Counted from the stretch's first letter, positions 1 to 42,505 are shown. The stretch is DNA of 42,505 bases from Bacteroidota bacterium (GCA_039111535.1 JBCCIM010000029.1:1-42505), one strand, 5' to 3'. Notes: generated by a model from the letters alone, not told the origin. Program-made: numbers and translations.

Positions 1-183
1 CAATCGCTTCTGCACAGTCTGCGCTCTTTTTGCGCGCGTTATCCACCCGACATAATCGTTTTGCTGATAGGACGGCCGCGCTTTGTAAGCATCCATCAGC
101 CCGCGCGCATGCAAGGCCTCGAATACAAATTCAGGCATCGGGTAACGCGGGCGTTTTAGTTTTGAAAAATCGCGTTCGGTCAT
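1..183 (-). CDS. YdeI/OmpD-associated family protein, N-terminal part (cut by window start)
   Basis: The minus-strand frame opens with ATG at 183 and stays open to base 1, giving 61 residues beginning MTERDFSKLKRPRYPMPEF. The stretch AYKARPSYQQNDYVGWITRA followed by KRAQTVQKR resembles the conserved helix near the end of YdeI/OmpD-associated (OmdA-type) proteins, where a Y-x-x-W-I-x-x-A-K-R pattern is typical. The family's role is poorly defined; some members are annotated as bacteriocin-protection proteins. Only the 5' part is present, so completeness cannot be judged. It is divergent from the glycosylase gene starting at 339, with a 155-base shared upstream region in which I saw no strong operator. 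Confidence 0.6.
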   Translation of the reverse strand, partial: MTERDFSKLKRPRYPMPEFVFEALHARGLMDAYKARPSYQQNDYVGWITRAKRAQTVQKRL

Positions 184-338
184 AAGGCATCAATGGCGAT
201 TGCTACATTTCCCAGGTTGATCTATTATCAACTCACAGCAATGACAACATGGTGTCACCCCGTATCGGTAAGCTGCCTTTTGCTTGCGATAAGCGGTCAA
301 GTTAATATCTGTAGGAGATCCCACCCAAATTTATACGC

Positions 339-1571
339 ATGAAAAGTAAAGCGATTGTCAAGGTAGACCTCAAAACTGCTGTCAACTTGTGGTTTCATTG
401 CCAGAGCATGCACAGACCCCGCGGCTCCGTAAAACTGACGCCGGCAGTGCTGAGCGGATTTCTCGAAAAGGTTGGCGCCCTGCAACTCGACAGCATCAAC
501 GTCGTGGAACGGGCGCACTACCTCACCCTTTGGAGCCGGTTTGGCAACTACGATAAAGCAGACATTGACCAATGGATTTATCAAGACAAAATTGCTTACG
601 AGTACTGGGGCCATGAGGCGTCCATTTTACCCATCTCCCACCTGCCACTCGGACGCCGGCGGATGAAGTTATTTCCACCCGAAAGCTGGTTAAATTCGAG
701 TTGGTGGAAACAGCAACAAACGTCGCCGGCCTCAAAGCGCCGCGTATTGCGCCGGCTCCGGACAGAAGGCCCGCTTGAGAGTGCACATTTCGAGAAAACT
801 GTTGGAGACCGCAAGCGTGCGCAGCAGCTAGGTGCAGTCGCCCCCGTAATGCCTGGGCATAAAGAAGACAAGCGCTCTCTCCAACTCCTCTGGCATGCCG
901 GCAAAGTGGCCGTATCCACAAGAAGGTACTTCCGACGCATTTACGATCTTTCGGAGCGGGTCTTCCCTGAAACAGAAACTGTTACGCGCGCTGCGTACCA
1001 TGACAGTTGGCTTTTCATCGGCCTCAAGGGAAACGGCATTGCCACCGAAAAACATCTGGAGAATTACTTCACTGCGCCCAAACTCAAAGCGCCCGAACGC
1101 AGGGCAATCATTGATCGCAACCTGAAGGCCGGCCGAATCGTGGAGGTTCAAATCGATGACCGGAAAGACCGCTGCTTTATGCTGCCAGAGCATGTTGATC
1201 AGCTGAACGCGCTAGATGATCCGACAGGGACCACGCTGGTTTGTCCGTTCGACTCTTTCCTCTGGCAAAGAAAACGGGCGGAAGCGTTACTCGATTTCCA
1301 CTACCGCATCGAAATTTATGTCCCGCAAAAGAAGCGGCAGTTTGGGTACTACGTCCTCCCTATCCTGCACGATGGCAAACTCGTGGGCCGGCTTGACCCC
1401 AAACTCCATCGCGACAAAGCCCTGCTCGAAATCAAATCGATCTACCTTGAAGAGACCTTCAAGCGCACACCCCGCTTCGACCAGGCACTCCGCGAAACGC
1501 TCCATGACCTCGCCGCATTTGTCGGCGCGCAGGACTTGCAAATGCCGGCTGGCTGGGGTGCGCTGGCGTGA
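339..1571 (+). CDS. YcaQ/AlkZ-type winged-helix DNA glycosylase
   Basis: Encodes 410 residues, the usual length for the YcaQ/AlkZ (HTH_42) family of DNA glycosylases, which remove bulky alkylated bases and unhook interstrand crosslinks. Near the N-terminus the QLDSINVVERAHYLTLWSR block and the following YEYWGHEASILP block are the family hallmarks. The Q-L-D triad in the first block corresponds to the catalytic QxD-type motif of the E. coli YcaQ branch (family knowledge). The C-terminal third includes CPFDSFLWQRKRAEALLDFHYRIEIY and a GRLDPKLHRDK segment, also family-typical. It stands alone: the YdeI-like gene is divergent and the next gene is 200 bases away. The substrate is inferred from the family. 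Confidence 0.85.
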   Translation: MKSKAIVKVDLKTAVNLWFHCQSMHRPRGSVKLTPAVLSGFLEKVGALQLDSINVVERAHYLTLWSRFGNYDKADIDQWIYQDKIAYEYWGHEASILPISHLPLGRRRMKLFPPESWLNSSWWKQQQTSPASKRRVLRRLRTEGPLESAHFEKTVGDRKRAQQLGAVAPVMPGHKEDKRSLQLLWHAGKVAVSTRRYFRRIYDLSERVFPETETVTRAAYHDSWLFIGLKGNGIATEKHLENYFTAPKLKAPERRAIIDRNLKAGRIVEVQIDDRKDRCFMLPEHVDQLNALDDPTGTTLVCPFDSFLWQRKRAEALLDFHYRIEIYVPQKKRQFGYYVLPILHDGKLVGRLDPKLHRDKALLEIKSIYLEETFKRTPRFDQALRETLHDLAAFVGAQDLQMPAGWGALA

Positions 1572-1772
1572 ACTGGATCATACAGATCAAGGAGTGATGC
1601 GATTTTCCATGCTTCCAGAAATAATCCCAAATCCAGAGGGAACCATATGGATATGGTTGACTGAAACAACACAAAATTTTTGGTTGAGCAGAAAATGAGC
1701 AGGTTTCGATCTTCCACGTGAGCAGTTTGGCGTCACATATTGCATGCAGTTGGATTTAAAACTCACTTTTGC

Positions 1773-4160
1773 ATGCTCATGTATAGATCAACGCTTGTAC
1801 TGCTTTCAATACTGGCAAACTTATTTTTAGTATCCTTCCTGCAGGCCCAAACAACGGGCACCTTAACGGGCACGGTTACAGATGCAGATACAAACCTCCC
1901 CCTTGAAGGAGCAAACGTATTATTGGTCGATATCATTCAGGGTGCTGCGACAAATCGTGCGGGTGATTATAGCTTTGATTCGATTTCAGCTGGATGGCAT
2001 ACGCTCGTCATACGCCGAATAGGATTCGAGTCCAGCGAGGCGTCGATTTTCATAGCGGCTGATTCTACGACCTTCTACAACACAGCGTTGTCTGCCGCAT
2101 CGATCCATCTCGGCGAAATCCTCGCGCAGGCAGATCGCCCCTACTCAGCAGCTTCTTCTGCTACAATTCGTGCCTTCGATCTTATCACGCGTCCGGCAAA
2201 CGCCTCGCAGGAACTGCTCCAACTGACGCCCGGCCTGGTTACGGCCCAGCATGCAGGGGGCGGCAAAGCAGAGCAAATCTTTCTACGAGGGTTCGATGCA
2301 GATCACGGCACGGATGTCGCAATTTCGGTAGACGGCGTACCTGTCAACATGGTATCACACGGCCATGGCCAGGGGTATGCAGACTTGCATTTTCTCATGC
2401 CTGAAGTTGTTGAAAACATCGAAGTGGTTAAAGGTCCCTATAATACCCGCTTCGGCAACCTGGCAACAGCGGGTGCGATTGCGTTCTCAACAAAAGACCA
2501 TCTGGATCAGAACCTGATCCGCATGCAAGGGGGCCGGTTCAACACCGCAAATCTGACGGCCCTCTACCAGATCCCGATTTCGGAGGCCGGGCATCAAGGC
2601 GCTTATTTTGGCGGGCAGTTTTACAATACTGATGGACCTGTATCAAGCCCACAGGAATTCCAGCGGTTCAATTTGTTTGGCAAATTCCACACCCACCTCA
2701 GCGAAGAAGCCAAACTCTCCCTGAGCTTCAGTGGTTTTAGCTCAGCATGGGATGCTTCAGGACAGATTCCAGTACGCGCGGTCGAACGCGGGGTAATCAA
2801 TCGCTTCGGTAGCATTGATGACCTTGAAGGGGGCACCACAGGCCGGCAGGACATCAACCTGACCTACGCAGCTGAAAAAGGCAACGAGAAATTTCGGATT
2901 CAAGGCTACGCCACACGCTACAACTTCAAACTCTTTTCCAATTTCACCTACTTCCTTGAAGACCCGATCAACGGCGACATGATCGAGCAAACCGATGACC
3001 GGCACCTGGTAGGTATCAATGGCACGTATCAGTTCACCAGAACAACTGGAAGGTTTATCACAACCACAACCTTTGGCGGCGGATTTCGCGCGGACGACAC
3101 CATCGTGTCGCTTTGGAAAAGTCCCAACCGACTCAGACAGACCGGCCTTGTCAACGCTGACGTTGCAGAACGGAATTTGTCTTTGTGGGCGCAGGAAGAA
3201 GTTGTCTTTTCTACCCGACTCAGGCTCCAACTCGGATTACGCGGTGATTATTTCACATTCAATGTAGACGACCGACTGGAAGGGAAGCCGGCAGAACTGC
3301 CCCACGCCTCGGGATACGCGCAGGAAGCCATTCTAAGTCCCAAAGCCAACCTGGTTTTTAGCCCAAGTGCCACACTGGACCTGTTTGCCAACGTTGGTTC
3401 TGGTTTTCATTCGAACGATGCCCGTGCCGTTGTGCAAGGGCATCGGGTCCGTGACCTTGTACGCATCTATCAGCGGCAGGAGCTCACCGACAATCAAATA
3501 CAAGAAGCCTTGGCAGCGCAGCATCTTGCCCGCTCCCAGGCTTCCATTGGTACGCTGCCCAGAGCCATCGGAAGCGAGGTTGGCATTCGATTCCGCCTGA
3601 CGGACCACCTGCGCGTATCGGTGGCTGCGTGGAAGCTTGATCTTGAGAACGAGTATGTCTACGTCGGTGATGGCGGATTCACCGAGCTTAGCGGCCGTAG
3701 CCAGCGCTACGGCATTGACCTGGAAACGCGCCTGGGCATCACTTCATGGTTATCAGGAGATAGCGATGTCAACCTTTCGCGCGGCCGCTTCATCGATGCG
3801 CCGGCTGGCGAGGATGCCATTCCGCTGGCCCCTCGGCTAACCGCTACAGGCGGACTGACCGTAATACATCCAGGCGGGTTCGAAGGCAGCCTCCGGTATA
3901 TCCATATCGGCGACCGGCCGGCAAATGAATCGGGCAGCGTCACAGCCAGCGGTTATACGCTCTTCAACTTATTTGGCGCGTACAAACTCGGCGATGTAAA
4001 ATTATCGCTTGTGCTGGAAAACCTCTTCAACATCAACTGGAACGAAGCGCAATTTGACACTGAATCCCGTTTGTTTGATGAGGCCTTCCCCGTTTCTGAG
4101 TTGCATTTTACGCCGGGTAACCCGAGGGCGCTGCGGATTGGGATTGATTATACCTTTTGA
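1773..4160 (+). CDS. TonB-dependent outer-membrane receptor with carboxypeptidase-regulatory-like domain
   Basis: About 795 residues. The frame also has an upstream TTG at 1740, but the ATG at 1773 or 1779 gives a normal signal peptide (RSTLVLLSILANLFLVSFLQAQ), so I chose 1773. After cleavage comes a carboxypeptidase-D regulatory-like beta domain (GTLTGTVTDADTNLPLEGA...), then a plug domain with FLRGFDADHGTDVAISVDG and ENIEVVKGPYNTRFGN, then a long beta-barrel ending in aromatic Y-T-F. The plug carries an unusual histidine/glycine stretch, NMVSHGHGQGYADLHF, which could line a ligand or metal path (inference). It should import a substrate across the outer membrane using TonB energy; the ligand cannot be told from sequence. 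No SusD partner follows, which argues against a SusC-type glycan system. Confidence 0.88.
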   Translation: MLMYRSTLVLLSILANLFLVSFLQAQTTGTLTGTVTDADTNLPLEGANVLLVDIIQGAATNRAGDYSFDSISAGWHTLVIRRIGFESSEASIFIAADSTTFYNTALSAASIHLGEILAQADRPYSAASSATIRAFDLITRPANASQELLQLTPGLVTAQHAGGGKAEQIFLRGFDADHGTDVAISVDGVPVNMVSHGHGQGYADLHFLMPEVVENIEVVKGPYNTRFGNLATAGAIAFSTKDHLDQNLIRMQGGRFNTANLTALYQIPISEAGHQGAYFGGQFYNTDGPVSSPQEFQRFNLFGKFHTHLSEEAKLSLSFSGFSSAWDASGQIPVRAVERGVINRFGSIDDLEGGTTGRQDINLTYAAEKGNEKFRIQGYATRYNFKLFSNFTYFLEDPINGDMIEQTDDRHLVGINGTYQFTRTTGRFITTTTFGGGFRADDTIVSLWKSPNRLRQTGLVNADVAERNLSLWAQEEVVFSTRLRLQLGLRGDYFTFNVDDRLEGKPAELPHASGYAQEAILSPKANLVFSPSATLDLFANVGSGFHSNDARAVVQGHRVRDLVRIYQRQELTDNQIQEALAAQHLARSQASIGTLPRAIGSEVGIRFRLTDHLRVSVAAWKLDLENEYVYVGDGGFTELSGRSQRYGIDLETRLGITSWLSGDSDVNLSRGRFIDAPAGEDAIPLAPRLTATGGLTVIHPGGFEGSLRYIHIGDRPANESGSVTASGYTLFNLFGAYKLGDVKLSLVLENLFNINWNEAQFDTESRLFDEAFPVSELHFTPGNPRALRIGIDYTF

Positions 4161-4306
4161 TGTGAGCAAGGGTTGGCCTGAAGCGAATACTAGCACAAAA
4201 TGGTCAAGGCTGAGTCCTGAAAACGAACCGCCCTGATAGCCAAAATCAGTGAATTGTATACTTTGTGGCGCACTGACCGGACCAATTCAGCCGGCCGGCT
4301 ACAAAC

Positions 4307-4663
4307 CTATAAATCACGCCACTTGGACAGGTTATGTTTTTGCGCAGTATAGCGTGTGGCGAGGGCAACCCATAAACCCATCAGAATTGCACCAACAAGC
4401 ATCAGTAGTTTCATCGTCATACTTGATGTAGCGCCGATCAATGGGGCAATAACCCACCCATAAAGCAAAAATGCAAGCACAAAACTCAAAGTAAAAACTG
4501 CAAAATCGGACACAAACGACTTGTAGTATGGTGGCCTGAACTTGAGTTGTTTCCAGAATTTTTCAGTCAGGCGGTAAATATAATTCGGACGCCAGTTCAT
4601 CTTGTTTTCCAACTCCTCGCGTGCCTTCGCATATTTTCTCTCAAACGCTGAAAAGTTTTGCAT
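4307..4663 (-). CDS. Small two-span membrane protein of unknown function
   Basis: From the ATG at 4663 it encodes 118 residues; a TTG two codons upstream is a less likely start. The first ~50 residues are hydrophilic and basic (KYAKAREELENKMNWRPNYIYRL). Two hydrophobic helices follow, one around VFTLSFVLAFLLYGWVIAPL and one around LLMLVGAILMGLWVALA, and the protein ends in a short basic tail. I do not recognise the family. It converges on the TonB receptor gene, leaving a 146-base gap. A TATCTTTG promoter-like core lies about 62 bases upstream of its start. The gene is supported mainly by the coherent membrane topology. Confidence 0.55.
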   Translation of the reverse strand: MQNFSAFERKYAKAREELENKMNWRPNYIYRLTEKFWKQLKFRPPYYKSFVSDFAVFTLSFVLAFLLYGWVIAPLIGATSSMTMKLLMLVGAILMGLWVALATRYTAQKHNLSKWRDL

Positions 4664-4725
4664 GAGCAAGCAAGATCATGTGATGTGATAAGGCCGAACA
4701 GAATTAATATAACCAAATCCTGTAC

Positions 4726-4733
4726 CAAAGATA
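4726..4733 (-). promoter_or_regulatory. Possible TAnnTTTG -7 promoter element
   Basis: On the minus strand this reads TATCTTTG, matching the TAnnTTTG -7 consensus known from Bacteroidota promoters. It lies about 62 bases upstream of the ATG at 4663. A TTGG stands in for the -33 TTTG about 22 bases further upstream. The same TTATCTTTGG string recurs at 8215-8224 and 34667-34676, always between genes, which strengthens the case a little. Confidence 0.3.
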
Positions 4734-4741
4734 AAGCCGGC

Positions 4742-4773
4742 CGATTTCGTGTGAGCCAACGAAAACGAAATCG
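4742..4773. repeat. 9-bp inverted repeat (stem-loop or operator)
   Basis: CGATTTCGT at 4742-4750 is the exact reverse complement of ACGAAATCG at 4765-4773, with a 14-base loop. It sits just upstream of the TATCTTTG element, so it could be an operator for the small membrane protein gene. No T-run follows it, so it is not an obvious terminator. Confidence 0.35.
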
Positions 4774-4917
4774 TAGGCTGGGTATCTTTACAATACCCGT
4801 TTTACATTTATGTGGATACTGACTTCGTGTTTAGGTAGTGCATACGATATAATTTCTATTGCCCGTAAATACAGCGAAATAAAGGAGTGTAATCCCGAAA
4901 GATCCAATAGCCTGAGT

Positions 4918-4937
4918 ACTCTTCGAAGAGTTTTTTT
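4918..4937 (+). terminator. Short palindrome plus T-run, possible plus-strand terminator
   Basis: ACTCTTCGAAGAGT (4918-4931) is a perfect 14-base palindrome that can fold into a 5-bp stem with a TCGA loop. It runs directly into seven T residues and then CTT. The orientation suits a plus-strand transcript, yet no plus-strand gene lies just upstream. It might block antisense transcription into the leucine-rich-repeat gene. The stem is short, so strength is doubtful. Confidence 0.35.
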
Positions 4938-4994
4938 CTTGTGGAGCCACAATTCTCATGTTGTATGCTAACCGGTCTTAGCCGATTCTTCCTT

Positions 4995-7223
4995 CTACAA
5001 GAGAATTATCTTTTTAGTCGATTCATAAGGCCCCATTCGAATCTTATAGAAGTAAAGGCCCGCAGAAAGGCTTCGCCCATCAAAAACGGCTTTATGCCGA
5101 CCAGGCTGCATCATTTTGTCTATGAGCGTCGAAATGAGTTGACCTCCCGCATTATAGACGCTTAAGCGTACAGATACTGGTTCTTTTACATCGAAAATGA
5201 TCGTAGTTAACGAATGGAAAGGGTTGGGATATGCCGGCAGTAATTCGTATTCGTATGAACTGATTTCATCTTCGGTTGTCGTAGGCATCGAACAAGAGCC
5301 GGCATCAACAACTTGTTGAAGGGTTGGATTAATCAGGTTATTACTTACACTATATTCCCCCTGTAACCCCTGAGAACTTAGCAAAGAATGAAGGCCACAA
5401 AAACTATCTAGAGCTGTATTGTAGTTGATATACAGGCCATTTTCCACAGAAGTAAGATTGCTCAATCCATCCAGGGTGGCAAGAGAATCATTATATCTGA
5501 TAAACAATTCTCCGCCTACGGAAGTCAGATTGCTCAAGCCATCCAATGTGGTAAGAAGCATATTGCTTCTTACACCCAGGCTGCCATTCAGGATTGTAAG
5601 ACTGCTCAAGCCGTCGAGCGAGGCAAGAGAGTCATTAAAGCTAATAGTCAAATCATTCAACGTCGAAAGGTTTTCCAGGCCTTCCAGTGTAGTTAAGGAT
5701 ACGTTGCTTTCTAGAATCAAAGCCTCGCCTATGGAAGTCAGGCTTTCCAAACCATCCGTGGAGGACAGCGATGCATTTTTTCTTACTTCGAAATAGCCCT
5801 CAACAGAAGCAAGTCTGTTCAATCCGGTCAGCGTAGTCAGAGAGTTATTTCCGTCGATATCCAGATTGCCTCCTACAGAAGTAAGACCGTTCAAGCCAGT
5901 CAGCGCGGTAAGGGCAGGATTGCTTGTTATGTCCAGATATCTTCCCACAGCAGCAAGGTTGTCCAAACCAGTCAGTGTAGTCAGAGAGGGATTACCTGAT
6001 ACAACTAGATATTGCAAGGTTATAAGGCCTTCCAATCCTTCAAGTGTTGTTAGGGAGGTATTTCCGACGACATCCAGATTGCCCCCCACGGAAGTAAGAC
6101 TACGCAAACCATCCAGGGTGGTTAGAGAATCATTGAAGCCGATATAAAGGTCATCACCTATGGTAGTGAGACCCTCCAAGCCATCGAGAGTGGCAAGGGA
6201 TGCATTGTGGCTGATTTGCACAACATCATCCACAGACTCAAGCGCATTCAAACCACTCAGCGTAGTAAGGGAATCATTATGGTCTATGATCAGATAGCCA
6301 CCCACAGCAGCAAGGCCGTGCAAACCAGTCAGTGTAGAAAGAGAGATATTTCCCGAAATACTGACATTGCCACTTGCGAAAGTAACATTATTTAAGCCAT
6401 CCAGCGTGGTTAAGTTTAAGTTGCTCCATAACACTATATCGCCTCCCACGGAGGTAAGGTTGTTCAAACCAGACAAAGAGTTCATGGGAGTGCGACCTAT
6501 GATGAGACCGCCTATCAAAGAAAGACTGTTCGCGCCCATCAATGAGGCCAGTGAATCATTATCCTGCAAACCCAGAATTCCCCCTATGGAAGAAAGACTG
6601 TTCAATCCTTCCAGGGAGGTCAGGGACTGGCTACCATTTATGTTCAGATAGCCGGCTATGGAAGTAAGACCATCCAACCCCTGCAGTGTAGTGAGGGATG
6701 TGTTGAAGTTCACATCAAAATCTCCGTCTACAGAAAGAAGGCTATTCAAACCAGCTAATGTGGTCAGAGAGGCATTTCCTGTTATTTCCAGATCACCACC
6801 TATAGAAGTCAGATTACTCAAGCCATCAAGTGAAGCCAGTGCTACATTTCCCCTTAACTCTAGATCTCGCAAGGTACTTAAGCCTCCCAATCCATCAAGA
6901 GAAGCGAGAGAAGGATTACTTTCCACAATCAGAGTACCACCTATTGCAGTCAGATTGTTTAAACCAGCCAATGACATTAATGAATCATTGTCGCTTATAA
7001 TCAGACGCCCTCCTACAGAAGCAAGTGTTGAAAGGGGCGCTAAATCAACTATATCAGAACCGTTGATTTCAAGAGAACCTGTAATATCCGTCCCACTAAA
7101 CGCATCTACTTGAGCCTGATTAGATAAGACGACACTGCCATCTACAACTTGCGCGTGTACCATAGATGAGAAAAACATGAACGCGCTAACAAGAAGATGT
7201 ATCGTTACTATTTTTTTTATCAT
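4995..7223 (-). CDS. Leucine-rich-repeat (receptor-L-like) surface protein with T9SS sorting domain
   Basis: The ATG at 7223 gives 742 residues starting with a clear signal peptide (MIKKIVTIHLLVSAFMFFSS, cleavage near HAQ). A TTG eleven codons upstream is in frame but would spoil it. Residues ~64-613 are about 23 tandem repeats of 22-24 residues with pattern LTSVGGxLxIxxNxSLTTLDGLxx, a leucine-rich, receptor-L-domain-like solenoid. A lone cysteine pair (FCGLHS and DAGSCSMP) may cap the solenoid. The last ~80 residues (YPNPFHSLTTIIFDV ... GLYFYKIRMG) are a type A T9SS C-terminal sorting domain, so it should be exported and anchored or released at the cell surface. Ligand binding or adhesion is plausible but inferred. 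Base composition is visibly more A/T-rich than neighbouring genes. Confidence 0.85.
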   Translation of the reverse strand: MIKKIVTIHLLVSAFMFFSSMVHAQVVDGSVVLSNQAQVDAFSGTDITGSLEINGSDIVDLAPLSTLASVGGRLIISDNDSLMSLAGLNNLTAIGGTLIVESNPSLASLDGLGGLSTLRDLELRGNVALASLDGLSNLTSIGGDLEITGNASLTTLAGLNSLLSVDGDFDVNFNTSLTTLQGLDGLTSIAGYLNINGSQSLTSLEGLNSLSSIGGILGLQDNDSLASLMGANSLSLIGGLIIGRTPMNSLSGLNNLTSVGGDIVLWSNLNLTTLDGLNNVTFASGNVSISGNISLSTLTGLHGLAAVGGYLIIDHNDSLTTLSGLNALESVDDVVQISHNASLATLDGLEGLTTIGDDLYIGFNDSLTTLDGLRSLTSVGGNLDVVGNTSLTTLEGLEGLITLQYLVVSGNPSLTTLTGLDNLAAVGRYLDITSNPALTALTGLNGLTSVGGNLDIDGNNSLTTLTGLNRLASVEGYFEVRKNASLSSTDGLESLTSIGEALILESNVSLTTLEGLENLSTLNDLTISFNDSLASLDGLSSLTILNGSLGVRSNMLLTTLDGLSNLTSVGGELFIRYNDSLATLDGLSNLTSVENGLYINYNTALDSFCGLHSLLSSQGLQGEYSVSNNLINPTLQQVVDAGSCSMPTTTEDEISSYEYELLPAYPNPFHSLTTIIFDVKEPVSVRLSVYNAGGQLISTLIDKMMQPGRHKAVFDGRSLSAGLYFYKIRMGPYESTKKIILL
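5385..7034 (-). repeat. Coding tandem repeat array of the LRR protein (~23 units of ~72 bp)
   Basis: The DNA for the LRR solenoid is a degenerate direct repeat with a period near 72 bases. Most units read 24 codons; a few have 22 or 23 (for example LSTLRDLELRG and LITLQYLVVSG units). Neighbouring units share short near-identical blocks, so unit number could change by slippage or recombination. Identity between units is modest, pointing to an old array rather than a recent expansion. Confidence 0.75.
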
Positions 7224-7403
7224 GAATTCCAGAGTGTGCAATGAGGAAGGCCGCAAAGAATCGTGTAATACCTTGAAGCTGGTTTAACGCTGAAATGACT
7301 GCTTTTGGCCACGAGAAAGAAATCTAACCAATCCCTGTAGCAATAAAAACCCGTTCTCCGATCTCCCAGATGCAGTTTCAGTTCATTTACCGGCCTTCCC
7401 CCC

Positions 7404-8210
7404 TTACCCATCCAGCCCAAACAACTGTTTCGCATTGGCCGTCGTCACAGCAGCCACCTCCTCAACCGACATTCCCTTTACCTCCGCCAGCTTCTCTGCA
7501 ACCAGGCGCGTGTACGCCGGCTCATTCCTTTTACCCCGATGCGGCACAGGGGCCAAAAACGGTGCATCTGTCTCCAGCACAACCTGCGTGAGCGGGACGT
7601 CCTTCACAATATCCGCCACACCACTGTTTTTGAACGTCAACGTCCCGCCGATCCCGAGCAGGAAATTTAGCTTCGCAGCTTCCTCGATCAGCCACGCCGG
7701 CCCACCGAAGCAATGGAAAATGCCGCGGAGGTTGTCGGCTTTTTCTTCGTTCAGGATTTTAACCATGTCGCGGTGCACTTCATCTTTGCCCTGCTTGTCG
7801 CGCATGTGCAGGATTAGCGGCAGGTCCTTTTCGATAGCGAGGCGGATGTGCCGGCGGAAGAAGTCCTGCTGCTTCGCGTCGAACGTTCGATCCCAGTAGT
7901 AGTCGAGGCCGCTCTCCCCTACGGCTACTACACGTGAATCATCACAAAAAGCAGCTACGGCTTCAAAGTCTTCGTCCGTTGCGTCTTTGGTGTCACTCGG
8001 GTGAATGGCAGACATCGCATGCAACCCGTCGTAGGCGTCACACAACGCCAATGCATCGTGGATGGAGGCTACATCGATGGCCGGCATCACGATGATCCCA
8101 ACCCCCGCGTCTTTTGCACGCTGGATCATCGCTGCCTGGTCGTTCAGCATCCGGTTATGGTAAATGTGCGCGTGCGTATCAATAATCAACGGGTGGTTCA
8201 AATCGGGCAT
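7404..8210 (-). CDS. tatD: TatD family metal-dependent deoxyribonuclease
   Basis: Encodes 268 residues, normal for TatD. Metal-binding and catalytic positions of this amidohydrolase-fold family are all visible: DTHAH with H13 and H15, E99 in VGESGLDYY, H135 in LILHMR, H166 in IFHCFGG, and D215 in LETDAPFLAP followed by RGKRNEP. Family members act as cytoplasmic 3'-5' DNA exonucleases in repair or DNA turnover; the exact substrate is inferred. The gene is followed at 150-180 bases by the start of the LRR gene on the same strand, and no operon link is evident. Confidence 0.93.
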   Translation of the reverse strand: MPDLNHPLIIDTHAHIYHNRMLNDQAAMIQRAKDAGVGIIVMPAIDVASIHDALALCDAYDGLHAMSAIHPSDTKDATDEDFEAVAAFCDDSRVVAVGESGLDYYWDRTFDAKQQDFFRRHIRLAIEKDLPLILHMRDKQGKDEVHRDMVKILNEEKADNLRGIFHCFGGPAWLIEEAAKLNFLLGIGGTLTFKNSGVADIVKDVPLTQVVLETDAPFLAPVPHRGKRNEPAYTRLVAEKLAEVKGMSVEEVAAVTTANAKQLFGLDG

Positions 8211-8215
8211 TTACT

Positions 8216-8223
8216 TATCTTTG
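8216..8223 (+). promoter_or_regulatory. Possible TAnnTTTG -7 promoter element
   Basis: TATCTTTG on the plus strand, 120 bases upstream of the kinase start and immediately upstream of the divergent TatD start. It is identical in core to the elements at 4726 (minus) and 34668. No clear TTTG -33 box is present at the expected spacing. Confidence 0.3.
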
Positions 8224-8260
8224 GGGATTGAAGTGTAGTATGGGGTAGAGGATCTTGTTT

Positions 8261-8288
8261 AAAGTTGAAGGTTAAAGGTTGAAAGTTG
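8261..8288 (+). repeat. Heptamer tandem repeat (4 units)
   Basis: Four consecutive 7-mers, aaagttg, aaggtta, aaggttg, aaagttg, lie in the intergenic region before the kinase. They match the heptamer type GGTTGAA seen on the minus strand at 37275-37323, so this appears to be a dispersed short tandem repeat family. Confidence 0.6.
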
Positions 8289-8321
8289 TTTGATTTATAA
8301 AAGGGTATTGCCTACCTGAAA

Positions 8322-8351
8322 GAGATCCTTCGCGGGGCTCAGGATGACAGG
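8322..8351. repeat. Intergenic palindromic element with ATCCT/AGGAT arms
   Basis: GAGATCCTTCGCGG followed by GGCTCAGGATGACAGG contains a 5-bp inverted pair, ATCCT (8325-8329) and AGGAT (8341-8345). The right arm supplies the ATG used as the kinase start codon. It resembles short hairpin elements often seen scattered between genes in bacterial genomes. Only one copy was noticed in this window. Confidence 0.35.
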
Positions 8352-10926
8352 TGCGATGACCTGCAACATCCATTCGACAATCGGCATTCGACAATCCATT
8401 AAGCGTTTTATCCAAATAGCGCCCATTGCAGTCCTGCTGCTGCCATTTCTCGTATTGGCCCCTATTGGCCAGGTGATCTACGAGTGGGTGGAGTTTGCGC
8501 GGCTTGTACCGCTATCCACCGTCAGCGTTTCTGAGCGCGGGTTCGACTGGGTGTACTGGCAAGAAAACGATGGCACCATAGAGGCAACCTATGTTTTGCC
8601 CAAAGGTCCGGGTGCACGGGCCGGCATTGAAGAAGGGGATGTTTTTTTCTCGCTCGACATGCAGCAGTATTTCAATGTAGAGCAGCTCCACGAAGCCATC
8701 GACGGCATACAACCTGGCAGTACGCACTCCTTTGTATTGCTTCGAGGTACAGGGGATAGCCCGGAAATTGATGTCCGCTTTACCCGCTACCCAACGTTCC
8801 TTTACCCCCTTTCCATGCCGCTTTGGCGGTTTTCAGTATGGGCTTTTACGCTTGCTGCGTTTTTCCACTTGCTTGGTTTGCTGATTGTGGTGCCGGTTGC
8901 TTTGCGTCCGCGTACAGCGCCACGAGCACGCTTTTCGCTGATGCTCATCATCGCGTCGTCGATCTGGATTTTTGGCAACTGGGCGCGGCTGCTTATTGTT
9001 GAGATTATAGGTCCACCCGGCACCACCGGTTCTTTTGTTGATGACATCTTCCAGTCGCTTACGTTTTTCAGCATCGCCGGCTGGATTGCCTTCCCCCCGC
9101 TGGTGCTCCGGAAGGTGTTGGGTGATACACGGCTCATCGGCGCCGGCCGGCTCGGCAAAGCCCACTACCTCATCTACCTGCCCACGCTTGTGCTTGTGGC
9201 AGCCACAACGGTCTCAGCTGTACGTGGTAGTATTGGTCCGTTTTCGCTCAACAGCCTGATTGCCCCCATCCTCTTTTACGCCTGCTGCTACGTTGCCACA
9301 GCTGCGGCGTTGATCTTTACGCTTTACGTGATCAACCCGGAAGAAGCTGAGGAGCGTCTGGGTGGGTGGAGCAGAACAGGGAGCGCAATCACGCTTGTTG
9401 TATCGCTATTGATGGCGCTGCTTGTGCTTGGTGTGCTGCCCATTTTTGGTCCGGTGCCCGACAAAACGGCCGGCTGGCTGATTGTCTCCGCACAGTTGCT
9501 TTCACTTGCTCCGGTAATCCTCGTTTCGTTGGCCACGTTGCGGCAGGGTAAAATGGACCAGGTGCTCAGCCGAGCGCTCGCTTACCTGACAGTTTTGGGG
9601 CTGATTTTCTTCACGTTTATAGGCGGACTTGAGTTACTGCAGCGCTACGTTACCGGGTTTTACGTCTCCCAGAAGCTACTTGCTGCCTCTTTTGTTGTCT
9701 TCCTGCTCTTTGTGTTTGAGCGGGTCGCGCGCCGGCTGCGGATTTATGCCAACCGTTTCTTTGCCACCGACCGCCAGACACTCCGCACCCGACTCTCACG
9801 GCTGCAAGAGCAAATGGGCAGCATTCTCGGAATTTCTGAGCTCGCGCAGCAAACGGCAACGGTTTTAGGCGAGGCGTATGGCGCGCGATCTGTGCTGGTG
9901 TTCATCCGCCCTACCGACAGCGCCTCAACCTGGTTTTCCGGTGCCTTCCACCCCGAGCCACCCTATTTCACAGAGCGCATTGCCTCCCAGATTTGGCCAG
10001 ACCTTGAGCATAAAGGACAGTTGTGGTCAGTTACCCAGGAATTAAACGAGAGTGACATATCCGCACTAACCTACGACACCCTGAAAGCACGGAAAGTAGC
10101 GCTGGCCGTGCCGATTATGGTCGAGGAGAACATGGAGGGGCTCATTGTTATGGGCAACAAGAAGCGCCGGCGCGCAATCTATAACATAGAAGACGTCGAC
10201 TTACTCCGTGGCCTGAGTGGGCAGTTGGCCCTTGCCATTGAGCGCTTGCTCCTTGTTGAACGGGAGAAAATGCTGATTCGGATGAGCGCGGAAGCAGAGC
10301 TTAAAGCATTGCGCGCCCAAATCAACCCCCATTTCCTTTTTAATGCACTCAATACCATTATTTCGCTGATTGAAGAGCGTCCCGAAGATGCTGAAGAGAC
10401 GGTTCAAAACCTGTCTGCCATTTTCCGTCACACGCTAAAAACCAGTAGCCGCTCGTTTATCTCGCTCGAAGAAGAACTCAAGCTGGTCAACCATTACCTG
10501 AGCATCGAGAAGGCGCGGTTTGGCGACCGGTTGTCTGTGGAAGAATTCCTCGATCCGGCGCTGCGGCATCACCCGGTACCGGCATTTGTGGTACAGACGG
10601 TTGTCGAAAACTCCATCAAACACGGCCTGGAGAAGAAGCGCGGCAAAGGTGTACTCAAAATCAGCTGCCAGTTGAACGACGAAAACGAAGTGGAAGTAGG
10701 AATCTGGGATTCCGGCGTCGGCATCCCGAACCTTTTTGAAAACGAATCTGACACCAGCTTTTATGGCATCGGCCTACGCAACATCGCCATGCGGCTGGAA
10801 AAATTGTATGGCCGGGTAGATCTTTTTCGGATGACGAGCCTTCCGAATGAAGGCACGGAAGTAAAACTCATACTTCCGGAACGCGTACACAAAGAAGACG
10901 AACCCTCGGCACTCTACCCCGAGTGA
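8344..10926 (+). CDS. LytS/AlgZ-type membrane histidine kinase with PDZ and GAF domains
   Basis: Encodes 860 residues from ATG 8344. Order: a short N-terminus, a first membrane helix (PIAVLLLPFLVLAPIGQVIYEWV), a PDZ-like domain at ~75-135 (LPKGPGARAGIEEGDVFFSL), several membrane helices over ~150-460, a GAF-like region at ~490-630, then a His_kinase domain with the phospho-accepting H663 in AQINPHFLFNALNT, and an ATPase domain with N756 in VVENSIKHGLEKKRGKG and DSGVGIPN. This is the LytS/YehU kinase class, which pairs with LytTR regulators; such a regulator follows 32 bases later. Residues 1 to ~18 are encoded by repeat DNA, so the true start could be a rare codon further in. The signal sensed is unknown. 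Confidence 0.9.
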   Translation: MTGAMTCNIHSTIGIRQSIKRFIQIAPIAVLLLPFLVLAPIGQVIYEWVEFARLVPLSTVSVSERGFDWVYWQENDGTIEATYVLPKGPGARAGIEEGDVFFSLDMQQYFNVEQLHEAIDGIQPGSTHSFVLLRGTGDSPEIDVRFTRYPTFLYPLSMPLWRFSVWAFTLAAFFHLLGLLIVVPVALRPRTAPRARFSLMLIIASSIWIFGNWARLLIVEIIGPPGTTGSFVDDIFQSLTFFSIAGWIAFPPLVLRKVLGDTRLIGAGRLGKAHYLIYLPTLVLVAATTVSAVRGSIGPFSLNSLIAPILFYACCYVATAAALIFTLYVINPEEAEERLGGWSRTGSAITLVVSLLMALLVLGVLPIFGPVPDKTAGWLIVSAQLLSLAPVILVSLATLRQGKMDQVLSRALAYLTVLGLIFFTFIGGLELLQRYVTGFYVSQKLLAASFVVFLLFVFERVARRLRIYANRFFATDRQTLRTRLSRLQEQMGSILGISELAQQTATVLGEAYGARSVLVFIRPTDSASTWFSGAFHPEPPYFTERIASQIWPDLEHKGQLWSVTQELNESDISALTYDTLKARKVALAVPIMVEENMEGLIVMGNKKRRRAIYNIEDVDLLRGLSGQLALAIERLLLVEREKMLIRMSAEAELKALRAQINPHFLFNALNTIISLIEERPEDAEETVQNLSAIFRHTLKTSSRSFISLEEELKLVNHYLSIEKARFGDRLSVEEFLDPALRHHPVPAFVVQTVVENSIKHGLEKKRGKGVLKISCQLNDENEVEVGIWDSGVGIPNLFENESDTSFYGIGLRNIAMRLEKLYGRVDLFRMTSLPNEGTEVKLILPERVHKEDEPSALYPE
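8371..8397. repeat. Two copies of the 14-bp CATTCGACAATCGG repeat inside a coding start
   Basis: CATTCGACAATCGG at 8371-8384 is followed by CATTCGACAATCC at 8385-8397. The unit is identical to the tandem array at 36283-36411, 28 kb away. Here it encodes the HSTIGIRQS segment of the kinase N-terminus. Confidence 0.85.
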
Positions 10927-10958
10927 ACCAACCGATTGCTTGATCAAAACGGATTGTT

Positions 10959-11810
10959 ATGCTGAAGACGTTAATTGCAGACGATGAGCCCCCCGCGCGT
11001 AAACGCTTGCGCCGCATGCTGAAACCCCTGATCGACGAGAAACGCATTGAAGTCGTTGCAGAGGCCTGTGATGGTATAGAGACACTGGAGCTCCTCGAAA
11101 AACACGATGTGGACCTGCTTTTCCTCGACATCCGCATGCCTGAACTCGATGGATTTGAGGTCCTCAAAAAGCTTCCTGCTGGTCAGCAACCCGTGGTGAT
11201 CTTTACTACGGCGTATGACAATTACGCCCTCAAGGCTTTTGAAGCCAACGCCGTAGACTACCTCCTCAAACCGATCGAGAAAAAACGGCTTGCAGAATCT
11301 GTAGCCCGCGCAGAGCAGCTGCGAAGTGCAACATCTGATGACACTTTGCCGCGCGACGAGCGCCTCAACAAGCTGCTCGACTGGCTCGACAACCACGAAG
11401 TAGCTACAGCGCCGGCGGCCGAGAAAGACGACAAAAACTACATGCGTCAGATCTCGATCCCCTACCGCGACCGCATCCTCGTTGTGCCCGTGCACCGCCT
11501 TGTCTCAGCAGAAATCAACGAAGGCATTACCCGGCTGTGTATCCTGAGTGATGCGCAGGAAAGCCCGAAACAACGCATTCGGCAGCACATCGTCAATTAC
11601 ACCCTGGAGCAGCTCGAAGAACATTTGCACCCGGATGCCTTTATGCGTATCCACCGCTCAGCAATTGTGCAGATTGACCACATCCAGGAAATGATTCCCT
11701 GGTTCAGTGGGCGGTACAAGTTGATCCTCTCCGGTACCCACGAAGTAATCGCCAGCCGTGAGCGCTCCAAGTTGTTGAAAGAACGCCTGATGGTGGATCT
11801 GAAGAAGTAA
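10959..11810 (+). CDS. LytTR-family response regulator
   Basis: Encodes 283 residues. Residues 1-125 form a receiver domain: acidic D8/D9 in LIADDEPPARKRLRR, phospho-acceptor D57 in LLFLDIRMPELDGF, and K104 in DYLLKPIEKKRL. Residues ~180-283 are a LytTR DNA-binding domain (RISIPYRDRILVVPVHRLV ... MRIHRSAIVQIDHI ... SGTHEVIASRERSKLLKE), the form that contacts direct repeats upstream of target promoters. It is 32 bases after the kinase at 8344 and surely its partner. The pair sits without an obvious target gene; SpoIID and TonB genes downstream are candidates only by position. Confidence 0.95.
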   Translation: MLKTLIADDEPPARKRLRRMLKPLIDEKRIEVVAEACDGIETLELLEKHDVDLLFLDIRMPELDGFEVLKKLPAGQQPVVIFTTAYDNYALKAFEANAVDYLLKPIEKKRLAESVARAEQLRSATSDDTLPRDERLNKLLDWLDNHEVATAPAAEKDDKNYMRQISIPYRDRILVVPVHRLVSAEINEGITRLCILSDAQESPKQRIRQHIVNYTLEQLEEHLHPDAFMRIHRSAIVQIDHIQEMIPWFSGRYKLILSGTHEVIASRERSKLLKERLMVDLKK

Positions 11811-11854
11811 GATAAAGCGGCACATTCCTGAATGATGCTTCATTCGTGATCACG

Positions 11855-11966
11855 GTTGTCGGATTTTTGGGTTGTCGGGTTTTTGGGTTGTCGGGTTTTC
11901 GTGTTGTCGGGTTGTCGGATTTTTGGGTTATCGGGTTATCGGGTTGTCGGATTTTTGGGTTGTCGG
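11855..11966. repeat. Octamer tandem array 1 (14 units, GTTGTCGG / RTTTTTGG)
   Basis: Fourteen consecutive octamers without interruption. In order: GTTGTCGG, ATTTTTGG, GTTGTCGG, GTTTTTGG, GTTGTCGG, GTTTTCGT, GTTGTCGG twice, ATTTTTGG, GTTATCGG twice, GTTGTCGG, ATTTTTGG, GTTGTCGG. Alternation of two octamer types gives a 16-bp higher-order period. Units are nearly perfect, which suggests active or recent expansion. Confidence 0.9.
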
Positions 11967-11984
11967 GTCATTATCCGGAAGTAC

Positions 11985-12048
11985 GAAATCACAAAAACAC
12001 GAAATCACAAAAACACGAGATCACAAAAACACGAGATCACGAAATCAC
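11985..12048. repeat. Octamer tandem array 2 (8 units, GARATCAC / AAAAACAC)
   Basis: Eight octamers: GAAATCAC, AAAAACAC, GAAATCAC, AAAAACAC, GAGATCAC, AAAAACAC, GAGATCAC, GAAATCAC. It lies 18 bases after array 1. Its reverse complement (GTGTTTTTGTGATCTC per 16 bases) matches array 1 (GGGTTTTTGGGTTGTC) at about 12 of 16 positions, so it looks like an inverted, diverged relative. CAAAAAC here can pair with GTTTTTG in array 1. Confidence 0.88.
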
Positions 12049-12102
12049 AAACCAAAAGGATACAAAACGCCAAAAAAAGCGGCATTTCACTTTAGAATTA
12101 TT

Positions 12103-12110
12103 TATCTTAC
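12103..12110 (+). promoter_or_regulatory. Possible -7 promoter element before spoIID-like gene
   Basis: TATCTTAC, 33 bases upstream of the ATG at 12144, is close to the TAnnTTTG core seen elsewhere in the window and lies in an A/T-rich stretch between the octamer arrays and the gene. No good -33 box was found. Confidence 0.25.
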
Positions 12111-12143
12111 GTCCAAAAGAAATAAAGACTTACCTCAGATACC

Positions 12144-13667
12144 ATGCTTCGTTCTGCCCCAACAGATCGTTTCTATCTTTTCCTTTTGCTTTTTAGTTTT
12201 CTGCTGCCCTCCCAGGTCTCTGCATATCAGCAAGACAACGAGCCCGTTCAGGTACGCTTGCTGCGTGACATCTCCCCCCGCACGATCATTGTCAGCAGCT
12301 CTGCGACAGCCAACCTTTACTCAGGCGACCCAACCAATCCAATTGCGCAGTTGGGTAACCGGCAAAAGCTGACCCTGACTACAAGCAACAACCAGGTATA
12401 CCTGCGGTCTGCTGATGGCGGGATTTATGCCCGGTCTTTGATTATTGAGCAGCAAGCCGGCGAAGAACTCACCGTTGAAGTCGCAGAAGCGCGTGCCGTC
12501 ATCAGTCCGCGCAGCTACAAGGGGGCTTTCCTGATCCAGGTAGATCCCGCAACGCCCTCTACGTTAAAAATCATTAACATGGTTCCACTTCATGCCTACG
12601 TGGAAAGCGTCCTCGCCAGCGAATTCGGGTTTAATGAACTCGAAGCAGCCAAAGCCATGGCCGTAAGCATTCGCACCATCGCTTACCGTACCCTGCAAAA
12701 CCAGCATGGACCCGAATATGCTGTGCCCGACAACGAAATGTGGCAGGTATACAAAGGCACACACGCGATAACCGAAACTGTCAGAGAAGCTGTTGCAGCA
12801 ACCGAAGGCGAAGTGATTCGCTTTAATGGCGAACTCGCTGAAGCCGTCTATTTTGCCTCGAGCGGTGGCCATACTGCCAATAACGAAGATGTATGGGATT
12901 CATCGAAAATACAACCCTATTTGCGCGGCAAAGACGATCCCTATGACTTCAACTCTCCCCACCACAACTGGGAATCAACCGTTTCGCGAGATCGTCTTCT
13001 GCGGCTCTTGAGCGATGAATTCCGCTTTACCGCCAACGGGATTCGCATCCTGAACAGAAGCAGAGATGGGCGCGTCAGCACGATGGCCGTCACGGGTGAA
13101 AACGACCGCATGGAGGAGCTAAGGAGCAATAAATTCCGACTCCTCGTCAATGAATGGTTTGGTCGCGAAACACTGAAAAGCACCTTGTTCGAAGTGAACG
13201 TGCAACCCAACATGTACATTTTCTCTGGAAAAGGTTTTGGTCACGGTGTTGGCCTTAACCAATGGGGTGCACTGCAACTTTCGAAGAAAGGTAACCTCTA
13301 CGACGAAATCCTGGCGTACTATTACACCGACGTCGAAATCGACCAGGGTGGCCTCGTAAGCCGGATGCTCTCCGCTACGGGTGACGCCATTGAAGGTGCT
13401 TCCGACTTTTTCTTCGACAACGAAGATTCGTACAACCCCAGCATTGATGCCTATCCAACAGACAATACCTACGAGGCCTATGAAGCCGGCCCTGTTACTG
13501 TTGACCTGGACGCCCCACTCGATGTTGTTGCTTTTGATGAAGATGACTACCGCGAAGAAGCCGAAGAAAAGCCGGCGCGGCAGCGAAGAAAGCTCTTCCC
13601 CCTCAGAAAAGATCCGAACCGTAAACCCGAGAAACCACGGCCGGCAAGCAAAAGGATTGGCTGGTAG
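12144..13667 (+). CDS. SpoIID/LytB-domain secreted protein (peptidoglycan lytic enzyme family)
   Basis: Encodes 507 residues with an N-terminal signal peptide (FYLFLLLFSFLLPSQVSAYQ). The SpoIID/LytB core spans ~150-405: VPLHAYVESVLASEFG, AMAVSIRTIAYRTL, VYFASSGGHTANNEDVW, and the diagnostic SGKGFGHGVGLNQWGALQL near 365-385. SpoIID of Bacillus is a lytic transglycosylase that cuts glycan strands lacking stem peptides; the function here is by family. In non-sporulating bacteria such proteins probably remodel septal or other peptidoglycan. The last ~100 residues are an acidic then strongly basic tail (RQRRKLFPLRKDPNRKPEKPRP), which may bind the wall or membrane. It is 47 bases before the TonB receptor gene, and co-transcription is plausible. 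Confidence 0.88.
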   Translation: MLRSAPTDRFYLFLLLFSFLLPSQVSAYQQDNEPVQVRLLRDISPRTIIVSSSATANLYSGDPTNPIAQLGNRQKLTLTTSNNQVYLRSADGGIYARSLIIEQQAGEELTVEVAEARAVISPRSYKGAFLIQVDPATPSTLKIINMVPLHAYVESVLASEFGFNELEAAKAMAVSIRTIAYRTLQNQHGPEYAVPDNEMWQVYKGTHAITETVREAVAATEGEVIRFNGELAEAVYFASSGGHTANNEDVWDSSKIQPYLRGKDDPYDFNSPHHNWESTVSRDRLLRLLSDEFRFTANGIRILNRSRDGRVSTMAVTGENDRMEELRSNKFRLLVNEWFGRETLKSTLFEVNVQPNMYIFSGKGFGHGVGLNQWGALQLSKKGNLYDEILAYYYTDVEIDQGGLVSRMLSATGDAIEGASDFFFDNEDSYNPSIDAYPTDNTYEAYEAGPVTVDLDAPLDVVAFDEDDYREEAEEKPARQRRKLFPLRKDPNRKPEKPRPASKRIGW

Positions 13668-13714
13668 TTATATTCAGCACTTCCTGATTCCCCAATTTTC
13701 TGACCCTTTAGTTC

Positions 13715-15748
13715 ATGCGAGGATTTGTGTATCGCGTGGTTGCATTGGCATGCATCGCGTTTGCCCCCACAGCGTTGTTTGACCAGGTTTTGTTTGCCCA
13801 AGACACCACAACGGTTGAACTCCCCCCCATCGAAGTTGAAGCGACGCGTGCGAACGCATTAACAAGCCAAAACGTCCCCCTGGCCGTAACCACTATGTCA
13901 CGCGCACCGTTGCGTCGCGAACTCGAACCCGGACTCTCCCTTGACGAAGTGCTCAGCGAATTGCCCGGCCTTTTTGTGAGTGACCGCGGCAATGCAACCC
14001 TCGGCGAGCGCATCTCCATTCGCGGAATGGGCTGGCGCGCTGCCTTTGGCGTTCGTGGGGTTCAGATTCTCCTTGATGGCATTCCGCTAACCATGCCCGA
14101 CGGCCAGGCTGTAGCAGACATTGCCTCGCCTTCCATGATCCAGAAAGCCGAGTTGATTCGTGGTCCTTCTTCATTGTTTTGGGGCAACGGCAGCGGCGGC
14201 GTGCTCTACCTCTCTTCCGCCGGCACCAGCCAGCTACCGGGCGTTCGCGTGCGCGCCATGGGCGGCAGCGATGGCTTACAGCAGTTCAACCTCGAATCAC
14301 GGCTGCAACTGGGCAAAAACCGGTTCAACTTCTATGTAAGCGATGACCGACGCGACGGATACAGAGAATACAGCAACAACCGGTTTACCCGCGCGGCCCT
14401 GCATGGCAACCTGCCGATCAACAACCGCGCAGTGCTAACCCTGACCTCTGCCGTTGCCTATCAGGATGCAGAAAACCCCGGCTCCCTCACCCGCGAGCAA
14501 CTGGATGAAAACCCGCGCCTCGCAAATGCACGCAACGTATCCACATTGGCAGCCAAGCAGAGCCTTCAGTTTCAGGCCGGTGCAACCCTTAACCAGCAAG
14601 TTAGCATTGGCCAGTTGTCCGCAACAGCGTACACCCTCATCCGCGACCTCGACAACCCGCTATCGTTCACGTATATCGACCTGAACCGGGCGGCCTATGG
14701 CCTGCGTCTGGCGCTGCAAAACACCACAGAAGCGTTATCCTGGGGCATTGGTGTTGATGCAGACTTTCAGGACGACGACCGGCAAAATTTGAACAACGAG
14801 GACGGCAACCCGGGCACAGAAGTTAGTATTGCTCAGGATGAAACGGTCCGCAATATTTCTTTCTACGGTTTCATCAATGCAACACTGGTAGGCCCCCTAC
14901 AAGTCACCGCTGGCTTGCGCAACGACCAGGTGCGCTTTTCGATGGACGACCGCTTGCTAGACAATGGCGACCAGTCGGGCAACCGTACCTTTTCTGCCTT
15001 GAGTCCGGCGATTGGACTCGCCCTCCAAACCGGCAATGCACATATTTACGCCAACTTCCGCAGTTCATTTGAAACGCCCACCACAACGGAGCTGGTAAAC
15101 CGCCCGGACCTCGATGGCGGGTTTAACCCCGAAGTTGACCCACAAACCGTACAGGGATTTGAACTGGGGATCCGTGGCCGGCTGAGCAACTGGCAAACGC
15201 GCTTTGATGCCGCGGTCTACTCAATGAATGTCAATGATCTCCTCATTCCTTTCCAAACTGAAGAAGGCGGAGATCGAACCTTTTATCGCAACGGCGGGCG
15301 TAACCTGCATAAAGGCATAGAACTCGCCCTTACCACGCATCCTGCGCAGTGGATGATGTTACAATTCACCCATACCTCAGGCAGCTTTGCTTTTCGCAGC
15401 GGTGAGTTGCGTGGCAACAAACTCCCCGGACTCCCCGATAGCCGTACCCACATCCGCGGCATCATCCGCGGCGGCGGCTTCTGGATCCAACCTGTCTTTG
15501 AACACGTAGCCTCGTTTTACGCAAACGATGGAAACAGTGAATTAAACGATGCTTATGCTGTCCTTGACCTTACCATTGGACATGAAGGCATCAAAGCATC
15601 ATCGGCAACCATGCGGCCTTTCTTTCGCATTAGCAATGTCTCAGATGAAACCTACAGCGGATCGGTTGTGGTGAATGCCTTTGGCGGACGCTTCTTCGAG
15701 CCAGCTGCCGGTCGCACGTTCCAGTTGGGCCTCAATGTGTCTCTCTAA
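13715..15748 (+). CDS. TonB-dependent outer-membrane receptor (FecA/siderophore-like)
   Basis: Encodes 677 residues with a signal peptide ending near LFAQD. A TonB-box-like segment (TTVELPPIEVEATR) is followed by the plug: LDEVLSELPGLFVSDRGNATL, ERISIRGMGWRAAFGVRGVQILLDG, and KAELIRGPSSLFWGNGSGGVLYL. The rest is a 22-strand-type barrel ending in FQLGLNVSL. It lacks the carboxypeptidase-regulatory domain found on the receptor at 1773, so it is of the classical FecA-like type that takes up iron chelates, though the ligand cannot be stated. A small secreted protein starts 17 bases after its stop and probably works with it. Confidence 0.9.
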   Translation: MRGFVYRVVALACIAFAPTALFDQVLFAQDTTTVELPPIEVEATRANALTSQNVPLAVTTMSRAPLRRELEPGLSLDEVLSELPGLFVSDRGNATLGERISIRGMGWRAAFGVRGVQILLDGIPLTMPDGQAVADIASPSMIQKAELIRGPSSLFWGNGSGGVLYLSSAGTSQLPGVRVRAMGGSDGLQQFNLESRLQLGKNRFNFYVSDDRRDGYREYSNNRFTRAALHGNLPINNRAVLTLTSAVAYQDAENPGSLTREQLDENPRLANARNVSTLAAKQSLQFQAGATLNQQVSIGQLSATAYTLIRDLDNPLSFTYIDLNRAAYGLRLALQNTTEALSWGIGVDADFQDDDRQNLNNEDGNPGTEVSIAQDETVRNISFYGFINATLVGPLQVTAGLRNDQVRFSMDDRLLDNGDQSGNRTFSALSPAIGLALQTGNAHIYANFRSSFETPTTTELVNRPDLDGGFNPEVDPQTVQGFELGIRGRLSNWQTRFDAAVYSMNVNDLLIPFQTEEGGDRTFYRNGGRNLHKGIELALTTHPAQWMMLQFTHTSGSFAFRSGELRGNKLPGLPDSRTHIRGIIRGGGFWIQPVFEHVASFYANDGNSELNDAYAVLDLTIGHEGIKASSATMRPFFRISNVSDETYSGSVVVNAFGGRFFEPAAGRTFQLGLNVSL

Positions 15749-15765
15749 CCAATCTGATTGCTTTA

Positions 15766-16368
15766 GTGGCTATACCCGGGATTGCTCGCACTGTATTGCT
15801 TGTCAGCTGCCTCCTCGGCAGCATCCAACACGCCTGGGCCCAGCAGGCAACTTTCGACTACGGCATCGCTGATGTGCGCATGTTTGATGTGGATGCAGCT
15901 GACAATCGGAAAATTGTAGATGGGCTCGAAGCCTACTTGTACGACATCGGACCTCAGCCGCATTTTGTATTCGAAGTTGACGTACGCCAACACGCAGGAA
16001 AAAGCACCAATGCAATAAAGAGCAACCTTGTCGTTGAGCTGTACTTGCTGCTTGCACGAACCGGCAACGCTGTATACAAATCCCTTTCGAATCCGCAGGC
16101 AGACCTGGGCAACGACACAACCTGGGTATACCATGGTCCTGTTGCATTAACATTCTCGCGCAAACAAGCCGGCAAACACACTACCTTCACCTCGGCGCCA
16201 CACCAGATGTTATTCCTGGATCCGGCAGCTCCCATAACGTTTGCACGGCCGGCAGATTTTTCGATTCTTGGATATGCTTACCGTTTTCTCCTTGTGCCGG
16301 CTCACCTCGCCCAGCAAGATGCAAACCCTGCTGACAATGCCTTCCAACTCACGTTTATGAAACCCTGA
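15766..16368 (+). CDS. Small secreted protein of unknown function downstream of TonB receptor
   Basis: Encodes 200 residues. The only reasonable start is GTG at 15766, giving a signal peptide (TVLLVSCLLGSIQHAWAQQ). The mature part has mixed beta-rich character (HFVFEVDVRQHAG, NLVVELYLLLARTG, GPVALTFSRKQAG, PADFSILGYAYRFLLVPA). I do not recognise a domain. It begins 17 bases after the TonB receptor stop, so it is very likely in the same transcript and may be a periplasmic or outer-membrane partner of that receptor. The gene converges tightly, 5 bases away, with the asparaginase-family gene on the other strand. Confidence 0.7.
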   Translation: MAIPGIARTVLLVSCLLGSIQHAWAQQATFDYGIADVRMFDVDAADNRKIVDGLEAYLYDIGPQPHFVFEVDVRQHAGKSTNAIKSNLVVELYLLLARTGNAVYKSLSNPQADLGNDTTWVYHGPVALTFSRKQAGKHTTFTSAPHQMLFLDPAAPITFARPADFSILGYAYRFLLVPAHLAQQDANPADNAFQLTFMKP

Positions 16369-16373
16369 GCCCA

Positions 16374-17339
16374 TCAGATGCGCACCCACGGGTCCCCGCC
16401 CGCATACCAACCGCCACGGGCCATTCGGGGTGTAGAAAACGCAAATCCCCCTTCGCCTGTAGCTGAGAGCAAAATGATGCCTCCAGTGGCCCCCTGCCCG
16501 TCTTCATTTTTGATTTGCAAACCGAGTGTTCGAATAGCGGCCTCAGCAGCGTCTTCGGCTGAACAAGAGGACAGCTGCTGCACTGCGGCAAAACACATCG
16601 ACACGCTGGCAATGGCCTCTCCCCACCCCGTTGCACTGGCTGCGCCATCCGGGGATGCGTAGAAGCCGGCACCTGGCATTGGAGAATCTCCAACCCGTCC
16701 ATCTGGCCTGAAAGGTGTCCCGCCAGTCGACGTCGCCGCAGCCAGCTTTCCATGTTGATCAATGGCTACACATCCAACCGTACCCCGGGGCACATCCTCA
16801 TCCGCAAGAAAAGGGTGACTTGTATGATAAGCCGCCTGTGCAGCCAGCGAATCGTAGCGTTGCTGCTCACGCAAACAAACCAGGTTCTCATTTTTCACGC
16901 GAGAAAAGCCGGACGCGTCAGCAAATTTTTCTGCCCCGGCACCACTAAGAAAACAGAAGGTTCGCCCCCCATTTTCGAGCACGGAGAGGGCAATTTTAAT
17001 GGGATGCCTGAAGTGCTGGATCCCGGCAACAGATCCAAAATGCCGGGCAGTGCCGTCCATGATTCCCGCGTCAAGTTCGACCTTGCCAGACCGGGTTAGT
17101 ACGGCACCGCACCCCGCATCAAAGGCACCATCTCCTTCCATATGGGCAACCACCTCAGCAACCACTTGAAGCGCAGAATTACCTGCCTGGAGGGCATTTT
17201 TTCCTGTTTCTACTGCAATTTGCAGGCCGGCAAGATGGGCATCACATTCGACATCCGGGATATTCCATGCGCCGCCATGGACGAGCAACATGGGGCCGGC
17301 GTGACCCGGAGGCCGGCAGTAGGGTTCTACTACGATCAT
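16374..17339 (-). CDS. Isoaspartyl peptidase/L-asparaginase (Ntn-hydrolase, plant-type)
   Basis: Encodes 321 residues from ATG 17339; a second ATG at 17291 (MLLVHGGAW) would give a more typical N-terminus. Motifs: LLVHGGAWNIP at the start, GKVELDAGIMDG at ~85-96, and PRGTVGCVAID where T187 is the expected autocleavage/nucleophile threonine, followed by TSTGG and GRVGDSPMPGAGFYA. These enzymes self-cleave and then hydrolyse isoaspartyl dipeptides or asparagine. The usual N-A-G-R-G-S segment appears here as DAGCGAV, a deviation near the substrate pocket. No signal peptide is seen, so it is likely cytoplasmic. It is monocistronic. Confidence 0.9.
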   Translation of the reverse strand: MIVVEPYCRPPGHAGPMLLVHGGAWNIPDVECDAHLAGLQIAVETGKNALQAGNSALQVVAEVVAHMEGDGAFDAGCGAVLTRSGKVELDAGIMDGTARHFGSVAGIQHFRHPIKIALSVLENGGRTFCFLSGAGAEKFADASGFSRVKNENLVCLREQQRYDSLAAQAAYHTSHPFLADEDVPRGTVGCVAIDQHGKLAAATSTGGTPFRPDGRVGDSPMPGAGFYASPDGAASATGWGEAIASVSMCFAAVQQLSSCSAEDAAEAAIRTLGLQIKNEDGQGATGGIILLSATGEGGFAFSTPRMARGGWYAGGDPWVRI

Positions 17340-17533
17340 TTTAGAACAGCGGGGCTTCGCCGCTTATACACCTGGGGGAATCTTAACACAAACACCTTAC
17401 TTCGGTTGTAACTATTGGTTCGCGCAACTCGTCCATTCGGCATAGTTGTTATGTAACCTTATTTGAAATATGTCCGTAGGCGAGAGCAACTAAACATCGG
17501 CTGACCTCTCCTTTTGTTGTTTACAACGCACCA

Positions 17534-18601
17534 ATGCGAAAACCCATGTATCATTTGTCGCGATTAACTTACCTCCTGGCCTTCCTGCTTCTGGCCACTT
17601 ACCAGATGGGCTGCAGCAATGCCCAATCCCAACCTCCCGAAGAAGAGGAAGAAGAAGCCGTCCCGGCTGTCCCCGTAGAAGCAGCCTATGTTACCCGGGG
17701 TGATATCTCTGCGTTCTTCTCAGGCACGGCTTCTTTGGAAGCTGAAGAAGAAGCAAACGTAGCGGCAAAAGCGGGCGGTGTTGTAACCAAGATTTATGTT
17801 GAAGAAGGAGACCGGGTCCGCGCCGGCCAGGCCCTCGCCAAACTCGATGGCGAACGCCTTGCCCTTGAACTTGCCCGTTCTGAAGTAAGCCTCAACAAAC
17901 TGAAGCGCGAACACGAACGCAACGAAGGGCTGTATGAAAAGCAGCTCATCAGCGTCGAAGAATATGAGCGCGTAAGATCAGACTACGAAGCCCAACAGGC
18001 AGCATACAACCTGGCAAAGCTCGAACTGGATTACACAACGGTACGCGCGCCGATCTCAGGCATCGTATCCCAGCGCCTCATCAAAGTGGGCAACACGCTC
18101 AATGTCAATGAACAGACGTTTACCGTTTCGGACTTCGATCCGCTGCTTGCCATTATGTACGCACCGGAAAAAGAACTGGGCAAACTGCGCGTTAAGCAGC
18201 ACGCTAACCTGACTGTAGACGCCCTTTCTGGCACCGTATTCAGCGGCGAAATCAAACGCATCAGTCCTATTGTTGACGCAACAACCGGCACGTTCAAAGT
18301 AACGATCGAAGTCAATGACAAGAGCGGCGTACTCAAGCCAGGTATGTTTGGCCGCGTGCAAGTTGTGTATGACACCCATGCAGAAACACTGCTCGTACCC
18401 AAAGAGGCTGTGATCGAAGAAGACAGTGAAGTCTCACTGTACGTTGTGCAAGACAGCCAGGCATTCCGCAAAGTCATTGACCGCGGTTATGTAGATGAGC
18501 TGTATGTTGAGATTCTGAGTGGCGTAGAACATGGCGCACAAATCATTACAGCAGGCCAGGGAAGCCTGCGCGACAGTGCCCGGGTTGACGTAATCGAATA
18601 A
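17534..18601 (+). CDS. RND efflux periplasmic adaptor (membrane fusion protein), lipoprotein
   Basis: Encodes 355 residues. The N-terminus is a lipoprotein-like signal with C27 in YQMGCSN; the lipobox is loose. A short acidic linker (PEEEEEEAVP) follows. Then come the lipoyl/barrel-sandwich halves (AAKAGGVVTKIYVEEGDRV and TTVRAPISGIVSQRLIKVG), a coiled-coil hairpin at ~110-160 (SLNKLKREHERNEGLYEKQ), and a beta-barrel with a membrane-proximal domain (TTGTFKVTIEVND, LLVPKEAVIEE). It should link the inner-membrane RND pumps encoded next to an outer-membrane channel in drug or lipid efflux. No TolC-like gene is in the window. The adaptor and the first permease are separated by 136 bases containing a long inverted repeat. 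Confidence 0.92.
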   Translation: MRKPMYHLSRLTYLLAFLLLATYQMGCSNAQSQPPEEEEEEAVPAVPVEAAYVTRGDISAFFSGTASLEAEEEANVAAKAGGVVTKIYVEEGDRVRAGQALAKLDGERLALELARSEVSLNKLKREHERNEGLYEKQLISVEEYERVRSDYEAQQAAYNLAKLELDYTTVRAPISGIVSQRLIKVGNTLNVNEQTFTVSDFDPLLAIMYAPEKELGKLRVKQHANLTVDALSGTVFSGEIKRISPIVDATTGTFKVTIEVNDKSGVLKPGMFGRVQVVYDTHAETLLVPKEAVIEEDSEVSLYVVQDSQAFRKVIDRGYVDELYVEILSGVEHGAQIITAGQGSLRDSARVDVIE

Positions 18602-18616
18602 CCTGGCACAATCTGG

Positions 18617-18682
18617 TCCGTGATGCAGGGCGCTGTGTGTTTACCCTGCGACAAATGAGCACACAACGTGCTGCATCACGGA
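18617..18682. repeat. 12-bp perfect inverted repeat in the RND operon spacer
   Basis: TCCGTGATGCAG (18617-18628) and CTGCATCACGGA (18671-18682) are exact reverse complements separated by 42 bases. The loop has further partial pairing (CTGTGTGTT with AGCACACAAC). No T-run follows, so rather than a terminator it may be an mRNA-processing or stability hairpin that sets the ratio of adaptor to permease. Confidence 0.7.
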
Positions 18683-18737
18683 TCTCGCTTATCCTGGTGG
18701 CAACCACCCGCCACCTTCCCAGATCCTGGACAATGAC

Positions 18738-21700
18738 ATGAAATTAATCGACCTCTCCATTCGCCGGCGAGTCACGATTGCTATGTTCACCCTGGCAATC
18801 CTCCTCTTCGGTACCGTTTCCCTTTCCCGGCTCTCAATCAACCTTTTGCCGGACCTTACCTTCCCCACCCTGACGGTAAGAACCGCCTACGAAGGTGCTG
18901 CGCCTGCAGAAATTGAGAACCTCATTAGCAAGCCGATTGAGGAAGCCCTAGGTGTTGTTAAAAACCTGGGCAAAATGGAATCGATTTCCCGCACGGGACA
19001 GTCGGATGTTGTCCTTGAGTTTGCCTGGGGTGTCGACATCGACATCGCCCGAATGGAAGTGCGCGAAAAGCTAGACGCGCTCCAACTACCACTCGAAGCT
19101 GAGCGCCCTGTATTGCTGCGTTTTGATCCTTCCCTGGACCCGGTCATGCGTTTTGGGCTCTATATTGATGATAGTGATATTCTGGTTGCCAGTGCTGATT
19201 CCAATATCATCCCTACGCAGCTAAACGCCTCGTATAACCTCGACGAAGACGAACTTAAGTACATCCGCCGCTTTGCGGATGAGCAGCTCAAAAAAGACCT
19301 CGAATCTACTGCCGGCGTTGCGGCCGTCAAAATCAGTGGCGGCCTCGAAGACGAAGTACAGGTGCTGATTGACCAGGACAAAATTGCGCAACTCGGCATC
19401 ACCATTGACCAGGTTGTACAAGTCCTCAATGCGGAAAATGTAAACCTTTCTGGTGGCCGGCTGGAAGAAGGCGTTCAGCAATATCTCGTCCGTACCGTTA
19501 ACGAGTTTGAAAGTGTCAGCGAAATTGGCAATGTCATTATTGATAACGGCAGCCTCACCCCAATTTATCTGCGGGATGTTGCATCGGTAGACCTGAGCTA
19601 CAAAGAGCGTGAAGCCATCACACGCATAGATGGTCGGGAAGCTGTTGAAGTTGCCATTTACAAAGAAGGTGGCGCCAACACCGTTGAAGTAGCACAAAAT
19701 ATAGAGCGCCGGCTAAATCGCATACAGGAAGAATTGCCGAGCGAAATGAAGCTCGTCAACGTCTATAACCAGTCGACCTTTATCGAAGGCGCCGTTAACG
19801 ACGTTGTCAAAGCAGGTTTGATTGGGGGCCTCCTTGCCATCCTAATCCTTTACCTCTTCCTCAGGGATTTCAAGACAACAGTCATTATCTCGGTTTCGAT
19901 TCCGGTTTCCATCATCGCGACCTTCAACATGATGTTTGGCAATGACCTGTCGCTCAATATCATGTCTCTGGGTGGCCTTGCCCTGGGTATTGGGCTGTTG
20001 GTGGATAACTCCATTGTGGTGTTGGAGAACATAGCCCGACATCGAGAGCTGGGTAAAAACACGATTGATTCAGCAAGAATAGGCGCCAGCGAAGTGGCAC
20101 AGGCTGTTATCGCCTCCACCCTCACAACCATTGCGGTATTTTTCCCGCTGGTTTTTGTCGATGGTATCGCCGGCCAGTTATTCAAAGACCAGGCGCTCAC
20201 CGTAACCTTCTCCTTGATTGCTTCGCTTGTTGTTGCCATCACCTTGATTCCGATGCTGGCCTCCTTTGGCAAAGACGGCAAAAAACATGAAATAGCACGG
20301 CCTGAACTGAAAGAACCAAGAACAGCATTTGGACGCGTCCTCAGGAAAACTCGTGTTTTCATCTTCAACACGATCCCAACCTTTATTGCATGGCTCATCA
20401 TCACCGCAGCCCGCAAAACAAGTGCGTTATTCCGTTTACTTTTCTCTCCTTTTGCTAAAGGAGTGCAAAAAATGAACAATGCCCTTTCTGCCCGCTATCC
20501 TGGCTTCCTGGCCTGGGCGTTAAACAGAAAGGCGTTTGTGTTGGTTATTGCATTTGGGTTGTTTGCCGGCACCATGCTCATGGTACCCAGACTTGGGGTA
20601 GAACTCATCCCGCAGCTGTCGCAAGGAGAATTTAATGTCGAGTTCAAGCTCTCACCCGGCACGCCCCTTGAGCAAACTGATATCGTACTCAGCAACCTCC
20701 AACAGACCGCCAATACGGTCCCTGAGATCAACACAACTTTTGCTGTTGCCGGTACAGGAAACAGACTCGACGCCAACCCGGATCAGGGTGGTGAAAACTG
20801 GGGGGAAGTGCATGTTGCCTTACAGACAGACGCAGGTGAGAACGGAGAAGCCAATGCGATGGATGCGCTTCGTGACGTACTGGAAAGCGAACCCGGTGTA
20901 CAGTATGAGTTCAACTACCCCACCCTGTTCACGTTCGACACCCCGGTTGAAATAGAAATCACGGGGTATGAACTCGACAAACTGAAACGCGTCTCGCAAG
21001 CCATCAAAGGCCGGCTCGACCAGTCAGATCGCTTCATCGATGTAAAATCCACCATGGAACAGGGCAACCCTGAGGTGCAGATTTACTTCGACCGCGAACG
21101 TGCAGCAGCACTCGGACTCGCCGTAAGCGACGTTGCCCGCCGGGTAGTAAGCAATGTACGCGGAGATGTTGCCACGCGTTATTCCTGGCGTGACCGTAAA
21201 ATTGACGTACTGGTACGCGTCAAAGAAGAGGACCGGGCAAACATCGACCGGATCAAAGAGCTCGTTGTCAATCCAGAAAGCGAACGGCCTATTCCCTTGT
21301 CTACCGTTGCAGACGTTGTGATCGATGTAGGGCCGGGTGAAATTCGCCGTATAAGCCAGGAACGTGTAGCACTCGTTAGCGCGAACCTGAACTTCGGCGA
21401 CCTGGGTTCTGCAGCTGAAGAAATCAACGAGATCCTGGATGACGTTGCCGTACCACCGGGCCTCGAAGTGAGCCTTGGTGGACAGAGCGAAGAGATGAAC
21501 AACAGTTTCCGTTCTTTGCTGCTTGCCCTCGCGCTTGCCGTATTCCTCGTATACCTGATCATGGCATCACAGTTTGAATCGCTGTTGCACCCGTTTGTGA
21601 TTTTCTTCAGCATCCCGCTCGCACTGATTGGCGCTGTGTGGGCGCTCTACGCAACAGGTTCTACGATCAGCGTTGTGGTGTTTATCGGATTAATATTACT

Positions 21701-22028
21701 TGCGGGAATTGTGGTAAACAATGCCATTGTACTGGTTGACCTGATCAACCAGCTCCGCGAAAAAGGCATGCCGAAACGCGAAGCCATTATGGAAGCCGGC
21801 CGTCTCCGCCTACGCCCCATTCTGATGACAACCCTCACTACAACACTTGGCCTGCTCCCCCTCGCATTTGGCGTTGGAGAAGGTACTGAAATTCGTGCGC
21901 CAATGGCGATCACGGTGATTGGTGGCTTGCTGGTATCTACCCTGCTTACGCTGGTTGTGATTCCGGTGATGTACATGGTGCTCGATCGCCGGCCCGATGT
22001 AAAGCCACAGCCAGAACCGGCTAAATAA
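18738..22028 (+). CDS. RND efflux permease (HAE1/AcrB-like), first of two
   Basis: Encodes 1096 residues, slightly longer than AcrB. It has the two-fold RND architecture: TM1 at 10-30, a large periplasmic loop, six TM helices around 340-510, a second periplasmic half and the final TM block ending near 1085. Motifs: FPTLTVRTAYEGAAPAEIE, LGIGLLVDNSIVVLEN with D423-N424 in TM4, and the C-terminal GIVVNNAIVLVDLINQLRE. AcrB has two adjacent aspartates in TM4; here the second is asparagine, a variant seen in many HAE1 pumps. An extra basic and hydrophobic segment (~510-590) between the halves explains the length. It is a proton-driven exporter in the inner membrane; the cargo is unknown. Confidence 0.93.
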   Translation: MKLIDLSIRRRVTIAMFTLAILLFGTVSLSRLSINLLPDLTFPTLTVRTAYEGAAPAEIENLISKPIEEALGVVKNLGKMESISRTGQSDVVLEFAWGVDIDIARMEVREKLDALQLPLEAERPVLLRFDPSLDPVMRFGLYIDDSDILVASADSNIIPTQLNASYNLDEDELKYIRRFADEQLKKDLESTAGVAAVKISGGLEDEVQVLIDQDKIAQLGITIDQVVQVLNAENVNLSGGRLEEGVQQYLVRTVNEFESVSEIGNVIIDNGSLTPIYLRDVASVDLSYKEREAITRIDGREAVEVAIYKEGGANTVEVAQNIERRLNRIQEELPSEMKLVNVYNQSTFIEGAVNDVVKAGLIGGLLAILILYLFLRDFKTTVIISVSIPVSIIATFNMMFGNDLSLNIMSLGGLALGIGLLVDNSIVVLENIARHRELGKNTIDSARIGASEVAQAVIASTLTTIAVFFPLVFVDGIAGQLFKDQALTVTFSLIASLVVAITLIPMLASFGKDGKKHEIARPELKEPRTAFGRVLRKTRVFIFNTIPTFIAWLIITAARKTSALFRLLFSPFAKGVQKMNNALSARYPGFLAWALNRKAFVLVIAFGLFAGTMLMVPRLGVELIPQLSQGEFNVEFKLSPGTPLEQTDIVLSNLQQTANTVPEINTTFAVAGTGNRLDANPDQGGENWGEVHVALQTDAGENGEANAMDALRDVLESEPGVQYEFNYPTLFTFDTPVEIEITGYELDKLKRVSQAIKGRLDQSDRFIDVKSTMEQGNPEVQIYFDRERAAALGLAVSDVARRVVSNVRGDVATRYSWRDRKIDVLVRVKEEDRANIDRIKELVVNPESERPIPLSTVADVVIDVGPGEIRRISQERVALVSANLNFGDLGSAAEEINEILDDVAVPPGLEVSLGGQSEEMNNSFRSLLLALALAVFLVYLIMASQFESLLHPFVIFFSIPLALIGAVWALYATGSTISVVVFIGLILLAGIVVNNAIVLVDLINQLREKGMPKREAIMEAGRLRLRPILMTTLTTTLGLLPLAFGVGEGTEIRAPMAITVIGGLLVSTLLTLVVIPVMYMVLDRRPDVKPQPEPAK

Positions 22029-22079
22029 TAATAACCGTCTACAAAGTTTTTACACTGACGCTACACCCGGAGTAAAGCC

Positions 22080-25000
22080 ATGCACGTTTCAGAATTCGCA
22101 ATAAAGCGCCCGGTAACGACGGTTATGTCTTTCATGTCGTTTATCGTCATTGGCATCATTGCATCGCGGCTGCTCGCGCTGGAATATTTTCCATCGATTG
22201 ACTTTCCCGGTGTCTTTGTACAGATCCCGTATCCAGGATCTTCCCCGGAAGAAATCGAAAAACAAGTAACGCGGCCGGCAGAAGAGGTACTTGCCACGAT
22301 CAGCGGACTCAAACAAATGAGTTCAACGTCGCACGAAAACGGCGCTGACATTTTCCTGTCTTTTGATTGGGGTGAAGAAACCACAATACGCGCGCTTGAA
22401 GTCCGGGAAAAACTAGACGGTATTCGTAAGCAATGGCCCAGTGACCTCGAACGGTATTACACGTTCCAGTTTTCTACCTCAGACATGCCCATCCTGACGT
22501 TGCGTATTTCGTCTGAGCGCGACTTATCGGGTTCGTTTGAAATGCTCAACCGCAAAATCAAACGAAAACTTGAGCGGCTGGACGGGGTGTCGCAGGTCGA
22601 GCTTTACGGGGTGTATCCCAAAGAAGTGCGTATTGAGTTGGTTGCTGACCGGGTTTCGGCGCATAAAGTCAACCTTGTCGAGCTATCGAGCAGGCTTCGC
22701 GCCAGTGACTTTTCGCTTACTGCGGGAAAAATCAACGACAGCAACAAGCGCTTCATGGTCCGCCCCATGGGTGAGCTCAAAAGTATAGATGAGGTAGCAA
22801 ATCTTACCATTAACGACCGTGGATTGCGGTTGCGCGATATTGCAGAGGTATCGTTCGAGGAGCCAAAACGCGAAGAAGGCCGGCACCTGGATGGCAGTTA
22901 TGCCATTGGCATGAATATTACAAAGGAATCTGAAGCCAACACGGTTGCAACAGCAAAGCGCGTAGTTGATGAAGTTGAAAAGCTAAAATCAGATCCAGAG
23001 TTGGAAGGCGTCAGTATTTACTACATGGACAATTCCGCAGAAGGCATTGTGTCGTCGCTCGATAACTTGCTCATGTCGGGGCTCTTGGGCGCCTTGTTTG
23101 CCCTCATTGTCCTTTTCTTCTTCCTTCGCAGGATGTCCACTACCCTTATTGTGACACTTGCAGTCCCAATTTCGATTGTAATCACCCTCGGCGGTATTTA
23201 CTTCCTCGGCCTTTCGCTGAATATCCTGTCGATGATGGGACTCATGCTAGCGGTAGGTATGCTGGTCGACAACGCGGTTGTGGTTACGGAAAGCATCCAC
23301 AGGCATCAGCTTGATGACCCGGAAAACACGGTAAAAGCGACGGTTCGAGGCGTTAAAGAAGTCAGTATTGCGGTAACAGCCGGCACCATCACAACAGGCA
23401 TTGTGTTTTTACCCTTTATCGTGAGCCCGGCAGATGATGTGACGCTGTTCCTCAAACACGTGTCGATCTCTATTTGTATTGCGTTGGGCATTTCGCTGAT
23501 TATTTCGCAGACCATCGTGCCCCTGTTGATGGCGCGCCTGAAGCCGAAACCCAAGAAAAACAAAGTCACAATTGTCGATAAAACTGTGGTCTATTATGAC
23601 CGCCTGCTTGCCTGGCTGATCAATCGTCGGTGGATTTCAGTGAGCTTGATGCTGCTCATTCTCTTTAGCGTAGCCATCCCCATTAATTTTGTAAATTCAG
23701 ATTTCTTCCCTGACAATGAAGGGACAGAACGCCAGATCAGACTTTTTTATCATATCAATGGCTCTTATACCATTGAGCGGATTGAGGAAGAAGTTGACAA
23801 AGTTGAGGCGTACCTGTTTGAAAACAAAGATGATTTTGAAATAGAATCGGTTTACAGCTACTGGCGCGCCGGCTTCGCGTCATCTACAATTATGCTGAAA
23901 GACGGTGATTCTGCTGAGAAATCAGTACAGCTCATACAGGAAGAAATCCGAGAGGATCTTCCCAAAATGGCCATTGCCAATCCTTCGTTCAGCTGGCAAT
24001 CTAACAATCCTGAAGAAGGCCTGCGGGTTATTCTTTCGGGCGAATCCAGTGAACGGCTGGAAGAGCTATCGCATGAGGTAGCCGGTGTCCTGTCACGTGT
24101 TGATGGGTTTATTGACGTCCGATCAGAAGCAGAAAGCGGCGAAGAAGAAGTTCAGGTGGTTGTCGACCGCGAACGCGCCCGACAGTACGGCTTCTCAACC
24201 CAGCAGATTGCGAGTACCGTATCAACAGCCATGCGCGGCTTCAACCTGCGCCGGTTCAGAACACCAGATGGCGAAGTAGACATGCGGCTTGCCTTCCAGG
24301 ATGCGGATCAGGCATCAGTAAACAACCTCCGCAACCTCTCAATTCAACGGCCGGATGGCGATCCCCTCAAGCTTGCCGCCCTTGCTGATTTCAGGACTAC
24401 CCGTGGCCCCCGTTCCATCCAGCGTGAAAATCGCATTACCATGATGGGCGTTAAAATTGGCCTGGATGGTATTTCAAAAGAAGATGGTACGGAACGCCTC
24501 AACCAGGTACTCGAAAACTACGATCTGCCGGCCGGCTATCAATGGGGCTTCAGTCAGCGCCGCAACGATGAAGAGAACTCGCAGCAGTTGATGATGATCA
24601 ACATTCTGATGGCACTCGTGCTGATCTACTTTGTGATGGCTGCCCTCTTTGAATCGCTGATTCATCCAGCCGGCATCTGGAGCTCTATCATTTTTGCGAT
24701 TGTCGGTGTCTATTGGTTCTTCCTTATAACCGGCACAACCATGCAGATCATGGCATGGATCGGTGTGCTAATCCTGATAGGGGTGGTGGTGAACAATGGC
24801 ATTGTGCTCATAGACCATATAAACTTCCTGCGAGAATCAGGCTTACCGCGCAAACAGGCCATCCTCCAGGCAGGTCACGATCGCTTCCGCCCTATTGTCA
24901 TGACGGCTGCGACTACCGTACTCGGCCTGATCCCGCTTTGCATTGGCAACACCCAGATTGGCGGGGATGGGCCTCCTTACTTCCCGATGGCGCGTGCTAT

Positions 25001-25118
25001 TGTTGGCGGATTAACTTTCTCCACAGTTGTAACTTTGGTGATCCTTCCTACGATTTATATTCTACTGGATGATTTGCGTAACTGGAGCCGGCGAACCATC
25101 CACGATGCTAAATCGTAA
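22080..25118 (+). CDS. RND efflux permease (HAE1-like), second of two
   Basis: Encodes 1012 residues starting 51 bases after the first permease. Same RND layout: FPGVFVQIPYPGSSPEEIEKQV, TM4 LAVGMLVDNAVVVTES with D397-N398, and late GVVVNNGIVLIDHINFLRESGLPRKQA. It is divergent from the first permease, not a recent duplicate. One adaptor with two different permeases recalls MdtABC-type heteromeric pumps, in which two RND proteins form a mixed trimer (established for E. coli MdtB/MdtC); whether that applies here is inference. The second permease is followed closely by the Sua5 gene, which may be co-transcribed. Confidence 0.93.
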   Translation: MHVSEFAIKRPVTTVMSFMSFIVIGIIASRLLALEYFPSIDFPGVFVQIPYPGSSPEEIEKQVTRPAEEVLATISGLKQMSSTSHENGADIFLSFDWGEETTIRALEVREKLDGIRKQWPSDLERYYTFQFSTSDMPILTLRISSERDLSGSFEMLNRKIKRKLERLDGVSQVELYGVYPKEVRIELVADRVSAHKVNLVELSSRLRASDFSLTAGKINDSNKRFMVRPMGELKSIDEVANLTINDRGLRLRDIAEVSFEEPKREEGRHLDGSYAIGMNITKESEANTVATAKRVVDEVEKLKSDPELEGVSIYYMDNSAEGIVSSLDNLLMSGLLGALFALIVLFFFLRRMSTTLIVTLAVPISIVITLGGIYFLGLSLNILSMMGLMLAVGMLVDNAVVVTESIHRHQLDDPENTVKATVRGVKEVSIAVTAGTITTGIVFLPFIVSPADDVTLFLKHVSISICIALGISLIISQTIVPLLMARLKPKPKKNKVTIVDKTVVYYDRLLAWLINRRWISVSLMLLILFSVAIPINFVNSDFFPDNEGTERQIRLFYHINGSYTIERIEEEVDKVEAYLFENKDDFEIESVYSYWRAGFASSTIMLKDGDSAEKSVQLIQEEIREDLPKMAIANPSFSWQSNNPEEGLRVILSGESSERLEELSHEVAGVLSRVDGFIDVRSEAESGEEEVQVVVDRERARQYGFSTQQIASTVSTAMRGFNLRRFRTPDGEVDMRLAFQDADQASVNNLRNLSIQRPDGDPLKLAALADFRTTRGPRSIQRENRITMMGVKIGLDGISKEDGTERLNQVLENYDLPAGYQWGFSQRRNDEENSQQLMMINILMALVLIYFVMAALFESLIHPAGIWSSIIFAIVGVYWFFLITGTTMQIMAWIGVLILIGVVVNNGIVLIDHINFLRESGLPRKQAILQAGHDRFRPIVMTAATTVLGLIPLCIGNTQIGGDGPPYFPMARAIVGGLTFSTVVTLVILPTIYILLDDLRNWSRRTIHDAKS

Positions 25119-25159
25119 AGGTGTGCCGGCTGCACACGTTGCACTTGGCTTACCTGCTG

Positions 25160-26128
25160 ATGAAAGAAACTGTACCCTCTACCACAACGCACCTTACAGA
25201 AGATCCTGAAACGGCAGCTGCTTTTGTCAAACGGGGTGAGGTTGTAGCGTTTCCCACGGAGACCGTTTACGGACTCGGTGGTGCATACAACAACCCGAAC
25301 GCCATTGCATCAATTTTTGCCGCCAAGTCCAGGCCGGCAGACAACCCTCTGATTGTGCACATTGCTGCACTGCATCAGCTCGACGACCTCGTCAAAACCA
25401 TCCCACCGGGAGCAAATCAGCTCATTGAAGCATTTTTCCCTGGACCGCTGACCCTGATTTTCCAGCGTAATTCCACTGTACCTGACCTCGTAACAGCCGG
25501 ACTAGATACAGTAGCCATCCGCATGCCCGCACACCGGCTCGCACGCACCTTTATTGATGCCTGTGATGTCCCTGTGGCAGCTCCTTCTGCCAATCGATCA
25601 GGCAGACCCAGCCCTACCTCATGGCAGGATGTCTATACGGACCTCAAAGGACGCATCCCCTGCATACTGAAAGGCGGCTTGTCAGACGTGGGCATTGAGT
25701 CGACCGTGGTTGATTGTACCTCCTCAGAACCCTTGGTACTGCGCGCAGGGGGCATCACCCTTGAGGCGCTGCAAGAAATTGCGCCAACCACCAGTTTGTA
25801 CAAAGACAAAATGACCGGGCCAGCACGGAGTCCGGGCATGAAATACCGTCATTATGCCCCAAAAGCGGCGGTTTCCCTGGTTGAAGAACCAACCTACGTG
25901 CCAGCAGATCAATCGATTGCCTATATAGGCCGCACGCCGCATCCCTTCCCCGAACAACTGGGACTCCACCTGCACTGCTCAGATACTGCTGCATATGCGT
26001 ATGAGTTGTTTAGATTCTTTCGTCGCAGCGACCGGGCCGGCATACAACAGGTTTTCTGTCAAACTGTAACCCGTGAAGGCCTTGGCACTGCATTGATGGA
26101 TAGGCTTGAAAAAGCGGCTGCGCGATAG
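25160..26128 (+). CDS. L-threonylcarbamoyladenylate synthase (Sua5/YrdC/YwlC)
   Basis: From the ATG at 25160 it encodes 322 residues. An in-frame GTG at 25121 would add 13 residues before the domain and is less likely. The YrdC domain shows GEVVAFPTETVYGLGG, AAKSRPADNPLIVHI, AAPSANRSGRPSPT and VGIESTVVDC; after ~215 there is the Sua5 C-terminal domain with SPGMKYRHYAPKA. The long form corresponds to Sua5 rather than short YrdC. It makes threonylcarbamoyl-AMP from threonine, bicarbonate and ATP, the first step of the t6A37 modification of ANN-decoding tRNAs. It follows the RND permease by about 40 bases. Confidence 0.95.
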   Translation: MKETVPSTTTHLTEDPETAAAFVKRGEVVAFPTETVYGLGGAYNNPNAIASIFAAKSRPADNPLIVHIAALHQLDDLVKTIPPGANQLIEAFFPGPLTLIFQRNSTVPDLVTAGLDTVAIRMPAHRLARTFIDACDVPVAAPSANRSGRPSPTSWQDVYTDLKGRIPCILKGGLSDVGIESTVVDCTSSEPLVLRAGGITLEALQEIAPTTSLYKDKMTGPARSPGMKYRHYAPKAAVSLVEEPTYVPADQSIAYIGRTPHPFPEQLGLHLHCSDTAAYAYELFRFFRRSDRAGIQQVFCQTVTREGLGTALMDRLEKAAAR

Positions 26129-26204
26129 GCCTGAACCACATTTCCATCACGCAAAAAACAGATGCAGGTTGTTGTTTAGCCATTCCTTTTTCCTCCGATA
26201 CGTC

Positions 26205-26231
26205 TAGTACTCATTATCCAATTAAGTACTA
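26205..26231. promoter_or_regulatory. 7-bp inverted repeat upstream of hybrid kinase
   Basis: TAGTACT (26205-26211) and AGTACTA (26225-26231) are exact reverse complements with a 13-base spacer, ending 18 bases before the TTG start at 26250. Position and dyad symmetry fit an operator or 5'-leader hairpin. No regulator can be named. Confidence 0.35.
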
Positions 26232-26249
26232 CGGCGGACCCGGATTACG

Positions 26250-28727
26250 TTGAACACGGCTAAACAAAAAGATCGAGACAAAATTAACCTCGATTTGATG
26301 CGGACTTTTAGCCTCTATGCGGGCCCCGTGGTCATTTTGTACCGCTTTATCTTTCTTTATTCAGATCCCGATGCTGTTGATCCTTTGTGGATGCGCTTCA
26401 GTATTGCCGGCCTGTTTGCAACCTTTTCTGTCGGCTGCTACTACTTCCCCACAGCAATAAAAAAGTACGCAACCGCCCTATTCAGTAGCATTCAATACGC
26501 TACAACCTGTTGGCTTGCTTACCTGGCATATCTCAACAACCTATCGTCGTCGGTTACCCTCGGTTTCATCGTAGTGATTGTGACGATCTACTTTGTCTTT
26601 CATACAAAGCGAGCCCTCGCGGTATATGCCTCAGTAGTTACCGGGCTCGCCGTGCTTGTTACGTTTACAGCACCAGAGCCACAGATTGTGCCGCTCTTTT
26701 TTCTGAGCACCATCATTGTAATTGCCTTTTTCACCTACATCATCCTGCATTCACGGCTTGATGCCATGGATGAATTGGACAAAAGTGAAGCCATCATGGG
26801 GACTGTATTCCATGATAGTGGTGATGCATTTCTTGTTATCGATGCAGAAGAAGAAACCGTAATCAGCCATAACAATACTGTTTTTGAAACGCTTGAGGTG
26901 CGCACAGTTGATCAGCTACTTAGCAAACTGGCAACAATGCTCACAAATTCGGAAGCATCTCTGGAGCCACAGCCAGCGTTGCGCGCCCTCATCAGCAGCA
27001 CACCACTGAGTGAGCGCATACAGCTCAATCCGGAAGACGATGGGCGCTGGATTGACGTGCACATCAAAGAACTGGACAGCAGTAACAACCGCCTGTTGTT
27101 GGTTAAGGTGTCGGATATCACGCAAGGCAAGCGCATCGATGAGTATCGCATTGCCAAAGAAGCTGCTGAAGAAGCTAACCGCTTGAAAGACAGCTTCCTG
27201 GCTACAATGAGTCACGAACTCAGAACACCCATGAATGGCGTGATAGGGATGGCCAACTTGCTCAACTACACGCAACTGGATGAAGAGCAGAGCGATTACG
27301 TGCAAACGATCCACACCAGTAGTGAAAACCTGATGAGTATCCTGAACGATATTCTGGACTTCACCCGGTTGGGATCTGGGCTTGCACAGCTAGACATTCA
27401 GCCATTCTCCCCCGTCCTGGTTATGGAAGAGGTAGCAGAGCTCTTTGCCATGGAAGCCGGCTCCAAAAAAATTGAACTTGTAGTACATCCGGATGCTGCC
27501 GGCTATTGGGAGGTTGAAGGCGACAGCAAACTGCTGTGGAAGGTGCTGATGAATGTCGTTGGCAATGCGGTCAAGTTTACACCAACAGGAGAAATCTGCA
27601 TCAACCTGGAAACGAAACGCCTGCAAAACGACACACTCGAGCTTCACTTCAGCGTACAGGATACGGGCATTGGGATTCCGTCTCACGCCCTCGAAACCAT
27701 TTTTGAGCACTTCAAACAAGTTGATGCTTCTTTCTCTCGTAGCTATGAAGGCATTGGCCTGGGGCTTGCCATTACGCGGCAACTGGTTGAGTTACTCGGT
27801 GGCGAAATTTGGGCAGAAAGTTTGCTGGGGAAAGGTTCGACGTTCCACTGGAAAATCCCGGTTGGGCTACCAGCCACGGCTAACCATCCCGAAGATCCGG
27901 CACAAACTGCATACTCGGTGCTTCTGCTCGATCACCGGCCGGCATCTATCCGCCGCATGGAGCAATTATTTAACCGTAAAGGAGATACGTGCTACAGCAC
28001 CAACGACCCTTCCGAAGTCTATGCACGCCTCGAAAACGGCCATATGTTCGATCTGGCAATGATCGATATATTCTTACCCGGCCAGGACGCTTTTGAATTG
28101 GCCCGGGCCTTAAAGAAAAAAGCCTCCAATGCGCTTCGCGTTATCCTTCTCGCTCCTATGGGCGTAAAAACAGAATTCTCAGCGGATGTGGCTGATGCCT
28201 TGTTAACAAAACCGATCCTAGAGGACGCGTTCTACAAACGAATCGAATCGGTTATGGCTCCGATCAACCAGCCGGCGCTACAGCGTTTGCTCAACAAACG
28301 AAAACGGGCAGCTGCACTTCCCCACAAACGCGAAGTAAGCGTCCTACTCGTCGAAGACAACATCATGAATCAGCAGGTTGCCCTGAGTACGCTTGGTGTG
28401 CTCGGTTACCGTGCTGATGTGGCAGACAATGGCCAACATGCCCTCGAGCAGATGGCGAAAAAGAGCTACGACCTGATTTTTATGGATTTGCAAATGCCGC
28501 TCATGGATGGCCTTGAGGCCACACGGCAAATCAGGACAACGTATATCGAAAAGCCTCCCTATATCATTGCCCTGACCGCCAACGCACTGGCTTCAGATTA
28601 CGAGCAATGTATGGCGGTGGGGATGAATGACTTTCTCTCAAAGCCCATCAACATAAAAGAACTTAAAGCCAAACTGGACGATTTCGACACGCACCTCGTG
28701 GCGGCTTTGCCAAATCCTAACGAATAA
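26250..28727 (+). CDS. Hybrid sensor histidine kinase (BarA-like) with two receiver domains
   Basis: 825 residues from a TTG at 26250; ATG at 26298 (MRTFSLYAGP) is an equally possible start, 16 residues later. Residues ~20-175 are about six membrane helices, an unrecognised MASE-like sensor. A PAS-like domain (~190-290) and short coiled linker lead to HisKA with H322 in ATMSHELRTPMNGVIGM, then HATPase (NVVGNAVKFTPTGE, DTGIGIP, GIGLGLAITRQLVELLGG). The first receiver keeps D606 (AMIDIFLPGQD) but has a reduced acidic pocket (LLLDHRPAS). The second is canonical with D746 (FMDLQMPLMDGLEA). No HPt domain follows, so phosphotransfer needs a separate protein. The 3' end overlaps the convergent nuclease gene by 11 bases. 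Confidence 0.92.
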   Translation: MNTAKQKDRDKINLDLMRTFSLYAGPVVILYRFIFLYSDPDAVDPLWMRFSIAGLFATFSVGCYYFPTAIKKYATALFSSIQYATTCWLAYLAYLNNLSSSVTLGFIVVIVTIYFVFHTKRALAVYASVVTGLAVLVTFTAPEPQIVPLFFLSTIIVIAFFTYIILHSRLDAMDELDKSEAIMGTVFHDSGDAFLVIDAEEETVISHNNTVFETLEVRTVDQLLSKLATMLTNSEASLEPQPALRALISSTPLSERIQLNPEDDGRWIDVHIKELDSSNNRLLLVKVSDITQGKRIDEYRIAKEAAEEANRLKDSFLATMSHELRTPMNGVIGMANLLNYTQLDEEQSDYVQTIHTSSENLMSILNDILDFTRLGSGLAQLDIQPFSPVLVMEEVAELFAMEAGSKKIELVVHPDAAGYWEVEGDSKLLWKVLMNVVGNAVKFTPTGEICINLETKRLQNDTLELHFSVQDTGIGIPSHALETIFEHFKQVDASFSRSYEGIGLGLAITRQLVELLGGEIWAESLLGKGSTFHWKIPVGLPATANHPEDPAQTAYSVLLLDHRPASIRRMEQLFNRKGDTCYSTNDPSEVYARLENGHMFDLAMIDIFLPGQDAFELARALKKKASNALRVILLAPMGVKTEFSADVADALLTKPILEDAFYKRIESVMAPINQPALQRLLNKRKRAAALPHKREVSVLLVEDNIMNQQVALSTLGVLGYRADVADNGQHALEQMAKKSYDLIFMDLQMPLMDGLEATRQIRTTYIEKPPYIIALTANALASDYEQCMAVGMNDFLSKPINIKELKAKLDDFDTHLVAALPNPNE

Positions 28728-30501
28728 CCAGCATTTGCCGGACTTGACTTCCCGCTTCAGTTTGTAGACGGTAAATATATACCCCAGCGTTTAACGCCTC
28801 CGTAACGTACGTAACCGTATGTTCGCCGGCGCCATACGTACCATGGGCCAACTGCGCCACTTCGCGTCCCAGCATGTCAAATACAGTGAGCGAGACAGTC
28901 TGGGCAACTGGCAACAAAAACTTGATGGCCGTCTGGTTAGCAACCGGGTTCGGGTAGTTTTGATCAAGGGATGCAACCCGTTGAGGCAAGCCGGTATCTG
29001 TCCCAACGGTATGAAATTCAACGCCCGTGCCCTGCACCTGCGGACTGCCGTTGCCCGTTGCAATAATCCAGTCTTCAAATGAATCCGTATCCAGCGCAAA
29101 CGATGCCCTGACGAGCGACTCCCCCCTTCTTGCATTCGGTTCGAGGTCACTGTTCCACAGCGCCGGCACCCCCTTGCTTGCGCCCCCTTCCCATGCAACC
29201 TCATCCATAACCTCATCTGCAGGATTACGCAAAAGCAATGCATCTCCCGAATTATTCAAGGGTGGGATATTGTCGTACAGATCAGCGCCATACCCATAAA
29301 GCGCCACAAAAGCATTTGCATCGTTGGCTACTGTAAAATACGTACCCGCTTGCATCACATGGCTTTCTGGGAAAGTGTATGTAAATCCGTCGCCGTTGTT
29401 GTCTACCAGCGACCAGCCGGCAAGGTCAACGGCTCCTGTGCCGTTGTTGTATAGTTCGACCCACTCTTCGTCGGCGTCCGTGCCTGGCGTGTCATAAAAA
29501 ATCTCGCTAAACATCAGGACGGGCGCAGATGCTACAGAAGAATCAGTATAGCTTACAAAATCAGCGTATACAGGCAGATGGTCCGACGCATCATGCAGGG
29601 CCTGTGCCATGTCGTCACTGACAACCAGGTTGGGGCCATCTGTGATCGCTTTGTTGAAGTGCTGTCCGTCGTTGCCATACACGGTATAGCTGCCGGCTTT
29701 GAAGGCGATTTTCTCTGTATCGAACACATGCTGACTGCCAAGAATGAAATCGAACCGGTCATCCATACCACCCGACGCCCCACCTCCAATAGCGATAGCG
29801 CGCGGGCTCTGGGAATGCACGGCTGCAAAAGCCGGATTGTTACGCCAGCGACCAATAAGCGCCGGCTCAACCAGATCGACCAACTGTCCTGTACTATCAC
29901 TGCCTATTCGCGTCAGCAGCTGATATGCAGCCTCGTTATCCTCTCCGATATTCAAGTCGCCGGCAACAATGAACTCAACACTATCAGGCAAACTATTCAA
30001 GTGCATCCGCAGGATCTCTGCTTCGTCGTAGCGGAGGTTTTCGTTCCAGGGGCCATCACCGGCTTTCAAGTGCGCACTGTAGAGGTTAAACGTATTGCCG
30101 GCAACTTCCACAGTGTACTCAGAGAACTCGCGGAGTGCGGTATCCACGGTATCCTGGGATATAAAACGAACGCGATCCTTTCTATAGAAGAGCGCATTGT
30201 CGGTATCTGCACCATTAATGAATGGCGCGTTTGCGAACAACGTGTCTGAAGCATTGAGCGCGGAAAGCAACAGCGCAACACCGTCCGTATTTACCATCTC
30301 CTGAGTAAGGAGAATATCCGGCTGTACTTCAGCAAAAATCGTAGCCAAAGCCTGCTGCCTTTCCTGGTCGTTGTCAGACAACCGGAGCACATTGTACGTC
30401 ACCACCCGAAACGGAACAGGCTGCGCGTGTAATTCAAGGGATGTCCAGGCACAACAGCATACGAACAAAACAAAAAACCATTTCCGGGAAGCAATCAACA
30501 T
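28717..30501 (-). CDS. Secreted endonuclease/exonuclease/phosphatase with lamin-tail domain and T9SS signal
   Basis: The ATG at 30501 gives 594 residues beginning with a signal peptide (WFFVLFVCCCAWTSLELHAQ). A TTG eight codons upstream is in frame. Domain 1 (~30-310) is an endonuclease/exonuclease/phosphatase fold: N37 in VVTYNVLR, E68 in LLTQEMVN, GDLNIGEDN, DDRFDFILGS and terminal SDHLPVYADF, the full catalytic set. Domain 2 (~325-450) is a lamin-tail domain (LMFSEIFYDTPGTDADEEWVELYN). The last ~80 residues (LDQNYPNPVANQTAIKF ... GVYIYRLQTEAG) are a T9SS sorting domain. It probably degrades extracellular DNA or phosphoesters for nutrients (inference). Confidence 0.9.
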   Translation of the reverse strand: MLIASRKWFFVLFVCCCAWTSLELHAQPVPFRVVTYNVLRLSDNDQERQQALATIFAEVQPDILLTQEMVNTDGVALLLSALNASDTLFANAPFINGADTDNALFYRKDRVRFISQDTVDTALREFSEYTVEVAGNTFNLYSAHLKAGDGPWNENLRYDEAEILRMHLNSLPDSVEFIVAGDLNIGEDNEAAYQLLTRIGSDSTGQLVDLVEPALIGRWRNNPAFAAVHSQSPRAIAIGGGASGGMDDRFDFILGSQHVFDTEKIAFKAGSYTVYGNDGQHFNKAITDGPNLVVSDDMAQALHDASDHLPVYADFVSYTDSSVASAPVLMFSEIFYDTPGTDADEEWVELYNNGTGAVDLAGWSLVDNNGDGFTYTFPESHVMQAGTYFTVANDANAFVALYGYGADLYDNIPPLNNSGDALLLRNPADEVMDEVAWEGGASKGVPALWNSDLEPNARRGESLVRASFALDTDSFEDWIIATGNGSPQVQGTGVEFHTVGTDTGLPQRVASLDQNYPNPVANQTAIKFLLPVAQTVSLTVFDMLGREVAQLAHGTYGAGEHTVTYVTEALNAGVYIYRLQTEAGSQVRQMLVIR

Positions 30502-30750
30502 CAAGCTTTTAGGGTGATCTGGCAAAGAGTGAGCGTGCGCAATTTTGCAAAGGGCCGAGATGTGGTGATTGGCACAGATGCTTATACATATATAAATAAT
30601 TTATAACGTCTTAAAGCTAATTGCGAGAAGGATTTGATAAATACGACATTGTGCACAAAACCTTAACAGACTGAAATGAATTGGAGTCTGACGAGCAACT
30701 TTCTTGCTGGATGATAATCTTACCGAAGTCCGATACCGCTCACCAAACTG

Positions 30751-31161
30751 ATGGCCAATTACGTGTTCAAATCTTTATGTATAGCATCCCTCCTGCTCCT
30801 CTGCTCGTGTTCATCCGGCTCAAAGTTGCTGGCTGACCAGTTGGTCGGACAATGGCAGATGGCACAGATCGTACAGGACGGCACAAATGATGTAAGTGCG
30901 GAGCACAACCCGGAAAATAACCGGTTCATTCTGTTCAACGCCGACCAAACCTTTGAGAGTGGTGGTGATCCGTATGGCAAAAACACAGGCACCTGGCGGA
31001 TGGACGAAACGTCGCGCGAGCTATTTCTCAACAGCGACGCCGGCGCAGAAGACGACAGCTACTGGATCGTTTCAATCGATGGCCGCACTATGAACTGGCA
31101 AGGAGCAAGATTTGAGTTCAACAAAAGATTTTTGATAACGCACACGCGTACTGAAAACTAG
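30751..31161 (+). CDS. Small lipoprotein, lipocalin-like
   Basis: Encodes 136 residues. The signal ends in a lipobox (LLLLCSCSS, probable acylated C20). The mature part, LVGQWQMAQIVQDG ... RFILFNADQTFESGGDPYGKNTGTWRMDETSRELFL, has the GxW start and strand pattern of the lipocalin-like domain common in Bacteroidota lipoproteins. A precise role is unknown. About 250 bases of A/T-rich divergent upstream region separate it from the nuclease gene. It converges with the next minus-strand gene, leaving 24 bases. Confidence 0.72.
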   Translation: MANYVFKSLCIASLLLLCSCSSGSKLLADQLVGQWQMAQIVQDGTNDVSAEHNPENNRFILFNADQTFESGGDPYGKNTGTWRMDETSRELFLNSDAGAEDDSYWIVSIDGRTMNWQGARFEFNKRFLITHTRTEN

Positions 31162-31185
31162 CACCCCATTCACCTGGTATCGGGA

Positions 31186-31767
31186 TTAACAGCTTTGCGG
31201 CTGGGTTGCAGTCAATTCTACATCCCCGTACGATACCAGTTCACCTACACCGTCAAAGATAAACACGCGGTGCAAGCCATTTTCTGTGAGCAAAGAAGAG
31301 TTGAACTGGAAAACATAGTCTCCAGGAGAGCTGGCATCGATTACCGTATCGAGGAACAGAAACGTGTTGCCATTGCCAAACGAACGAAGTGAAAGGCTAC
31401 CGCGTACCCGATCAAATTGCAGCACCCGGATGTTGATGGTTACCAGTGTACTGCTGGCCGGATTTGGCGTAGCGCCCCGCTCAACAAGCACAATGCCGTT
31501 GTAAACCGGCGAAGTACGCCAATCATCTTCATCTTCAGAGCAGATGGTACCGCCAAAACTGTTATCGAGGATGCGCGTAATGCCAGCTGCCGGCGCGCCG
31601 GCGGCTGAAACAAAGTCGTCCTGCTGCTGCTGGGCATCACAACCAGCATTGAATACAGCAAACAGAACAGCAACACAACAAAGGATGGGAAAAGCGACAG
31701 AACGTTTCAAGGCTGGGTATGAATTGTTGTTTTTGCGGGATATATTTTGCACTTCTTTGACCGCCAT
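31186..31767 (-). CDS. Putative lipoprotein of unknown function
   Basis: From ATG 31767 it encodes 193 residues; an upstream ATG at 31824 is possible but gives a very long pre-signal region. The hydrophobic segment RSVAFPILCCVAVLFAVFNAGC ends in a lipobox-like cysteine (C43), followed by a Q-rich spacer. The mature domain is beta-rich (STLVTINIRVLQFDRVRGSLSLRSF, GDYVFQFNSSLLTENGLHRVFIFDG). Two cysteines (TICSEDED and the C-terminal one) could form a disulfide. I do not recognise the family. It is divergent from gntK with a shared ~70-base upstream region. Confidence 0.6.
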   Translation of the reverse strand: MAVKEVQNISRKNNNSYPALKRSVAFPILCCVAVLFAVFNAGCDAQQQQDDFVSAAGAPAAGITRILDNSFGGTICSEDEDDWRTSPVYNGIVLVERGATPNPASSTLVTINIRVLQFDRVRGSLSLRSFGNGNTFLFLDTVIDASSPGDYVFQFNSSLLTENGLHRVFIFDGVGELVSYGDVELTATQPQSC

Positions 31768-31836
31768 TGTCGCCGCTTTGTTCTCAGGTAAAGCTGCGCG
31801 ACACAACTGGCATAACCTCCTCATATTGTAGAGCAG

Positions 31837-33324
31837 TTGAAAGACCTATACATCGGTGTTGATATTGGCACGTCGAGCACCAAGGTGATCGCTACCGACG
31901 CCAACCTACAGGCTGTATACACCGCCGGCCGGCCCTATCCCCTGCTCACGCCACAACCGGGCTATGCTGAGCAAGAAGCTGCAACCATCGTTGCGGCTAT
32001 CTTCGATGGACTCAAAGAAGTCATTACAGCCTGTGCTTCCCGCGGTACAATCCGGGCCGTTAGCCTGAGCAGCGCAATGCATGGCCTGCTGCTGCTCGAC
32101 CACCACAACCAACCAATCTCACCCCTGGTTACGTGGGCTGACAAGCGTAGCAAAGCCCAGGCCGCCGCATTTCAGCACACAGCGGCCGGCAAAGACATCT
32201 ATTACCATACAGGCACACCCGTCCACCCAATGGCACCCCTGAGCAAGCTCCGGTGGTTTCAGCAACATGAACCTGCGTTGATGCAGCAAGCGGCTAAAGT
32301 TGTGGGCATGAAGGCGTACTTCATTTTCCTTGCAACGGGCGCTTTGCTTACGGATCACTCCATCGCATCCGCAACAGGATTGTTTGATCTGGAAAGCCGC
32401 ACCTGGTACGCGCCAGCCCTCGACGCGGCCGGCATCTCAACCAACCAATTGCCTGAGCCCGTTTCAACAACAACCACACTCCCGCCCCTTAAGCCTGAAA
32501 TTGCGCAGCAGTTGGCGATCGATCCTTCTATCCCCTGGATTATCGGTGCAAGCGATGGGTGCCTGGCGAACCTGGGTGTTGCTGCTGACACGCCGGCAAA
32601 AGCAGCCTTAACCATTGGCACGAGCGGCGCCATCCGCGTGACCACACACGAGCCGCGGGTAGACCAGAAGCGCCGCCTCTTCACCTATATCCTTGATGAT
32701 CAGCGGTACATTGTTGGCGGTTCAATAAACAATGGCGGCATTATGCTGCAGTGGTTCAAAGATCACCTGATGGGCCAGCCCGACAGCCTCCATGAGCAAT
32801 TGGCTGCCACCGCTACAATTCCTCCGGGAAGCGATGGGTTGCTTTGTCTTCCCTACCTGCTCGGTGAGCGCGCCCCCAATTGGAATAGCTACGACCGGGG
32901 CGTATTCTTCGGTGTACACTACCAGCATACGGGCGCCCATTTTTTGAATGCCATGCTCGAAGGGATCGCCTTTACGTTGCGTAACATCGGGGAAGCCATT
33001 ACAGACACATGTGGACCTTTCGATATCCTGCTTGCTAATGGCGGCCTGCTGCGTTCTCCAGAATGGCTGCAAATCATTGCAAATGTGTTTGGTAAACGCG
33101 TGGTCAAAACACCCGGAGACGATGCTTCCGCCATCGGCGCAATTATCCTGGCAATGGAAACGCTTGGAACAGAGACCATCAACCGAGACTTTGATGAGGA
33201 GGCAGCCGGCAACAGCTTGCTGCCAGCAACGGAGGCGCACGCACAATACGATGCGCTTGTGCCCCTGTTTAACGATTTATACCACAAATTGCAGGCAGAT
33301 TTTGTCCGCCTGCCGACGCGTTGA
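31837..33324 (+). CDS. gntK: Gluconokinase (FGGY family)
   Basis: Encodes 495 residues, the normal FGGY size. Start is TTG at 31837, since no ATG occurs before the conserved N-terminal phosphate-binding segment YIGVDIGTSSTKVIA. Features closely match the Bacillus GntK type: PGYAEQEA, SSAMHGLLLLD, TWADKRS, TGTPVHPMAPLSKLRWF, IIGASDGCLANLGV, LTIGTSGAIRV and GGSINNGGIMLQWF. The HPMAPLSK signature distinguishes gluconokinases from xylulokinases. It phosphorylates D-gluconate to 6-phosphogluconate in the cytoplasm. Its stop overlaps the start of the ABC ATPase (TTGA), implying translational coupling. No gluconate transporter or regulator is nearby. Confidence 0.88.
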   Translation: MKDLYIGVDIGTSSTKVIATDANLQAVYTAGRPYPLLTPQPGYAEQEAATIVAAIFDGLKEVITACASRGTIRAVSLSSAMHGLLLLDHHNQPISPLVTWADKRSKAQAAAFQHTAAGKDIYYHTGTPVHPMAPLSKLRWFQQHEPALMQQAAKVVGMKAYFIFLATGALLTDHSIASATGLFDLESRTWYAPALDAAGISTNQLPEPVSTTTTLPPLKPEIAQQLAIDPSIPWIIGASDGCLANLGVAADTPAKAALTIGTSGAIRVTTHEPRVDQKRRLFTYILDDQRYIVGGSINNGGIMLQWFKDHLMGQPDSLHEQLAATATIPPGSDGLLCLPYLLGERAPNWNSYDRGVFFGVHYQHTGAHFLNAMLEGIAFTLRNIGEAITDTCGPFDILLANGGLLRSPEWLQIIANVFGKRVVKTPGDDASAIGAIILAMETLGTETINRDFDEEAAGNSLLPATEAHAQYDALVPLFNDLYHKLQADFVRLPTR

Positions 33325-34100
33325 GCCAACCGATCTTCTCTGCATCCAACTTAAGTGTCTACTTACAGGGCACCCGCATTCTGGATGACTTGCAGTTCAC
33401 CTTGCAAGCGGGCCAGTTGATTGGAATTATTGGCCCAAACGGTAGCGGCAAAACTACGCTGCTTCGCGCCATAAGCGGACTCCTTCCCTACGAGGGAACG
33501 CTTGCTTTTAAAGGAGAAGCCGTAGCCGACTGGGATACCAGAAAACGCGCGCAGGCAATGGCTGTACTGCCCCAGGTATCCAGCATCACCTTTGATTTCC
33601 GCGTGCGTGATTATGTGACGCTCGGCCGGCTCCCGCACAAAGGCTGGCTTGAAAACGAAAACAAAGACGACCTAAGCCAGGTCGATGCGGTATTGGAGAT
33701 GCTCGATCTGGTTGGCCTTGCAGATCGTACCCTGCCCTCCCTGAGCGGCGGAGAACGGCAACGGGTGCTGCTCGCACAGGCCCTTGTTCAGGAAACAGAA
33801 ACCCTCCTGCTGGATGAACCAACCTCTCACCTGGACGTGTACCACCAGTTTGACTTGCTCAAGCGTCTTCGGGGCCTCGTTACAGCAGGCAAAACCGTTG
33901 TTGTGGTCTTTCACGATCTAACCATGGCTGCGCGCTTTACAGATACCTTGTTGGCCTTAAAAGACGGCCGGCTCGTAGCTGCTGGTGCAACGCGTGAAGT
34001 ACTGACGACACAACTCATTCAGGATCTGTTTGGGATGGCAACCACGCTTACCTATCCCGAGCATGCCCCGCCCCAAATTCAGTTTATCGATCAGATATGA
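33321..34100 (+). CDS. ABC transporter ATP-binding protein, FecE/BtuD-like
   Basis: Encodes 259 residues from a TTG at 33321 that overlaps the gntK stop; there is no better start. Walker A GPNGSGKTTLLRAISG, Q-loop region LPQVSSITFDF, signature LSGGERQRVLLAQAL, Walker B LLLDEPTSHLD and switch H in VVFHDLTMAARF are all intact. The sequence style is that of the FecE/HmuV/BtuD group, which drives import of iron chelates, heme or vitamin B12. No permease or binding protein is adjacent. Because the next gene, overlapping by 4 bases, encodes a cobalamin adenosyltransferase, vitamin B12 uptake (BtuD role) is the leading hypothesis. Confidence 0.9.
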   Translation: MSQPIFSASNLSVYLQGTRILDDLQFTLQAGQLIGIIGPNGSGKTTLLRAISGLLPYEGTLAFKGEAVADWDTRKRAQAMAVLPQVSSITFDFRVRDYVTLGRLPHKGWLENENKDDLSQVDAVLEMLDLVGLADRTLPSLSGGERQRVLLAQALVQETETLLLDEPTSHLDVYHQFDLLKRLRGLVTAGKTVVVVFHDLTMAARFTDTLLALKDGRLVAAGATREVLTTQLIQDLFGMATTLTYPEHAPPQIQFIDQI

Positions 34101-34648
34101 AAATATATACCCGTACCGGTGACAAAGGCACAACAGGATTGTTTGGCGGTGGACGCGTAAACAAAGACCACCTTCGTATCGAAGCCTACGGCACGGTCGA
34201 CGAAACCAACTCGGTGATTGGCATCGCGCGCGGCCAGCTCCCCGAAGCCGGCCACGAACGCATTGCGCAAATGCTACACAGGATTCAGAGCGAGCTGTTT
34301 GTGCTCGGCGCAGACCTGGCCACGCCGACTGATGCAAAAGTGCAGGTACCCAGAATTGAACCGGGGCACGTAGCAACCCTGGAAGCAGAAATTGATATGC
34401 TGACCGACGAATTACCACCGCTCAAACATTTCATTCTGCCCGGTGGTGCTGCGGCTGCATCAACGATTCACCTTGCACGGACGGTTTGCCGGCGCGCCGA
34501 GCGGCGCACGGTTGCTTTGCAACTTCAGGAATCGCTTAATGAAGAAGCCGCCGTTTATCTGAATCGGCTCTCGGATTTACTCTTTGTGATGGCCCGTTGG
34601 CTCAATAAGCAGGCCGGCATTTCAGAAGAAGCCTGGAAGCCGGCGTGA
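34097..34648 (+). CDS. Cob(I)alamin adenosyltransferase, PduO type
   Basis: Encodes 183 residues, the usual size for a stand-alone PduO-type enzyme. Conserved parts: MKIYTRTGDKGTTGLFGGGRV, RIEAYGTVDETNSVIG, HFILPGGAAAASTIHLARTVCRRAERRTV and LNRLSDLLFVMAR, which together bind ATP and cobalamin. It transfers the adenosyl group of ATP to cob(I)alamin, making coenzyme B12. Its ATG overlaps the stop of the ABC ATPase gene (ATGA), so the two are almost certainly translated together. Whether this cell makes B12 itself or salvages it cannot be told here. Confidence 0.95.
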   Translation: MKIYTRTGDKGTTGLFGGGRVNKDHLRIEAYGTVDETNSVIGIARGQLPEAGHERIAQMLHRIQSELFVLGADLATPTDAKVQVPRIEPGHVATLEAEIDMLTDELPPLKHFILPGGAAAASTIHLARTVCRRAERRTVALQLQESLNEEAAVYLNRLSDLLFVMARWLNKQAGISEEAWKPA

Positions 34649-34667
34649 CATTTAGTTTGGAATAGCT

Positions 34668-34675
34668 TATCTTTG
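34668..34675 (+). promoter_or_regulatory. Possible TAnnTTTG -7 promoter element
   Basis: TATCTTTG in the 193-base gap between the adenosyltransferase and the M23 peptidase, about 165 bases before the peptidase ATG. The surrounding TTATCTTTGG is identical to strings at 8215 and 4725 (minus). The rest of the gap holds a GGCTTTAGCC palindrome (34703-34712) and an AAAGCG/CGCTTT pair (34714-34730) without a T-run. Confidence 0.27.
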
Positions 34676-34841
34676 GCCTTCTCGTAGCGTATTGATAATA
34701 CTGGCTTTAGCCAAAAGCGTCACCCGCTTTAAGCTGAAGTCGACATCTACGTCAATACGTCCCGCTCACAAAAAGCAGGCAAGATCGTTTTATCATAGAG
34801 CACCACCCACCTGCCCTCTGACTTAAAACTCGCTTCCCATA

Positions 34842-36107
34842 ATGCGCATTCGTACCCGTCTGGCCCTCAGGGTGTCGCTCTTTGCCCTCTTTATTTCAGG
34901 CTTTCTCATTTTCAAGCCGGCGCCACAGGCATCTGTCGACTCAGGCATGCTTCCCTCGTCTGGACTCATCACCCTACCCGAAACCCCTGAACCCGCTCCT
35001 GTTGTTATCTACGACGAATTTGATTTCAGAGAAGACGCTTTTGATACGCAAACCTTTACTGTAAAGCGTAACCAGACCTTTTCGGACATGTTGTCTCCGT
35101 TTGGCATCTCTGGCAAAACCGTGCACGACCTCGCGGCCATGGCCAAACCGATGATGGACATCCGCAAAATCCGAGCGGGTAATTCCTACCGCATTTATGA
35201 TGCACCTGAAACCGAAGCGCCGGCTGACTTCCTTGTCTATCAGCGCAATCCGGTAGACTATATCGTTTTCGACCTCCAGGATTCACTCAACGTCTTCACC
35301 GGCGAACGGCCTGTGGTGAAGAAAGAGCGTCATGCACGTGGCGAAATCACCAGCTCGCTGTATGTCACGCTAACCGAGCAAGACGTCAACCCGATGCTTG
35401 CCATCGAACTGTCTGAGGTATTTGCCTGGCAGGTGGATTTCTACAGAATCATGAAAGGCGACCACTTCAGCGTCGTTTACGAAGAAGAATTTGTGGGCGA
35501 TAAATCGATTGGCGTAGCTGACGTCAAAGCGGCCAAGTTCCACCACAACGGCGAAGATTATTACGCGTTTCCTTACGAAGTGGATGGCCGGCTCGAGTAT
35601 TACGATGAAAACGGAAACAGCCTCCGCCGGCCGTTTCTACGGGCCCCGCTCCGGTATTCGCGCATCAGCAGCCGGTACTCACTCAGGAGATTTCACCCCG
35701 TCCAGAAGCGTTATAAAGCACACCTCGGTACCGACTATGCCGCACCAACGGGCACGCCTGTCCACGCAACAGCTGACGGGGTAGTTACGGAAGCCGGCTA
35801 TTCGAAATACAATGGGCGCTACGTGAAAGTCCGCCACAACAGCACCTACACCACCCAGTACCTGCATTTCTCAAAAATCGAGAAAGGCGTTAAGTCTGGC
35901 GTCAAGGTAAAACAGGGCGATGTGATTGGGTATGTTGGGAGTACCGGCCTCGCCACTGGCCCACACCTCTGCTACCGTTTCTGGAAAAATGGCAAACAGG
36001 TTGATGCCCTTCGCGAGAAGCTGCCAACAACCGTAGAGCCCATCAAAGACGAGTTAAGGGCTGAGTTTGAAGCGGTAATGACGACCTTGAAGCCGGCGCT
36101 GGATTAA
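34842..36107 (+). CDS. M23 family metallopeptidase (murein endopeptidase-like)
   Basis: Encodes 421 residues. An N-terminal membrane or signal segment (LALRVSLFALFISGFLIF) is followed by a LysM/OapA-like region at ~65-120 (FTVKRNQTFSDMLSPFGISGKTVHDLA). The M23 domain lies at ~285-400: HLGTDYAAPTGTPVHATADGVV with H294 and D298, YLHFSKI with H342, and GLATGPHLCYRFWKNGKQVD with H375. The last motif is normally HxH; here the second histidine, a zinc ligand, is cysteine (C377). Cysteine can also hold zinc, so activity is possible but uncertain. Expected role: cutting peptidoglycan cross-links in the periplasm. A hairpin followed by a T-rich stretch lies immediately downstream. Confidence 0.9.
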   Translation: MRIRTRLALRVSLFALFISGFLIFKPAPQASVDSGMLPSSGLITLPETPEPAPVVIYDEFDFREDAFDTQTFTVKRNQTFSDMLSPFGISGKTVHDLAAMAKPMMDIRKIRAGNSYRIYDAPETEAPADFLVYQRNPVDYIVFDLQDSLNVFTGERPVVKKERHARGEITSSLYVTLTEQDVNPMLAIELSEVFAWQVDFYRIMKGDHFSVVYEEEFVGDKSIGVADVKAAKFHHNGEDYYAFPYEVDGRLEYYDENGNSLRRPFLRAPLRYSRISSRYSLRRFHPVQKRYKAHLGTDYAAPTGTPVHATADGVVTEAGYSKYNGRYVKVRHNSTYTTQYLHFSKIEKGVKSGVKVKQGDVIGYVGSTGLATGPHLCYRFWKNGKQVDALREKLPTTVEPIKDELRAEFEAVMTTLKPALD

Positions 36108-36112
36108 ACGAA

Positions 36113-36191
36113 AATCGGCATTCTTGCGAATTAAGGGTTGTGTTTATTGCTGATTTTCGAGTGCCGAATGCCGATTGGTTTTCTTTCTTTT
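36113..36191 (+). terminator. Hairpin plus T-rich tail after the M23 gene
   Basis: AATCGGCATTC (36113-36123) pairs exactly with GAATGCCGATT (36166-36176). CGAAAATC (36109-36116) can alternatively pair with GATTTTCG (36152-36159). The tail GGTTTTCTTTCTTTT follows directly. The 11-bp arm shares its core with the 14-bp repeat unit in the array just downstream, so the terminator may be built from repeat DNA. Confidence 0.5.
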
Positions 36192-36282
36192 GCAATAGAC
36201 GCACACGAAAGCTTGACTATCGGTGCCGTAAGAGTACAAACCAAGAAAAAGCTGGATCTTGCTTCCAACCATTAATTCACAT

Positions 36283-36411
36283 CATTCGACAATCGGCATT
36301 CGACAATCGGCATTCGACAATCGGCATTCGACAATCGGCATTCGACAATCGGCATTCGACAATCGGCATTCGACATTCGACAATCGGCATTCGACAATCG
36401 GCATTCGACAA
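36283..36411. repeat. 14-bp tandem array CATTCGACAATCGG (8 full units plus partials)
   Basis: Six perfect units run from 36283 to 36366. A 7-base half unit (CATTCGA, 36367-36373) follows, then two perfect units (36374-36401) and a final partial (36402-36411). There are no spacers, so this is not CRISPR. The two halves, CATTCGA and CAATCGG, are alike at 5 of 7 positions, pointing to a heptamer origin. The array ends 9 bases from the stop of the acetyltransferase gene on the other strand. Two more units lie at 8371-8397. Confidence 0.95.
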
Positions 36412-36420
36412 CCATCTCCC

Positions 36421-36978
36421 CTATCTGGTCCATGCAAATACACAGGTATCTCGAAGTGAACCATCCATATGGCGGGCGTGATTGCGTAGCGTCCCCTCAT
36501 GGTTAAAACCGAGGCGTTCGGGTACAGCTTTGCTTCGCGCGTTATCGGCGCTCATTCTGATTTCAACCCGGTTCATATTGAGTTCTTCAGCGGCATAGCG
36601 GGTAATTTCTCGGACGGCCTCTGTCATGTAGCCCTTGCCGGTGTACAGTGTACAAAGCCAGTATCCTATTTCAACGCTCGGCACGGCCCAGTCTATGTCG
36701 TGCATCCCGCTGCATCCAATTAGCGTCTCCGTACCCTTCAGGAAGATATGCAGGCGATGATCAGTGCCTGCTGAAAAAGCAGTCACCGCATTGTTGCAGC
36801 TCTCCACGGAGTCTTCCAGGGTAGGCACTGACTTCGCCCAGGGCATCCAGACGCGAAGCTCTTCCAAACTTTTAGCAATGGCCTCCCGCAATGTGGCAGC
36901 ATCTCCTTGCTGTGGTGCCCGGATAAGCAGGCGTTCTGTTTCGAGTGCAAGCGTTATGGGTATTTCCTGATTCATCAT
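36421..36978 (-). CDS. GNAT family N-acetyltransferase (RimJ/RimL-like)
   Basis: Encodes 185 residues; two consecutive ATG codons (36978, 36975) could serve as start. It has the layout of ribosomal-protein-type acetyltransferases: LETERLLIRAPQQGDAATLREAI at the start, HRLHIFLKGTETLIGCSGMHDI, EIGYWLCTLYTGKGYMTEAVREI (acetyl-CoA site region) and NARSKAVPERLGFNHEGTLRN. Normally N-x-x-S-x-x-V/L-x-E-x-x-G-F is seen, and it is here as NARSKAVPERLGF. It transfers acetyl from acetyl-CoA to an amine; the substrate is unknown. Its start codon overlaps the stop of a relic T9SS sorting domain (ATGA), and its stop lies 9 bases from the 14-bp repeat array. Confidence 0.88.
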   Translation of the reverse strand: MMNQEIPITLALETERLLIRAPQQGDAATLREAIAKSLEELRVWMPWAKSVPTLEDSVESCNNAVTAFSAGTDHRLHIFLKGTETLIGCSGMHDIDWAVPSVEIGYWLCTLYTGKGYMTEAVREITRYAAEELNMNRVEIRMSADNARSKAVPERLGFNHEGTLRNHARHMDGSLRDTCVFAWTR

Positions 36979-37245
36979 GGGATCAATGACATAACACCTG
37001 TTCGGGTTTGGCCACCAGCTTCCAGGCGGTACAGATAGACACCGGAGGTAAGTCTTTTGTCATTAAATGTTGTTTGATGCGCCCCGGCAGATACCGTACG
37101 ATTGACCAGTACGCGTACCTCGCGCCCCATTACATCATACACTACCAGACAGACGGCATCTGCTTATGGCAAAGTGTAGCTTATAGTCGTTGTTGTACGA
37201 AACGGATTCGGGTAGTTGCGCGACAGCTCAAATGCATCGAGATCC
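36975..37245 (-). pseudogene. Relic of a T9SS C-terminal sorting domain (gene fragment)
   Basis: Reading the minus strand gives ADLDAFELSRNYPNPFRTTT, then TISYTLP, a TAA stop (37164-37166), then ADAVCLVVYDVMGREVRVLV, then NRTVSAGAHQTTFNDKRLTS and GVYLYRLEAGGQ, ending at TGA 36975-36977. This is a complete type A sorting domain (YPNPF, DVMGREV, GVYLYRL) with one nonsense codon, probably GAA to TAA. No export protein precedes it: the HAD gene ends about 50 bases upstream. So it is a leftover 3' end of a lost surface-protein gene. The frame is the same as that of the HAD gene across its TAG, likely by chance. Confidence 0.82.
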
Positions 37246-37274
37246 GCAATCCTCCAGCAGCAATCAAAGAATTT

Positions 37275-37323
37275 TAAAACCTTCAACCTGCAACCCTAAA
37301 CCAGTAACCGTAAATCCTCAACC
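37275..37323 (-). repeat. Heptamer tandem repeat (7 units) across the HAD gene end
   Basis: On the minus strand the heptamers are GGTTGAG, GATTTAC, GGTTACT, GGTTTAG, GGTTGCA, GGTTGAA, GGTTTTA. The first four encode the last codons and stop of the HAD protein (VEDLRLLV*). The remaining units lead into the T9SS relic. The type matches the heptamers at 8261-8288. Confidence 0.6.
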
Positions 37324-38006
37324 TGCGCTATAGCATACGCCGGCCCTTCGCCCTTCCCTATCCAGATGCCTGCAATGCCGGCTGCTTCTGCGCCACCGAT
37401 ATCGCGGCGGGCGCTATCACCAACCATAACACACGCAGATTTGGATACGCCAAGCGCTTCGATTGCTCGAAGAAAAGGCTTTGCAGACGGTTTAACGGAT
37501 CCGATATCTGAAGAATATATCTGAACGTCAAACAAGTCCAGTACGCCGGCGCGTTCAAGCTCAATAATCCACAGCGATTTTTCGGACCAGATGTCGGCAA
37601 CCACAGCAAGTTGATGGGTTTGCGCGAGTTGATGCAATACGTCTGCGTAGCTTTCGGGTATGTGGCCCAATTCATGCAGCGCAATAGTTTCTGCAATACG
37701 ATCCAACTCCGTTAGATCAAAGGCTGTAGTTTCAGGCAATATCCCGAGTACTGCTTTTACCGTTGGGAATTGATTGTGCCAAACGGGATCAGGGTAGCGA
37801 ATCTCCATATAGGCCAAACACGCTTCAATGGCCGTGCGAAGCGCCTCAGGTGTGAGCGCGCCGCCCCATTGTCGGTAGGTTGCGTGGTAGTCTTCTGCCG
37901 GCCCAAAACGGTCTTCGTTGAACATGAACGTACTGTTCATGTCGAGGAGAAGCGTTGTAAATTGGTCGATGATCCGCAATACTGTCTTGTCTGCGGATGC
38001 CGGCAT
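37296..38006 (-). CDS. HAD-superfamily hydrolase
   Basis: Encodes 236 residues. HAD motifs: motif I LLLDMNSTFMF (D22, N24, T26), a middle VVADIW segment as motif II, K in SDIGSVKPSAKPF (motif III), and MVGDSARRDIGGAEAAG (motif IV). The cap is helical (~35-120), as in C1-type HAD enzymes. In phosphatases motif I is D-x-D; here the second aspartate, which acts as acid/base, is asparagine, so activity may be altered or the substrate unusual. It has no signal peptide. Its ATG directly abuts the stop of the secreted hypothetical gene, so it belongs to the operon starting with the TPR gene. The last codons coincide with a heptamer repeat. Confidence 0.82.
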   Translation of the reverse strand: MPASADKTVLRIIDQFTTLLLDMNSTFMFNEDRFGPAEDYHATYRQWGGALTPEALRTAIEACLAYMEIRYPDPVWHNQFPTVKAVLGILPETTAFDLTELDRIAETIALHELGHIPESYADVLHQLAQTHQLAVVADIWSEKSLWIIELERAGVLDLFDVQIYSSDIGSVKPSAKPFLRAIEALGVSKSACVMVGDSARRDIGGAEAAGIAGIWIGKGEGPAYAIAQVEDLRLLV

Positions 38007-38780
38007 CTACTGCCCTTCTTCGTCTCTGCGTACCGCTTCTGCCGGCACTTTCAAGCCAGGGTCGTCGGGGATTTCCGGCATCCAGATGGTTTCTTCTATC
38101 TTCTTCGAGACAAAGAATACGTCAAACATTGTCGTATCGGAAATGATCAGCGAATCGTTGCGTACGACATAAAGCATATCATATGCGTTCACCGTGTCGG
38201 GCTGCGCCGGCGGTGGTGGTGTGTAGCGCAGTGATTGCTCGTCAAAATCCCACATCTGAAAAGAGAACGCTTCATCATCACGCTCAAACAAAATGCTGAT
38301 TGGCTGCTCGAGGTAGTTACGCTCCAGGGTGCGCAGTAAATCGTAAAGAATGGCTTGCTCGGCTTTTTTCTCGCTCGTGTTTGCCTGCGGATCCATTTCG
38401 GGATTATACACCTCAGCCGTTGCGTTGGCCCCATCATACTGGGTGTTCGCTTCCAATTGCCAGCTGTTCATCAGGTCCTGCACATCTGCCGGCAAAACCG
38501 GTGGCAGCTTGTGCGTCTCCATGGTTGGATGGACAACAACCACGTCATCCGGACCAAACCCATTGCTGGTGATGTCGATCACCTCGAGCATATCCGTGTC
38601 CTCTTCCGTGAGGATGATCAACGCGTCGAGCATGAACGTGATCAGTTGCGGCTCGTTGATTTGTACAACCGGACGCGTAACCTGGCTAAAATCTACCCGG
38701 CTGTCAGGTTGTGCCGTTGCCGGCAGCGCGAGGCAACCCAGCAAGGCAAAAGCAAACGTAAACTGGCTTAACTTTTTCAT
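38007..38780 (-). CDS. Secreted protein of unknown function
   Basis: Encodes 257 residues with a signal peptide (LSQFTFAFALLGCLALPATAQ). The mature part is acidic, with hydrophobic strands LITFMLDALIILTEEDTDMLEVID and SLIISDTTMFDVFFVSKK, and a proline-rich loop (YTPPPPAQPD). I do not recognise a domain. It starts 11 bases after the TPR lipoprotein gene and abuts the HAD gene, so it lies in the minus-strand cluster that includes the ExbD-like genes. It is likely a periplasmic part of the same machinery, by position only. Confidence 0.65.
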   Translation of the reverse strand: MKKLSQFTFAFALLGCLALPATAQPDSRVDFSQVTRPVVQINEPQLITFMLDALIILTEEDTDMLEVIDITSNGFGPDDVVVVHPTMETHKLPPVLPADVQDLMNSWQLEANTQYDGANATAEVYNPEMDPQANTSEKKAEQAILYDLLRTLERNYLEQPISILFERDDEAFSFQMWDFDEQSLRYTPPPPAQPDTVNAYDMLYVVRNDSLIISDTTMFDVFFVSKKIEETIWMPEIPDDPGLKVPAEAVRRDEEGQ

Positions 38781-38791
38781 TATTGCTGCGG

Positions 38792-40276
38792 CTACATGGC
38801 GCGGTATCGTTCGAGGTATTTGCGGGCCTGGTCAAAGTCGCCTTCCGTGCGATAGAAGGTCGCCAACAGACCGAACAATTCTTTTTGGTCTTCAGGCGTA
38901 AGCAGGTCCAGCTCCTGCATGGCTTCCTGCGCGCGCTCTTTCGCAATTTTCACGTTGCTACGTAGCAGTTTTGCGCTTTCGAGGTATGCGCGCGGCCGGC
39001 CTTCCCATGGGAATTGTACCGCCTGCTCCAAATACTTGAGCGCCGTGCGGTTGTCTCGCTTTTCGCCAAGGAAGACCATTGCCTGGTTAAAACAAATGGT
39101 CCCAAATGTATCGAAATATCGGCTATACGTTGAATCTACCGGTGCGCCGTTATCTGTCACCACCGTACGGCGAAGTAGCTGTAGCAACCGATCTGCAGCA
39201 ACGTCTCCTTTGCCCAGCTTGTACTGCACTGACGCAAGCCGCCACTCCGTCTCATCCAACGCTTTTGGGTTCTGGACGGCGCGCAAGAGCTGCTCGTATC
39301 CGCGTTCCGCTTCCGGTAACAGGTTACTTTGTTCAAGCCCGATTAGTGAGTCGCGCGCAAAGCTGGCAGAAAGGTTGCCGTTGTCCCAATTGATCCATTC
39401 CATCTCCCCTTTGATAAACGCAATTTCTTCAGCATCAGGTGCCAGCGACAACGCGCGGTCGTAGGCTGTAACTGCTGCGCCGGCATCACGTCGTAATACG
39501 TGCACGTCTGCCTGCCGGGATACGTATTGGTAGAGCAGCAGCGAATCTGCCGAAACCGGCTCATCCGTTGGCGTCAGGTCGTAAGTTTGCAAGTAGATTT
39601 CTTCTGCCCGTTCGTAGTTGTATGCCGCCTCGTTCCACTTGCTTGTCTGGTAGTAATTATTGGCTAGCGCGACGAACAAGTTGTGCTGATCAGGACGCAG
39701 GCGCGTGAGCTTCTCCAGCACATCGATCGATTCCTGGAATGCATTGGCACGGCCGAGGCGCTGCGCCTGCGCCGTGTAAACCCTTGCTAGCACAGATTGC
39801 GTTTGCAAATCGAATGGGTTGAGCTTGATGGCTTCTTCCAGCGATGTCTGGGCGCGGTTCAGCAAAGCTTCTTGCCGGCGCACAATGGTCATGCTATCCA
39901 GATCTGCCGATTGATTCAACTGAATCAGCTCTTTAAGCGGATTTACCGCCTGGTTAGCAGCGCGCAATGCGGCCTCTGCTGAAGCAGGATCAACGTTGCC
40001 AACGGAATCTTGCGACATCTCCAGATAAATCCACAAGGAATCGCTAAATGCAGAAATATCAATGCCGTCTTGCTTCTGACCAGCGGCAACTTCCTGGTCG
40101 GGGATTGACACAAAAGACGCTTGCGCAATAGAATCAGCAACAGCAGCTACAGCGCTATCAACACCGGCAGGAATAAACAACGCTTCGCTGTTGAGCGCTT
40201 CGTTTTTCAATCCACCAGAACCGGCACAGCCGGCGAGGCCTAAACAGAGGATAAATAAAAAGACAGAGGACTTCAT
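38792..40276 (-). CDS. TPR-repeat lipoprotein
   Basis: The ATG at 40276 gives 494 residues beginning with a clean lipoprotein signal (MKSSVFLFILCLGLAGCAGS, acylated C17); the in-frame extension further upstream is unlikely. The body has several tetratricopeptide-like helix pairs, for example LNPFDLQTQSVLARVYTAQA, LRPDQHNLFVALANNYYQTS, KWNEAAYNYERAEEIYLQTY and AVTAYDRALSLAPDAEEIAF, and a last pair ending DFDQARKYLERYRAM. TPR lipoproteins scaffold envelope complexes. It sits 110 bases after the TonB-like gene and 11 before the secreted hypothetical, in one transcriptional direction. Confidence 0.85.
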   Translation of the reverse strand: MKSSVFLFILCLGLAGCAGSGGLKNEALNSEALFIPAGVDSAVAAVADSIAQASFVSIPDQEVAAGQKQDGIDISAFSDSLWIYLEMSQDSVGNVDPASAEAALRAANQAVNPLKELIQLNQSADLDSMTIVRRQEALLNRAQTSLEEAIKLNPFDLQTQSVLARVYTAQAQRLGRANAFQESIDVLEKLTRLRPDQHNLFVALANNYYQTSKWNEAAYNYERAEEIYLQTYDLTPTDEPVSADSLLLYQYVSRQADVHVLRRDAGAAVTAYDRALSLAPDAEEIAFIKGEMEWINWDNGNLSASFARDSLIGLEQSNLLPEAERGYEQLLRAVQNPKALDETEWRLASVQYKLGKGDVAADRLLQLLRRTVVTDNGAPVDSTYSRYFDTFGTICFNQAMVFLGEKRDNRTALKYLEQAVQFPWEGRPRAYLESAKLLRSNVKIAKERAQEAMQELDLLTPEDQKELFGLLATFYRTEGDFDQARKYLERYRAM

Positions 40277-40386
40277 GGCAATATCAACAACACCTGGCGG
40301 TGTATGAGCGATGTATGGGATGCAGCGTTTTGTGCGGAAACGCCGGAACAGCATCAATCAGAAAAATGGGTCAAACGCAGAAGCTA

Positions 40387-41469
40387 TTAAATATCGTTTT
40401 TTGCGATCTCCCACCAGGAGAGGAACAGGGCGTAAAATTCTTTAGAGCGTTCGTCTGAAGCTGCGCTGCGCTTAGAATTGATCGCGGTGATGCCTTGCGC
40501 CGGCGTACGACCAACGCGGCCTTCGCGCAGGTAAGTACTCAGTTTTTGGAAACTCCGGTCGATGAGGTACGTGGCTTCGTCTGTATCTACCAGCACGATG
40601 TGCACTTCCATCAACCGCTCTTTACACATAAGAAAGAGTTCGTAGCGTTTGCCACCCAGGTCGAAGGAGGTAGCAGACGTAAGGAATGCATCCCGGTGCC
40701 GGACCAGCTTGCGGACGCCAACCGGCATTTCACCCGGATTTGCTTTCATCCATGCAATCAAATCCTGCACTTCCAGGTTCTCATAATCCGTGCCAAACGC
40801 GTCAAGTGACATCCGTTCAACATTAAAATCCGCAGATTCAGCTACAGCAGCCCGGCGGGTATTTTCGCCAACGACGTTTGTCGTGGTTGTGGATCCTGTG
40901 TTCTGACCAGGTGATACGGTACCACTCCCGCTCGCAATGGAAATCCCTCCCCCGTTATTCCCAGTCTGCGACTGCCGGTTGGCACGCCCGCGTGACGTCG
41001 GTACTGGCGCACCAAGGTTGTCCAGGCCATCGAGGCTCCCGAGTCCCTGCAAACCACCTGACGCGACTTCAATTTGTGGCGCATCGTTTTCGTTATCACG
41101 TTGGGCATTGCGGGCCGTTTCGTTGGCTGCGGCCGGCGCAAGGTCAACATCCAGCTCATCTGGAAAAAGCTGGTTGAGATCGAGCTGGTCCAGCGACTGG
41201 GTGCTGGCTTCAACAACCGTAGGCTCTACCGTTTCGGGTTCATTTTCGGGTACATCGGCATCATCCGGTGTTGATACAAATTCGGGCGTGACCACGGGCG
41301 GCGCAAAACTCGCCAGGTCTACTTCCCGAAAAATTTTGCGCGATGGCTTTTCGATGGAAAACGAGGCAAAAAGCAGACAGGCATAGCCAATTGCAACAAA
41401 TACAATGGTGCTCAAAAAGGCTTTGCCTCGCTGATGGATGCCGTCTTTCCTTGGTTCTGGCAGAATCAT
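40387..41469 (-). CDS. TonB-like single-span envelope protein with unrecognised C-terminal domain
   Basis: Encodes 360 residues. A short basic cytoplasmic N-terminus (LPEPRKDGIHQRGKA) leads to one membrane helix (FLSTIVFVAIGYACLLFASF), then EKPSRKIFREVDLASFAPPVV, which resembles the start of TonB-type proteins. Next is a long acidic and proline-bearing spacer (~50-130), a G/S/N-rich low-complexity stretch (~135-195) and a C-terminal domain (~210-360, MSLDAFGTDYENLEVQDLIAWM ... YELFLMCKERLMEVHIVLVD ... ALFLSWWEIAKNDI). The usual TonB C-terminal domain is not evident. Two ExbD-like genes are directly upstream, so it probably transmits energy from an ExbB/ExbD motor to an envelope partner (inference). 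Confidence 0.72.
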   Translation of the reverse strand: MILPEPRKDGIHQRGKAFLSTIVFVAIGYACLLFASFSIEKPSRKIFREVDLASFAPPVVTPEFVSTPDDADVPENEPETVEPTVVEASTQSLDQLDLNQLFPDELDVDLAPAAANETARNAQRDNENDAPQIEVASGGLQGLGSLDGLDNLGAPVPTSRGRANRQSQTGNNGGGISIASGSGTVSPGQNTGSTTTTNVVGENTRRAAVAESADFNVERMSLDAFGTDYENLEVQDLIAWMKANPGEMPVGVRKLVRHRDAFLTSATSFDLGGKRYELFLMCKERLMEVHIVLVDTDEATYLIDRSFQKLSTYLREGRVGRTPAQGITAINSKRSAASDERSKEFYALFLSWWEIAKNDI

Positions 41470-41532
41470 GATGTGTAAACGCTTGTTTGCCGGCTACGCC
41501 AGCTTGTTTGCTAATTTCTGTGCCCGGGTAGG

Positions 41533-41991
41533 CTAAGACTCCACCGTTGGTACTGTGGGTACGGGCGGATTGAAGACCGCTTCGGTGTTGATGTTTTTCT
41601 GAATCCCGAGGCGTTCGCAGACATCCAGTACATCGACCAGCTTTTGCATCGGAGAGGCCGGCGTAGGTTCAATCAGGATATTGAGCACTTGCTGGCGCGC
41701 ACTGTGCTGGGTATCCAGGGTCTGCAATACAAACTGTAGCTCCTCGGTAGAACTGATGCCCACATGAAGCTGGGTACGATCTGTAAGATCAATAACCTCG
41801 AAACGGCCATCTGATCCAATCGTTACCCCAAGGTGCACCTGGTCATCCTTTTGTTCGGGATCAGCCGGCTCGTCTGATTTGCCCGGTAAAGTCACCTGGG
41901 AAATCACCGTAATATCACTGATCATCAGAAAACCAAAGAGAATGATGAGCCCGAGATCAATAAATCTTAATAAGTAGCCTCGACGACGCAT
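41533..41991 (-). CDS. ExbD/TolR-like protein, paralogue B
   Basis: Encodes 152 residues. One N-terminal membrane helix, YLLRFIDLGLIILFGFLMIS, contains an aspartate (in RFIDLG) at the place of the conserved transmembrane Asp of ExbD/TolR that carries protons. The periplasmic part (QVHLGVTIGSDGRFEVIDL ... QQVLNILIEPTPASPMQKLVDVLDVCERLGI) has the ExbD/TolR pattern in which VLDVC...G corresponds to the last helix. It differs clearly from the neighbouring paralogue at 42031, 39 bases upstream in the transcript. The pair may form a hetero-oligomeric stator. Confidence 0.82.
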   Translation of the reverse strand: MRRRGYLLRFIDLGLIILFGFLMISDITVISQVTLPGKSDEPADPEQKDDQVHLGVTIGSDGRFEVIDLTDRTQLHVGISSTEELQFVLQTLDTQHSARQQVLNILIEPTPASPMQKLVDVLDVCERLGIQKNINTEAVFNPPVPTVPTVES

Positions 41992-42030
41992 GTAGTCTCA
42001 AGTCTGGATAATGAATAGGGAGCGTAAGAA

Positions 42031-42429
42031 TCAGGAGTCCTGCATTTTCAACTCAACTTCCAATGCTTTTGCAAGGCCGAGTTCATCACATAGCGCTGCA
42101 ACGGCAAATGCGTCTTTAGCAGAAGCATCTCTGCTGCTACGGATACGCACTTTGAGTGGCACATCGCCAAATGCTTGTTTGGTTGCTACGAGGTGATCTC
42201 TCAGCAAGTCAACTGAAGTAATCAGGACTGATTCGTCTTCAATGAGATAATTGCCTTCGGGTAAAACGCCGATGAATACCACTTCTTCGGTGTCCATCGA
42301 AACAGGCGCTGTTTCCGTACTTTCGGGCAGGTTGACTTCTGTATCCTGGAGGTTCGATATACTGATAAATCCAAAGAGGAGAATCAATACAACGTCTACA
42401 AAACGCAGAATGAATCCAGATGCGCGCAT
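42031..42429 (-). CDS. ExbD/TolR-like protein, paralogue A
   Basis: Encodes 132 residues from ATG 42429, chosen because MRASGFILRFVDVVLILLFG lines up with the start of paralogue B; a GTG at 42477 would add 16 residues. The TM aspartate is in RFVDVV. The periplasmic domain (EEVVFIGVLPEGNYLIEDESV ... VPLKVRIRSSRDASAKDAFAVAALCDELGL) fits ExbD/TolR. Upstream, the minus strand has a frame ending at a TAA at 42482-42484 (RCRHRAP*), which could be the tail of an ExbB/TolQ/MotA-type gene lying outside the window. Confidence 0.83.
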   Translation of the reverse strand: MRASGFILRFVDVVLILLFGFISISNLQDTEVNLPESTETAPVSMDTEEVVFIGVLPEGNYLIEDESVLITSVDLLRDHLVATKQAFGDVPLKVRIRSSRDASAKDAFAVAALCDELGLAKALEVELKMQDS

Positions 42430-42505
42430 GGTATAGTAAATTGCAGTGAATGGGGACAATTTGCCGGCGAACAGCACTTGCTTATGGCGCCCTGTGCCGG
42501 CAACG

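Follow-up and report, generated by a model that had tools for sequence, protein, structure and literature searches.

The last five genes of the stretch of DNA analysed here (the window, which is the whole of contig C29, 42,505 bases long, from a Rhodothermales-type assembly of 355 contigs and 6.6 Mb) would form the distal half of one operon for a dedicated proton-driven envelope motor. In our preferred reading, to which we assign a probability of roughly 0.55, this is a proton motor of the 5:2 type, whose transducer domain is new and which is dedicated to energising the display or the movement of surface proteins, its action on an outer-membrane partner being inferred. The original prediction, made from the sequence alone, had proposed a dedicated motor acting on an unknown outer-membrane partner; this is supported by the evidence below, with motor action still inferred from family membership.

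The outer membrane has no local energy source, and the machines known to bring proton energy there are few (Ton, Tol, GldLM, and Agl-Glt). If the preferred reading is true, the cassette would be a further energy carrier to the outer membrane, conserved over several phyla and combining a new force-transducing domain with an interchangeable output.

Gene content of the window operon

The operon is truncated by the end of the contig, and its five remaining genes occupy the last 4.5 kb, all on the minus strand (Table 1). The expected arrangement of two ExbD-like genes, a TonB-shaped protein, a TPR lipoprotein and a secreted protein, lying in one direction with short gaps, held for all five genes, the intergenic gaps from ExbD1 to the secreted protein being, in order, approximately 39, 63, 110, and 11 bases. 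Both ExbD-like proteins passed the Pfam cut-off for their family, while the transducer and the secreted protein had no Pfam or NCBIfam match at all, even at E = 1. For the secreted protein, AlphaFold2 gave a well-predicted core, yet a fold search of the PDB with Foldseek returned no match; the protein is nevertheless co-conserved across PorP-type, usher-type, and Gemmatimonadota loci.

Table 1. Features of the truncated operon at the end of the window
Feature	Position	Strand	Characteristics
ExbD/TolR-like protein 1 (ExbD1), 132 aa	42031-42429	-	one membrane helix with conserved Asp (ILRFVDVVLILLFGF); PF02472 3.6e-9
ExbD/TolR-like protein 2 (ExbD2), 152 aa	41533-41991	-	one membrane helix with conserved Asp (LLRFIDLGLIILFGF); PF02472 2.2e-8
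TonB-shaped transducer, 360 aa	40387-41469	-	short cytoplasmic N-terminus, one membrane helix (approximately residues 17-35), low-complexity-type linker, C-terminal domain
Unclassified C-terminal domain of the transducer	40390-40863	-	predicted N-terminal helices, six-stranded sheet, long C-terminal helix with FLSWW
TPR lipoprotein	38792-40276	-	ATG start, lipobox LAGC; TPR_8 1.7e-8, TPR_14 2.4e-8 (Pfam)
Secreted protein, 257 aa	38007-38780	-	signal peptide, conserved IIDxTxNGxGxxD motif; no family model
Contig end	42430-42505	-	ExbB-like gene broken near here by assembly gap

Recovery of the upstream half

An ExbB-like gene had been expected just outside the window. Reading beyond position 42505 is not directly possible, since the contig ends there, and no clear ExbB C-terminus could be recognised in the 79 bases 5' of ExbD1. 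The start of the gene was recovered from another contig of the same assembly (C264), which was located by searching the assembly with the barrel from the nearest relative. On its minus strand, C264 encodes a TPR lipoprotein, a type B cargo protein, a barrel of the PorP/SprF family, and the 5' end of ExbB (locus L117, 326 down to 3), of which the first ~108 codons are present before the contig ends. This 108-codon fragment was identified through synteny and its likeness to the N-terminus of the relatives' proteins; a PF01618 search of the whole assembly did not return an ExbB of this operon, only genes on C36, C68 (flagellar MotA), and C3.

The identical gene set is unbroken in three relatives (L017, L048, and L049). 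The full operon would thus read TPR lipoprotein, type B cargo, PorP-like barrel, ExbB, ExbD1, ExbD2, transducer, TPR lipoprotein, secreted protein, where the join between C264 and the window is inferred from synteny.

Conservation of the cassette

Used as a single-sequence query, the window transducer had no matches in the genome contigs, and an alignment query was needed. Transducer homologues were found in 27/114 genomes of the order, and the 38 named loci are spread over Rhodothermales/Bacteroidetes (Rhodothermota/Bacteroidota), Balneolaceae, Gemmatimonadota, KSB1, and Calditrichota. A complete ExbB gene followed by two ExbD genes lies directly upstream of the transducer in 31 of the 33 testable loci (those with at least 3 kb of upstream sequence), and a TPR gene lies downstream in 30/32 (those with 1.7 kb of downstream sequence). 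Both the anticipated ExbB neighbour and the conservation of gene order in relatives, on which the original prediction depended, are thereby borne out. As the same order recurs in nearly all testable loci and across at least four phylum-level groups, with protein identities of only 25–50% at many of them, the cassette is conserved far beyond chance, and its gene content, order and conservation can be regarded as shown. Motor genes are absent beside the transducer at two loci (L079 and L096).

Motor subunits

All 24 ExbB homologues matched PF01618 (MotA_ExbB), and the homologues also match PDB sequences of TolQ, ExbB, and PomA. In the ExbB alignment, every sequence keeps the channel threonines of TM2 and TM3, and the membrane aspartate of ExbD is likewise invariant in the 31/31 aligned sequences. 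ExbD1 and ExbD2 form two separate clades (100/100 support) with an equal phylum range, which indicates that they are distinct partners kept together and not the products of a recent duplication. Membership of the cassette in the ExbB/ExbD motor superfamily (MotA/TolQ/ExbB and ExbD/TolR) is thus shown; motor action is inferred from this membership, and the assembly of the subunits into a motor is likewise an inference. For the ExbD dimer, one copy each of ExbD1 and ExbD2 would be the natural guess.

The transducer and its C-terminal domain

The C-terminal 158 residues of the transducer, modelled by AlphaFold2 with 36 homologues, are predicted with good confidence (pLDDT 86.5, pTM 0.83) as a fold in which helices and six strands are followed by a long C-terminal helix. 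A sequence search of the PDB with this domain gave nothing at E ≤ 10, and Foldseek found no credible match in the PDB (best E 0.029, TM ≤ 0.32 in the 50 listed matches). CapZ, PURA, and C1QBP were considered as fold relatives and rejected (E 0.03–1, TM 0.16–0.32).

A TonB/TolA domain was rejected as well, with no Pfam or NCBIfam match at E = 1, no PDB sequence match, and none among the 50 listed Foldseek matches, so the claim that this part of the protein is something other than an ordinary TonB/TolA domain held. The lack of a TonB domain is therefore shown, and in its place the transducer has a new domain at its C-terminus. What this domain binds can only be inferred, and the argument runs through its neighbours: it is conserved in both PorP-type and usher-type operons (see below), hence its direct partner should be common to both, and the only candidates are the TPR lipoprotein and the secreted protein, which alone among the envelope partners accompany the motor in every variant.

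Among the closest published counterparts are the vWA force transducers described in 2025 (PMC12204202), a family reported from Rhodothermota too, which likewise combine a TonB-like topology and a replaced C-terminal domain, and whose genes lie near a TPR gene, a single tolQ and a heterologous pair of tolR. The window transducer had no Pfam vWA match and no vWA domain among the 50 listed Foldseek matches, a six-stranded sheet and helix being predicted, and a vWA domain was rejected. In addition, vWA transducers have the SHLS/His motif (PMC12204202), whereas a histidine of this TolA/TonB type (SHLS-type motif) in the membrane helix is absent in 34/36 cassette transducers, including the window protein, and present in 2/36. 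With the histidine of the motor-contact motif missing, coupling of the transducer to ExbB must differ or be absent; it is conceivable that it differs from the TolA/TonB/vWA type.

Outer-membrane partners

Two alternative gene sets adjoin the motor. Upstream sequence of 7 kb or more is available for 23 loci, of which ten carry a PorP-like barrel together with a type B cargo, ten an usher/chaperone/pilin-like set, three neither, and none both. Barrel and cargo do not adjoin the motor at some loci, such as L079 and L083. The partner that had been left unidentified is likely the PorP/SprF-like barrel with its T9SS type B cargo, and elsewhere the usher/chaperone-like set.

Family membership is shown for the first alternative. 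All 14 upstream barrels tested were confirmed as PorP/SprF (TIGR03519 best 3.7e-16; PF11751 best 2.3e-11), and the cargo proteins of relatives bear CHU_C/TIGR04131 domains, several at or over the curated cut-off. In the genome of the window, the cargo on C264 has 1062 residues with FG-GAP/HYDIN-Ig/CARDB repeats and a T9SS type B C-terminal sorting domain; the CHU_C, TIGR04131, and TIGR03519 matches of this genome are significant, yet under the curated cut-offs. The order of cargo followed by carrier is the layout published for type B substrates of the T9SS and the PorP/SprF proteins that shuttle them (PMC12618676; PMC9143113), and the upstream half fulfils the definition of such a pair (type B/CHU_C C-terminal domain, barrel gene of the PorP/SprF family next, SprA in the genome).

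The PorP-like barrels possess approximately 250–300 additional C-terminal residues with a FlgD-Ig-like domain. Paired cysteines tie SprF to the gliding track (PMC12635249); a C-terminal pair of this type was found in 0/15 barrels, and 9/15 have no cysteine whatever. The FlgD-Ig-like extension and the missing pair fit a different, non-GldK connection.

In the usher-type operons, neither a PorP gene nor a gene for type B cargo adjoins the motor. At L074 (OX638318.1), for example, the usher-like protein is encoded at 5652-7970 and the chaperone-like one at 4870-5640. Searches by Pfam and PDB sequence gave no usher or chaperone match for the gene set of these operons, so that the usher/chaperone/pilin naming rests on gene layout and motifs only and should be taken as no more than a possibility.

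Relation to type IX secretion

The translocon protein SprA was found in 113/114 genomes of the order and in all 16 cassette genomes tested. In the same 16 genomes, GldM (PF12081) was never detected, with positive controls at 3/3, nor was it found in the genome of the window or in 20 relatives; in a sample of the phylum it is present in 14/61 genomes, none of them from the same order or class. The GldL model TIGR03513 gave no match in any genome and is therefore uninformative.

A rival explanation makes the cassette an alternative energy source for type IX secretion: in bacteria with SprA and without GldLM, the motor would power the ejection of type B (or of all) substrates from SprA. The co-occurrence of SprA with the absence of GldM in the cassette genomes speaks for it, as do the lack of GldM in the window's genome and its relatives, its distribution in the phylum sample, and the fact that type B cargo and carrier share an operon with the motor. 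Against it, the cassette occurs in 27/114 genomes of the order vs. 113/114 for SprA, on which ground a general T9SS motor was rejected, and usher-type operons carry no type B cargo or PorP gene next to the motor. We consider this rival unlikely. For bacteria in which the T9SS translocon SprA is present and GldM cannot be recognised, the cassette is a testable motor candidate.

Proposed mechanism

ExbB-ExbD complexes use the flow of protons to produce mechanical motion, which TonB-shaped proteins relay across the periplasm. In our preferred reading, the ExbB/TolQ-like channel and the two different ExbD/TolR-like partners would admit protons and move the TonB-shaped transducer, which the TPR lipoprotein and the small secreted protein would connect, across the periplasm, to an outer-membrane device. 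In the genome of the window and in many relatives, this device would be the PorP/SprF-like barrel carrying the T9SS type B surface protein, a probable adhesin on account of its FG-GAP, CARDB, and Ig repeats, and the motor would release, position or move this pair of carrier and adhesin in the way that GldLM drives SprF-SprB in Flavobacterium. In the other branch, this motor would be coupled to the usher/chaperone/pilin-like set, with the export of pilin-like subunits as its output. The surface output is inferred in both cases.

Several points count against this reading: there is no experiment, barrel and cargo or motor genes are missing at some loci, the transducer lacks the histidine, and the ExbB of the window's operon is only partly assembled.

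Comparison with known proton-driven systems

The gliding core of Myxococcus, Agl-Glt (AglRQS, GltC/D/E/G), likewise has one TolQ-like and two different TolR-like proteins, the TonB-shaped GltG, and TPR proteins (PMC3169522). It differs in that GltG has FHA and TonB-family domains (PMC3169522), neither of which is found in the window transducer, and no PorP/SprF barrel with type B cargo has been described for Glt. The TPR lipoprotein encoded upstream gave a weak GltE match (0.0038), far below the cut-off. The GldLM-SprB-SprF system of T9SS and gliding shares the placement of the type B cargo gene directly before the gene of a PorP/SprF-family carrier, and a proton-driven 5:2-type motor is implicated there too; the cassette uses ExbD and a separate transducer in place of GldM, and its carrier has the FlgD-Ig-like extension instead of the paired-cysteine tail of SprF.

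A second rival is an Agl-Glt-type gliding or surface-translocation motor that drags a surface adhesin along the cell and thereby moves the cell. The subunits follow the AglR-AglQ-AglS recipe of one TolQ and two TolR, again joined by TPR proteins and a TonB-shaped transducer (PMC3169522), and an SprB-like adhesin and an SprF-like carrier are present in the operon. The barrels, however, are without the SprF-type cysteine pair that would tie them to the track (PMC12635249), and the usher-type variant has no obvious fit to motility, which leaves this explanation improbable. By analogy, we place the cassette beside Agl-Glt and SprB/SprF, although on the features tested it belongs to neither; its transducer domain and outer-membrane partners also set it apart from the vWA systems. 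The open-access literature searched contained no account of this operon, subscription papers and preprints being outside the scope.

A bolder, less probable form of the preferred reading is possible, in which the cassette would represent, alongside GldLM and Agl-Glt, a third type of machine that works on surface proteins with proton power, made of ExbB-ExbD-ExbD and a transducer domain of unknown fold, and pluggable into two unrelated outer-membrane assembly devices (the T9SS type B carrier-adhesin pair or an usher-like pilus assembly). If this were true, it would energise outer-membrane steps that are now credited to GldLM or thought to be energy-free.

The last rival is TonB-like import or Tol-Pal-like envelope maintenance with a diverged transducer, unconnected to surface proteins. 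In its favour, the core subunits come from the ExbB/ExbD superfamily, and Tol-Pal also includes a TPR protein (CpoB). However, no TonB/TolA domain, TolB, Pal or TonB-dependent receptor was found among the operon genes examined, C36 of the same assembly carries an ExbB-ExbD pair of its own, and secretion-type outer-membrane genes are consistently present in the operon, so that we regard this explanation as very unlikely. Neither TolB, Pal nor TolA was found among the window operon genes or in the upstream half, and the prediction that the combination would not match canonical Tol-Pal or TonB loci held. With ExbBD-TonB and TolQR-TolA, the cassette has the motor subunit families and the likely proton path residues in common, and it differs by its two ExbD proteins, the absence of a TonB/TolA domain, other operon partners, and an invasin-like Ig domain (Big_1) on the C-terminus of most ExbB homologues (18/24).

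Type IX secretion components

The translocon gene sprA was near-universal in an order-wide search of Rhodothermales-type genomes (113/114), and GldM, part of the known type IX/gliding motor GldLM, was not found in any of the 21 such genomes tested. Two secreted proteins of the window end in C-termini that resemble, as judged by eye, the type A sorting domain (YPNP...GxYxYx), which is consistent with an active type IX system.

Usher-type operons and ExbB architecture

At L067-L075 and L077 (loci with transducer homologues in relatives), usher-like, chaperone-like and pilin-like genes share an operon with the motor (ExbB, ExbD1 and ExbD2), and zero usher or chaperone matches were obtained for them in Pfam and the PDB.

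Separately, in most homologues of ExbB the C-terminus bears one or two invasin/Big_1 Ig-like domains (alignment A7; L076, L080, L084, L098, L102 and others); usher-type ExbB proteins are without them. Going by the usual ExbB topology, the domains would be expected in the cytoplasm, an odd site for them.

Features and their positions
Feature	Position	Detail
Usher-like (~750 aa), chaperone-like and 2-3 small pilin-like genes	about 2-8 kb upstream of transducer	L067-L075, L077
Secreted protein, type A-like C-terminus	4995-7256	window
Secreted protein, type A-like C-terminus	28717-30525	window
Short tandem repeat	11854-11968	window; period 8/56
Short tandem repeat	11983-12048	window; period 8/16
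Short tandem repeat	36283-36411	window; period 14
Second transducer copy of G001	1-2000	contig C224; L018/L082

Transducer copies in unusual surroundings

The second transducer copy of genome G001 is directly followed by an M23 peptidase gene in place of the TPR lipoprotein, and the genes farther out from this copy match those at about 33-36 kb in the window. No ExbB/ExbD adjoins the transducer gene at L079 and L096; at the latter, a PorP-like barrel directly precedes it.
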